Source: a virus. Taken from it: DNA of 44,041 nt. Below are positions 1 through 44,041 of the stretch, in pieces (within the stretch, counting starts at the first letter, position 1; each line of letters begins with the position of its first letter). The notes beneath the pieces are model-generated. The model was not told the DNA's origin, did not search any database, and was given only the letters and a program-made list of their open reading frames with translations. A program made the position numbers and the translations under genes. The stretch is from positions 1 to 44,041 of the IMG/VR virus record IMGVR_UViG_3300005515_000629; one strand, 5' to 3'.

Positions 1-912
1 CAGCTTTCCGGCATAGACCACGGCGGCACGCGGCAGCGCCTGATAGGTGTATCGCATCGGCAGGGAGCCGCCGACGGTATTGTCCTCGGTGAAGCCGGAC
101 TGACCGGTTCCGGTGATATCGCCGAGCTTGAACGCACGGTCACCGAGCGCGGTGACGTTGCTGGTGATCGCGGTGCTGACCAGTGCTGCAAGGAAATAGG
201 TCCCGCTCGATGGAACGGTGTAGGGCGACGACAATGTCAGGTCGGCCCAGCCGCCGCCGGGATGCGCAAAGCTCTGGCTCACCGTGACGTCGTAATTGCC
301 GGCGCTGTTGCGCTTGACGATCTTGGCCTTCAGCGTCGCTGCCGACGCCGAATAGATCCCGATGCTCGATACCACGGCGCCCGGAATCAGCGCCTGGGTC
401 CTGTCGACGATCGTGTAGGCACTGCCAAACACGATGGTGGTGCTCGGCTCCCGGATCGTCGTCGTCGTCAGCGCCGATGCGACCGATGCGTCGCTCGCCT
501 GGAGCCGGAAGCGCAAGGCCGACAGCGACTGCAACGCGAAGCGAAACAGCGCCGGGCCGTCATCCGGCAGCATGACCTCCTCGACGATCTCCTCCCACGC
601 CCCGTCGATAAACCCCTCGACGGAGACCGGGATCTCGCCGCTTCCCCAATTGTGCCGCGCGACCGCGATGTAGTCGATCGGATCGACCTCGTTGGTCGTG
701 ATCGTCAGATATTGCTCGCCGGCAGCGCCGGCGCGCCATTCCAGATTGGTCGCGGGGTTGGCGAGATTCGAGGCCGGATAGTTGCCCTCCTCGGTATCGG
801 CCACGATCGTCGTGGCGGTCACGACATTGCGCCAGCCGATCACCGGATGATCGAGCGAGAGGTCGTCGGCGACGCCCGCGAGGACGACGGCACTCGAGAT
901 GACGATCGTCAT
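1..912 (-). CDS. phage tail protein downstream of tape measure (partial)
   Basis: The reading frame is open for 304 codons on the minus strand and runs off the left edge, so the C-terminus is missing. The ATG overlaps the tape-measure stop as TGATG, which fixes the start. The protein opens with a short segment, then a region rich in beta-strand-type residues containing a DPIDYIAVARHNWG stretch and many Thr, Ser and Ala residues, as in virion adhesin or tail-tip proteins. No enzyme motif was seen. Its place directly after the tape measure fits a distal tail or baseplate protein. The family is not recognised. Confidence 0.8.
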   Translation of the reverse strand, partial: MTIVISSAVVLAGVADDLSLDHPVIGWRNVVTATTIVADTEEGNYPASNLANPATNLEWRAGAAGEQYLTITTNEVDPIDYIAVARHNWGSGEIPVSVEGFIDGAWEEIVEEVMLPDDGPALFRFALQSLSALRFRLQASDASVASALTTTTIREPSTTIVFGSAYTIVDRTQALIPGAVVSSIGIYSASAATLKAKIVKRNSAGNYDVTVSQSFAHPGGGWADLTLSSPYTVPSSGTYFLAALVSTAITSNVTALGDRAFKLGDITGTGQSGFTEDNTVGGSLPMRYTYQALPRAAVVYAGKL

Positions 913-3062
913 CAGGCCGGCACCACGTTGAGACGGTAGCCGTCCGAGAACATGCCGTTCAGGCCGTCGATCAGGTCGCGGAGCGCGTCGCGAGTGGTCG
1001 CAATGGGCACGGCGACGTTGACGATATTGGGCGCGCCAGAATTGCCCCCGCGCTGCCCCTGATTTCCACCACGGTTCGGCGTGATGTCGATCTGCTCGCC
1101 GGGCTCGACCATGGCCTGAAACAGCTTGCTGTCACCGCCGCCAACGCCGCCAGGGACGGTCATGGAGAGACCATCCTTGAAACCGGTCGGAACGGACTGG
1201 CTCTTGATCTGTGCCACCAGCCGGGCGCCCTGCGCCAGCACGGCGGCCATCGCCGCGATGTTGGCCGGGAACGGCAACTCCAGCGCCTTCGCGGCGCCGG
1301 TGAACATGGATATCGTGGCCTGGATGGCACCAAAGATCTGCGCCGCCTTCGCCATGCCGGCGCTTTCCTTGCCAAACGACGCGGCGATCGTGGCAAAGCT
1401 TCCAGCCATCGACGCACCAGCGATATTCCACGAGGTTCCGGCACTCTCTGCCGCCTTCTGCATGGCCTGCTGATAGGTCTCGGCGCTGATCCTGCCGTTA
1501 TCGAACAGCAGTTGAATCTTCGCCAATTCCTGCTGATAGACCTGCCCGGGCGTGAGGTTCGATTGCGTCATCTGAAGCCCGGCCATCGTCATGGCAAGGC
1601 CGCTCGCCGACGCCTTGACTTCGTCGAGTTTGGCGCGCTGTGCATCGCTGATCGTCGTATGGTTCGCGGTCGCAATCGCAAGGGCCTGATACTCGATCTT
1701 CAACGCCTCGGCAGTGCCGACGGCCTTACCGAAGCCGGCGATCTCAGCGTTCTGCCCCGCGAGCGACTTGTTCTGGCTGTCGAGATACTGATCGACCGCG
1801 TTCTTTCCGGCCATCGCCTGATAGTTGAAGTCCTTCTGCCCCTTTGCGGCGTTGTCGGTGCCATCCTTCATTTTGCCGAGATCTGCGGTGAGCGCAGACA
1901 GATCGAGGCCGAGCCCCTTCAGCGCCGTGCCAAGAACGCTCGTCCCATCCGGAACCTTGGTTGCGACATAGGAAGCGATCTCGCCAAGCTTGTCCTTCAG
2001 CGAGTCGAAATTGCCGGTCGCAATCGCGACCACGCCGGCCATGACGAGAATGCCCTTCAGCGACAGGCTGCGCACCGCTTCGAACGCTGCCATCACAAGT
2101 CCCGTCGCCTGGATCGCGCGCGCGAGGCCAACGAAGGCGACACCCATGCTGACCACAGTTGACGTGATCTGCGCGGCGACGAACACCGCGCCGAGCTGAA
2201 TGACGATCTTGAAGTTGTCCGTCACCAGAAGCACGCCGCGGGCGAGCCCCTCGAACGCCGTCTTGAGGAATGCCAGCTTCGATGCCTGCTTATCGGCATT
2301 GCTGGCGCCGGCGAGCATGCGATCGGCAAACTGCTGAAGCGCCGGCAGCAGGAACGCCGTCAGCTTGACGATGATGCCGTCCTTGGCCGCGCCCAACGTG
2401 GTCAAGGTATCGCGGAATTTCTCCGCGGCGGCGGCCGTGGGTCCGTCGATGACAACGCCGAATTTCTGCGCATTGTCGATCATCCCCTGAATGCCATCAC
2501 GGCCGGCGTTCAGGAGCGGGATCAGGTCCGCGCCCGATTTGCCGAAGATGGCGATTGCCGCGGCCGTCTTACCGGCGCCGTCCTTCAGGCCCGCGAACTT
2601 GTCTGCGATGTTCAGCAGCATGTCCTGCGTCGGAAGAAGCTGGCCGTTGGCATCCTTGACGTTGACACCAAGCGCGCGGAAGGCATTGGCGGCCTCAGAG
2701 GTCGGCTTTCCGGCCGCCTCCACCATGTTCTTGGACAGCTTGCCGACGCCGACACCGAGCTGCTCCATGCTCACATCGGACAGGTCCGCGGCGAGCTTCA
2801 GCGCGGAAAGCTGCTCAACCGGAATCCCGATCTTCTGGGATTGCTTGTTGAGCTCGTCCATCGACTTCAGGGTGTTGTTGATCCCCAGCGCGACGGCGCC
2901 ATAGGCAGCCGTGATCGCGGCACCGATCACGGCGCCGGTCGCGGCGATATCACTGGCGAACTGGCCAAGCTTCGCGCGCGAGTCGTCTAGCCCCTTGTCG
3001 AGCGCCGCAGTATCGGCGCCCAGGACCACGCGAAGCGCACCGATGATGGAGGATCCGGCCAT
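912..3062 (-). CDS. tail tape measure protein
   Basis: 716 aa. It sets tail length and is ejected with the DNA. Residues 1-60 hold a helical start followed by an Ala/Gly-rich hydrophobic stretch (about 36-62). Residues about 65-215 match the usual lambda-like tape-measure N-region, with the LNKQSQKIGIPVEQLSALK segment. Hydrophobic segments lie near 280-350 and again at about 570-620, and a Gly-rich segment at about 645-685 precedes the C-terminal tail. The gene follows the chaperone frameshift pair by 8 nt, the universal order in siphophages. Its length implies a tail of about 100 nm at the usual 1.5 angstrom per residue, so a siphovirus-like particle is inferred. Confidence 0.93.
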   Translation of the reverse strand: MAGSSIIGALRVVLGADTAALDKGLDDSRAKLGQFASDIAATGAVIGAAITAAYGAVALGINNTLKSMDELNKQSQKIGIPVEQLSALKLAADLSDVSMEQLGVGVGKLSKNMVEAAGKPTSEAANAFRALGVNVKDANGQLLPTQDMLLNIADKFAGLKDGAGKTAAAIAIFGKSGADLIPLLNAGRDGIQGMIDNAQKFGVVIDGPTAAAAEKFRDTLTTLGAAKDGIIVKLTAFLLPALQQFADRMLAGASNADKQASKLAFLKTAFEGLARGVLLVTDNFKIVIQLGAVFVAAQITSTVVSMGVAFVGLARAIQATGLVMAAFEAVRSLSLKGILVMAGVVAIATGNFDSLKDKLGEIASYVATKVPDGTSVLGTALKGLGLDLSALTADLGKMKDGTDNAAKGQKDFNYQAMAGKNAVDQYLDSQNKSLAGQNAEIAGFGKAVGTAEALKIEYQALAIATANHTTISDAQRAKLDEVKASASGLAMTMAGLQMTQSNLTPGQVYQQELAKIQLLFDNGRISAETYQQAMQKAAESAGTSWNIAGASMAGSFATIAASFGKESAGMAKAAQIFGAIQATISMFTGAAKALELPFPANIAAMAAVLAQGARLVAQIKSQSVPTGFKDGLSMTVPGGVGGGDSKLFQAMVEPGEQIDITPNRGGNQGQRGGNSGAPNIVNVAVPIATTRDALRDLIDGLNGMFSDGYRLNVVPA

Positions 3063-3070
3063 CTATGCTC

Positions 3071-3723
3071 TCAGTTCGGCTTGCCCTTGACCTCGCCGCC
3101 AAGCGCCAAGGTCCATTGCTTGGCGATCGCCAGCATTTGTTCGGGAGATTGCGTCCTGCGCTCACGGACTTGCAGCGCACGAAGCTTGGGGAACTTCTTG
3201 AACCGCGGCATCGCCGCGGTGTACCAGGCAAGCCACGCGCGCTCGTTGTGCTCGCGCGTGAACTGGGCCTGCTTGCCGGAGAAGATCACGCGGACTTCGC
3301 GTGGCGTCTTACGCCAGAAGGCGTCGGGATCGAGCCCGTAGGAAACCCAGTCCTTCAGGAGGCCCGGCCAGTCCCACTCCGACGCGATCCCTGCCGAGGG
3401 CCCGGCTTGCCCTCCGGCGCCGGGAAAGCCTTCGCGATGGCGTCGCTGACCTTGCCGAGCACCGTGGCAGCGCCACCGGCCGACAGGATCAACTCTCCGG
3501 CCTCCTTCAGCGTGATGTCGGGATGGCTCTCGCGCAGCCCGGCATGCAGAACGTGCCGGATGGTCGAGATCGACATCCTGGTCTCGTCGGCAAGCTCGGC
3601 GACGATCGCCGGGAAACCCTTCCCGAGCGACTCTTCCATCGAGCACACGGCATCGATCGAGAAGCGCAGCGTGTAGACCGCGTCCCCGACCTTCAGTTCA
3701 ACTTCACCCCGGTGCGGATTCAT
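3071..3723 (-). CDS. tail assembly chaperone, -1 frameshift fusion product
   Basis: Predicted fusion of 217 aa. Residues 1-109 come from the upstream GTA-gp10-like frame. The ribosome would slip back one base at GGGCCCT (3403-3397) and read 108 further codons of the overlapping frame, which ends with the stop at 3071. The second part begins SAGIASEWDWPG and contains WVSYGLDPDAFWRKTP, typical of phage tail-assembly chaperone C-domains. The downstream frame has no ATG, GTG or TTG with a ribosome site close to the start of its conserved part, so frameshifting explains it better than independent initiation. By analogy with lambda gpG/gpGT, the fusion links tail tube subunits to the tape measure. 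Confidence 0.72.
3355..3723 (-). CDS. tail assembly chaperone, GTA-gp10-like (unshifted product)
   Basis: 122 aa. It begins MNPHRGEVELKVGDAVYTLRF and carries a central block CSMEESLGKGFPAIVAELADE, which fits the GTA-gp10 / phage TAC family. The gene starts 3 nt after the tail tube stop. The last 13 residues, after the slippery site, are rich in Arg, Ser and Gly and look unstructured, as expected for the short product of a lambda G/GT-type pair. It acts in the cytoplasm as a chaperone for the tape measure and is not expected in the mature virion. Confidence 0.85.
   Translation of the reverse strand: MNPHRGEVELKVGDAVYTLRFSIDAVCSMEESLGKGFPAIVAELADETRMSISTIRHVLHAGLRESHPDITLKEAGELILSAGGAATVLGKVSDAIAKAFPAPEGKPGPRQGSRRSGTGRAS
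3397..3403 (-). promoter_or_regulatory. slippery heptamer GGGCCCT for -1 frameshift
   Basis: Read on the minus strand in the frame of the upstream chaperone the codons are CCG GGC CCT, giving the X XXY YYZ pattern G GGC CCT. Slipping back one base lets both tRNAs re-pair in the first two positions (GGG, CCC) and enters the downstream frame directly at SAGIASEWDW. Position, frame and gene context all fit the conserved tail-gene frameshift of siphophages. The sequence is not one of the most efficient known heptamers, so the rate cannot be judged. Confidence 0.65.
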
Positions 3724-3726
3724 GTG

Positions 3727-4161
3727 TTACGCCTGCACCAGGGTGGGCTTGCCGGACACCTTGAAGGTGATCGAAGCGCTCATCTTGTCGTCGATCGGCG
3801 CATCGGGCTCGAACCCGGTCAGGATCGCGGCGAACGAGAAATAGGAGCCGTCGGGGAACGCGATCACGCGGTCGATCGTCGCCGCCGGCCCGTCGAGGTC
3901 GAACTCCGCCATCATGGCGGCCGCCGCAGCATTGCCCGGCACGAAGTTGATATCCATGCTGACCTCGCCGCCGTCCTTGAGGCCCGCGATGAATTCGCGC
4001 CACGCATTGGGACTCAGCTCGTGCGTGGCATCGACCGTATCGCGCGCCAGCGCCGGCGGCGTGATGCCCGTGACCTCGGGAAGCGTGCTCAAAACCGCGG
4101 GCACGGCGCCATTGCTGGATTTGAACAGCGTGCCATAGCCAATGCGAACGCCGGTGCTCAT
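3727..4161 (-). CDS. major tail tube protein
   Basis: 144 aa. The composition and pattern (VRIGYGTLFKSSNGAVP at the start, VSMDINFVPGN in the middle, MSASITFKVSGKPTL near the end) match the lambda gpV / phage tail tube family, which forms stacked hexameric rings around the DNA channel. A ribosome site GGAG lies 8 nt before the ATG. The gene sits between HK97-gp10 and the chaperone pair, its usual place. Confidence 0.9.
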   Translation of the reverse strand: MSTGVRIGYGTLFKSSNGAVPAVLSTLPEVTGITPPALARDTVDATHELSPNAWREFIAGLKDGGEVSMDINFVPGNAAAAAMMAEFDLDGPAATIDRVIAFPDGSYFSFAAILTGFEPDAPIDDKMSASITFKVSGKPTLVQA

Positions 4162-4188
4162 AGCGATATCTCCGTTTCAGGAAGGTGG

Positions 4189-4650
4189 TTAGTTCCCGGC
4201 TGCAATCTTGGCCGCGAGCCGCTCGGCCTTTTTCGCAAGACGCTGGCGCGCCTTTTCGATCTGTTCCTCGAGAGAGGCCTTGATGCCGTCGAGAACCTTC
4301 ATCACGTTGCCGTCGAACGCCGGCCGCAAATGCGGTTGCGCCGCCTGGTGCGCGTTTCCGAATTCGGTCTGCACACCCTTCGCCGCGGGGCCCGGCCCGA
4401 TATAGACCTCGACGTCGCTCTCTTTGTTGTTCTGGCTCTTCTGCCGGCGCGAGAGTTTCGTTCCGATCGTATAGGACGCCTTCAGACCGCCGGTCAGACG
4501 CGGCGCGAGAGCTTCGCCTGCGTCCTTGATCGGTTGGCCCTGCTCTTTCAGCACCCGCAGCAGCACGTTGCGCGCCGTCGCCTTGGGAAGCTCCTGGAGC
4601 GCCTCGTCGAGCTCGGCGAGGCCTTCTATTTTGAACGTCTGCCGGGCCAT
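4189..4650 (-). CDS. HK97-gp10-family tail completion protein
   Basis: 153 aa. The N-terminus (FKIEGLAELDEALQELPK) and the central segment with EFGNAHQAAQPHLRPAFD are hallmark features of the HK97 gp10 / putative neck protein family, which joins the tail to the head. The C-terminal 45 residues are a Lys/Ala-rich charged helix. The ATG overlaps nothing; the stop precedes the tail tube by 27 nt. The start overlaps the previous stop as TGATG. Confidence 0.9.
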   Translation of the reverse strand: MARQTFKIEGLAELDEALQELPKATARNVLLRVLKEQGQPIKDAGEALAPRLTGGLKASYTIGTKLSRRQKSQNNKESDVEVYIGPGPAAKGVQTEFGNAHQAAQPHLRPAFDGNVMKVLDGIKASLEEQIEKARQRLAKKAERLAAKIAAGN

Positions 4651-4907
4651 CAGAGCCGGAGCCTGGCGCCGTCAGATATCTCTTTGTTCACTTGGTCGAC
4701 GAAAGAGAAGGAGTCATCGCGCTTGAACGTCCTCCACTCATCGTCTTCCTTGGTGGTCTCCAGGACGATCCCAACACCAGCAATGCGCGCGCCAAGGCGG
4801 AAGCACCACGAAGCAACCCTCAGCCGGATCCCAAACACTCGCAATCCCGTCACATGGATCGTGACGCACTGGGCGGCTTGAGAGATTGGGAAGTTGATCG
4901 AGGCCAT
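4650..4907 (-). CDS. small phage protein of unknown function
   Basis: 85 aa from the ATG at 4907, which has an ideal GAGGAG ribosome site 5 nt upstream and overlaps the previous stop as TGATG; a GTG one codon earlier is possible. The sequence contains QCVTIHVTGLRVFGIRLRVASW and LGARIAGVGI, a compact hydrophobic and basic core with one possible amphipathic membrane-seeking helix. It lies between the gp8-like completion protein and HK97-gp10, so a head-tail joining role is inferred from position only. Confidence 0.75.
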   Translation of the reverse strand: MASINFPISQAAQCVTIHVTGLRVFGIRLRVASWCFRLGARIAGVGIVLETTKEDDEWRTFKRDDSFSFVDQVNKEISDGARLRL

Positions 4908-5308
4908 CACAACTCCTCATGATGAATGAAATAGTCCCGGCTCACGCCATAGAGCTGCACGATATCGTCGTACTGCTCGCGCTCGTCGGCGCAGAACGCC
5001 CCCTGGATGACCACAGAAGGATTTCCCACCGCGCCGGAGAAACCGCTCAGGCAGTCCTTGACCGTGTTCGCGAGCACCGTGGCGGCGTCCGACGTCGGCG
5101 CCCATGCGTCGATCTGCATGCGCGACCGCGCGTATCCCGAGGCTCCCCGCATCGTGTAGTCGGTATTGCCGGAGATCCGCGTGTAGACCAGGCTCGCGAC
5201 CTTCGTGCCCTGCGGCATCCGGATCGGGAATACCCGGTCCACAACCAGCGCCGCGATCGCGGCGTCGCCCAGCAACAGCGCGCGCAGTGCCGGGCGAATG
5301 TCCTTCAT
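4907..5308 (-). CDS. tail completion / terminator protein, DUF3168 (GTA-gp8-like)
   Basis: 133 aa. It starts MKDIRPALRALLLGDAAIAALV, followed by RVFPIRMPQGTKVASLVYTRIS, the pattern of DUF3168 proteins that cap the tail tube at the head-proximal end. A YARSRMQIDAWAPT segment follows, matching the usual core strand. It starts as TGATG on the stop of the preceding gene and ends in the same way on the next. Confidence 0.88.
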   Translation of the reverse strand: MKDIRPALRALLLGDAAIAALVVDRVFPIRMPQGTKVASLVYTRISGNTDYTMRGASGYARSRMQIDAWAPTSDAATVLANTVKDCLSGFSGAVGNPSVVIQGAFCADEREQYDDIVQLYGVSRDYFIHHEEL

Positions 5309-5715
5309 CAGTTCGCAACGCCGGTCGAAGCGATATTGAGCACGATGACGGTCGTCGACTTGGCAACGCCGATCGTCGACATGTATTCGCCGGTGCCGAC
5401 GTCGGCGAGCGGGCAGAGCCCGCCCGGATTGCTCGACAGGTAGTATTGCGTGTTGGCGACCACCGTTGCGCCGATCGTGATCTCGCCCGATTTCTGGATA
5501 CGCAGCGGCTGCCCGATGCCCGCGGTATTCAGCGCGAGGCCGCGCGGCGTGCGGATCAAGGCCGACGCACCGTCGGCATCGGCGAGCTTGTAGCTCTGAT
5601 CGATATCGCGGTAGACGGCCTGGCCGGCGGTCACCGCCGCACCTGCAACACCGTCCTCGGTGACGGCGCCAGCGCCTGGAAGAACACTCCCGGCAGTAAC
5701 GGAAAGATCGGCCAT
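5308..5715 (-). CDS. decoration / capsid-cement-like structural protein
   Basis: 135 aa, almost all small and beta-favouring residues. The layout is an N-terminal VTAGSVLPGAGA segment, AAVTAGQAVYRD in the middle, then LRIQKSGEITIGATV and a C-terminal beta region. This looks like DUF2190-type capsid cement proteins, but the assignment is by pattern only. A ribosome site AAAGGA lies about 8 nt before the ATG. It sits among head-tail joining genes, so it is very likely a virion component. Confidence 0.7.
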   Translation of the reverse strand: MADLSVTAGSVLPGAGAVTEDGVAGAAVTAGQAVYRDIDQSYKLADADGASALIRTPRGLALNTAGIGQPLRIQKSGEITIGATVVANTQYYLSSNPGGLCPLADVGTGEYMSTIGVAKSTTVIVLNIASTGVAN

Positions 5716-5741
5716 AGCAGTTTCCTTTCGGTGTTGAGGAT

Positions 5742-6128
5742 TTACGTCGTGGTCACGTCGGCGCGCTGAAGCGTCTTGATGGAGAGATCGACTTGCCGCC
5801 CGACTTCGTCCGGCGAGAGGATGTCATAGACCAGATACCAGGCCGGGCTCTGCTCGTTCACCGCGATGCCGTCGACCGGATAGATGATCCGGTCTCCCGG
5901 CGCGAGCGGCCGCGCGGCGGACGGGATTTCGTGGAAGCGGATCGTGAACGTCGTCTCCGAGCTTGCCACCTTCTCAGGCTGCGCGAACTTCTCGGTCCCC
6001 TTGGTCGGCTGCACGAAGGCGAGGCACTTGTAGACGAGATCCGTCCATGTCTCGATCGGCTCGCCGGAGCTCGACTGCGTCAGCGACTTGCGCTGGATGA
6101 TGATCTGCCGATCGTAGCGCCGCTGCAT
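5742..6128 (-). CDS. head closure (head-tail joining) protein, SPP1-gp16 type
   Basis: 128 aa. It begins MQRRYDRQIIIQRKS and continues with a central TFTIRFHEIP and LAPGDRIIYPVDG, the usual signature of the Phage_H_T_join family (SPP1 gp16, HK97 gp7). These form a ring below the connector and gate DNA exit. The gene starts as TGATG on the stop of the connector gene. Confidence 0.88.
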   Translation of the reverse strand: MQRRYDRQIIIQRKSLTQSSSGEPIETWTDLVYKCLAFVQPTKGTEKFAQPEKVASSETTFTIRFHEIPSAARPLAPGDRIIYPVDGIAVNEQSPAWYLVYDILSPDEVGRQVDLSIKTLQRADVTTT

Positions 6129-6733
6129 CAGAACTTGATCCGGCGGAACGGCGCCAGCAGCGCATCGGCCGCAAACGGCAGCGGCGTCACCGTGCCGCCG
6201 AACGCGATGCTGGTCGGGTTATCGAACCACTGCCGGATGATCAGGAACATCGCCTGCTTGATCGCGTCAGGGACCGTGCTGGTGAAATCCGGAGCAGAGC
6301 CGGCGTTCGCATAGCCCGCCAGATAGGTCACGCTCGCACGCGGCAATTCGGTATAGAGCAGCGGCGATGCAAAGGTCGAGACGAACTGGACGTAGCTTCC
6401 GAGCTCGTCGGTCAACAGACTATAGTTCGCCGGATTGACCGTCTGCTCGACGCCGTTGGCATCCTTGTATTTGACGCTGGTGATCGAGATCACCGGAAAC
6501 AGCGGCAACCTCATGCAGCGCATCACCAGGCTGTCGAAGTCCTGCCGCCAGGTCTGCTCGCACAATGCCCGCCCGAGGATCCCCGTCCAGCCGTCGAGAT
6601 ACGTCGTCGCCGCGGCGATCAGGCCGTTGATCAGTGCGTCCTTCTCGGAATAGCCGATATCGAGCTGCGCCTTCACTTCGGCGAGGGTGACCGGCTTGAT
6701 CGAGGGGGCGGCAGTGAGAACTGGGCGGTACAT
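6128..6733 (-). CDS. head-tail connector protein, gp6-like
   Basis: 201 aa from the ATG at 6733. An upstream in-frame extension to 6835 exists, but its Arg/Cys-rich sequence looks non-coding. The protein opens with PVTLAEVKAQLDIGYSEKDALINGLIAAATTYLDGWTG, classic for HK97-gp6-type and GTA-gp6 connectors (DNA-packaging adaptor). A strand-rich middle and a helical C-terminus (DAIKQAMFLIIRQWFDN) follow. The adaptor binds beneath the portal ring. Confidence 0.88.
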   Translation of the reverse strand: MYRPVLTAAPSIKPVTLAEVKAQLDIGYSEKDALINGLIAAATTYLDGWTGILGRALCEQTWRQDFDSLVMRCMRLPLFPVISITSVKYKDANGVEQTVNPANYSLLTDELGSYVQFVSTFASPLLYTELPRASVTYLAGYANAGSAPDFTSTVPDAIKQAMFLIIRQWFDNPTSIAFGGTVTPLPFAADALLAPFRRIKF

Positions 6734-6856
6734 GGATTCCGGTTTCTGATCCTGGTTGAGGCAAGGTCGCGCCCTTGAAGGGAATGGACGTCCAAACGTA
6801 GCAATTGATTGTGCGCCGCAACCCGAGGTAGCCATGAGCTTTTGAGGTTCTGACCG

Positions 6857-6991
6857 ATGTTCTGGGTCTATCTGGTCGGCGGCATCGTCCTCGTTAAATT
6901 CGCCATATTGGCCTACGTCCAGTGGCGAGCACCTTATCGCATGAAGGATGACGGCGGCCCCGTCAGCGGATGGGGAACACCAGAGGGTTAG
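6857..6991 (+). CDS. small single-pass membrane peptide on the opposite strand
   Basis: 44 aa, oriented against all surrounding late genes. It has a TTGAGG ribosome site ending 9 nt before the ATG, an N-terminal membrane helix (about residues 2-22, beginning FWVYLVGGIVLVKF) and a short polar tail. Its stop overlaps the stop region of the 993-aa gene tail to tail. It may be a moron-type gene or a chance ORF in the 254-nt gap. No promoter was recognised. Confidence 0.45.
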   Translation: MFWVYLVGGIVLVKFAILAYVQWRAPYRMKDDGGPVSGWGTPEG

Positions 6992-9969
6992 AGCGCAGCC
7001 GCCTCGGTCTTGAAACAGAACATGTCATACGTCAGGTTTGAACCGGGGCTCGATGCCAGACCCGCACCGACCGACAGGTACGAATATTTCTGGTTTCGAT
7101 AGGTTGTCTGAATGCCGCCCAGTTCAAGTGTGCCGTTTGCGAGGGTCGTGCTCGCGATGGAACTACCAACTTGCGCGGAGAAATTCCGCACAAACCCGAC
7201 CAGATTCGATGCCGTCCGAGTCGCAATCCAATCGCCGGAGGAGTCGGTGGTGCTAGTTGCTCCAGAGGCCGTCCCGCTGTTAAACCGACCAAATGGGAAA
7301 TTCGTTGAGCCTCGCGTTCTGAAGTTCGCGAGAGTGCCGTCACCGATAGAGCAATCTGCACTGGTATTGTCAGAGACGTTGCGTGCATTATCCAACGCGA
7401 TGTGCATTGAGTTCAATGTCCACAATCCGTCCGCGGCCGTCGTCGGATTGTAGGTGGACACCAGGGCGCCGGTCCCCAAGCAATCGAAGCCAGACCCCTT
7501 TGCCCAAGAGACCGTACCGACGATCGAGAAGTGATCGCCATTCCGCTTGATATTGCGAAGCGCGACATTCTGATCATAGCTTGCGTGAAGGAAGAAGCAC
7601 GACGATTGCGCGTACCATCCCCGTTGCTTCGCCATGAAGATAAGGCGGTTGTATGCTGCAAGCCAAGGCTGCGGAGGTGCCGCGAGCCCAGCCGCAAGCG
7701 TCGCGTTGAAGAACGAGAGTGTTTCGGCTTCCGGGATGAACAAGCCGCCAAACGCCAGGCGCATTGAATTCGCTGCGTCTGCCGCACAGAACGAGTTCGG
7801 GTGAATTCCGTCTACCGTCCGCACGTAGGGGTTTTTCCACAGCATGCTGTTCGCTGCCGTCATCGTCGCGGTAGCAAAATCAACATACTTGCCGGTTGCG
7901 ACGATGGACGCGTTGAAGGTCGGGACCTGCGCCGCGTTCGGACTTAGTGCTGTCTGGTTGCCCGTTGTTTTCCAGCTATCGGTTGACGTCGACATAGCAC
8001 CCAGCGCCATGCCGTAGATATTCGGAGCGTTGAACCAGCCATTGACCGTGGTCCAATCCGCGAACGCTTGAGCTGCGGTATGGGCGACGCGCGAGCCAAC
8101 GTCATTCGTTCCGAGAGCATTAAACAGGTGCGAATACGACGTGCCCAGCGACGTGATAAATGCGCGCGTCTTGGTATTCGATAACAGCAGATCGGCAGCA
8201 GCCAAGCCGCCGCGACCGATACGCACATAGGAGCAGATCGGATCAAGCATACGCGGGATCGGCCCCGTGCCGCCCTTGATCCCGACCGAAGTAATATCGC
8301 CTGTTCCCGCTGCGTTAATGCTATCGCCGAGAACGACGGCCTGCTTAGGTGACGGATGCGCAATGGTTCCGATGATGGCCGAGGGGGCGAACAATGCGGC
8401 CGTGGTCGTTTGGGCAGGGATCACGCCGGAATTGCCGAAGTCACCGGAGATAGAGCCGTTGATCACACCTACGGTGCTTGGCGCGACGAAGCAATCATGA
8501 AGTGCGATGGTGCCGCCGGAGTTCACCGCCGTGACAACCGTCCTAATCCAGTACTTGTCGCCGGCCTTGATCGTTAACCCGGCCGCATCTGTTATAAGCT
8601 GCCCGCCGTTGGGGATGATGCCGGTCGCGGCGCCGCTCATCAGAACCTGAGTAAACGTTCCTGACGGGTACTCCACAAAGCACTTGATGGTCGCGTCCGA
8701 GCCCTGGTTTAGCTCCGTGCCGCCGGTCGAGAAGGAGAGCCAGCCCAGATAGGTGATGGTGAAATTGGAAATGTCGCCTTGCGGGTCGGCGTAGTGCTCG
8801 CTGATGTAGGTGATCGGGAGCGTGCCAGTCAGGTTGCTCGACTGAGCCGAGTTCGTGAAAGTGCCATTGGCAACGATGACGTTGCTGGTCGACGTGCCAC
8901 TATAGGTCGCGGCGATCGACGGGAACGACATCGAGCCCGCGCCGGATGTCGGCTCAACACCGACCGCCAGACCGTTGAAGTACCATGCCGCATTGATCCG
9001 CCCCTGTGCGAGCAACCATGCATGGATCGGCTTCAGATCGATCGAAGTAACCACGCGATCTTGCAGATCGGTAGGCATGAAGATGATGTCGGGATATGCG
9101 CCGCTGTTCGCAGTGTCGTCGCGGGCAACCGTCCATGTAATGCCGTTGAGCGTAACCTGCCCGAGCTGAGCCCCGGTGATGCCAGATCCGATTGACGCCA
9201 CATAACTCTGGAAATACGCAGGAGCCGACAAGGCGATCTCAATCTCGACCTTGTGGTTTCCGACGCCATGAGCGTTCGCTGCATCGGTGAGGAAATAGTC
9301 GATGATGCAGACGTGGGAGTTCGCCGGGCTCGCCGAATGGCTCATATTGAGATCGAGCGATAGCGCAGTGATCGCGCTGATCTGACGCGCTGTGATTGGC
9401 GTCTGTGCGGACGTGTTAAAGTAATCACCGAAGCAAAGCTGATTGAACCCGATCGGAATACCCGGCGAGCGCGTTGGCCATGTCCAGTTCATGACGGTCC
9501 CGTTCGGGAACGTCGCCGGCTGCACGACTGCGCTGTCGCTGCCTGTCAGGACCAGCCCGGCCGCGTTATAGGGATTGAGATAGAGCGTCCAGTTACCAGA
9601 TTTGTAGTTCGTGAAATCCGGCACAGGGGTGCCAATGGCCCCCACCCCCCCAGAGACAGCAATCCGATTCAATTGCCCATATACGTCGGCACTGTAGCCG
9701 CCCCCGCCGGCCCCATAGAGACCATCGGCGAGGCGCAGGATCTGACCGTAGACATCGTTCGTATATGAGCCCGCGGCGATGCCGAGGCCAACATTGATAC
9801 GCTTCAGCTGGCCCAGGATGTCGTTGCTGTAGGCCGGCCCCGCCGGTGCGCCGACGGTATCGGCGATCCGCAGGATCTGCCCGTATTTATCATGGGAGTA
9901 GGTGTCCGCAGCGCCGGAAAGATCGGCGATCTGCAACAGCATCCCATAGATGTCGTTGGTGTACGGCAT
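6988..9969 (-). CDS. giant repeat / GH12-like / SGNH-hydrolase / LamG-like virion protein
   Basis: 993 aa. Five repeats of about 23 residues come first (1-113, core YGQLLRIAD). Residues about 118-358 resemble a GH12-type concanavalin-fold domain, ending NGLAVGVEPTSGAGSMSFPS; this is tentative. A beta-rich linker region follows. Residues about 540-735 are an SGNH/GDSL esterase-type domain with visible block I GDS (548-550), block III GTND (620-623) and block V DGIHPN (D720, H723), so Ser, Asp and His of the triad are present. The C-terminal part (about 770-990) is LamG-like. It probably binds or deacylates a host surface glycan. Its position between capsid and connector genes is unusual. Confidence 0.82.
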   Translation of the reverse strand: MPYTNDIYGMLLQIADLSGAADTYSHDKYGQILRIADTVGAPAGPAYSNDILGQLKRINVGLGIAAGSYTNDVYGQILRLADGLYGAGGGGYSADVYGQLNRIAVSGGVGAIGTPVPDFTNYKSGNWTLYLNPYNAAGLVLTGSDSAVVQPATFPNGTVMNWTWPTRSPGIPIGFNQLCFGDYFNTSAQTPITARQISAITALSLDLNMSHSASPANSHVCIIDYFLTDAANAHGVGNHKVEIEIALSAPAYFQSYVASIGSGITGAQLGQVTLNGITWTVARDDTANSGAYPDIIFMPTDLQDRVVTSIDLKPIHAWLLAQGRINAAWYFNGLAVGVEPTSGAGSMSFPSIAATYSGTSTSNVIVANGTFTNSAQSSNLTGTLPITYISEHYADPQGDISNFTITYLGWLSFSTGGTELNQGSDATIKCFVEYPSGTFTQVLMSGAATGIIPNGGQLITDAAGLTIKAGDKYWIRTVVTAVNSGGTIALHDCFVAPSTVGVINGSISGDFGNSGVIPAQTTTAALFAPSAIIGTIAHPSPKQAVVLGDSINAAGTGDITSVGIKGGTGPIPRMLDPICSYVRIGRGGLAAADLLLSNTKTRAFITSLGTSYSHLFNALGTNDVGSRVAHTAAQAFADWTTVNGWFNAPNIYGMALGAMSTSTDSWKTTGNQTALSPNAAQVPTFNASIVATGKYVDFATATMTAANSMLWKNPYVRTVDGIHPNSFCAADAANSMRLAFGGLFIPEAETLSFFNATLAAGLAAPPQPWLAAYNRLIFMAKQRGWYAQSSCFFLHASYDQNVALRNIKRNGDHFSIVGTVSWAKGSGFDCLGTGALVSTYNPTTAADGLWTLNSMHIALDNARNVSDNTSADCSIGDGTLANFRTRGSTNFPFGRFNSGTASGATSTTDSSGDWIATRTASNLVGFVRNFSAQVGSSIASTTLANGTLELGGIQTTYRNQKYSYLSVGAGLASSPGSNLTYDMFCFKTEAAAL
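9631..9969 (-). repeat. five tandem 22-23-codon repeats in the giant protein
   Basis: The encoded repeats start at residues 2-3, 24, 47, 69 and 92, each of the form Y-(T/S)-N-D-x-Y-G-Q-(L/I)-x-R-I-A-D followed by a Gly/Ala-rich turn. Copies 2 and 4 keep the full YGQILR core. The nucleotide copies differ at many third positions, so they are old repeats held at protein level. A likely role is oligomerisation or attachment of the protein to the virion. Confidence 0.85.
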
Positions 9970-9972
9970 CGA

Positions 9973-10182
9973 TTATCGCAGCTTGAGCGTATTCTGCTTG
10001 GACTGCCGGTTCACCGGCGCCGCGCCGATCGCCCGGTTGACGGGCGCCTGCATCGCCTTGGTTTCGACGACCTCTTCGACCAGGCCGCGGCCGATCAGCG
10101 TCCGCGCCTGGTTGTTCGGCATCTCGGGGATCATCTGCCCCTTGATGAACGACCCGAAGGCCTTGAGGATCTTCACCTTCAT
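9973..10182 (-). CDS. small conserved phage protein
   Basis: 69 aa from the ATG at 10182, which overlaps the previous stop as ATGA; the longer upstream reading is the shadow of the neighbouring gene. The N-terminus MKVKILKAFGSFIKGQMIPEM resembles small head-region phage proteins whose N-terminal part forms a compact SH3-like barrel, with an NNQARTLIGRGLVEEV segment next. The C-terminus is basic. The function is unknown. It sits 3 nt before the giant SGNH protein, so it may work with it. Confidence 0.75.
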   Translation of the reverse strand: MKVKILKAFGSFIKGQMIPEMPNNQARTLIGRGLVEEVVETKAMQAPVNRAIGAAPVNRQSKQNTLKLR

Positions 10183-11369
10183 GCCGCTTCTCCCGTCCAG
10201 ACATCGTCCGGCGCGCGATTGGTCGCGCTCCAGTCCTTCGCGCTCTGCCACACCGGCCTCATGTCCTGGTCGGGCCAGCGCACCATCAGCTCGAGATGGC
10301 CGATCACCACGCGCGGGGCGAGGTAGAGGCTCCTGCCCTCACGCTCCCACACCCGCCAGAAGTGGATGTCGGGATCGAGCTTGCCGTCCTTCCATTCGCC
10401 ATCCTTGTTCGGATGGCCGTGAAACCAGGGCTGCGGCAGCGCGCGCAGCGCCTCGACCTTGATCAGCGTGAGGCCGAAATGCGCCTGCCTCACCTTGACG
10501 AGATCGGTCTCGAACTCCGCGCGCTCGACATCGACGCTCTTGCCATCGTCGCAGACGGTTCGCATGCCGGCGGCAAGCCCGAACAGCGGCTGATCGGCGT
10601 GCCGGCTCGCCTGGATCGGCGCGATCGCATCAGCATCCGAATGGACCATGGCGAGCTGCAGCAGCTTCGAGACGTGACCGGCATGGAACACGCTGTCGTA
10701 ATCCAGCGTCAGCAGATAGTCCGGCGCATCCGTCTCGATCGCCCGCTCCATCACTTGCGTGAGCGACTGATCCCAGAAGGCGCCTGTGACATTCGTCAGG
10801 TCGATTCCGAGCCGCGGCAGCGCCGAGATCGCGCTATTCCACATGTCGTTGAAGCCGAGCCGCGGCGTCGTCATCACCGCCTTGACCTTCGGCCGGGCCT
10901 GCCGCGGCTTGGTGCCGGCGAGGTTCAGTGAGACCGGCAGCGCAGCACAATCGTCATCCAGCTCGGAAACCCACGACCGCAGCAGCACCAGCCCGGCAGC
11001 CGCCAGCAGCTTCTTCAGGTGAGCCTCGTCGAACAGCGCCTTGTGGAAGTCGGCGCCGTCGACCTGGCCGCCCATCACATAGCCCTCGGTCGGCTGCTGC
11101 GTCCCGTCAAGATAGCCCTGCGCGACCTTGGCGAAGTCCGGAACGGCAATGCGGAGCTCGCCGCCGGGCTTGAGCACCCTCACCCATTCCCTGATGACGT
11201 CGGCGACCTGCCCGTGCGCGAAGTGCTCAAGCACGTGACTGGCACGGACGACGTCGATGCTGTTGTCGGCGAAGGCCGGCAATGGAAATACGGTGGTGCC
11301 ATGGGCATAGCCCATCGGCAGAAAGCCATCCGGCGAGCGCGCGCCTGCGCCAAGGTCGAGCTTGGTCAT
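10179..11369 (-). CDS. methyltransferase-glycosyltransferase fusion
   Basis: 396 aa. Residues 1-150 are a class I SAM-dependent methyltransferase: motif I LDLGAGARSPDG (4-15), then NSIDVVRASHVLEHF and LKPGGELRIAVPD. Residues about 163-390 look like a GT-A-fold glycosyltransferase with a DxD-type LDYDS (D223, D225) and a downstream PDIHFWRVW. The fusion lies in the head operon, between a decoration-like gene and the giant SGNH gene. It could glycosylate or methylate virion decoration proteins or a host surface glycan. A GGGAG ribosome site lies 8 nt before the ATG. Confidence 0.85.
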   Translation of the reverse strand: MTKLDLGAGARSPDGFLPMGYAHGTTVFPLPAFADNSIDVVRASHVLEHFAHGQVADVIREWVRVLKPGGELRIAVPDFAKVAQGYLDGTQQPTEGYVMGGQVDGADFHKALFDEAHLKKLLAAAGLVLLRSWVSELDDDCAALPVSLNLAGTKPRQARPKVKAVMTTPRLGFNDMWNSAISALPRLGIDLTNVTGAFWDQSLTQVMERAIETDAPDYLLTLDYDSVFHAGHVSKLLQLAMVHSDADAIAPIQASRHADQPLFGLAAGMRTVCDDGKSVDVERAEFETDLVKVRQAHFGLTLIKVEALRALPQPWFHGHPNKDGEWKDGKLDPDIHFWRVWEREGRSLYLAPRVVIGHLELMVRWPDQDMRPVWQSAKDWSATNRAPDDVWTGEAA

Positions 11370-11473
11370 GAATCATCTCCCGTTGATGAAAGAGCCCGGA
11401 GAGAAACGCGTGCGCCGCGCCGGCCGGGGACCGGCGTTTTCGGTAGCGAGCCTAGACGCACGCTTCGCGAAGA
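11370..11473. other. intergenic segment with a GC-rich hairpin
   Basis: A perfect inverted repeat CGCCGG (11418-11423), 7-nt loop, CCGGCG (11431-11436) is followed by TTTT on the plus strand (11437-11440). Terminator-like only when read on the plus strand, where no gene ends. On the minus strand, the direction of transcription, it has no U-run and could serve as an RNA stability or processing hairpin. Confidence 0.4.
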
Positions 11474-11923
11474 TCAGGCCTCGATCAGCGCCAGCACGCC
11501 GGCTTCCGCCGCCGTGTTCGGCATCTGGTCGTTCCACGACAGATTGGCGACGCCGGTGATGGTCTGGGTGGTGCGCGGGCTGATCTGGGCGCGGATATAG
11601 CGCTTCTTGCCCTGCAGATTGAGGTTGATCTTGTAGAGGTTCGGATTGGAGGTGTCGGCGTTCGGCAAGGTGTAATCCGTGCCGGCGACGGTGCCCGTGA
11701 TATCCGAAAAGTTGGTCGCATCCGTGGTGTCGGAGTGCTGAAGCTTCAGCACCGAGGGCTTGTTCGACACCACGTCGGCGGTGGTCAGCACTAGGTCGAG
11801 CGACAGATGCCGCGAACGCGGGCCGCCGGGCGGAGACGTATCGATGTTGAGTGCAGTGGCGGTGCCGCCGTTGGTGACGGCTGCCGAGGCGATCGCCAGG
11901 GCCAGACGGGAAGAAGGACGCAT
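11474..11923 (-). CDS. capsid decoration-like structural protein
   Basis: 149 aa. An N-terminal helix-like start (MRPSSRLALAIASAAV) is followed by beta-rich sequence with a KPSVLKLQHSDTTDATNFSD block and NPNLYKINLNLQGKKRYIR. This arrangement is common in proteins encoded one or two genes after the capsid gene of rhizobial siphophages. It could be read as a weak signal peptide, but the context favours a virion decoration protein. A ribosome site AGGAGAG lies 5 nt before the ATG. Confidence 0.7.
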   Translation of the reverse strand: MRPSSRLALAIASAAVTNGGTATALNIDTSPPGGPRSRHLSLDLVLTTADVVSNKPSVLKLQHSDTTDATNFSDITGTVAGTDYTLPNADTSNPNLYKINLNLQGKKRYIRAQISPRTTQTITGVANLSWNDQMPNTAAEAGVLALIEA

Positions 11924-11969
11924 GGGTCTCTCCTGAGAGTGATTGGAGCTTGGGGCGGGTTTTTGGCTG

Positions 11970-11991
11970 CCGGCGCTGTCTTAAGCGCCGG
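11970..11991 (-). other. stem-loop holding a stop codon in its loop
   Basis: CCGGCGCT (11970-11977) pairs perfectly with AGCGCCGG (11984-11991) around a 6-nt loop. With one bulge the stem extends to GGCT/AGCC. The TAA stop of the upstream 102-aa gene lies in the loop. No U-run follows on the minus strand, so an attenuator or RNase-resistant 3' end is more likely than a simple terminator. Confidence 0.5.
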
Positions 11992-12289
11992 AGCCCTGAT
12001 CGGATGAGGCGGCAGGTTCGACCGGATCGTCGGCGGGCGCTTCGGCCTTCTCCGCCGCGGCAGCTTGCGCGGCAGCTTCCGCAGCTGCTCGTTCGGCCGC
12101 TTCCTTCTCCGCTTGCGCGGCGGCTTCCTTTGCCGCCGCCTCGGTCGCGTCGATGGCAGATCGCAGCTCTGCGAGCTGGTCGGGTGATCGCTCGATCGCG
12201 ATCTCTTCGCCCGACGCGGATTTGAGGACGATGAGCGCGCGGCCTTCGCCGCGCGCATCGATCCTCAATCCGCCACTGACGAGCCGCAA
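11981..12289 (-). CDS. small Ala/Glu-rich protein after the capsid gene
   Basis: 102 aa with a TTG start 4 nt after the capsid stop; no ATG fits the conserved N-terminus. Residues 1-45 (RLVSGGLRIDARGEG and ALIVLKSASGEEIAIER) could form a small beta domain. Residues about 48-85 form a predicted coiled coil of Ala, Glu and Lys, and the tail is acidic and Ser-rich. A role in the capsid or head is inferred from position only. Confidence 0.65.
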   Translation of the reverse strand: MRLVSGGLRIDARGEGRALIVLKSASGEEIAIERSPDQLAELRSAIDATEAAAKEAAAQAEKEAAERAAAEAAAQAAAAEKAEAPADDPVEPAASSDQGSGA

Positions 12290-12293
12290 CGGC

Positions 12294-13604
12294 CTACTCG
12301 CCCATCAACGCCACGACGGGCCCGGCGACGGTGGTGTTGCCGATGTCGTGGATGTTGATGTCGAAGCGCTCGGTCGCCTTGATCGCGATCTGATCTTCGG
12401 CGAACTTGTACTCGGTCGAGCGCGCCACCGCCATGCCGCGGCGGTTGCCGAAGGTTGCGGCGAGGCCAATATCGCCGAACAGGATCATCGCCTTGTCGGA
12501 GAGATCGGTCGTCACCGCCGGCATCGCCGGCGAGATCTCGACCGGGAAGCCGAGATACTGGTACTCGACGCGCCCGGTGATGTCGCTCTTGCTGATGCCG
12601 CCGGCGCCCTGGATGATCCGCTGGAACACGGTCGCCCACGCCAGCTGCGAGCAGTAGAAGCTCGGATTGCCCATCAGATAAGCGTATTGCGGCAACGCGC
12701 CCATCAGGCTGGCGAGGTCGTTCGAGTCGATCTCGACGAAGGTGTCGTGGCCGGAAGCCGCATCGACTGCACCCTTGAAGGTCGAGGCGCCGGCCGACAC
12801 CTGGTCCGCGAACAGCTGAAGGAAGCCGCGCGTGCCGTGGTAGGATTTGCTGCCGTCGCCGGAGAAACCCGCCGTGTCCTCGGACACCGCGAAGGCATAG
12901 GCCATTTCGCCGACCAGGATGTCGCCGATGTTGACGGCGGCGTCTTCGTCGAGCTCGGACGACATCAGCGTCAGCACGCCCCACTTGTTGGCGGTCAGCT
13001 TGACGTTGTCCCACGCCATCTGCGACTGCGTGATGGCCTCGGCCTCGCCGACCGGATAGGCGGTGAGGCCGCCGGTGCGCCGCGGCACGTTCATGGTGTC
13101 GCGGCCCATCGGCATCACGGTGCAGAGGCGGCGAAACATGCCGTACTGATCACGCAGGATGATGATCTCGGTCGAGAACTCTTCCGGCACCAGCACGCCG
13201 CCGGCGGAATTGACGCCTTCGGACTGCGCACGCTGCAACATGATGCCGTTCTCGCGGCACCAGCTATGCGCCTTCTCCGAGCCCCAGAGCGCCGCGAGCG
13301 CGAACTGCCCGAAGCGATAGGCGCGCTCGGCGGCGTCCGGACCCTTGAAGTTCTTCAGGCGCGAATGCAGCAGGCGGCGCGCCAGCGGATTCTCGGTGTT
13401 GCGCTCCGAACCGGTCGGATTTGCCGGACGCGCCAGGGCAGCACTTTCCTTCTGCGCGGCTTCCATGCGGTCGATCTTCGCCTTGATCTCGGCGATCTCG
13501 AGCTGGCAGGCTTCGTACTTGCCCTTGTCCTCGATCACCTCGTCGGTGTTGAGTTTGTCCACCGCCTTGCCGAGGGCTTGGCGGAGATCGTGCAGCTTGC
13601 TCAT
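12294..13604 (-). CDS. major capsid protein, HK97 fold
   Basis: 436 aa. The first about 75 residues are a charged helical delta (scaffold) domain of the kind the prohead protease removes. The remainder has the HK97-family features GVNSAGGVLVPEEFSTEII near residue 130, PRRTGGLTAYPVGEAEAI, a DGSKSYHGTRGFL loop, and a C-terminal domain ending in an E-loop/P-domain-like region with IAIKATERFDINIHD. It forms the icosahedral shell. A GGAG ribosome site lies 6 nt before the ATG. Confidence 0.95.
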   Translation of the reverse strand: MSKLHDLRQALGKAVDKLNTDEVIEDKGKYEACQLEIAEIKAKIDRMEAAQKESAALARPANPTGSERNTENPLARRLLHSRLKNFKGPDAAERAYRFGQFALAALWGSEKAHSWCRENGIMLQRAQSEGVNSAGGVLVPEEFSTEIIILRDQYGMFRRLCTVMPMGRDTMNVPRRTGGLTAYPVGEAEAITQSQMAWDNVKLTANKWGVLTLMSSELDEDAAVNIGDILVGEMAYAFAVSEDTAGFSGDGSKSYHGTRGFLQLFADQVSAGASTFKGAVDAASGHDTFVEIDSNDLASLMGALPQYAYLMGNPSFYCSQLAWATVFQRIIQGAGGISKSDITGRVEYQYLGFPVEISPAMPAVTTDLSDKAMILFGDIGLAATFGNRRGMAVARSTEYKFAEDQIAIKATERFDINIHDIGNTTVAGPVVALMGE

Positions 13605-13695
13605 GTCTTGCTCCGTGAGCGTTAGTGGCCGCGACTGCGGCCGGGAATCCCCGCCAAAGCGGAAGGGGAACTGGCTTACAAAAATGTTGGGATGA
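13605..13695 (-). promoter_or_regulatory. leader of the capsid gene with two small hairpins
   Basis: The 91-nt gap before the capsid gene holds GGCCGC-GACT-GCGGCC (13627-13642) and a second weaker CCGC-CAAA-GCGG stem. The capsid gene is the most highly expressed late gene, so a processing or stability element for its mRNA is a reasonable reading. No promoter can be assigned with confidence. Confidence 0.35.
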
Positions 13696-14847
13696 TCAGG
13701 CGCTCAGATCGGCGCGCAATCGCGCGGCAGCCTCGCGGCGCGCGGTCTTCTCGGCGTCGTCATCGTTCGCGGGCGGCCGCGGCGCGTCCTTCTCTTCCGT
13801 CTCCTCCACACCGACGACGCCGATCACGAGCTCGCAGGCCTGCGACATCAGGTCGTGCGCCGAGCGAAGCTTCTTCTCGTTCTCGGCGGAAATGACCTTG
13901 CCGGCACGGGGCTCGACCAGCGGCTTGCGGGCGCGGGCGCGGCGCCCGATCGCGGCGAGCTTCACCACGGCCCGTTGTGCCGGCGACAAGGCAGCCATCT
14001 CGACCGGATCATCCGTCATGATGGCCGCATCATCGTCTTCGCCGCCCAACAGCTCGGCGACCTCTTCGGCGGTCATCTCGACCAGCACCTGCCCGAGTGC
14101 CTGAAGTGCCGCGGCGAGCTTGGCCGGCACCTCGCTGGCATCGCCTTCGTATTCGGCTTCCCACTCGACGCAGTCGTGCAGGTAGCCGAGCGATTCCAGC
14201 AGCGAGGCCAGCCAGGAGACCTCGTAGAGTCCCTTGGTGGAGATGGCGTCGAACTCCGCGGCCAGGCCGAGGCTCGCAATGTCGATGCCGGCGGCCTTGG
14301 CCTGCAACAGCGCGTTGCGATTGGCGGGGATCGGAACCACGCTGACCTCGAGCAACTCCTGCTTGATGAAGTCGATGCCGCCGGGGCGGGACTTGTCCTT
14401 GGTCTGCTTCCATTCCAGCGGCTGGAAGCCGACCGACACCGAATTGATGAAGCCGCCGTCGACCAGGCGTAGCACCATGTCGGCGGCCGGATTCTCCTCC
14501 GCGGTCGCAAAGCGGATGTTGCCGACGAAGCTCTCGCCCTCGACGCCCTCGTCCTGGGTGCGGCCGATCACGTTCGTCACTTCGCTCGCATCATGCCCGA
14601 ACAGCGCGACCGAGCCCGCGGCCTTATCGAACACCCAGCCGCGCGGATTGATCGTATCGCCGTAGCGATCAACCGAGCCGTCGGAAAAGACGAACTTGCG
14701 GACGCGCGAGCCCTCCTCGATCGACTGCTCGTCTGCCGGAAGAAAGCGGCCGACGACCGCGCGAACCGCGACGCCCGGCTTGTGGCCCTTGGCGACGCGC
14801 TGCTGGAATTCACCGATGTCGACGATCTTCCGGCTGGGACTCGGCAT
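13696..14847 (-). CDS. HK97-family prohead protease with long C-terminal extension
   Basis: 383 aa from the ATG at 14847, supported by an AGGAGAT ribosome site; the upstream extension is a shadow of the portal frame. The protease core covers about 1-190. The catalytic His is H85 (ALFGHD) and the catalytic Ser is S138 in SVSVGF, followed by VSVVPIPANRNALL, as in the U35 family. Residues about 190-383 are an unusual extension, helical and acidic, with a Lys/Arg-rich stretch near 313-325. It may act as an internal scaffold. The enzyme matures the prohead by removing the capsid delta domain. Confidence 0.9.
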   Translation of the reverse strand: MPSPSRKIVDIGEFQQRVAKGHKPGVAVRAVVGRFLPADEQSIEEGSRVRKFVFSDGSVDRYGDTINPRGWVFDKAAGSVALFGHDASEVTNVIGRTQDEGVEGESFVGNIRFATAEENPAADMVLRLVDGGFINSVSVGFQPLEWKQTKDKSRPGGIDFIKQELLEVSVVPIPANRNALLQAKAAGIDIASLGLAAEFDAISTKGLYEVSWLASLLESLGYLHDCVEWEAEYEGDASEVPAKLAAALQALGQVLVEMTAEEVAELLGGEDDDAAIMTDDPVEMAALSPAQRAVVKLAAIGRRARARKPLVEPRAGKVISAENEKKLRSAHDLMSQACELVIGVVGVEETEEKDAPRPPANDDDAEKTARREAAARLRADLSA

Positions 14848-14860
14848 GTGGAATGATCTC

Positions 14861-16258
14861 CTAGCTGTGCGCTGCGAGCCGCAAGCTGCTGCGGCGCTGG
14901 TGGCTCTCCACGGCAGAGAGGCGCTTGTTGAGCTTGTCGATGTCGTGCGCGTAATTCTTCGCGCCTTCGTCCGAGCTCGGCCGGCCGCCATCGTCCGCCT
15001 GCGTGCCCGTCGACTGGCTGCCTGCGGAAGCCATGTTCGCCGGATATTGCAGCTCGTCGGCCTGACCGCCTTCCGGCCTCCAGCCGAACGACACGCGGGC
15101 TTCGTCGGGCTTGGCGATCATCGACATGATCGCGGTCCGCCACATGTTCATGCGCGTGAGCAGATCCGCCTGCGTCAAGTCCGAGAAATCGAATTCGACC
15201 GAGACGTTCTCCCGGCGCAAACCGAACGTCGACGAAAGCTTCGCGCGCCAGCGGTTGGTGTAGCCGGTCAGCGTGTAGTTGACGTACTCCTGCGCCTGCT
15301 GGGCGATGTTGTTGTTGGTCGAGCCCGACAGATCCCCCATCATGTGCGGCGGGATGCGGAAGATGCGCGCCACTTCCTCGAGCTGGAATTTCCGGGACGC
15401 GATGAACTCGATATCGGCCGCCGACATGCTGAAGGGAACGAACTTCAACCCCTGCTCGCCGACGATCACCTTGCCGGAATTGCCGAGGCCCGATGCGTTT
15501 TCCTTGAACTCCTTGCCCAGCCGCGTCGCGGCTTCCGGCGAAAGCTTCTGGTCCGTCGTCAGCATGCCCGACGGCTTGGCGCCGTTGCCCATCCAGTTGA
15601 CGGCCTGCTGTTCCTGGGCGAGGCCGAGCGCGATCGCTTCGCGCGCCAGCGTGATGCGCGAAGCGCCCAGCAACCCGTTCAGCGAGAAGCCGCGGATATG
15701 CAGCACGTCTTCCGCCGGGATCAGCTTGGGAAACCCATCGAGGATCGCCATCTCGTGCCGATCGAAAGCTGTCGGCTGGTAGAAGATCGCCCCGCCCGCG
15801 CCGATCCACGGCAATATCCGGTCCGGATTCCACGGATAGAGCGCGACCGGCAGGCCGCGGCCCGAGCGCTTGATCAGCGCATAACCGTTACCGCGCATGA
15901 TCAGCCCGACCTGCATCATCTCGCGCAGCTCGAGGCCGTTCATGTAGTCGTTCGGCTCCTGCAATAGATCGTACAGGAAGTGATCCTTGGCCGGCGTCTT
16001 CGAGCCGTCGGCATTGGTGAGCATCGGCGCCCACGGAATCTTGGCGACGTCTTCGGCGAGCATCGTCACCGCCGACATCACCGCCGGCGCCGCAAGCGAT
16101 GAAGCCTGCCCGATGTTCAGCCCGGTCGCGGAGCGCCCGCGCCAGATGTCCGGCCACGCTTCGGCATCGGTCGTCGAGAAGGTATCGCCGGCCTTGGCGA
16201 CGGCCTTCGAACGGCCTGACCATGCCGGATTGGGGTCGGTTCTCAGACGCGGCGTCAT
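14861..16258 (-). CDS. portal protein, HK97 type
   Basis: 465 aa from the ATG at 16258, 7 nt after the terminase stop; a longer in-frame reading lies inside the terminase gene and looks non-coding. Features of the family seen are LAAPAVMSAVTMLAEDVAKIPW, YPWNPDRILPW, ILHIRGFSLNGLLG-like motif and GLKFVPFSMSAADIEFIASRKF followed by IPPHMMGDLSGSTNNNI. The portal is the dodecameric ring through which DNA enters and leaves the capsid. Confidence 0.93.
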   Translation of the reverse strand: MTPRLRTDPNPAWSGRSKAVAKAGDTFSTTDAEAWPDIWRGRSATGLNIGQASSLAAPAVMSAVTMLAEDVAKIPWAPMLTNADGSKTPAKDHFLYDLLQEPNDYMNGLELREMMQVGLIMRGNGYALIKRSGRGLPVALYPWNPDRILPWIGAGGAIFYQPTAFDRHEMAILDGFPKLIPAEDVLHIRGFSLNGLLGASRITLAREAIALGLAQEQQAVNWMGNGAKPSGMLTTDQKLSPEAATRLGKEFKENASGLGNSGKVIVGEQGLKFVPFSMSAADIEFIASRKFQLEEVARIFRIPPHMMGDLSGSTNNNIAQQAQEYVNYTLTGYTNRWRAKLSSTFGLRRENVSVEFDFSDLTQADLLTRMNMWRTAIMSMIAKPDEARVSFGWRPEGGQADELQYPANMASAGSQSTGTQADDGGRPSSDEGAKNYAHDIDKLNKRLSAVESHQRRSSLRLAAHS

Positions 16259-16265
16259 CTCGTCG

Positions 16266-18017
16266 CTAAGCTCCAAGCACAAGCAACCCGCGCGCGGCGG
16301 AATAAACCGATCCAGACGTATCGCCCTTCTCGGCGATGCCGAGGGCATCGACGACGGCGGCGATGAGATCGATGCGACCGCTCGACTTCGCCTTCGTCGG
16401 CTTGATATTCTCGGCTGCGTCCACTTCGACGGCGACCGACTGTGCATGGCGGCGAAACAGCGGATGCCCGCCATGATGGAAGCCGTTGCTCATCACCAGC
16501 CGCTCGAGCTCCTTCGAAGGCGCCGACAACGAAACGAACCCCTGCCCGAACAACACGACCGGAATGCCTTCCTGCTCCAGCCGAACCGCGGTGCCGGTGG
16601 CGTTGAACCGGTCGATGGCGAGTCCGCCTTCGTAAGGTTCACGCTTCGAATTGCCGTAATGGGCAATCCGGAATTTGGTCGCATCATCGAGGATCTGCTT
16701 CTCGATGAAGCTATAGTCGACCACATTGCCGGGTGTCGTGAACAAGGCACCTTCCTTGACCCAGCGCTCATAAGGCTGCCGGTCGCGCTTGCCGTGCTCC
16801 TTCACGAGATCGGCAGGCTTATAGGCGCGGCACAGCGCGACGGGAACATCAAGCCCTTCCTGAATCGGAAACCACCACACCAGGCCCGACAGATCCTGCG
16901 TTGACGACAGGTCGAGGCCGCCAAAGCACCGCTTGCCGAGCAGGCGCTGCTCGAACTCCGACTCGAATGGATGCTTGCCCTTGTCGCACCATGCGATCGG
17001 ACCGGCGCAGTGATCCCAACCAAAGCGCCTTCCATCGTCGTCGACCGAGTCCATCGGGAGCCAGCGCACGGCTTGGTCGGTCCAGATGTTCAGCCGGTAG
17101 CGCTTGAAGTCGTTCTCGAGCCGCGGCAGCTGCCGCGCGCGCCTGAAATCGGCCATGAACGGTTCGACCTTGACCGACTTGCCGAAGTTCGGGTTGGCCT
17201 TGCGCCAGGTCTCTTCCTCGGTCCAGTCGTCATCCTCGCCGGGGGCGTAGATGACCACCATCGTCTCGGGATCGTCGATGTCGCCGGCCAGGATGGCCTG
17301 ACATTCCTTGAACACCTCCTCGCCGTGGGTGCCCTTCTGCCCCGCGGTCGAGATCAGGAATTCCAGCGGCTGGCGCCGGGCTGCGGAGCTGTCATGCACG
17401 AACGTGTAGAGGTCACCGCTCGGCCATTCGTGGATCTCGTCACCGACGAGTCCAGACATGTTGAGGCCGTGCTTACCCTTCGGCTTTCCACTGAGCGGGC
17501 GAAACGACCCGTTCAATTCCGGGCAGTAGATCACCTTGCCCAGGCATTCGAGTTTCTGCGCCAGCACCGGCGTGCGCACCGCCATGTTGCTGGCCTTGGT
17601 GAACACGATCTTGGCCTGCGCCTCTTCCGAGGCGATTGAGAACACCTGCCCGCCCATCTCGGCGTCGCCAACCAGGATCAGCAGCGCAATGCCGGCAGCG
17701 AGCTCGGTCTTGCCGTTCTTGCGCGCGATCCAGACGAAGCAGCGGCGAAACCTTCGCGTGCCGTCCTTGCGCTTCCATCCGAACAGCGGCCGGACGATAT
17801 CATGCTCTTCCCACTCTTCGAGGACGAAGGGACGCCCGGCCCATTCGCCCTCGGTGAACACCAGATGGTTCGGGAAGAACGCCGCGGCCTTGTCGGCCGT
17901 GCGCTCGTCGTACCAGAACTCGCCTTCGCGCCAGAACTCTCCGTCCCAATACGCTTTCGGGAACGCCTTGAGAGCAGCCGGACGCGGCGGCTCGACCGTC
18001 TTACGCTGCACCGGCAT
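16266..18017 (-). CDS. terL: terminase large subunit
   Basis: 583 aa, the packaging motor. The ATPase domain has a Walker A variant ARKNGKT (98-104) and Walker B GLVGDEIHEW with D193 and E194. The C-terminal RuvC-like nuclease domain has the acidic residues D369 (GGLDLSS), D469 (LAIDRF) and D550 (SGRIDLIAA). This is the Terminase_1 family of HK97-like cos and pac phages. It overlaps the small subunit as TGATG. Confidence 0.96.
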   Translation of the reverse strand: MPVQRKTVEPPRPAALKAFPKAYWDGEFWREGEFWYDERTADKAAAFFPNHLVFTEGEWAGRPFVLEEWEEHDIVRPLFGWKRKDGTRRFRRCFVWIARKNGKTELAAGIALLILVGDAEMGGQVFSIASEEAQAKIVFTKASNMAVRTPVLAQKLECLGKVIYCPELNGSFRPLSGKPKGKHGLNMSGLVGDEIHEWPSGDLYTFVHDSSAARRQPLEFLISTAGQKGTHGEEVFKECQAILAGDIDDPETMVVIYAPGEDDDWTEEETWRKANPNFGKSVKVEPFMADFRRARQLPRLENDFKRYRLNIWTDQAVRWLPMDSVDDDGRRFGWDHCAGPIAWCDKGKHPFESEFEQRLLGKRCFGGLDLSSTQDLSGLVWWFPIQEGLDVPVALCRAYKPADLVKEHGKRDRQPYERWVKEGALFTTPGNVVDYSFIEKQILDDATKFRIAHYGNSKREPYEGGLAIDRFNATGTAVRLEQEGIPVVLFGQGFVSLSAPSKELERLVMSNGFHHGGHPLFRRHAQSVAVEVDAAENIKPTKAKSSGRIDLIAAVVDALGIAEKGDTSGSVYSAARGLLVLGA

Positions 18018-18586
18018 CAGTTCAACAGACCGATCGGCCCTTCAATCGGTTCGGCGGCGGGCGCCGCGGCAGCAGCCGGATCGCCTTCACGCGGCGCATC
18101 CTTGCCGGGCGCATTGCCGAACATGTCGCCGGTCGCGCCGGTGTTCGCACGCGCGGCCATGATGCGTTGGCGCTCGGCCGGGTTGAGGCCGAAGCGATCT
18201 TCGAAGGCCAGCATCATGCGGTCGAGGCGATCGGCCATCGTGAAAGCGGGATCCGCACGGCGAACCGTGCCGCTCGCGGTTTCGATCTCATAGAACTCGC
18301 CGCCAACATCGAGGCGCTTCTGCATGCCGAGCCAGCGGGCGTAGTGCTTGCAGTAGCGTGCGAAAGCCGGCACGTCCGTCTCGGTCAACAGCTTCATGCT
18401 GCGGAGCGTCGGCGCCATCTTCGAAAAGATCTTCAGCCCATCGCCCTTCAACCATGCCGGCGCCGCACCCGACGCAGCGGGCGCGCTCGGTTGTGCAGCC
18501 TTGGCCGTCTTGCGCGAGCGCGAGCGCACGGGCGCCTTCTGCTGTCTCACGCCTGCCGGCTGCGGCTTCGGTCCACGACGACCCAT
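18017..18586 (-). CDS. terS: terminase small subunit, P27 family
   Basis: 189 aa. It starts MGRRGPKPQPAGVRQQK, the standard opening of P27-type small terminases, followed by a basic, Ala-rich linker. The core helices contain LTETDVPAFARYCKHYARW and a LDRMMLAFEDRFGLNPAERQRI block. It recognises viral DNA for packaging. A GAGGAA ribosome site lies 8 nt before the ATG with an all-T spacer. Confidence 0.93.
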   Translation of the reverse strand: MGRRGPKPQPAGVRQQKAPVRSRSRKTAKAAQPSAPAASGAAPAWLKGDGLKIFSKMAPTLRSMKLLTETDVPAFARYCKHYARWLGMQKRLDVGGEFYEIETASGTVRRADPAFTMADRLDRMMLAFEDRFGLNPAERQRIMAARANTGATGDMFGNAPGKDAPREGDPAAAAAPAAEPIEGPIGLLN

Positions 18587-18690
18587 AAAAAAAATTCCTC
18601 GAAAACCCGCGAAAAATCGTTTGTTGTTTGGCCACCGGTCCCGGAAGGAAAGCGACCAAAGATTTTTACCCCCCTAGGGGCCTCAGCTCG
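18587..18690. other. candidate cos/packaging region
   Basis: The 79-nt gap between the HNH gene and terS holds an A/T run (18587-18600), and a 10-bp perfect palindrome CCCCTAGGGG (18671-18680) sits over the end of the HNH gene. In HK97-type phages the cos site commonly lies between the HNH endonuclease and terS. No nicking site can be assigned from sequence alone. Confidence 0.3.
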
Positions 18691-19073
18691 CGAGACAACT
18701 CGACCGCGATTTTGCTTTTCAAAGACAGTGAGGTCTTATCGATCAGACCCCGTGCCCACTGCCCCTCAAGCATCTGCTTGACTACGTCGTGGTGCCACCT
18801 GCATGCGCTCTGCCAGTTGGCCATGTCCCACATCAGGGCATCGTCGCCTTTGTGCGGGACGATGTGGTCAACCAGCTCAGCCGCAACGAACAGGCCAACT
18901 GCCTGACATCCGACGCATAGCGGGTTGCTGCGCTTATAGGCGGCCGCTTCCCTGTCCCACCGCGCAGTGTACCCGCGCTCCCTCGCGCTGCCCCTGCGGC
19001 CGTCGTACTCGGCAGTAGCTTCCCGCCTTGTACGCGCACCCTTGGGACGGAAGGTCGGAGGCCTAACTGGCAA
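18666..19073 (-). CDS. HNH endonuclease of the packaging module
   Basis: 135 aa from a TTG start; no ATG or GTG precedes the conserved MPVRPPTFRPKGARTRRE opening. Zinc ligands are C53/C56 (PLCVGC) and C91 with H94/H95 (CRWHHD); the catalytic His lies in ELVDHIVPHKGD (H70, H74). In HK97 and relatives an HNH protein next to the terminase genes is required for cos cleavage and packaging. It is the first gene after the stem-loop region. Confidence 0.88.
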   Translation of the reverse strand: MPVRPPTFRPKGARTRREATAEYDGRRGSARERGYTARWDREAAAYKRSNPLCVGCQAVGLFVAAELVDHIVPHKGDDALMWDMANWQSACRWHHDVVKQMLEGQWARGLIDKTSLSLKSKIAVELSRELRPLGG

Positions 19074-19090
19074 TCATCACCATGGAAAAT

Positions 19091-19133
19091 GGCCGCCGCC
19101 TGCACGATGCAGTCAATTGCAGGCGGCGTGGCC
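19091..19133 (-). other. strong stem-loop 18 nt before the HNH start
   Basis: GGCC plus GCCGCCTGCA (19091-19104) pairs with TGCAGGCGGC plus GGCC (19118-19127 and 19130-19133). This makes 14 bp with a 2-nt bulge and a 13-nt loop. On the minus strand it is followed by ATTTTCC, a weak U-tract. It could be a terminator or an antitermination target. Confidence 0.6.
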
Positions 19134-19210
19134 AAGTCTAAGGGAGGAAACGCCCAAGGAGGGCAGCGGCAACAGGGGCTAACCGGATGCCGCACACCCT
19201 ATGCAAACAA

Positions 19211-19241
19211 AAGCCCGACACGCTGTGCACGTGCCGGGCTT
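19211..19241 (-). terminator. probable intrinsic terminator after the NusG-like gene
   Basis: AAGCCCG-x-CACG pairs with CGTG-x-CGGGCTT around a 7-nt loop (one A/C mismatch, 11 pairs). Read on the minus strand the stem is followed directly by TTGTTTG, a U-rich run. This is the best intrinsic terminator in the window for minus-strand transcripts and would separate early from late genes. Confidence 0.65.
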
Positions 19242-19257
19242 GATGGGTGGTATGGCG

Positions 19258-19290
19258 AAACGGGTTTTCAGATAACCCGTTTTCCTTTTT
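19258..19290 (+). terminator. perfect 9-bp hairpin with plus-strand T-run
   Basis: AAACGGGTT (19258-19266) and AACCCGTTT (19274-19282) form a perfect stem with a 7-nt loop, followed by TCCTTTTT on the plus strand. As a terminator it would act on plus-strand transcripts, blocking antisense reading into the NusG-like gene. In the minus-strand RNA it is simply the first of three consecutive stem-loops. Confidence 0.55.
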
Positions 19291-19371
19291 GGACACATTG
19301 CCGAATTTGGTGAAGCATCAAATTTGCCTCGATGGGCGTCCGTTCCGGCGATCCACCTGATGTGGTCGGTA

Positions 19372-20034
19372 CTAGGACAGGCCCAAGGCGCGCATCAAGG
19401 TCTGATTCCGTCCCTCACTGTCAAGCTGTAGTACGTCATCGAAGGCGGACCATGCACGGGTAGTTATGATCTGCGCTCTCAGGTCGGCCTCGGTGATCAC
19501 CTTGGGCTTCGCTGCCTTGGCCTTCGCCTTGGCGCCCTTGCGGTTCTTCCAGCGCCGCTTTTTCTTCGACTTCGACTTCACCGGCTCAGGTTCGGGCTCC
19601 GGCTCGGGCTCGATGTCGATGATCACGGGGCGCTTCGAGTTTTCCATGGTGCGCACCACGTCGATCTCAGCATCAGTCAATGAGCCGACGATCTCGACAA
19701 CGCCTGGAATACTGCTGATGCATTGCCAGTGCTGGTCGCTGTACCACATGAAAACGAAAAGGTAGCCGGAGAACATCGGAACGCGGCGTTCGAGCTTGCG
19801 CCCGCGCCTGACGATCTCCTCTTCGACCTCAGGCACGTAGACGCCGAAGCGATGTTCCGCGAGCGCGTTGGCGACCGCAACTTGCTCGGACGCGAACACC
19901 TCAACAACAAACCATCTCGCATCCCTTCCAGCGACGATCTCTGCATGCCGCGGATTACGCGGTTCATGCGGCTTCACCAGTTCGGCACGGACCTCCGGCG
20001 ATAGCTTTTCCAGCTCCTCCGCGATCGGTTTCAT
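19372..20034 (-). CDS. NusG-like (NGN domain) transcription factor without KOW
   Basis: 220 aa. Residues about 39-118 form a NusG N-terminal domain: ARWFVVEVFASEQVAVANAL, then FGVYVPEVEEEIVRR, PMFSGYLFVFMW and SIPGVVEIVG. These are the RNA-polymerase-binding surface elements of NusG/RfaH. The usual C-terminal KOW domain is absent. Instead there is an acidic (EP)n spacer (142-151), a Lys/Arg-rich stretch (153-178) that may bind RNA, and a short tail. A GGAG ribosome site lies 8 nt before the ATG. Position at the early/late boundary, before a terminator and the terminase operon, suggests a late-gene antiterminator. Confidence 0.88.
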   Translation of the reverse strand: MKPIAEELEKLSPEVRAELVKPHEPRNPRHAEIVAGRDARWFVVEVFASEQVAVANALAEHRFGVYVPEVEEEIVRRGRKLERRVPMFSGYLFVFMWYSDQHWQCISSIPGVVEIVGSLTDAEIDVVRTMENSKRPVIIDIEPEPEPEPEPVKSKSKKKRRWKNRKGAKAKAKAAKPKVITEADLRAQIITTRAWSAFDDVLQLDSEGRNQTLMRALGLS

Positions 20035-20408
20035 TCAATAGCTCCAACATCTCGATTTTCCCTGTCGATTTGCTGGCCGTCAGTCCGCGAGAAACTGTAC
20101 CGATTGCGCACAGCTTCTCCGGGAGGATGATTGGGAGCTTGCCCAGAGCTCCTTCAATCCTCCCGGTTGTCCTTAAATTGTTGGTGTCATGAGGTTTTTA
20201 CTTTCATTTTGGGAGGATGGGAGGATTGGGAGGTTCTCTACGCATACATAAAGACTTTAAGTTTGTTGTTCACCGAGATGGCTACGCGCGCGCCCGCCCG
20301 CATGTGTATGCGGAAAGAAGCTCCCGAATTACCCGCAACCTCCCATCTTTAATAAATCCAACATGTTAAACCCGAATCGATTCTTCCCGTTTTGGGAGGA
20401 TGGGAGGA
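20035..20408. other. 374-nt non-coding repeat region, candidate origin and NusG leader
   Basis: No convincing gene on either strand. It holds eight copies of GGGAGG(A/T)T in both orientations, a large hairpin (20119-20166) and locally AT-rich stretches (about 20239-20270 and 20348-20370) against a GC-rich background. It lies between the replicative helicase gene and the NusG-like gene. Confidence 0.6.
20119..20166 (-). other. long hairpin in the NusG-like leader
   Basis: CCGGGAGGAT (20119-20128) pairs with ATCCTCCCGG (20157-20166). After a 5/4-nt internal loop, GGAGCT (20134-20139) pairs with AGCTCC (20147-20152), with a 7-nt terminal loop. Sixteen perfect pairs in total. It lies about 85 nt upstream of the NusG-like ATG and is built from an inverted pair of the GGGAGGAT repeat. 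Confidence 0.7.
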
Positions 20409-20409
20409 T
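20121..20409. repeat. GGGAGGAT repeat array (iteron-like)
   Basis: GGGAGGAT occurs at 20121-20128, 20211-20218, 20219-20226, 20394-20401 and 20402-20409, with its complement at 20157-20164. GGGAGGTT occurs at 20228-20235 and, complemented, at 20337-20344. A 20-bp element TTTTGGGAGGATGGGAGGAT is repeated exactly at 20207-20226 and 20390-20409, the second copy touching the helicase stop codon. They could be initiator-binding iterons like those of P4-type replicons, or sites for a transcription factor. Confidence 0.7.
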
Positions 20410-22577
20410 CAGATCTCGTCATCGCCCGCGCTTTCACCATTATCGCCACTGCCTGACACCCGAATTGGGTTGCCTTGTGCGTCGACGAAGTCGTTCACCG
20501 ACTTGATCAGCTTGATGTCGAGCCACCAGACGACGTCGCTTTGCTTGCGCTCGTAGCCGCGCTCATCCATTGCGAGAGAGAAGCCGCGGTTTTTCCACGG
20601 CGTCTCGCCGGATGATTTGCACCAGGCCTCATAGACCTGATGCAGCACCGACGATTGCACGCGATGCCCGGGCTCCTTCACAGTACAGTTCTCGAGGAAG
20701 CGACCCAGCACGTCGGATGTCGCGAAATATTTCGCCGTCGCGTCAGTCACTTCTTTCGGTTCTGTGAGGCCACCCCTATCGATCCAGGACCGCAGACCAT
20801 CCAGCATCCAGTTGAGAATTCCGCTCGCCTCTGCTTTGAGCTTGCTGGCTAGTTGCATGTCGCGCTCCTCCTTTGGAATGGTCACGTTGAAGGGGACGAG
20901 CAGCAGCCGGCTCTTGATGCCCTCGTCGGTCCCGGACAACAGCGGCTTGTAATTGCCTTGGATCGTCAGTTTGAACTCGGGCAGGAAGGTGAACATGTCG
21001 CCTTGCAGATGCCGCGCATCCATCGGCTCACCGCCGGTGACCAGCTTGATTAGCGCCTCTGCCAGTTTCGCGTTTTTCTCCGGCTCCGATGTCCGCAGCA
21101 ATCGAACGCCAGGCAGCTTCGCAAGATCGGGCGTTGCCTGTCCTCCGCTGCGTGATTTGCCGGCATCGAGGAACGTCTCGATCGGGACACTCTGCGCATA
21201 GTCGCCGGCGACATAAGAAACCGCGTTGACCAGCACCGATTTGCCGTTGCGGCCCTTGCCGTAGAGGAAGGTGAGCTTGTGGGCGGAGGTGTCGCCGGTG
21301 AGCGACAGGCCGAACCATTGCTGCAGGAATAGCCGCGTGTCCGGGTCCGGCTGGACGCGCAGCAGGAACTTTTGGAATTCGGGCGCTTCCGCTAAGGGAT
21401 CATAATCGACCGGAGACACCTTGGTGATCATGTCCGCGGGATCATGGGGGCGGAATTCGACGTAGTCGCCATCGTCGCGCTTGCGAACGACCAACGTGCC
21501 GTTGTTAACGTTGATCTTCATCGGATCGGCGTCGATCTGGCCAATACCGACCGAGAAATACGGTGCGCCGCGCTTGGACAGTGCTCCGAGCTTTTGCGCG
21601 GACTCCGACGTCCGGCCCCATTTGGCGATCTTTTCGGAGTAGAGCACGACGGTATCGTCGCGCTTGACCTCGACCGCGAAGTCACACGCACCAACGGCGG
21701 GCTCAAGCACATCCTTCCGGCCGGACTCGGCGATGCAGTCCGCCTCCTCCTGGATGGCGCGAACGGTTTCGTGCTCGGCGATCATCACCCGCTCGGCGCC
21801 GCTTTCGCTGGACCAGCGCCGCGCGTCCCAAGCAAGCCAGCCGCGTTGCCGACCAGGCGATGTCGTGGCGAGCGCGGTGAGGAACAGAAGCTTGCCGCGC
21901 TGGCGCTCGCGAAAGCGCTCGGCGTTGCCGAGATCCGTCAACGGAAAGAACGCCAAGCGACGATGCAGCGCATCCGGCACCGCGTCGGGCGCGCGCGTCC
22001 CCGCTCCCCCTGTAGACGTAGAAGCTTCCGGCCAATCTCCCATTTGGGAGGTTGGGTCCTCGTCGCCCCCTACGGGGGGCGCGGGGGCGGCCGGGAAGGA
22101 CGACGGCAGCAACGCGGCCTCGGGGTTCGGCGGATCAGTGGGAAGGGTCGTGTGGTCGCCCGCCTCTCGCGGGCGCCCATCCTCATGAGGTGCTCCAAGC
22201 GCCGCTGAAGCGGCGCGTCGCACCTCGATCAGATCCCGGGGCGACTTCCTGCCCAGCTTCAGGCCGGCGGCGATCGCGCTCTTGACGGCCTTCGCGCCAA
22301 GGTCGCGGATCAGGCCACAGCCTGCGGCCGCCTCCTCGAGCGAAGCCTTGGCAAAGGCCTCGACGATCGCGCCGGCGCCGACCAGCTGGCCGAGCTGCTC
22401 GGCGATCGCGGAGAGCAGCAGCGCCCTGCCATCGCCTTCGGCCGCGCGGATCTGCGCCAGGCCAGCGTTCAGCTGCTCGAGTCCAAACTTGCGCTCGGCC
22501 TGGGCGAGTGTTGCGGGATCGACGTCGACGAACGCGGGGGCGTTGTCGACCAGGTCAAGGACGGCTTCGAGGGTCAT
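20409..22577 (-). CDS. SF3 helicase, phage D5/P4-alpha type
   Basis: 722 aa from the ATG at 22577, which overlaps the preceding stop as ATGA. Residues 1-200 are helical and then a Pro/Ala-rich linker. The D5-N-like region covers about 205-420. The SF3 ATPase has Walker A GKGRNGKS (440-447), a Walker B-type LLRTSEPE (493-500), a sensor-type QGNYKPLLSGTDEGI and the PFNVTIPKEERD block. A C-terminal winged-helix-like part follows. It unwinds DNA at the phage origin. The primase part is a separate gene upstream. Confidence 0.92.
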   Translation of the reverse strand: MTLEAVLDLVDNAPAFVDVDPATLAQAERKFGLEQLNAGLAQIRAAEGDGRALLLSAIAEQLGQLVGAGAIVEAFAKASLEEAAAGCGLIRDLGAKAVKSAIAAGLKLGRKSPRDLIEVRRAASAALGAPHEDGRPREAGDHTTLPTDPPNPEAALLPSSFPAAPAPPVGGDEDPTSQMGDWPEASTSTGGAGTRAPDAVPDALHRRLAFFPLTDLGNAERFRERQRGKLLFLTALATTSPGRQRGWLAWDARRWSSESGAERVMIAEHETVRAIQEEADCIAESGRKDVLEPAVGACDFAVEVKRDDTVVLYSEKIAKWGRTSESAQKLGALSKRGAPYFSVGIGQIDADPMKINVNNGTLVVRKRDDGDYVEFRPHDPADMITKVSPVDYDPLAEAPEFQKFLLRVQPDPDTRLFLQQWFGLSLTGDTSAHKLTFLYGKGRNGKSVLVNAVSYVAGDYAQSVPIETFLDAGKSRSGGQATPDLAKLPGVRLLRTSEPEKNAKLAEALIKLVTGGEPMDARHLQGDMFTFLPEFKLTIQGNYKPLLSGTDEGIKSRLLLVPFNVTIPKEERDMQLASKLKAEASGILNWMLDGLRSWIDRGGLTEPKEVTDATAKYFATSDVLGRFLENCTVKEPGHRVQSSVLHQVYEAWCKSSGETPWKNRGFSLAMDERGYERKQSDVVWWLDIKLIKSVNDFVDAQGNPIRVSGSGDNGESAGDDEI

Positions 22578-22981
22578 GGCTGCAGCACCAACGGATGACG
22601 TTGGCGTGAGATCACCCACGGATATTGCTCGCATGCGTAGGCGAAGGCGCGCTTTGCATTCTCGCCGGTCGTCCCGGGCGTCAGCACGTCAGGACCGAAA
22701 CCGCCGACATAGAAGCCTGAGTTGGATGCACCGCGCTTATCGACGCTGTTGTCCCACCAGAAAAATGCGTACCAGAGCTCGTTGCGACCGCCGCAGGTCC
22801 AGAAGACCTTGCCATCGTATACGTCACGATGCTTGCCGTTCCTGAGCAGCCCGCCGTCCATGAGCTCCAGCGTCCACCAATTACATTCGGGCGGCGGATC
22901 CCAGATCACGCGTGTACCTTCGTGCAGGTAGTGACCGCATTCATTCCGGCAGCCGAAGTATAGCGCTCGCTTTGTCGTCAC
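22574..22981 (-). CDS. conserved phage protein of unknown function
   Basis: 135 aa from a GTG that overlaps the primase stop as GTGA. The protein is rich in Trp, Tyr and Cys (C11, C15, C33, C63), with FGCRNECGHYLHEG at the start and NELWYAFFWWDN in the middle. The Cys/His spacing at residues 11-18 could bind a metal. Placed between primase and helicase, so a replication-linked role is possible. Function unknown. Confidence 0.75.
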   Translation of the reverse strand: MTTKRALYFGCRNECGHYLHEGTRVIWDPPPECNWWTLELMDGGLLRNGKHRDVYDGKVFWTCGGRNELWYAFFWWDNSVDKRGASNSGFYVGGFGPDVLTPGTTGENAKRAFAYACEQYPWVISRQRHPLVLQP

Positions 22982-24201
22982 GCTGCAGCCACCCTCAGCA
23001 AATCGTTGAAATCCAGCCCCGCCGGCGCGAACGCGATCCGGATCACGCGTCCTGCCCGCACATAGCGTCGCGCGGCGCGTTCCATGGCGTATTCGGTCAG
23101 CACCTTTTCGCTGTCGCCGTCGCCGAGCAGGAGCAGTTCGTCGACGGAATCGGGGATCGACAGTCCGGGATCGTCGAGATCCGGGAAGCGATCGGGCACC
23201 TTCTGCGGCTGGCCGTTCGGCCGCTTCAAGGTCGGATGGTTGACGGTCTTGTTCGCTCGGCCGGCGAGGTTGCCGAGGTCGCCGGCGGCCCAGAAGGCCA
23301 TGTCCTCGAGCGCTCGGCCGGCCTGGTGCATCGCGGTCCAGACGGACAGCACGGTCTCGATGCCCTCGCCGATCACCAGGCGCTTCGGCGCGTCGTGCAT
23401 CACGATGGCGATATAGGCGCCGGTCTTGGATCCGCGCATTTTCTTGGAGTTGAGGACCTCGCCGGTGTCGGGGTCGAGGATCTCGGCTTTGACCGGCGCC
23501 GGCGGCGTTACGTCATCAGGTGACGTAACGACGTTGAGCCAGGTCAGATGCAGCCCGCCGAACTTGCCATCCGGCCGGATGAAGGCACCGACCATCGCCG
23601 GGCCTTCGTGGATCTTGCGCGGGCCGGCTTTGCGGCCGTGGTCGTCGATGGTCTCGCCGTGCCAGTATGGCATTGAGGGAATGAAGCGCAGACCCGGGCA
23701 ATGCTCCGGCAGCTGCAGTCCGCGGCCCTCGAGATAACGAGCGGCGATCGTGCCGTGAATCGGAAGGCTCTGACCGCCGCCCTTGCTTCCCTGCAGCTTC
23801 CACGTGCGGTGCAGCCGCTTGCGCTCGGCTTCGCGGTAGTCGGCCGAGGTCTTCTCACGCGCAAGGCGCTTGCGCTCGCGCTCCTCAAACAGTTCCTTCG
23901 CGCGCTTCGCGTCGATCGCCGTGCGGCCGCCGAGCTTCTCGATCGCGGCGCGGAAGTCGCAGCCTTCGACCTTCTCGACCAGGCGAATTACGTCCCCACC
24001 GTCTGCGCAGACTGCGCATACCCAGCTCTGGTCTTTCTCGATCACCTCGAACCGTTGCGAGGTCGTGCGCCCTCCGCAGATCGGGCACGCTCCGACTAAG
24101 CGCCCGCCGGCGCGACGCAGCTTGGTGTATCCCATCGCAACGTCCGCGATCGGGTTGCGGGCGCGGATGTCGTCGAGTTCGTCTTCGGAGATCCGCGCCA
24201 T
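22978..24201 (-). CDS. DNA primase, zinc-finger CHC2 and Toprim
   Basis: 407 aa. A zinc finger comes first (C39, C42, C62, C65: ACPICGG and VCAVC), then a middle domain, then a Toprim catalytic domain with VIGEGIETVLS (E279, E282) and LLLGDGD (D361, D363). This is the P4-alpha primase half, here separated from the helicase. It makes RNA primers at the phage fork. It starts as TGATG on the previous stop and ends in GTGA with the next gene. Confidence 0.92.
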   Translation of the reverse strand: MARISEDELDDIRARNPIADVAMGYTKLRRAGGRLVGACPICGGRTTSQRFEVIEKDQSWVCAVCADGGDVIRLVEKVEGCDFRAAIEKLGGRTAIDAKRAKELFEERERKRLAREKTSADYREAERKRLHRTWKLQGSKGGGQSLPIHGTIAARYLEGRGLQLPEHCPGLRFIPSMPYWHGETIDDHGRKAGPRKIHEGPAMVGAFIRPDGKFGGLHLTWLNVVTSPDDVTPPAPVKAEILDPDTGEVLNSKKMRGSKTGAYIAIVMHDAPKRLVIGEGIETVLSVWTAMHQAGRALEDMAFWAAGDLGNLAGRANKTVNHPTLKRPNGQPQKVPDRFPDLDDPGLSIPDSVDELLLLGDGDSEKVLTEYAMERAARRYVRAGRVIRIAFAPAGLDFNDLLRVAAA

Positions 24202-24509
24202 CAGTCGGTCGCCTCCGGTACTTCGATATCGCCGTCGGCGCTGATCGGCGCGATCGGCGTAACGGCGGCCAGCTTGGCGCGCGCTGCCATCCGCTCAATG
24301 ACGCGCTCCTTGAGCCGCTCGTCGCTCTCAATCGCATCGATCAGCCGGACCATGCCCGCAAAGTCATCGCGGCGGGCAACGATATCCGGCTCAGGCTGCT
24401 TGATGCGGCCCTCGCTGACCCAGAAGTCCTGGGTGATCTCGATGCGCTCGGCCTCGAGCATGGCGGTCCGCTGCATGCGGGTGAGTGTGGTTTTGCCGAG
24501 CGGTTTCAT
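24201..24509 (-). CDS. small early protein, unknown
   Basis: 102 aa from the ATG at 24509 (GAGGTGA ribosome site 4-5 nt upstream); a longer in-frame start overlaps the previous gene. Charged and helical throughout, with PEPDIVARRDDFAGMVRLIDAI and DERLKERVIERMAAR. No recognised domain. It is coupled by TGATG to the primase gene, so a partner or regulator of primase is possible. Confidence 0.7.
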   Translation of the reverse strand: MKPLGKTTLTRMQRTAMLEAERIEITQDFWVSEGRIKQPEPDIVARRDDFAGMVRLIDAIESDERLKERVIERMAARAKLAAVTPIAPISADGDIEVPEATD

Positions 24510-24513
24510 TTGC

Positions 24514-24942
24514 TCACCTCTTGTTCCGCGCAGCATCGATCGCTTCGCGGACGGACAGAGCCGGGGCGTTATTGTCGGTCAGCGCTGCTCGATTATGATT
24601 GTTCTCGAACTTCCAACCGTACTTTGAGCCGTATCGCGCGTTGGCGCGTTGGTTGACCGCATCCAGCCAGTCGAGCCGATCAGTGTCGGCCTTGACGGGA
24701 TCTGCGGCGACTAGGGCGCGAAGGCGATCGCGCTCGGCGCGGACGTTGGCCCAGACATCGTCAAATGAGGTGTTGTCGGAATAGCCCTCGGCGCGCTTCG
24801 CCTCTGAGAGCCACATGTTCGATTTGCGCTCGCTGTCCTCGAGCTGGACAATGCGTCGCATGGCGGCGCCGGCCGACCGGTCTGCCTCGTCTCGCTCTTT
24901 CTGCAGCTTGTTGATGTGGGCAATGTGGTGCGGATCTCGCAT
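24514..24942 (-). CDS. Ea22-like phage early protein
   Basis: 142 aa. The N-terminal half is a coiled-coil-like helix rich in Glu, Arg and Lys. The C-terminal half carries DRLDWLDAVNQRANARYGSKYGWKF and ALSVREAIDAA, a sequence block found at the C-terminus of many unrelated phage early proteins. Function unknown. Confidence 0.75.
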   Translation of the reverse strand: MRDPHHIAHINKLQKERDEADRSAGAAMRRIVQLEDSERKSNMWLSEAKRAEGYSDNTSFDDVWANVRAERDRLRALVAADPVKADTDRLDWLDAVNQRANARYGSKYGWKFENNHNRAALTDNNAPALSVREAIDAARNKR

Positions 24943-24943
24943 T

Positions 24944-25390
24944 CTAGATTGCCTTCCACTGAATCAGCTGACCGCAGAACGGCCCGAGGTGCTTCCCGTC
25001 ATGTTCCTCGAGCCAGAAGGCGCGCATGTCCGGCCAGTCGCCAAAACCATCCCTCACGGCGAAGGAGTCGAGCTCACGAGGGCGGCGAAGGATCTCGCCG
25101 GCGGTCTCGATCCACTCGGCATGCACATAGACGCGGATATCGTCGACCGATTTGCACCTGCCGTCGCCGATCTTGAAGCACTTCGACGTCCGCATGCCGT
25201 GATAGTGCTGGATCGTCTCTCCCGGCCGTGCGTGACGCCGCTTACCGTTGGCGCGGATGGTCTGCGTCTTGGGCTTGATGATCTGTCCGGGCTGGTAACC
25301 GCCGAGCTCGCGGTGCTCGTCCTGGATCGGCAGGCCGAGGCCTACACGGATCGGGGCGACAAAGCGGGCTTTGTAGGAGTAGGCGACCAT
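24944..25390 (-). CDS. ASCH-like phage protein
   Basis: 148 aa. The start MVAYSYKARFVAPIRVG, the QTIRANGKRRHARPGETIQHYHGMRT block and the following CKSVDDIRVYVHAEW resemble ASCH/PUA-like proteins that bind RNA or modified nucleotides. The C-terminus has DMRAFWLEEHDG. Start as TGATG on the previous stop. Assignment by pattern. Confidence 0.7.
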   Translation of the reverse strand: MVAYSYKARFVAPIRVGLGLPIQDEHRELGGYQPGQIIKPKTQTIRANGKRRHARPGETIQHYHGMRTSKCFKIGDGRCKSVDDIRVYVHAEWIETAGEILRRPRELDSFAVRDGFGDWPDMRAFWLEEHDGKHLGPFCGQLIQWKAI

Positions 25391-25677
25391 CAGCCCTCGC
25401 CCTTCGCGGCCGGAGCCTTCACTTCCGGAAGGTTATCGAGATATTCGTTGAGCTCCTTCGCCCAGCTGTCATGGTCGATCGAGCCGTCCTCGGACGTGAC
25501 GATGATGTGGCCGGACGAATAACCGCCGGAGACGGAGCTTGAGGAAAAACCTCCGCTCCGGTCGATCTGCCAGGCGAGATGCTTCAGGTCGGCCGATAGG
25601 GTCTTCCAGTCGTCTGCTTGAAACTTGGCAAGCATGATGACGCGCCGGCGCGGCCTTTCGTTGAGCATGTCCGTCAT
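25390..25677 (-). CDS. small early protein, unknown
   Basis: 95 aa from the ATG at 25677 (GGGAGGGG ribosome site, ATGA overlap with the previous gene); the longer reading is an extension into that gene. It contains KTLSADLKHLAWQIDRSGG, a Ser/Gly-rich loop and a C-terminal acidic helix KELNEYLDNLPEV. No family recognised. Confidence 0.65.
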   Translation of the reverse strand: MTDMLNERPRRRVIMLAKFQADDWKTLSADLKHLAWQIDRSGGFSSSSVSGGYSSGHIIVTSEDGSIDHDSWAKELNEYLDNLPEVKAPAAKGEG

Positions 25678-25979
25678 ATCACCCCTCCCGCAGGCACCAG
25701 GCCAGCCGCATTGAGCCAATCGTTGATCTTGATCAGGGCGAGTCTCTTGGCGTCCTCGATGTCGGTTGCCGGGCGCCAGCTGGTGGAGGCCGAGGCCTCG
25801 GGCAGGTTGAGGCGGAAGCAGGCCTGATGGCGATCGCCCTGGATCGCGTGGATCTCCCCGACCCGGACCTTGCCGAGCAGCACGGCCTCACGGCCGAGCG
25901 TCAGCTGCTCGAAGGTCACCACGCCGTCATGCGCCTCGCCAGATGGATGCTCATGAAAGCTTTTGTGCGAGAGGTCCAT
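25674..25979 (-). CDS. small early protein, unknown
   Basis: 101 aa from the ATG at 25979; upstream codons are an Arg-rich shadow of the ParB tail. It begins MDLSHKSFHEHPSGEAHDG and has GKVRVGEIHAIQGDRHQACFRLNLP, which looks like a small beta-barrel-type fold. It starts 7 nt after the ParB stop. Confidence 0.65.
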   Translation of the reverse strand: MDLSHKSFHEHPSGEAHDGVVTFEQLTLGREAVLLGKVRVGEIHAIQGDRHQACFRLNLPEASASTSWRPATDIEDAKRLALIKINDWLNAAGLVPAGGVI

Positions 25980-25986
25980 CGCTCCG

Positions 25987-27948
25987 CTACTTCTTCTTCG
26001 CCGACTTTCTGGCGGGTTTCTTCGCGGCTTTCTTGGCCACGGCCTTGGCGGCTTTCTTCGGCTTCGCCGGCGCCGACGGTGCACCCTTGCCCGAGGCCTT
26101 CTTCACTGGCGGGCCGTCATAGCCCTTGGCGCGGAGCTGGAGCGGCAGCCATCCTGTGATAGGGACGTTCTCGACAGCGAAGGCAACGATCTCGGCCTTG
26201 GGCTTGCCGGCTTGCTGGCGGGCAATGTCCGGGCCCATGGCCTCCTCAATCGCCTTGAGGCAGAGCGCCTTGTTGACGCCGGCGAAATAGTCCTTGGCGT
26301 CGAAGGCACCGCGGAGGGCGGCATTGAGGGCCTTGGGCTCGATCGCGTTGCAGATCGAGACGATGGAATCGTGAGCGTCGTTGCCGCCGTCGAGACTGGC
26401 ATTCTGGAAGTCGAGGGCGCCGGCGGCGACCTGGACGAGAAGGTCAAGCTTCTCGGCCGGCTTCAGCTTGCTGGCGAGCGCCAGGGTGCGCGGAAGGTCA
26501 TCGGGCTGGCCGAACAGCTTGCCGGGCGCACCGCCCATGCCGAGGCCAGATACGGACACCTTGACGCCATTGCCGCCGTAAGTGTCGAAACCTGCGAGCA
26601 GAACGGCGAGCGCCAGCGGCGTGTCCTGGATCAGCGCGGTCGCGGCGCCTTGCGTCAGCTGGACCGACAGCCGATGCAGCAGGGCATTGGAGATGGCAGG
26701 CTCTTCCGGAGCGGGAGCCGGCGCGCCGACGAGCGGCTTGATGGAGGTCGGACCTTCGCAATCGTCGTCGGCCGCGCGCGCCGGCACCCTTGCCTCCTCC
26801 GGCCGCTTGATGCCAGCGAACACGACCAGGCGACCCTCCTCGATCGTGACGATGCAGCCGAGCTGCTTGCGCTTTTTGTCGGGGTAGCTGCGGAGCTTGA
26901 CGGCCTGCTGGATGGTGTCAGCTTCGCCCGCCAGGCGGTCCTGCTCCTGCTCCATCTCTTCGGTGATGATCGTATCGCTCGCCGCGTCTTCGTCGTCGAT
27001 CGAGGTCAGCCGCGCCGCGATCTGCTCGAGGCGCTGCTCCTCGTCGCCCTCATAGACCTTCTTTTTGACCTCCGAGACCGGCCAGAAACGCGCGCCGTGG
27101 GGCAGGTCGGAGAGGATCTCTGCCCAGGCCCAGCCCGCGGCGGTGAGCTCCTCGCACTTCGCAATCATCAGCTGGCGCGCCAGCTGCTTCAGCAAGGCCT
27201 CGTCGCTGATGATGTGGGACGTGCCGAACAGGTCCTCGGTGACGTGGCCGCCGGCAGCGCAATAGGCCTCAACGCCCACGACACCGAGCAGCTGGGTGAC
27301 CTCTTCATCCGTCGCATAGGCGCCGAGCTCGCGCTTGACGTTGTGCACGGTGACGGCATGCGCCTTGTCGAGCTGGGCGAACAGCTTGTCCTGGGTGGCG
27401 TGGTCGAGGGCGAGCGTGAAGGCCTGCGCGACCTCCGCCTTGATCTCGCCGGCGCGCCAGGCCTGCCGAAGCTTCGGGCTGAGGCGACCCAGCGCCAGGC
27501 GCTGGCGGACCTGCTTTTCGGTCAACCCATATTGCTGGGCGATCTCCTCCTGCGTCTTGCCGTGCTCCTCGAGGCGGGCAAAGGCCTCGTATTGGTCGAC
27601 GGGATGGAGCTGCTCGGCGGTGATGGCGGTCGTCAGCGAGTACTCGAAGGCCTTGGTCTCGTCGACCTGGTGCATGGTGCACGGGACCGGAAGGTCAGAC
27701 CCGCCCATGTCAATCATGCGCAGCGCCGCAAGGCGGCGATTGCCGTTGGCGACAGAATAGAAGCCGTCGCCGGCATCCTTGACGATCAGGTTCTCGATCA
27801 GACCAGACGGATTGTCGTCCGACCGGTTGGCGAAGATGTTCGCGGCGAGCGCGGCGATGCCGTCTTCGCGGCCGGCGACGCGGGCGTTGATGCCCTCGCC
27901 GTCTTCGTGACCGAACTTGAGCATCTTCAGCGGGACCTTGATATCCAT
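25987..27948 (-). CDS. ParB/RepB/Spo0J-family protein
   Basis: 653 aa, long for the family (about 300). Residues 1-110 are the ParB nuclease-like N-domain with the NGNRRLAA motif (68-75). Residues about 120-160 carry the KorB-type helix-turn-helix (EEIAQQYGLTEKQVRQRLALG). The large C-terminal region is unrecognised and ends in a Lys/Ala-rich tail (about 610-653) that should bind DNA. No ParA ATPase is encoded in the window. Could act in replication control, DNA modification or plasmid-like maintenance during lytic growth. Confidence 0.88.
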   Translation of the reverse strand: MDIKVPLKMLKFGHEDGEGINARVAGREDGIAALAANIFANRSDDNPSGLIENLIVKDAGDGFYSVANGNRRLAALRMIDMGGSDLPVPCTMHQVDETKAFEYSLTTAITAEQLHPVDQYEAFARLEEHGKTQEEIAQQYGLTEKQVRQRLALGRLSPKLRQAWRAGEIKAEVAQAFTLALDHATQDKLFAQLDKAHAVTVHNVKRELGAYATDEEVTQLLGVVGVEAYCAAGGHVTEDLFGTSHIISDEALLKQLARQLMIAKCEELTAAGWAWAEILSDLPHGARFWPVSEVKKKVYEGDEEQRLEQIAARLTSIDDEDAASDTIITEEMEQEQDRLAGEADTIQQAVKLRSYPDKKRKQLGCIVTIEEGRLVVFAGIKRPEEARVPARAADDDCEGPTSIKPLVGAPAPAPEEPAISNALLHRLSVQLTQGAATALIQDTPLALAVLLAGFDTYGGNGVKVSVSGLGMGGAPGKLFGQPDDLPRTLALASKLKPAEKLDLLVQVAAGALDFQNASLDGGNDAHDSIVSICNAIEPKALNAALRGAFDAKDYFAGVNKALCLKAIEEAMGPDIARQQAGKPKAEIVAFAVENVPITGWLPLQLRAKGYDGPPVKKASGKGAPSAPAKPKKAAKAVAKKAAKKPARKSAKKK

Positions 27949-27962
27949 GGTGGTGGAATCCT

Positions 27963-28124
27963 TCAGGTTCTGTTGGGTGAATGTTGGCGGACGAGCTCGG
28001 CAGTCTCGCGGTAGCGCTTGCGCAGGATCTCGCGGGTGCCTTCCGGGCCGGTTGATCCATGAGGGATCAACGCTTCGAGGATGGCGATCTGGTTGAGGAG
28101 GATCTGGCGCTCGATGTCAGTCAT
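27963..28124 (-). CDS. small helical early protein
   Basis: 53 aa from the ATG at 28124, with a strong GGAGG ribosome site and TGATG overlap; the longer reading is a shadow. Two helices (MTDIERQILLNQIAILEALI and REILRKRYRETAELVRQH) joined by a Gly/Pro loop. Function unknown. Confidence 0.65.
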   Translation of the reverse strand: MTDIERQILLNQIAILEALIPHGSTGPEGTREILRKRYRETAELVRQHSPNRT

Positions 28125-28822
28125 CAGAGCAGCCTCCGATCTTCCATCCGCCGTGCTTCCTGAATCGTGATTGGCGCGTCCGTGCCCTCGCAGAACGCGG
28201 CTCGGGCTCGCAGCGCGCGGCAAACAGCGCGCACGACTTCCCGTCCCTGCAGTAAGTCGACCAGATCTGACACGAGCGTGAGGTGAACCGGCCGCTTGCC
28301 GACGGCTATGTTGTACCGCTCGGCGATCGCGACCAACTCGGCAACGTGAAGCATGTCCAGCATCTGCGCGAGCCACGGCTTGCGCGCGCGATAGTAATCG
28401 CCATCCATCTCAGTGATCGCGCCTGCGTCAGCATCGACGGTCCAGACCTCGACGCCGCCGATGCGACGGATGATCTCTTGCGTTGGCGTATATTGCAGCT
28501 GATATCCTATCCCGCCGGACGGGTGCTCAGTTTGGATTGCCGGCAGCTTCACATTCCATTTCGGGGCGAGCGCAGTGATGATCCGCGCGCTGATCGGCTG
28601 AAACGCACGCAGTTGAGCTTCCAGCCGATCGAGAACGTCGCGGCTCGACTTGATCTCGACTGAAATAATTTCCGTCTCGGTCACCGCGGCGAGATCGATC
28701 CGATTGCTGGAGTATCGCAGCGGGAGTTCGTGGATGATCCGGGCCGTAGGATACCGCTTGCGCAGTTCTGGTACGATCAATGCCCGCATCGTCAGTTCTT
28801 CGCTGGACCTGTTCGTGGTCAT
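28124..28822 (-). CDS. PD-(D/E)XK nuclease-like protein (MmcB/sce7726 type)
   Basis: 232 aa. The core RIDLAAVTETEIISVEIKSSRD gives D43, E56 and K58 in the D...ExK arrangement of the PD-(D/E)XK nucleases, with a preceding YSSNRIDL strand. This resembles MmcB-like and sce7726-type repair nucleases of alphaproteobacteria. The C-terminal half is helical (about 150-230). It may process phage or host DNA during replication or recombination. Confidence 0.78.
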   Translation of the reverse strand: MTTNRSSEELTMRALIVPELRKRYPTARIIHELPLRYSSNRIDLAAVTETEIISVEIKSSRDVLDRLEAQLRAFQPISARIITALAPKWNVKLPAIQTEHPSGGIGYQLQYTPTQEIIRRIGGVEVWTVDADAGAITEMDGDYYRARKPWLAQMLDMLHVAELVAIAERYNIAVGKRPVHLTLVSDLVDLLQGREVVRAVCRALRARAAFCEGTDAPITIQEARRMEDRRLL

Positions 28823-29163
28823 CGCTCACCCTCGACCAGGTAAGCCGCAGCCCGCCCCAGCGGCGATGCCGGCGAGCCGTCGGGGTTGCGCTTCATGGCG
28901 TGCGCGATGACCTCGGGCGGGCAGCCGAATTGCAGCGCCAGCGACATCAGGATGGCGCCGTCTTTTGCCAGCACATCGGCTTGCGTGTTGACCTTCTGTG
29001 CGCTGAGGAAGACTTCAGCGACGGAACCGAAACGGACTTCCCCGCCGCAGCTGCCGTTGCAGAGCAACTCGCGGCCGAGGCCGAGCTTGTAGCGCTGGCC
29101 TTCGTGCTCCATCTCGATGGTTTCGTGACGGCGACGGGATGCGAGACGGCGGCGGCGGGTCAT
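28819..29163 (-). CDS. TSCPD-domain protein (NrdJ-related)
   Basis: 114 aa. The segment FGSVAEVFLSAQKVNTQADVLA and DGAILMSLALQFGCPPEVIAHAMKRN, ending SPLGRAAAYL, is the TSCPD domain known from the C-terminus of B12-dependent ribonucleotide reductase and from stand-alone proteins. No reductase gene is in the window. Start TAATG, end ATGA with the nuclease gene. Confidence 0.8.
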   Translation of the reverse strand: MTRRRRLASRRRHETIEMEHEGQRYKLGLGRELLCNGSCGGEVRFGSVAEVFLSAQKVNTQADVLAKDGAILMSLALQFGCPPEVIAHAMKRNPDGSPASPLGRAAAYLVEGER

Positions 29164-29429
29164 TACGGCTTGACCTCGACATCGGTTGCCGCCGCCCGCC
29201 GATTCCAGTTTTCCTGCACCAGAACAAGCTTCGAGATTCTGTTTGTATAGGCCTCAGCCTCCTCGAGGGTCAGGCCCTCACTTTTCGCGATGAATCCAAT
29301 CGACGCCGAGAGCATGTTGATCGAAGCATTCAGAACCGTGATGGCCTCCGAGCCATCAGCAACGCGGCTGAATGCGGACATCAATTGTGCCACTTCGGCC
29401 GGCACTCCGGGATCGCGCGTGATGGTCAT
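29163..29429 (-). CDS. small early protein, unknown
   Basis: 88 aa from the ATG at 29429 (ATGA overlap). It contains VAQLMSAFSRVADGSEAITVLNASINMLSASIGF-type helical sequence, with few charges in the first half. Short hydrophobic stretch, not clearly membrane-spanning. No family recognised. Confidence 0.6.
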   Translation of the reverse strand: MTITRDPGVPAEVAQLMSAFSRVADGSEAITVLNASINMLSASIGFIAKSEGLTLEEAEAYTNRISKLVLVQENWNRRAAATDVEVKP

Positions 29430-29740
29430 GGCTGCACTCCCGCCAGCGATATCGGCCGGACGCCCGTGCGCGCCTGGTGCTGGTCGATCGCGCGCCGGCC
29501 GATCGGCGGATCTCTCATCAGCCACGCGGTCAGATCCGAATGGCGCAGCGGAGCATCGCGCAAGGGGTCATAGAGCGCGCGATCGCGGCTGACGAAGTCG
29601 GCCTTGCTCCAGATGTCGGGCGCCTCGGACTTGTATTCGGCGCGCTTGCGGGCGAGCTCGGCTTCGCGATTGCGCTTGCGACGATCTCGCATGTAGTCGC
29701 GCATATATTCGCGGTTGTCCTCTTTGGTGCGGGCCGTCAT
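29426..29740 (-). CDS. small basic early protein
   Basis: 104 aa, with a highly charged N-terminal helix (EYMRDYMRDRRKRNREAELA) typical of phage proteins that open with a DNA-associated basic region. The C-terminal half has DPLRDAPLRHSDLTAWLM. Coupled by ATGA on both sides. Function unknown. Confidence 0.65.
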   Translation of the reverse strand: MTARTKEDNREYMRDYMRDRRKRNREAELARKRAEYKSEAPDIWSKADFVSRDRALYDPLRDAPLRHSDLTAWLMRDPPIGRRAIDQHQARTGVRPISLAGVQP

Positions 29741-30078
29741 GCTGCGTCCCCATCTGATGAAAGGACGGCAACATCAAGCTTTTCGAGCACGGCGACCTTA
29801 TTGCCGTGTGGGAGAAGCCCTGCGAACATCTCGCGCAGACGGTGGCAGGCCTCATTGGGCAATCGTTCACTGGATTTCAGGATGACGAGATCGCCCGCCT
29901 TGAGTTGGAGTTTTGCGATGGCGAGTTCCGGAAGAAGCTTCGGCGCCTCCTCCTTGACCCAGCTGCGCCAGACGATCACGCCGTGATGCCAGAGCACATA
30001 ACCCTCTGGCCACTTAGATAGACGAATGATTCCGCCTTCGGCGGTCTGCTCTTGATAGAGGTCAAGTGTCTCACTCAT
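29737..30078 (-). CDS. small early protein, unknown
   Basis: 113 aa from the ATG at 30078 (GGGGGAGG ribosome site; ATGA overlap with the methyltransferase stop). It begins MSETLDLYQEQTAEGG, has a WPEGYVLWHHGVIVWRSWV segment and a hydrophobic C-terminus ending KVAVLEKLDVAVL. No family recognised. Confidence 0.65.
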   Translation of the reverse strand: MSETLDLYQEQTAEGGIIRLSKWPEGYVLWHHGVIVWRSWVKEEAPKLLPELAIAKLQLKAGDLVILKSSERLPNEACHRLREMFAGLLPHGNKVAVLEKLDVAVLSSDGDAA

Positions 30079-31184
30079 GCTGCCTCCCCCGTCCATTCGA
30101 GCTCGTCACCCCAGCTCGTCCATCCTTTTCGAGGCCGCCGCGCCTGAAGCTCGAGGTAATCGCCCTCGGTGAGCCGCTCGATGCGGTCGAGCCATTCGTC
30201 GGGCTTGCGGGAGTGCTCCATCACCGGGGCGACGATCAGCTGGCGCACGTCGGCGTAGAGGCGCTTGGGGTTGCCCTTGGTGGCGAGCCAGCATTGTTCC
30301 GGGTTGGCACGGGTCCAGTAGCCCTGCCCCATGTGCCAGGTCGAGTTGTCGAAGAGGTCCTTCGTGGCGGCGATGTCGAGATTGGTGTTCGTCTTAACCC
30401 ACGTGAACGCCGTGGTGACGTGCTTGAGCCCCCAGTGTGCGAGCAGATCGAGCGCATCCTGCGGACACCAGTCGACCATCCACATGTAGAAGGCGCCGTC
30501 ATCGGCGAGCAGCTCGTTGACCGGGATGTCCTTGATCTTGTCGACCTCTTCGGTCTTGTAGTGGATGTTCGCCGAGCGGCCCTCGCCGGCGGCTGACCTG
30601 GTGAGAAACTTCCACTGCGGGTCGGAGCCGATCGAGCCGAAGCGCTTGCCGGTCAACGCCAGCGCGCCGAGATCCGCAACGCAGCCGCCGTTCTCGGTCC
30701 GCTCCGCGTGCTGCCGGCGCCGATCGGCGATCTCGGCTTCCTTGGCGCCAGCCTTGATCGGATCGATGAGGATGGCGCCTGCACTCTTGATTTTATCGCG
30801 CGCGGTCTCCGCGATCTGCTCAAAAGAATCATCATCTAGAGCCGCGGCCTGGCGGGCCCGGTTAGCGAGGTTCTTGTCGACGCCGATCTCCTTCAGGGTG
30901 AACCTGCCGACCTCACGGTCTTTTGGGGGACGCCCCTCGACAATCTGGCCGGCTTCGATCGCGACAGCGAGCATGGTGCCGAGCTCCCGCTCGAATTTCA
31001 TTTGGGCGACGGTCGCCTTGCACAGTAGCTCCCGATCCCGGATCAGGCGGGCGTGCAGCTTCAGGTGCTCGATCTCATTGCGGATCGTCTCGACCTGGTT
31101 GCGGACCGCCATCACCTGATGGTCAAACTGGGTGGCGTCGACCAAGGCGCTGCAGATGCGATCGTAGGCGGCGAGCAGGGTCAT
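30075..31184 (-). CDS. MT-A70-family N6-adenine DNA methyltransferase, DPQW variant
   Basis: 369 aa. Residues 1-160 are helical, with the KFERELGTMLAVA and LKEIGVDKNLANRARQAA segments seen in the N-terminal part of many phage DNA-modification proteins. Residues about 165-355 are the MT-A70 catalytic domain. Its active-site motif reads DPQW (188-191) instead of the usual DPPW, followed by a typical AFTWVKTN and CWLATKGNPKRL. It probably methylates adenine in DNA, protecting phage DNA or controlling replication. The Pro-to-Gln change may affect activity. Overlaps the ParB-like gene by ATGA. Confidence 0.88.
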   Translation of the reverse strand: MTLLAAYDRICSALVDATQFDHQVMAVRNQVETIRNEIEHLKLHARLIRDRELLCKATVAQMKFERELGTMLAVAIEAGQIVEGRPPKDREVGRFTLKEIGVDKNLANRARQAAALDDDSFEQIAETARDKIKSAGAILIDPIKAGAKEAEIADRRRQHAERTENGGCVADLGALALTGKRFGSIGSDPQWKFLTRSAAGEGRSANIHYKTEEVDKIKDIPVNELLADDGAFYMWMVDWCPQDALDLLAHWGLKHVTTAFTWVKTNTNLDIAATKDLFDNSTWHMGQGYWTRANPEQCWLATKGNPKRLYADVRQLIVAPVMEHSRKPDEWLDRIERLTEGDYLELQARRPRKGWTSWGDELEWTGEAA

Positions 31185-32389
31185 GCGGAGACGACCTCCA
31201 CCAGCTGCCGGCCGATACCGCGATGGGTGCGGATCTCGAGCCCGAGCTGCTTGAGGCCGTCGAGGTCGCGCACCAGCTGATCAAGCACCTCGCCCGCGTT
31301 CGACGGGCGGACAGTCCAGACCTTTGAGATCAGCCATTCGTCGCCGACACTGTTCGGCATCGCCTTGACCAGAGCGCTGACGAGCAGCGCAGCGCGCGGC
31401 GAGCAGCTCAGGCGTTGGCCGTTGCGAGTGACGAAGTCGCGGCCGATCGCGAGCGGACCGACGTTCGCTGGCTTCGCAGGCGCCGCGGGCGCCGGGCGAG
31501 CTGCAGGTGATTTCGCGGCCGCCGGGGCTGGCGGTGCGGCCGCGGGCGGCGCCATCTCGACCTTGTCGTCGAGATGCGCCGCGATGGACTCGACCAGCGT
31601 GCTCGAAACCTTGTCTCCGGTCTCAATCGAGCGGGCGGACGCCGCCGTAAACTGTGCAGCGAAGTCGAAGGTCTGCATCGCGAAGATGAGGCGAGACCTG
31701 TCCGCGAGCCAGCCGCGCTCGGCCTCGAGGACGGCACACAACGCCTCGACGATCTGCTTGCGGATCATCCCGGGATTGCCGCGACGGGTCTTCGTGATGC
31801 AGCAGAGCGCGGCGACAAGGATCTCGCGGCCGAACTTGGCCAGCACCGATTGCAGCATGCCGACGGCCAGCGTATCGCCCGGCTTCATCTTGTTCGCCGG
31901 CACCGGATAGCGGCAGATGGTGACGCCGGCTTCGGCGCAGGCCTGCGTCAGCTCGTCGGCCGTCTTGTCGCCGGCGGCCAGGCGCGCGGCATGCAGTTGC
32001 AACAGCGACATCGCCGTGACATTGGCATTGATGGCGACGAAGGCGTCGGCCTGGTCGGCGTGGTCGACCTGGATGATGACGCAGGGCACGGACTCGAAAC
32101 CCCGCGCGGCGGCGGCCGTGGTGCGGTGCTGGCCGTCGATGATGGCGAACAGCCCCTCGCCGATCGGCGCCACCACCACGGGCGTGAACTTCGCCCATTT
32201 GAACTTCGGCACGATCGCGACGATGTTGTCGGCGCCGCGCCGGCCGATCTCGCGCTGGTAGCGAGGGTCAATCCGGAGCTTCGATATCTTGAGCCATTGC
32301 AGCTCGGGCCGCTCGCCTACCTCCGGCATGGGCCCGCGCGGCAGCCGCGGCAGGAACGGTGATGGATCGATGCGGCGCAGGTCGCTCAT
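31181..32389 (-). CDS. ParB-like protein (second in the window)
   Basis: 402 aa. The N-terminal ParB/sulfiredoxin-like domain (about 20-150) has a WLKISKLRIDPRYQRE strand and an IIDGQHRTTAA motif (DGQHR 85-89). A helical middle, a Pro/Ala-rich linker (about 278-310) and a winged-helix-like C-terminus (WLISKVWTVRPSNAGEVLDQLV) follow. Similar ParB-like proteins are encoded next to DNA-modification enzymes. Coupled by ATGA to the MT-A70 gene, so they probably act together. Confidence 0.82.
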   Translation of the reverse strand: MSDLRRIDPSPFLPRLPRGPMPEVGERPELQWLKISKLRIDPRYQREIGRRGADNIVAIVPKFKWAKFTPVVVAPIGEGLFAIIDGQHRTTAAAARGFESVPCVIIQVDHADQADAFVAINANVTAMSLLQLHAARLAAGDKTADELTQACAEAGVTICRYPVPANKMKPGDTLAVGMLQSVLAKFGREILVAALCCITKTRRGNPGMIRKQIVEALCAVLEAERGWLADRSRLIFAMQTFDFAAQFTAASARSIETGDKVSSTLVESIAAHLDDKVEMAPPAAAPPAPAAAKSPAARPAPAAPAKPANVGPLAIGRDFVTRNGQRLSCSPRAALLVSALVKAMPNSVGDEWLISKVWTVRPSNAGEVLDQLVRDLDGLKQLGLEIRTHRGIGRQLVEVVSA

Positions 32390-33534
32390 GCCGGCACCCG
32401 CGGGAATTCATTGTGCTCGACGCCGTCGAGGAGGCGGCCGGCAGCTTTCTTGCCGACGCGAGCGACGAACTGCGCCCCCGCTTCAGGATAAAGCTCAGCC
32501 GCCTTGGCGACGTGGGGATGCGCCGCAATCGCTTGCCAGCCCGAATGCGGATTGCCCCTGGCCTCCTCTGGAGCGGACGGCGCCCACTCGCCCCATTGCT
32601 TGAAGAAGAACGCCGTATCGTTCCGGTTGCATTGATCGCGCAAAGACCGCGCCCAATCCGGATGCATCGCTCGGGCGCCGTTACCGCTCTCGCCGCCTAC
32701 AATGACCCAGTCGACGACGGCGCCGTGAAACTCCTGGTCGTCCTCGATCGCGACGTCGCATTCCAGCGCGCTGTGATGATCCTCATAGCCATCACTGCCT
32801 CTCACGAGATCTTCGAGGTCGATCGGGCCGAGCAGTGGCTCGAGCGAGACGAAGCGTACGGCCGCCGGCGTCTTTTGCAGCTCAGGAATCCGCTCGTTGG
32901 CTTCCTGCTGCCGCTCGGCCGAGACGCCGAGCCAAACGTTCGGCAGAGGCATGTGGACCGCCAGCCATTCCGATGGCTCACCCATCCCAGGATGCAGTTG
33001 GCTGAAAATCTTCTGCGCCGCGCCTTCGATCATCGCGTCTCGAAATGCTGCGCCCTCGCCGTCCTTGAGAACCCACGGCTCGCCGCAGCAGTTGCCATCC
33101 AGCTGGCCATCGCCACAGTTCACGCAACCTTCCGGCTCGAAATAATCCCGCATCCGCTTCGCGCGCTTCGTTAGCACCTGAAACGTGTGCTGGGGCGCCA
33201 GCGCCATGACGGCGAACATCTTGTCGAGCATCTCGTCGGTGACGAAATCCGCAAAGGCGTCCGTCATCGAGCACACGAAGATCTTGCGAGGTTTCTTCCA
33301 GCGCAGCGGCTGGGTCAGCATCTGCTCGTCGAGGAAGATCTCGATATCCTTGCGGTGACCGGGCTTGAACGGAAGGCCAGTGCCGAGGCGCTTGTTGAAT
33401 CCCTCGGAATAGCAGTGTTCGCAGCCGGTGGTGGCGTGCTCGCAGTGCCAGCCGACCTTGCCGGTCTTCAGGTTGCGCGCGCGGATGCAGTTCCAGGAAG
33501 CGTCAGTCCATTCGATCTTGGAGTTATCGGCCAT
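32386..33534 (-). CDS. Gp37Gp68-family (DUF5131-like) protein
   Basis: 382 aa from the ATG at 33534. It opens MADNSKIEWTDASWNCIRAR and has cysteines C16, C31, C38 and C41 (CEHATTGCEHCY), then IFVCSMTDAFADFV, FQVLTKRAKRM and a late VIVGGESGNGARAM. This is the phage Gp37Gp68 family, distantly related to radical-SAM enzymes by its Cys cluster and barrel-like layout. The substrate is unknown. It lies directly upstream of the ParB-like and MT-A70 genes. Confidence 0.85.
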   Translation of the reverse strand: MADNSKIEWTDASWNCIRARNLKTGKVGWHCEHATTGCEHCYSEGFNKRLGTGLPFKPGHRKDIEIFLDEQMLTQPLRWKKPRKIFVCSMTDAFADFVTDEMLDKMFAVMALAPQHTFQVLTKRAKRMRDYFEPEGCVNCGDGQLDGNCCGEPWVLKDGEGAAFRDAMIEGAAQKIFSQLHPGMGEPSEWLAVHMPLPNVWLGVSAERQQEANERIPELQKTPAAVRFVSLEPLLGPIDLEDLVRGSDGYEDHHSALECDVAIEDDQEFHGAVVDWVIVGGESGNGARAMHPDWARSLRDQCNRNDTAFFFKQWGEWAPSAPEEARGNPHSGWQAIAAHPHVAKAAELYPEAGAQFVARVGKKAAGRLLDGVEHNEFPRVPA

Positions 33535-33712
33535 GCGGCTTGTCCTCCGGCTTGGCCACGGGCACCAGCGCGAGCCCGGCACGCGCGAGCATCGCTCGCA
33601 GCGTCTCGACCGATGACGGCATGCCGAGCGCGCTGTTGCGGGCAGATAGAAGGGCGATCTCTAGCCTTGCGTCGACGAGCCTGATGGTGTCGGGATCAGC
33701 GGGATCGTGCAT
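33524..33712 (-). CDS. small helical early protein
   Basis: 62 aa from the ATG at 33712, which overlaps the previous stop as TGATG; the longer upstream reading is a shadow. It contains IRLVDARLEIALLSARNSAL and ETLRAMLARAGLALVPV, two amphipathic helices. Ends 11 nt inside the next gene. Function unknown. Confidence 0.6.
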   Translation of the reverse strand: MHDPADPDTIRLVDARLEIALLSARNSALGMPSSVETLRAMLARAGLALVPVAKPEDKPHGR

Positions 33713-33900
33713 CAGTGCGCCCTCGCCTCTTGCAGCGCCGTCTCGGCCGCTGACACTGGCGCAGCGATCAGCGGGCAGTTGTCGCAGACGCGATCGAGCG
33801 CAACGCTCTCCATCGCGCCGTAATGGTCGAGGGCAACGCCGGCGAGGCATTGTCCGCAACACTGGTCGAATTCGGCGAGGGGCATGGGGCGGCTGTTCAT
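33712..33900 (-). CDS. small cysteine-rich protein, possible zinc binder
   Basis: 62 aa. Paired cysteines CCGQC (14-18) and CDNC (39-42) suggest a zinc ribbon. Start ATGA, stop TGATG. Function unknown. Confidence 0.65.
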   Translation of the reverse strand: MNSRPMPLAEFDQCCGQCLAGVALDHYGAMESVALDRVCDNCPLIAAPVSAAETALQEARAH

Positions 33901-34325
33901 TTGAGCGCCTCAAGAACTTCGGCAACCGAGATGCAAATATCGGTCGCAAGCAGTGCCATCAGCTCTGGCTCTTCACCGTCGCGCGTCAGGATGATGCAGC
34001 GTTTGCCTTGCCCGCAAAACCATCCAGCCTCAAGGTGAGCCGAGCGACCAGACGGCAGGACGAGCACGCACGTGTCTGCCCATTCCATCGCGCGCTTGTC
34101 GTTGACAAATCCGCGAGCGGCTATTGGCGATGTGGTGAGCAAACGCCGATACTCTTCTGCCGACCAGCCCTGCCATTGCGGGTCGATCTCCGACCACGCG
34201 AAACCCGGAACGCCGTTGAAGGGATTCCGGAAGTCGTAGACCTGATGCCCGATCATCCGCAGATGAGCGACGAGATCGGGCTGGTAGGGATTGCGCCAGG
34301 ACGACGCGACATAGATCCGCTTCAT
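33897..34325 (-). CDS. nucleoside 2-deoxyribosyltransferase-like protein
   Basis: 142 aa. It begins MKRIYVASSWRNPYQPDLVA and continues with GHQVYDFRNP, MEWADTCVLVLPSGRSAHLEAGW and GKRCIIL, the Rossmann-like layout of the nucleoside 2-deoxyribosyltransferase family. The catalytic Glu is probably E99 in SAHLEAGW. May exchange or remove bases in nucleotides, or bind nucleotides as a sensor. Neighbours include the MT-A70, ParB-like and Gp37Gp68 genes. Confidence 0.8.
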   Translation of the reverse strand: MKRIYVASSWRNPYQPDLVAHLRMIGHQVYDFRNPFNGVPGFAWSEIDPQWQGWSAEEYRRLLTTSPIAARGFVNDKRAMEWADTCVLVLPSGRSAHLEAGWFCGQGKRCIILTRDGEEPELMALLATDICISVAEVLEALK

Positions 34326-34654
34326 CGCCGCGTCTCCTGCGCCGCCGCCTTCTCGTTCCTTACCTGCTGCCAGGCCTCGACGCGCAGCGCCGGCAGCAGC
34401 GCGCCGATCGCGGCGAGCCAGCGCGAGCCCGAGTCCATGTCGCCGGCAAAGAAACCCTCGATGCTGGCGATGATCGCCATGCCGGCATGCGTGCAGCGGA
34501 CGCCTTCGGCCGGGCGCCGGTCGGCGTCGCGGATCTCCTGGGCGAGCACGGGGAAGCGCAGATCGGCAGCAAGGCCATGATGCCGCGCCGGCTTCGTCAC
34601 CACCTCCTCGGTGAAGACGATCAGCTCGGTCAGGTTCTGCGAGAGCGGCTTCAT
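34322..34654 (-). CDS. small early protein, unknown
   Basis: 110 aa from the ATG at 34654 (ATGA overlap); the longer reading is a shadow of the neighbour. It begins MKPLSQNLTELIVFTEEVV and has GMAIIASIEGFFAGD and a helical C-terminus. No family recognised. Confidence 0.6.
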   Translation of the reverse strand: MKPLSQNLTELIVFTEEVVTKPARHHGLAADLRFPVLAQEIRDADRRPAEGVRCTHAGMAIIASIEGFFAGDMDSGSRWLAAIGALLPALRVEAWQQVRNEKAAAQETRR

Positions 34655-35010
34655 GCGCGATCCTTTGCAAGCTGGCGGCTTTCGGCGAGCAAGAGCTCGA
34701 CCAGTGCACCCATGACGGCGCGCCAGCGCTCGTCGCGCTCTTCGCCGACGGTTGTGGTGGAGTAGAGGAGACGGCGGTCTTCGCGCGCGTCCCGCGCCGC
34801 GCGCATCATCGTGACGGCGAGCAGCTGGACCGGCACCAGGAAGGCGCTGGTCTCGGCTGTCTGGATCACCAGAAGATCGAGGAACAGCCGGTCGGCGTTG
34901 TCGGCGAGCTGCTGCGCCGTATGGCGTCCGTCGAGATAGGCGGTCGCGTAGGACACGGCATGGCCTGCGATGAGGTTGGCCTGCTCGATGCGGGTGAGGT
35001 GCTGCTGCAT
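34651..35010 (-). CDS. small helical early protein
   Basis: 119 aa, nearly all helix: NLIAGHAVSYATAYLDGRHTA and LLVIQTAETSAFLVPVQLLAVTMM, the latter long and hydrophobic enough for a membrane-associated helix. Start TGATG, stop ATGA. Function unknown. Confidence 0.6.
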   Translation of the reverse strand: MQQHLTRIEQANLIAGHAVSYATAYLDGRHTAQQLADNADRLFLDLLVIQTAETSAFLVPVQLLAVTMMRAARDAREDRRLLYSTTTVGEERDERWRAVMGALVELLLAESRQLAKDRA

Positions 35011-35435
35011 CAGACGTCCCTCTGCACGGAACCACCAAACACGCGCGCGATCTCTTCAAGCTGATGCTGCCGCATTGCCTTGATCTGCTCGACCTCCCGC
35101 GCCTTCAACATGCGCGGAAAGGTGAGAACGACGGCCGTCCCCGACAGGGATGCAGGACGGCCGCCGCTCTCGTTCCGCCGGTGGGCAACAGCAGCGGAAT
35201 TCGAACGCTGAGGAATGCCCCATGCGCGGAAGTCGCGCGCCACCAGATGGCGCTCGCGCGGGACGGTCGGCATATCGCCGAACGGGAAGAAGAACGGATC
35301 GTCCGCCACCGCGGAAGGCGAAGAAGACGCGGCCCCTCGGCAGACGATCCGTAGCGCGCACGCCAACACAAGCGCGATTGCGATGAGGATGATGGGAAGC
35401 CACACCATCAGGTGATCGATGACGCTGATCTTCAC
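35010..35435 (-). CDS. single-pass membrane protein with helical tail
   Basis: 141 aa. A membrane helix at residues about 10-30 (HLMVWLPIILIAIALVLACA) is followed by a polar, Pro/Ser-rich region and a C-terminal amphipathic helix (REVEQIKAMRQHQLEEIARV). It overlaps the upstream two-helix membrane protein gene by 4 nt, so the pair may form one complex. Holin-antiholin is possible but unsupported. Confidence 0.65.
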   Translation of the reverse strand: MKISVIDHLMVWLPIILIAIALVLACALRIVCRGAASSSPSAVADDPFFFPFGDMPTVPRERHLVARDFRAWGIPQRSNSAAVAHRRNESGGRPASLSGTAVVLTFPRMLKAREVEQIKAMRQHQLEEIARVFGGSVQRDV

Positions 35436-35680
35436 CGGCGCGACCTCCGCTCACTGAGGGCAAGCGCACCGAGCATCCCGAGCATCCCGGGCCAGCCGCC
35501 GATCAGCACGATGGTGATCAGGACGTTGGCGAAGCCATCGATCACGGCGCCGCTGCCCGATGGCTCGTCGTACATCGCAGCCAGGCGGCCGGAGCTGAAA
35601 GCCAGCATCCACACCAGGGAGCCGATCAGGGTCCAGACGAAGCAAAAGGCGATCAGGTGATGCGCGATCGTGACGAACAT
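35432..35680 (-). CDS. small integral membrane protein, two helices
   Basis: 82 aa. Two predicted membrane segments, about residues 8-28 (HLIAFCFVWTLIGSLVWMLA) and 50-74 (FANVLITIVLIGGWPGMLGM), with a basic C-terminus (ERRSRR). GGAGG ribosome site 8 nt upstream. Sits in the early operon, so superinfection exclusion is one possibility; not recognised. Confidence 0.65.
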   Translation of the reverse strand: MFVTIAHHLIAFCFVWTLIGSLVWMLAFSSGRLAAMYDEPSGSGAVIDGFANVLITIVLIGGWPGMLGMLGALALSERRSRR

Positions 35681-35717
35681 CGAGTTGGCCTCCGGTTGCA
35701 GGGACGCAGAAGCTCAC

Positions 35718-35735
35718 GTCCGGAAATGACCGGAC
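35718..35735 (-). other. small hairpin before the membrane protein genes
   Basis: GTCCGG (35718-35723), 6-nt loop, CCGGAC (35730-35735) in a 118-nt gap (35681-35798) that otherwise shows no gene. No U-run on either strand. Possibly an mRNA processing or stability site. Confidence 0.35.
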
Positions 35736-35798
35736 GGGGTGCAGCTGCAGGTGATGTCGGGATACGCTGGTGACGCTACTGGAACTGTGAGGCGCGCT

Positions 35799-35855
35799 CT
35801 AACGGCAGCGCGGCCTGTATCTGCCTTTCTTCGGCTTTTTGGCTTTGCGAGCCAT
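35799..35855 (-). CDS. 18-aa basic peptide
   Basis: Sequence MARKAKKPKKGRYRPRCR. Its ATG overlaps the previous stop as TGATG, the same coupling as the rest of the operon, which is why it is listed. Eleven of 18 residues are Lys or Arg. Could be a tiny nucleic-acid-binding peptide or chance. Confidence 0.4.
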   Translation of the reverse strand: MARKAKKPKKGRYRPRCR

Positions 35856-36094
35856 CAAGCCTCCGATGACTCGGTATCATCCGGCTTCAACTCACGCATG
35901 CGCTTGTCGAGAACCCAAACCATGTCCTCGGCCATACCGATGCTCGGGCGCGGCAGAAGGCCGAGCACGATCACGAGATTGTCGTAAGCGTCGGCCTTCG
36001 GCTTCAGCCGATCGATCTGCGCTCGCAGGCTCTGGATCTCCTGCTTGCAACGGGTCATCATCTCGATGGCTTCGCGGTTGTTCATGTCGCGCAT
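35855..36094 (-). CDS. small helical early protein
   Basis: 79 aa from the ATG at 36094, which has a GAGGGG ribosome site; a second ATG three codons on is possible. A coiled-coil-like helix (MMTRCKQEIQSLRAQIDRLKP is at its centre) leads into a short compact C-terminus. Function unknown. Confidence 0.6.
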   Translation of the reverse strand: MRDMNNREAIEMMTRCKQEIQSLRAQIDRLKPKADAYDNLVIVLGLLPRPSIGMAEDMVWVLDKRMRELKPDDTESSEA

Positions 36095-36102
36095 GTCGCC
36101 CC

Positions 36103-36432
36103 TCAATTCACCAGAACCATGCCGAGCACGGCGCGCATCTCCGGCGACAGGCGCCTCGCGGCGTCCTGCCCTGACGGACTGCGCATCCACTCGTCGCTCT
36201 CTTCCTTGGTCGCGTCGAATTCGCCGGCAGCAACGCGCGCGGCGAACTTCGTGAAGCCTGCGGCCGTCAGCTCGGCGTGGAGCTGGGTGATCGGGCAGAC
36301 GTATGTATCGGCGTAGTCGTCGAATTCGCCAGTCTCGGCGCGCTTGGCGAACGCCTCGTATTGATCGGCGTGCTGCGATGACAGAGCCGCGACCTTGCGC
36401 AGCTCGGCGGCGAGCTTATCGCGCGTCCTCAT
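36103..36432 (-). CDS. small early protein, unknown
   Basis: 109 aa. Charged N-terminal helix (MRTRDKLAAELRKVAALSS), then DDYADTYVCPITQLHAELTAAGFTK-type sequence. Start as ATGA on the previous stop. No family recognised. Confidence 0.65.
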   Translation of the reverse strand: MRTRDKLAAELRKVAALSSQHADQYEAFAKRAETGEFDDYADTYVCPITQLHAELTAAGFTKFAARVAAGEFDATKEESDEWMRSPSGQDAARRLSPEMRAVLGMVLVN

Positions 36433-36914
36433 GATGCCAACTCCTTGAACTTCGCCATCATGCGATCAACGCTGGCCTTGATAACCTGCTCGTCGCGTGC
36501 GGCAGCAGCCGCCACCAGGGCATCGCCGCCGATCTCGCGCAACGTTGCCTGCCGCGCTTGGTCCCACTTCTCGGCTTCGTGGCCGATCGCATCATTGTGG
36601 TCGGCGATCAGGCACTCGATGTCCTTGACGTCCTGCTCGGTCAGGACGTGGCCCACAGTCAAGCCATAGAGGCGCTCGCTCTCCCCGGCATCACCGTGGG
36701 CATCGACACCGGACGGACCGTCGTGCGCACGCACGATCGCGATCAATGCCTTGGCTTCGGCGAAGCGGTCGAGATCCGCCGTGACGTTCATTTCGTTCGC
36801 GGTCTTGGCGTCCAGGAGCGACTTGGCGCGAGCGACACGGAACTTCATCATGCGGTCGACGACGCGAACTGCCAGCGTGCCGTGGGCGGCGATATCGAGG
36901 GATGCGCGTGTCAT
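36429..36914 (-). CDS. early helical protein, unknown
   Basis: 161 aa from the ATG at 36914, with a GGAGGG ribosome site; the upstream 37 codons look non-coding. Helical throughout, with MMKFRVARAKSLLDAKTANE and a C-terminal DEQVIKASVDRMMAKFKEL. No domain recognised. Confidence 0.65.
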   Translation of the reverse strand: MTRASLDIAAHGTLAVRVVDRMMKFRVARAKSLLDAKTANEMNVTADLDRFAEAKALIAIVRAHDGPSGVDAHGDAGESERLYGLTVGHVLTEQDVKDIECLIADHNDAIGHEAEKWDQARQATLREIGGDALVAAAAARDEQVIKASVDRMMAKFKELAS

Positions 36915-36988
36915 GCTGCCCTCCAATAGCGAACGATGGGCGCAGCAACGTCGGCCGACGTCACGTGCTGAGCGGCTAGCTCGCTCAT
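36911..36988 (-). CDS. possible 25-aa peptide
   Basis: Starts MSELAAQHVTSADVAAP and ends as ATGA with the next gene. A GGGGA ribosome-like site lies 4-5 nt before the ATG. It is the 3' end of a much longer open frame (to 38128) whose remainder does not look coding. Could be a coupling leader peptide. Confidence 0.35.
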   Translation of the reverse strand: MSELAAQHVTSADVAAPIVRYWRAA

Positions 36989-37484
36989 CCGGTCCCCATC
37001 GATCTGTAATTGCTCCGGCTTGCAATTCAAATTGGTTGAGCGTCTCTCCGCCCTGTCACGCCCAAATTTGCGAGGGTTTCGACGGCGGGGACGTTTGCCA
37101 TTCGCTTCCGGTTTTCCTTCCGGGTCCAAGGGGATGCGCACCCCACAGGACATGACTCGCATTGGCGCGGCGCAGTCAAAGCTCGAATTGGGTGCCGGTC
37201 TCTCCCGGCTTGTCACGCCAAGTTCGCTGACGTTTGAGGTTCGCCCTAAAGCCGGCCAACTCAGCCTGCCGATGCGCGTCGGCTCGCCTACTCGCAACCC
37301 TTCCACCGCCGGGACATTCTGCCGGCTCTGCGGGACTTGCCTCTGGTTGCTTTCGCTACGGCATTCGAATGACGGGCCGGTCGGACCTCCGGATATCGTA
37401 TCCATCGGGTGGGCGGGACGCCGGGTACGGCCGATCCGGTCGCCGACATTTGCATTCCCCCGGACAAGCCGGCCGTCAATTGTC
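36989..37484. other. 496-nt stretch without a convincing gene
   Basis: Frames on both strands are open but their composition (Arg/Ser/Pro-rich, no recognisable block) suggests non-coding DNA or a decayed gene. It contains a diverged repeat family, listed below, in which elements such as TGTCACGCC and (A/G)CGTTTG recur. Confidence 0.5.
37030..37222. repeat. diverged direct repeat, two copies 155 bp apart
   Basis: Copies at about 37030-37066 and 37185-37222 share AATTGG, a GTCTCTCC core and TGTCACGCC followed by an A-rich or AAG segment. Further weaker similarities (CGTTTG...TTCGC near 37091 and 37230, ATTTGCATTC near 37448) suggest more decayed copies. Could be protein-binding sites or remains of a duplicated small gene. 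Confidence 0.5.
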
Positions 37485-37757
37485 TCAAGCCCGCTTGCGT
37501 GGTCGCAGCTCGTCGAGCACCGCCATGAGCGCTTCGTAAGACGGCTCACGATCGCCGGTGATGTAGAACTGTGCCGCGCGCTCCGAGCAGCCGATGCGCT
37601 GCGCGAGGATAACGTCGGCCTTCTGATCAGGCCAGAGCGTGAGGCAGACGCGCCCGAATTTCGACAATCGTTCGGCTTGAGGATCTCTTCGAACACTTGT
37701 TCGAAGCGTTCTCCTTGGCCGCACAGGCGGCAACGTGCACGATTCGATAATGGACAC
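37485..37757 (-). CDS. HTH-type phage regulator
   Basis: 90 aa from the GTG at 37757 (GGGGGA ribosome site 5-6 nt upstream). The C-terminal 60 residues carry ADVILAQRIGCSERAAQFYITGDREPS, a helix-turn-helix of the kind found in rhizobial early regulators. The N-terminal 25 residues look weak, so a later non-ATG start near ERLSKFGR is possible. An overlapping frame starting at the ATG at 37763 encodes CRLCGQGERFEQVFEEILKP, which also looks natural. Confidence 0.68.
   Translation of the reverse strand: MSIIESCTLPPVRPRRTLRTSVRRDPQAERLSKFGRVCLTLWPDQKADVILAQRIGCSERAAQFYITGDREPSYEALMAVLDELRPRKRA
37687..37706. promoter_or_regulatory. 20-bp near-perfect palindrome inside the HTH gene
   Basis: CTTCGAACA-CT-TGTTCGAAG: 9-bp perfect arms around 2 nt. 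It lies within the first quarter of the HTH gene. It may be an operator for autoregulation. It contains GAAC-N4-GTTC, which looks like Gram-positive LexA sites, not the alphaproteobacterial GTTC-N7-GTTC form. Confidence 0.45.
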
Positions 37758-37807
37758 GACATTCCCCCACGCAACGCAACACACGAAACTGAAACCGAGG
37801 CCTTCTC

Positions 37808-37900
37808 ATGCAGCCCATCAACCGCGTTGGACGCCGCACGCTGATCTGCATCGCCGCGCTGATCGTGATCGCGCTGGCGCTGTTCCTGGTGCGGACCTGA
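37808..37900 (+). CDS. 30-aa single-pass membrane peptide
   Basis: Plus strand, against the early operon. A CGAGG ribosome site lies 7 nt before the ATG. It begins MQPINRVGRRTLICI and continues as one membrane helix rich in Ile, Ala and Leu, ending LVRT. The basic N-terminus followed by one helix is typical of small membrane peptides or toxins. It lies within the 367-nt gap 37758-38124, which otherwise has no clear gene. Confidence 0.45.
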   Translation: MQPINRVGRRTLICIAALIVIALALFLVRT

Positions 37901-38124
37901 ATGCTGTCCAAGGGGCAGAAGCCTATCCGAACCGTGGCAGCCGAGATGCGCTGCTCTACCTCCGCGCGCAAAACCTGTCCCGGCGCGGGACACGCCCTCC
38001 GCACTTTGACGGATACATGACGATTTTAGTTGAAGCTTCCCGATACCCCCATCAGGATAGGACAAATAAGCAAGAACAAGTGGGGGTTGAGTATGGGTTC
38101 GGTCGTTCGCTTTCCCGTGCGGCG

Positions 38125-38376
38125 TCATGCGCGGGCCTCTTCAGCTGCCGACTGCCGCCTCTCAGCCACTTCCGCCAGAACATCAAGCGTGATTTCCGGC
38201 CTGCCCGCCTCCACCGCCAATCGGACGATCCCCGCCCAATGCTCGCCGGGAATGCCGCGCGGCCGGGAGCGCCAACCACTCACGGTCGATTTGGACTCAC
38301 CCAGTCCTTTCACGACGCGCTTGGCGCCGATCGCGTCAATGATTGAGCCCCAGGTCCAAAGCGAATCAGTTGTCAT
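38125..38376 (-). CDS. Cro-like HTH regulator
   Basis: 83 aa. The HTH covers about 8-50: IIDAIGAKRVVKGLGESKSTVSGW and IPGEHWAGIV, the pattern of short phage Cro-like / carph-isopro regulators. It is the first gene leftward of the repressor. The ATG at 38376 sits about 8 nt after the -10 of the leftward promoter, so the mRNA would be leaderless or nearly so. An in-frame ATG at 38397 lies inside the promoter and is not used. Expected to compete with the repressor for the same operators. Confidence 0.82.
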   Translation of the reverse strand: MTTDSLWTWGSIIDAIGAKRVVKGLGESKSTVSGWRSRPRGIPGEHWAGIVRLAVEAGRPEITLDVLAEVAERRQSAAEEARA

Positions 38377-38383
38377 GCTCCAA

Positions 38384-38431
38384 GAAATAGTTCGCATAAC
38401 GCGAACCTGTCAAGCAGACGCAACTTGCGAA
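38384..38431 (-). promoter_or_regulatory. leftward early promoter with operators O1 and O2
   Basis: Minus strand: TTGACA (38413-38408), 18-nt spacer, TATTTC (38389-38384). The spacer is filled by the operator GTTCGCGTTATGCGAAC (38406-38390), with 6-bp perfect arms. A second, imperfect site with core TTCGCAAGTTGCG lies at 38417-38431, centre to centre 26 bp. Geometry is identical to the rightward promoter. Confidence 0.8.
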
Positions 38432-38467
38432 ACGACATTTCGCGGGGTGCGTGGTCGAATATCCACC

Positions 38468-38797
38468 ATGGATAGTGATGTGGATGTCGGCCGGCGACTG
38501 ATCGCGTTCCGCGAGTCGCGCGGCATGAGCCAGGTCCAATTGGCCGGCGAATTGAATATCGCCAAGAACACCCTCAACGGATATGAGACCGGCGAGCGCG
38601 CCTTGCCCGCTAACAAAGCCAAGAGAATCCGTGAGCGGTTCGGCATTTCGCTGGACTGGCTTCTCTACGGCGATATCGGGCAGCCCGGCTATGAGATTGC
38701 GGTAAAACTCGGCCCCAAACCCAGCATCAAGGCGGACGCCAAGGCCGCAGCGGCTCAAAAGGCGCCCGCAAAACCCCGGAAGTCTGCGAACCGATAA
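38468..38797 (+). CDS. XRE-family prophage repressor (CI-like, short)
   Basis: 109 aa. HTH domain about 6-67: GRRLIAFRESRGMSQVQLA, then NIAKNTLNGYETGERALP, then RIRERFGISLDWLLYG. No C-terminal LexA/S24 protease domain; a Lys/Ala-rich tail instead, so RecA-driven self-cleavage is not expected. No ribosome site precedes the ATG, and a weak GAATAT (38457-38462) would place transcription start at the ATG, giving a leaderless mRNA as for lambda cI. The same frame stays open upstream to an ATG at 38093 that has its own ribosome site, so a 234-aa form cannot be excluded. Confidence 0.87.
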   Translation: MDSDVDVGRRLIAFRESRGMSQVQLAGELNIAKNTLNGYETGERALPANKAKRIRERFGISLDWLLYGDIGQPGYEIAVKLGPKPSIKADAKAAAAQKAPAKPRKSANR

Positions 38798-38849
38798 TTC
38801 GCACGTTGCGAACTTTTCGTTGACAGGTTCGCAGATTGCGAACTAGATT
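38798..38849 (+). promoter_or_regulatory. rightward early promoter with operators
   Basis: TTGACA (38820-38825), 18-nt spacer, TAGATT (38844-38849). The spacer holds the perfect palindrome GTTCGCAGATTGCGAAC (38827-38843). A further palindrome TTCGCACGTTGCGAA (38798-38812) lies just upstream, centre to centre 30 bp. It starts one nt after the repressor stop. Drives the genes from 38882 onward. Confidence 0.85.
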
Positions 38850-38853
38850 GTTT

Positions 38854-38873
38854 CCCGTGAATCACCTCACGGG
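38854..38873 (+). promoter_or_regulatory. hairpin covering the ribosome site of the first rightward gene
   Basis: CCCGTGA-ATCACC-TCACGGG, seven perfect pairs. The 3' arm includes GGG of the GGGAG ribosome site of the gene at 38882. The transcript probably starts near 38856, so the stem would form at its 5' end. Likely damps or regulates translation. Confidence 0.6.
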
Positions 38874-38881
38874 AGCCTTCC

Positions 38882-39301
38882 ATGCCGTCCGCCAAGCCGA
38901 AGATCGCCCAGGCCGCCGCTCCCGCCGCCGTCGGGGACTACGTCGTGCGCCCCGCCTATGACGGCTCCTGCGGCGCCCGCGTTCAGCGCAAGACCGGCGA
39001 GCGCTACGACGACGTCACGCTGATCGGCACCTTTTGCGAGACCGACGAAGGCGCGCGTGCGCTCGCCGCGCTCATGAACGACGCGAGGCGCCTCGCGCAT
39101 CGCTTCCATCTCATCAGCACCGTCAAGCCCCACGGCGATCATCGACCTGAGGAATGGGTCAAGCATCTGATCGTCTGCGCCGTTGCGCGCGCGATCGACG
39201 GGCCGCGTCCCCTTCCCTTCGGCAGCACCGAGGCTCGCGAATATGCCGCGCATCTCGCCGATTGGGACAACCGTTCGTCTCAACCATCGCAAGGAAAGTA
39301 G
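38882..39301 (+). CDS. first rightward early protein, unknown
   Basis: 139 aa. After a low-complexity start (MPSAKPKIAQAAAPAAVGD) it has RPAYDGSCGARVQRKTGERYDD and a C-terminal helical part with VKHLIVCAVARAIDG. GGGAG ribosome site 6 nt upstream. No family recognised. Confidence 0.72.
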   Translation: MPSAKPKIAQAAAPAAVGDYVVRPAYDGSCGARVQRKTGERYDDVTLIGTFCETDEGARALAALMNDARRLAHRFHLISTVKPHGDHRPEEWVKHLIVCAVARAIDGPRPLPFGSTEAREYAAHLADWDNRSSQPSQGK

Positions 39302-39305
39302 CGTC

Positions 39306-39731
39306 ATGCGTAACCTCGCCCATTCCACCAACACCTTCACCGCGGGGATAGCAACCCGCGGCTGCGGCCGAAGGGCCGTCATGCCCACCAGCCCCAGCAT
39401 GACGGCCCTGGTGCTCTGCCTCCATCGGGAAACGCCCAAGGCCCTGCTCGTCTCCGACTGTGCCGATCAGTCCAAGGCCGTGTGGGTGCCGAAGGTGATG
39501 GTGACGATCGAGGCGCCGAGCTCGGAGCGCGGCATCCTGGTGGCGACGATGTCGAAGGCGTTCGCCGAGCGGAAGGACCTGCATCCGCGCTTCATCGATC
39601 CATCCCTGTTCAACCAGGCCACGCGCGAGGTGCTCAACCGCGCCGTCGCGCGCGCGGCCAGCAAGCGCAATTCCTATCGAGGCCATCGCTCGCCGCACGC
39701 GCGGCACGACAGCCAGAACCAGTTCGCCTGA
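39306..39731 (+). CDS. early protein, unknown
   Basis: 141 aa from the ATG at 39306. The frame is open earlier, but the upstream part overlaps the previous gene. It contains WVPKVMVTIEAPSSERGILV and LFNQATREVLNRAVARA, and ends in a His/Arg/Ser-rich tail. A weak AAGGA ribosome site lies about 10 nt upstream. Function unknown. Confidence 0.65.
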   Translation: MRNLAHSTNTFTAGIATRGCGRRAVMPTSPSMTALVLCLHRETPKALLVSDCADQSKAVWVPKVMVTIEAPSSERGILVATMSKAFAERKDLHPRFIDPSLFNQATREVLNRAVARAASKRNSYRGHRSPHARHDSQNQFA

Positions 39732-39813
39732 TCACCAGCGCGGCCGGGCGGCGGCACGTGGCGTATCGCCGCCGCCCTCCTCGCGAACTTCTCAACCAGA
39801 GGAACTAACCAAG

Positions 39814-40170
39814 ATGCGCCAAAAATCGAAAGTCGCTTTTCTGGGGTTCACAATCGTCCGCATGTACGACACCTGTACCCGGGAAACGGAGCGCTTTTTT
39901 CGCGACGGACGGCTTGTGGCGATCCTCCAAAAGAACGGCAATGTCGCGATCTCGTCCTCGGGAATCTTCGATGATGAGAAGCACCCACGAGCGAGATATG
40001 CCGTGGCTCTTTGCCTTCACGGGCTCAAGCTCATCGGCTCCGATGCTCTCGACGCCGCCAAATGCGCGCTCGACGCTCATTCGGAAAAACTCGACATCGA
40101 GACCCTGAAATACGAAGCGCAAAAACTCGGATTTTCGCTGATCCAGAAATCAAAGACCCGGCGGCGCTAA
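39814..40170 (+). CDS. early protein, unknown
   Basis: 118 aa. It begins MRQKSKVAFLGFTIVRMYD, with a RDGRLVAILQKNGNVAISSSG beta-type middle and a basic C-terminus KSKTRRR. GAGGA ribosome site upstream. Lower GC than its neighbours by eye. Ends as TAATG with the next gene. Confidence 0.68.
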   Translation: MRQKSKVAFLGFTIVRMYDTCTRETERFFRDGRLVAILQKNGNVAISSSGIFDDEKHPRARYAVALCLHGLKLIGSDALDAAKCALDAHSEKLDIETLKYEAQKLGFSLIQKSKTRRR

Positions 40171-40421
40171 TGTCAGTCATCACCATTCACCCCCTCATCG
40201 ACGGCTCCCTCTCCCTTGATGCCGTCCGCGCCCAACGCATCGCCAAGGTCGCCGAGATGGCCTCGCGCCTGGTCGAAACTGGCGCCTTCGTCGATCGCGA
40301 CGACGCCATCATGGTGCTGCTCTCGTTCGGATATGCGTCGTTCGAAGTCTACGCATTGGTCGCGGATGCGTGCCAAGTGGCGGCCGAGCATGTGGTCGCG
40401 ATGGAGATGGTCGAGCCATGA
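40170..40421 (+). CDS. small early protein, unknown
   Basis: 83 aa from the ATG at 40170 in the TAATG overlap. Helical: DAVRAQRIAKVAEMASRLVE and DDAIMVLLSFGYASFEVYAL. No domain recognised. Ends as ATGA. Confidence 0.68.
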   Translation: MSVITIHPLIDGSLSLDAVRAQRIAKVAEMASRLVETGAFVDRDDAIMVLLSFGYASFEVYALVADACQVAAEHVVAMEMVEP

Positions 40422-41302
40422 CCCGCGAACAGATCGAAGCCCGCATTGCCGAATTGAGATCCGAGATCGCCAACGCGCCGAGGTGGGGCGCAGCGATCAG
40501 CGCTCGCCTTGAGGAGATCAACGGGCTGAAGCAAAAACTTATGCAGCCGAAAGGCGTTTCACCGATGCGCGAGGCGATCGCGCGGGCAATCTACGACGTC
40601 GAGAACCGCTGGATCGCTCCGAATTTTCCCGAGGGGCACAAGTTTCGGACGTTCGAAGAATTGGACGACCGAGAGCAGCGCTTGCACTTCGACTATGCCG
40701 ACGCCGTTATGGCGCTGCAAGCGCCGGCCGCTCTGGTCGACAGGCCACGCGAGATTTCTGCTGCAGGTGCCATCATAGACATTATGACGGGCGGTAACTT
40801 CGACTGGCGAGCCCGCATTGATCAGAGCGATTTTCTGGAAAGCTCCGACTGGCAAACTGCGCTGGCATATGCTCGTGCCGCAATCGCCCTCTCGCACCCC
40901 CTCAATGAAGCGCAGACAGCAGCGACCCGCCCAGCCGCTTTTCTCTCTTGGGCCGCTCATACTTTCGGCGCGGTGGCACTCGATCGGCAGGAGCGAGCTC
41001 TCCGCTTCCTAGAGGAGGCGCTTGAGACCGCCCACGCGGAGGGCATTGAGCAGATCATTGCCGACCGCATTCTCGGCCGCGTCTGGAGCAAGGTGCCAAA
41101 CCCGGCAGACACGCCGCGCGAGATTGGCCAAGCCTATGCCTGCCTGGAGATGTACGCGGAAAGCATCGGGGTCTCTGCCGACGAAGAGGCGACTAAGGAA
41201 TTCGAACGCGTCAAGACCTTCCCGAAGGAGGTTCTCGTCGAGCGGCACAAGGCAAAGATCGTACTCGGCATTGCTCTCCCGCGCCCGGAGGATGGCACGT
41301 GA
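40418..41302 (+). CDS. early protein, unknown
   Basis: 294 aa from the ATG at 40418. N-terminal coiled-coil-like helix (REQIEARIAELRSEIANAP), a middle part with MREAIARAIYDVENRWIAPNF, a segment common in phage proteins, and a C-terminal helical region with ALDRQERALRFLEEALETAHAE that resembles a conserved rhizobial phage domain. Function unknown. Coupled by ATGA and GTGA. Confidence 0.7.
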   Translation: MTREQIEARIAELRSEIANAPRWGAAISARLEEINGLKQKLMQPKGVSPMREAIARAIYDVENRWIAPNFPEGHKFRTFEELDDREQRLHFDYADAVMALQAPAALVDRPREISAAGAIIDIMTGGNFDWRARIDQSDFLESSDWQTALAYARAAIALSHPLNEAQTAATRPAAFLSWAAHTFGAVALDRQERALRFLEEALETAHAEGIEQIIADRILGRVWSKVPNPADTPREIGQAYACLEMYAESIGVSADEEATKEFERVKTFPKEVLVERHKAKIVLGIALPRPEDGT

Positions 41303-41616
41303 GCAAGCAGCCCCGCCCCACCGACGAAGAATTCGCCGAGCTCGCCCGCAAACGCGACGAGGCGGTCGAGGCGAGCGTTCAGGCGATCTGCGACGCGCAC
41401 GGTGTCGATCGTTCGAAGATCTTCTTCCACGCCTCGCATTCCCACGGCTGCTACTGCGCATGCCCTGACGGTCCCTGCCAGCACATTTGGGACGGCCCCA
41501 GCCGTCCAATCGGCCTCGAGGAAGGCGAGGACGAGCGCAACGCGCCTGGATGGTCGGTTACCTGCTCGCGCTGCGGGGCGGATGCGATGTCGCATGACAT
41601 GAGGTGCGCGCCATGA
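41299..41616 (+). CDS. small Cys/His-rich protein, possible zinc binder
   Basis: 105 aa from a GTG in a GTGA overlap. The HASHSHGCYCACPDGPCQH region and a late TCSRCGAD give a zinc-ribbon-like pattern of Cys and His. Function unknown. Confidence 0.68.
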   Translation: MSKQPRPTDEEFAELARKRDEAVEASVQAICDAHGVDRSKIFFHASHSHGCYCACPDGPCQHIWDGPSRPIGLEEGEDERNAPGWSVTCSRCGADAMSHDMRCAP

Positions 41617-41810
41617 GCGATCCCAAGCTAGAGGCCCTTTTCGATCCCGGCGGCGCGGCATCGCCGGCTCGAGTCTTGTTCCTGATCGAATCCAACGCTC
41701 GGCTTCGTATCGCCCTTTCGCAGGCGATCGAGGTTTTCGAGGGCATGAACGACGACGAGATCAACGTCGAGTTGTTGCCAATACTGAAGGCGGCTCTCCA
41801 TGACGGCTAA
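41613..41810 (+). CDS. small early protein, unknown
   Basis: 65 aa from the ATG at 41613 (GAGGTG ribosome site; ATGA overlap). Helical, with RVLFLIESNARLRIALSQAI and an acidic NDDEINVELLP. Function unknown. Confidence 0.6.
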   Translation: MSDPKLEALFDPGGAASPARVLFLIESNARLRIALSQAIEVFEGMNDDEINVELLPILKAALHDG

Positions 41811-41961
41811 CCGCCCCCAACGCATTTCCCCCACAGAGCCTCCGGGCTCGCTGCCCAAGCGCATCACTGTGGCTACCGACTACGGCCGCGCGGAAGCAGA
41901 GCACAAAGGAGGTGATCCCGCTCACCATGCAAGGAGCACAGAAAGGCGGGCGATATGTTGA
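41800..41961 (+). CDS. small protein overlapping both neighbours
   Basis: 53 aa. Starts inside the end of the previous gene (11-nt overlap) and ends in TGATG or just after the start of the HNH gene. Polar, with a Pro-rich start (RPQRISPTEPPGSLP). Fits the coupled operon but has no recognised domain. Confidence 0.5.
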   Translation: MTANRPQRISPTEPPGSLPKRITVATDYGRAEAEHKGGDPAHHARSTERRAIC

Positions 41962-42338
41962 TGCGCGCCCGCCTTTCGACCACCCAGCGGTTTGCGCTTC
42001 TCCAGCGCGAGAAGTATCGCTGCCATCTATGCAACGGCTTGATCTACGTCGGCCAGGCATGGGACGTCAGCCATGAAATCCCGCTGGAGCTTGGCGGCGC
42101 CGACGATGACCAGAACCGGCGCTCGGCGCATCGCAAGTGCCATCGGGCGCACACGGCAGTCGCCGACCTGCCGGCGATCGCCAGAGCAAAGCGTATCCAG
42201 GCCGGACACCACGGCGCGCGCGTCGCGCGCTTTCCGATGCGCGGCGGCCGTGACGATGTCCTGAAGCGGAAGATGGATGGCACCGTCGTCGTCCGCGCGA
42301 CAGGTCGGCCGCTGTTTCCAACCCGGAGAGTTGCATGA
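41955..42338 (+). CDS. HNH endonuclease
   Basis: 127 aa. C23 and C26 (CHLCNG), DVSHEIPLELGGADDDQNRRSAH and C62 with H66 give an HNH/zinc layout. Either the ATG at 41955 or the one at 41961 (TGATG) could be the start. It lies in the early operon near int, away from the terminase, so it may be a free endonuclease for competing or host DNA. Confidence 0.82.
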   Translation: MLMRARLSTTQRFALLQREKYRCHLCNGLIYVGQAWDVSHEIPLELGGADDDQNRRSAHRKCHRAHTAVADLPAIARAKRIQAGHHGARVARFPMRGGRDDVLKRKMDGTVVVRATGRPLFPTRRVA

Positions 42339-42592
42339 CCGCCATCAACGTCATCATGGCCGGAGCCCTACAACGCGACCTGATGGCCCGCGGCATCCGT
42401 CATCTCGACTTCGAGGCCTGCCAGACACTGGTCGCCGGCATGCTGCGCAGCACGGTCACGATCGAACAATGCACGCGCGAAGACGATCAGCCGCCGCAGC
42501 GCTGCGCCACCGGCGAGGCCGACCTCGACGGCAGCTGCATGGCGTGCGGAGCGGGCCAGCGAGAGACATGTGTGATCGGAGACGAGCCATGA
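42335..42592 (+). CDS. small Cys-containing early protein
   Basis: 85 aa. Helical first half (MTAINVIMAGALQRDLMARG) and a second half with CMACGAGQRETC, a possible metal site. Coupled by ATGA on both sides. It shares an opening with the next small gene (both have a LARG or MARG followed by ...L..E.C...L). Confidence 0.6.
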   Translation: MTAINVIMAGALQRDLMARGIRHLDFEACQTLVAGMLRSTVTIEQCTREDDQPPQRCATGEADLDGSCMACGAGQRETCVIGDEP

Positions 42593-42777
42593 CCACCAAG
42601 CCCACCCTGCTCGAAACCGCCCTGCACCAGGAGCTCCTCGCCCGCGGCGTGACCTGCCTCTCGGTCGAGGACTGCCGGACGATCCTTGACCTCGCCTATA
42701 TGCGCGCGGCCAGGATGAGTGATGCGCGGCCGATCAGCCGGGAAGAGTTCGACGAGATGACGCGGAGGGCGACGTGA
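42589..42777 (+). CDS. small helical early protein, paralogue-like of its neighbour
   Basis: 62 aa. LLETALHQELLARGVTCLSVEDCRTILDLAYMR lines up with the N-terminal half of the preceding 85-aa protein (ALQRDLMARGIRHLDFEACQTLVAGMLR). This suggests a tandem duplication followed by divergence. Function unknown. Confidence 0.65.
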   Translation: MTTKPTLLETALHQELLARGVTCLSVEDCRTILDLAYMRAARMSDARPISREEFDEMTRRAT

Positions 42778-43178
42778 GCCAGTGCCTCACCCTCGACCAG
42801 GCCGCCGAAATGCTCTGCAAGAGCCGGCGCTGGCTGATGGAATGGCTGCGGGCCCACCCTCGGGATAGCGGGGGTAACCTCTTCTACACGCCGGTCGGCC
42901 GGGATAAGATTTTCCATCAATCGGACATCGCCCGCATTGAAGTTGCGTTGAGGGAGGGTCAGTCGTGCCGCTCAAGCTCCGGCCGCCGCGGAAGGGCAAA
43001 ACGCCCAACTTCGAAATCCGAGGAACATATCTCGGGGTCCGGGTGGAGGTTAGCAGCGGAACTCACAAACGACGCATCGCTCTTGAGCGGCTTGACGAGA
43101 TCGAGCGATGCATCGAAGAGCACAAGCAATACCCAGCCCCGGAGATTAAGCCTGATCCCGGGCGGCCGACCTTCCTGA
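42774..43178 (+). CDS. excisionase-like HTH protein
   Basis: 134 aa from a GTG in a GTGA overlap. Residues 1-62 form a MerR/Xis-type winged helix: LTLDQAAEMLCKSRRWLMEWLRAHP, then FYTPVGRDKIFHQSDIARIE. After about residue 63 the frame overlaps the integrase gene for 214 nt and its Ser/Arg-rich sequence looks like a by-product of the integrase frame. Directly upstream of int, so an excisionase is likely. Confidence 0.72.
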   Translation: MSQCLTLDQAAEMLCKSRRWLMEWLRAHPRDSGGNLFYTPVGRDKIFHQSDIARIEVALREGQSCRSSSGRRGRAKRPTSKSEEHISGSGWRLAAELTNDASLLSGLTRSSDASKSTSNTQPRRLSLIPGGRPS

Positions 43179-44041
43179 CTGCGGCCAACGCCTACATGCT
43201 CGCCGGCGGCGAGCGACGCTACGTGCCGATGCTGCTCAAACACTTCCGCGAGAAGCCGCTCGAGGAATTCGATCAGGCCACAATCGACGACGCCGCGAAC
43301 ATGCTGCTGCCGCGCGGGGCGCCCGACTACAAAAACCGCGCTGTTTATGCCCCCACCATCACCATCCTGCGCCACGCGCTGGGCGACAAATGCCCGACCT
43401 TTCGGCGGCCGAAGGGCTCGAAGGGACGTCAGCGCAAGGAATTCATGTGGCCGGAGGATGCGCAAGCCGTAATCGCTGCGGCGGCCGACATCGATGCCGA
43501 GCTCGAGCTCTACCTGCTGGTGCTACTCTACAACGGGATCCGCAAGAGCGAGGGCCTCAAGGCGCTCGCCGCGGACACCAGGACGGCCGACCATGCGCTG
43601 TGGCTGCCCACGACCAAGAACGGCGACCCGCGCATGCTGAGGCTCCGCAGCGACGTCGCAAGCCGCTTGCAGGCCCATCTGGAGGCCCACCCGGACCGCA
43701 CGCGGCTGTTCAAGTTCAAGGATGGGGGCCACTTCAAGCATCTGCTGCTGCGCGCCACGATGGCCGCGTGCGACCTTCCCTGCCCGGTGCGGCGCCCGTC
43801 GCCATGGAAGAAGCCAGCGTTTCGCCTGAGCTTCGTCACGTTCCACACCTTCCGCCACACATGGGCGACCTGGATGCGGATGTATGGCGGCATCGATACC
43901 AAAGGCCTGGTCGGTACCGGCAATTGGCGTGACGAGCGCAGCGCCTCACGCTATTCGCACGTCGTCCCGCGCGACGAATGGAATCGCGTCGACGACCTGC
44001 CGGCGATGGGGACCAGCCGGGGAAAAGCCGTCGGCGATTGA
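42965..44041 (+). CDS. int: tyrosine-recombinase integrase
   Basis: 358 aa from the GTG at 42965 (GGAGGG ribosome site 7 nt upstream). The N-terminal arm-binding region is basic. The catalytic set is visible: R193 (GIRKSE), K218 (TTKNGD), H294 and R297 (FHTFRH), W321 (GNWRDE) and Y330 (ASRYSHV). It joins attP and attB. The gene ends at the last base of the window, so the att site should lie just to the right. Confidence 0.94.
   Translation: MPLKLRPPRKGKTPNFEIRGTYLGVRVEVSSGTHKRRIALERLDEIERCIEEHKQYPAPEIKPDPGRPTFLTAANAYMLAGGERRYVPMLLKHFREKPLEEFDQATIDDAANMLLPRGAPDYKNRAVYAPTITILRHALGDKCPTFRRPKGSKGRQRKEFMWPEDAQAVIAAAADIDAELELYLLVLLYNGIRKSEGLKALAADTRTADHALWLPTTKNGDPRMLRLRSDVASRLQAHLEAHPDRTRLFKFKDGGHFKHLLLRATMAACDLPCPVRRPSPWKKPAFRLSFVTFHTFRHTWATWMRMYGGIDTKGLVGTGNWRDERSASRYSHVVPRDEWNRVDDLPAMGTSRGKAVGD

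Follow-up and report, generated by a model that had tools for sequence, protein, structure and literature searches.

Where the early genes of a Bradyrhizobium-type prophage give way to the late ones we find a putative late switch, in which RNA polymerase modified by an NGN-domain NusG paralogue would pass two terminator-like hairpins (T1 and T2), and a small RNA of the alphaR8 family would probably be gated by the same read-through. We lean towards this model, if only slightly. In sequence comparison, the NGN gene, a terminator and the late genes follow one another in the same order across dozens of divergent phages.

Gene order and the NGN protein

The window, that is, the whole stretch of 44,041 nt analysed here, is an IMG/VR virus record (IMGVR_UViG_3300005515_000629) which we read as a Bradyrhizobium-type prophage. 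According to Pfam and PHROG scans, the early minus-strand genes upstream of the NGN gene (19372–20034, minus strand) encode a ParB-like protein, a methylase, a primase and a D5-like helicase; the integrase gene, on the opposite strand at the far end of the window, is also on this early side. Downstream come the first late gene, encoding an HNH endonuclease (18666–19073, TTG start), and the genes for the terminase small (18017–18586) and large (16266–18017) subunits, all on the minus strand, followed by those for the portal, protease, capsid and tape measure proteins. This layout agrees with a sequence-only reading of the same DNA, made without database searches, in which the NGN gene was taken to be the last early gene. 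Between the helicase and NGN genes, GGGAGGAT occurs six times (20121–20409) and nowhere else in the window, with 1.6 occurrences expected in the whole window; these repeats are possible origin iterons, or possible sites complementary to the alphaR8 10-mer described below.

The 220-aa product of the NGN gene matches the Pfam NusG/NGN family PF02357 (residues 40–118, E 1.4e-15, 58 bits against a cut-off of 22.2) and PHROG 6386, annotated as 'transcription antiterminator'. AlphaFold confidently predicts an NGN fold for residues 39–134 (pLDDT mostly >80), and the best Foldseek matches of this predicted fold are NusG and RfaH, including RfaH–ops complexes. All four methods agree with the NGN domain proposed earlier, and the paralogue would bind RNA polymerase and alter termination. 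The acidic EP spacer and Lys/Arg-rich stretch of the same proposal are likewise present, as an EP-rich linker and the basic stretch KKKRRWKNRK, and the basic and acidic tail is conserved within the window's own NGN family. The description of the protein as KOW-less holds for Pfam, which gives no match, and for the predicted fold, in which the tail consists of disorder and short helices; in a profile comparison by hhalign, however, the alignment covers the final ~40 residues and places them on the KOW region of relatives, so that this part of the protein may be a decayed KOW rather than an absent one. Outside the window's family, the aligned tails of most relatives are KOW-like, with 7 of 42 members reaching E 0.01 for Pfam KOW.

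Hairpins between the NGN and HNH genes

The 303-nt intergenic region, which folds better than shuffled sequences (z −4.7), carries on the minus strand, from 5′ to 3′ after the NGN stop codon, a nested stem, a hairpin seen in the window only, T1, the box ATAGGGTGT, the alphaR8 5′ stem, the alphaR8 core hairpin with its 10-mer, and T2, beyond which the HNH gene begins. T1 (19206–19241, minus strand), which stands where the early operon ends and is an intrinsic-terminator-like hairpin followed by a T-tract, is one of two terminator-like calls on the minus strand, the other being inside the HNH gene. Since the terminator scan of the window alone is not above chance (3 found against 2.5 expected), the significance of the region derives from comparative evidence. 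The HNH start codon lies 18 nt past the T2 stem, leaving little room for a promoter there in the window.

The nested stem belongs to a conserved post-stop element (19288–19349, minus strand), in which an outer stem (19349–19344/19305–19300) encloses an inner hairpin (19330–19325/19317–19312) and is followed by CAATGTGTCCAAA (TGTGYCCAAAGC in relatives). The window's NGN family has a hairpin GAAGC...GCTTC and then TGTGYCCAAAGC upstream of T1. Across 19 hand-cut sequences, pairing in the inner 6-bp helix amounts to 97.4%, and none of 500 shuffles attains its covariation score, a control that leaves relatedness in; we regard the element as a candidate recognition site for the window's NGN family. 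The motif GCGAAGC lies between the NGN stop codon and T1 in 15 of 57 NGN clusters (2.4 expected; maximum of 8 in 200 samplings), an enrichment that stays a lead because it was examined only after being noticed.

Three consecutive stem-loops had been seen in this region from the sequence alone, and all are present, at 19257–19283, 19211–19241 and 19091–19133. The hairpin AAAACGGG...CCCGTTT (19257–19283, minus strand), however, is absent from the relatives read and is therefore not part of a conserved signal, whereas the third forms the 3′ end of alphaR8. That reading had overlooked the nested stem behind the stop codon, as well as the 5′ stem and hairpin of alphaR8.

Several further arrangements were observed at related loci. 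A conserved block of ~75 nt, GCTGTCCGAC...GGAGCGGACAGC, with an 8-bp stem, lies between the post-stop element and T1 in L005, L007, L117, L148 and partly L042. Tandem T1 units (L042, L045, L058, L114, L118, L133, L134; L209) have between them a Shine-Dalgarno-like stretch and, behind it, a start-stop ATGTGA, ATGTAA or ATGTAG. A minigene reading of GTGCGGTAG was rejected since its stop is not conserved. In L008 (6627–7250), which shares a contig with L038, the NGN gene is succeeded by an extra ORF and then by a second copy of the NGN 3′ end and leader, a pattern that suggests insertion with duplication.

An alphaR8 small RNA in the late leader

The Rfam covariance model RF00519 (alphaR8; suhB/mmgR) matches positions 19079–19171 of the minus strand with 47.5 bits against a gathering score of 41. 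The core comprises the hairpin GCCCUCCUUGGGC and the anti-Shine-Dalgarno 10-mer UUUCCUCCCU at 19150–19141 (hairpin and 10-mer together, 19164–19141), and then the 3′ hairpin, which is T2 (19084–19133, minus strand) and stands directly before the late operon with a weak tail, AUUUUCC. Some alphaR8 RNAs are Hfq-associated and carry an anti-Shine-Dalgarno 10-mer (PMC12559287, PMC7143759). With up to one mismatch allowed, the complement of the 10-mer has a single match in the window, which is the antisense of the 10-mer itself, and hence no phage target was found.

The 5′ stem of the RNA (GCGGCATC...GTTGCCGC; 19166–19193, minus strand) is shared with Bradyrhizobium chromosomal alphaR8 copies, which have a CATATT hexamer at −10 spacing. 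In NGN-linked loci the stem stays paired despite many sequence changes, which supports transcription through it. The stretch GCGGTAGC in relatives, considered as an ops element, was dropped as it is the alphaR8 5′ stem and is present in chromosomal copies without NGN.

Several copies of alphaR8 occur in each of two Bradyrhizobium genomes, with six in B. viridifuturi SEMIA 690 and eight in B. erythrophlei GAS478; several of the latter share a common TTGAGC/TTAGAT promoter-like pair and have no adjacent NGN. In two other phages (L010 and L017), alphaR8 is located just upstream of the major head protein gene.

A terminator apparently in place of the alphaR8 promoter

We compared 115 distinct alphaR8 loci, of which 57 have an NGN gene adjacent upstream and 50 do not, the remaining 8 being unclear. 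A T1-type hairpin with a T-tract abuts the 5′ stem of the RNA in 53 of the 57 NGN-linked loci and in 11 of the 50 others (Fisher p 1e-14). The distribution is the opposite for sequences that match a promoter at 8/12 or better (1/57 against 13/50, Fisher p 2e-4), and NGN-linked loci have weaker T2 U-tracts (Mann-Whitney p about 1e-4); these p-values are descriptive, because the T1, promoter and box criteria were set after the data had been seen and related loci, not down-weighted, are counted as independent in the Fisher tests. By eye, three of the four T1 misses in the NGN-linked class are T1, and several of the 11 calls at the other loci look like chance or terminators of upstream genes. At NGN-linked loci T1 occupies the same place with differing stem sequences.

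In the window, T1 occupies the −35 site of alphaR8, and a degenerate −10-like hexamer (TTGCAT) remains at the right spacing, ~7 nt before the 5′ stem. The box ATAGGGTGT (19194–19203, minus strand) sits between T1 and this stem, at the spacing at which, in promoter-driven copies, the −10 element ends and the discriminator lies. Considered as a sigma-70 −10 element, the box (TAGGKT) was judged weak, and a start from it would cut into the 5′ stem. No sigma-70 match was found in 18500–20500 with a simple consensus, which is a poor guide to alphaproteobacterial promoters; Caulobacter alphaR8 paralogues have no common promoter motif (PMC12559287, PMC7143759). These comparisons suggest that T1 has taken the place of the alphaR8 promoter in NGN-linked phages.

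Recurrence across phages

Searching with the exact alphaR8 core pattern yielded 110 viral stretches. An NGN gene is found in 43 of the 80 listed of these 110, in all 43 on the same strand as alphaR8, and in 35 of the 43 the RNA lies 370–1330 nt downstream of the NGN domain. In the other eight, it is either upstream of NGN (G005, G033, G036 and G076) or 2.7–25 kb downstream.

As this set had been chosen by the RNA, we also took a set chosen by NGN, which overlaps with the former and is centred on the window's own NGN family. The alphaR8 10-mer is present within 800 nt downstream in 22 of its 33 loci and in none of the antisense or upstream controls (0 and 0), and 24 of the 33 match a simple pattern of T1 and the TAGG box after NGN. 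A comparison of this kind, asking if the NGN gene and the stem-loops always occur together, had been proposed with the sequence-only reading. When both sets are pooled, the NGN proteins form 57 clusters at 60% identity, 41 of which have the 10-mer within 700 nt. No T1 is seen in some NGN phages (L120, L121). Scans of the collection with two KOW-bearing NGN proteins returned close relatives only, and a diverse NGN alignment (A2) was dropped as a scan query, being too divergent.

The first downstream ORF, picked mechanically with one per locus, matches an HNH family in 24 of 55 NGN-linked loci and a terminase small subunit family in 16 (a family that partly overlaps the HNH families), the remainder including terminase large subunit, neck or tail families; at 29 non-NGN viral alphaR8 loci, the downstream ORFs are mixed.

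The same order is found in two Bradyrhizobium phages, ppBeUSDA76-1 (B. elkanii USDA 76) and ppBdUSDA122-1 (B. diazoefficiens USDA 122), both reported to be spontaneously produced siphophages (PMC10127595). The NGN protein of ppBdUSDA122-1 scores just under the Pfam cut-off and matches the phage-NGN profile at 9e-43. Both records label the NGN gene otherwise, either as an ABC transporter substrate-binding protein or as a hypothetical protein, so that genes of this kind are easily overlooked.

A model of the late switch and its alternatives

From the sequences, we infer NGN antitermination, an NGN loading site, and the production, function and targets of the RNA as follows. Early minus-strand transcription would run through the primase, helicase and NGN genes and stop at T1. 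Once accumulated, the NGN paralogue would join RNA polymerase, probably helped by the post-stop hairpin element, and the NGN-bearing polymerase would then pass T1 and the weaker T2 into the HNH, terminase and structural genes. The alphaR8 RNA would be made mainly by polymerases that have passed T1, given that its own promoter has seemingly been lost to T1, and would be set free either by processing or through termination at T2. The late genes and the RNA would thus come on together, and with the onset of late expression the 10-mer would repress mRNAs of the host or of the early phase. Several observations count against the model: a third of the NGN-first loci have no 10-mer, T1 is missing from some NGN phages, the alphaR8 tail of the window is weak, and the −10-like hexamer persists at promoter spacing.

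The main rival, which we judge rather unlikely, resembles the pR′ region of lambda and StxS: alphaR8 would have a weak or unusual promoter at ~19194–19210, be transcribed constitutively and stop at T2, with T1 merely ending the early operon and NGN helping polymerases that start at the alphaR8 promoter past T2. StxS is indeed a known sRNA made from a late promoter and an early terminator (PMC7873438), and the spacing from TTGCAT to the 5′ stem is the same as in promoter-driven copies such as L171; against this, there is no −35-like match, T1 fills the site in 53 of the 57 NGN-linked loci, and the weak T2 U-tract might leak without NGN. It is less probable still that NGN and alphaR8 are unrelated neighbours, T1 being a plain early terminator, the late promoter lying elsewhere and NGN acting as a general elongation factor. 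Such independence would fit the 37 of the 80 listed viral alphaR8 records with no NGN detected (some are short fragments), the chromosomal copies, and the 11 of 33 NGN-first loci without the 10-mer, but not the bias in strand and adjacency across divergent NGN clusters, the concentration of the terminator-for-promoter contrast in NGN-linked loci, or the little promoter room between T2 and the HNH start in the window.

The sequence-only reading had itself suggested late antitermination by a NusG paralogue. Whereas this general idea is favoured by the recurrent order and the scarcity of promoter room, its specific mechanism, with the Lys/Arg-rich tail standing in for KOW and the three stem-loops being the antitermination signal to which it binds, is not supported and appears very improbable: the hairpins exist and the tail is conserved in the window's family, but one hairpin is window-specific, KOW-like tails are the rule among NGN proteins that share the layout, and the third stem is part of an sRNA family that host chromosomes also encode without NGN. 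We give hardly any credence to attenuation without NGN, whereby alphaR8 in the leader would control HNH translation or T2 read-through via Hfq or ribosomes; an anti-Shine-Dalgarno 10-mer just upstream of the first late gene speaks for it, yet the distance to the first downstream ORF varies widely, and the NGN link and the exchange of promoter for T1 are left unexplained.

Relation to known systems

The closest mechanistic precedent for the NGN late switch, an experimental one, is LoaP of Bacillus velezensis, a NusG paralogue acting at the dfn and mln leaders, where a hairpin precedes an intrinsic terminator and several terminators are read through (PMC12691694). The phage locus differs in its position at the early/late boundary, with the NGN gene immediately upstream of its presumed target, and in its embedded sRNA and different hairpin; in the window's NGN family, the covarying hairpin that precedes T1 is a candidate recognition site, and its loop is not UNCG. 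RfaH shares the NGN fold, whereas in the window KOW is absent or decayed, and the GCGGTAG of relatives is the alphaR8 5′ stem, also found in chromosomal copies without NGN; the window has a single one-mismatch ops match, at 7644 on the plus strand (2.6 expected).

The phage RNA resembles other alphaR8 sRNAs (MmgR, SisA-D; suhB, RF00519) in its core hairpin, UUUCCUCCCU, 3′ hairpin and score above gathering, and departs from them in having a terminator for a promoter region, a weaker U-tract and a place in a phage late leader. As in lambda Q and StxS of Stx phages, the late-operon leader would combine a short sRNA with an antitermination site (StxS, PMC7873438), but the window has no recognisable constitutive late promoter and its sRNA is of a host family; no Q-family protein was matched among the window proteins scanned, a subset of the ORFs. 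phiLM21-like Sinorhizobium prophages also have a NusG-type antiterminator at the early/late boundary and a terminator before the structural genes (PMC12429752), and phi2LM21 and phi3LM21 have NGN and a terminator, with no alphaR8 in the two stretches read.

In the literature searched for an NGN–alphaR8 link, phage NusG late antitermination and phage alphaR8, the link is not described. We consider it possible, though on balance somewhat doubtful, that the arrangement represents a widespread alphaproteobacterial module, in which the sRNA promoter has given way to a terminator and both the sRNA and the late operon are gated by the upstream NusG paralogue, NGN being recruited, perhaps in several families, by GCGAAGC/GCGAAAGC or by a family-specific hairpin between the stop codon and T1.

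What is known of late antitermination comes mainly from lambdoid phages, and, to our knowledge, late-gene activation in alphaproteobacterial temperate phages is poorly known. The model can be tested directly in the two Bradyrhizobium phages that share this layout and are spontaneously produced. If it is true, a NusG paralogue would be a common solution for the late switch in alphaproteobacterial temperate phages, and a conserved host sRNA family would have been drawn into this switch, which would account for some of the additional alphaR8 copies that rhizobia carry in their genomes.
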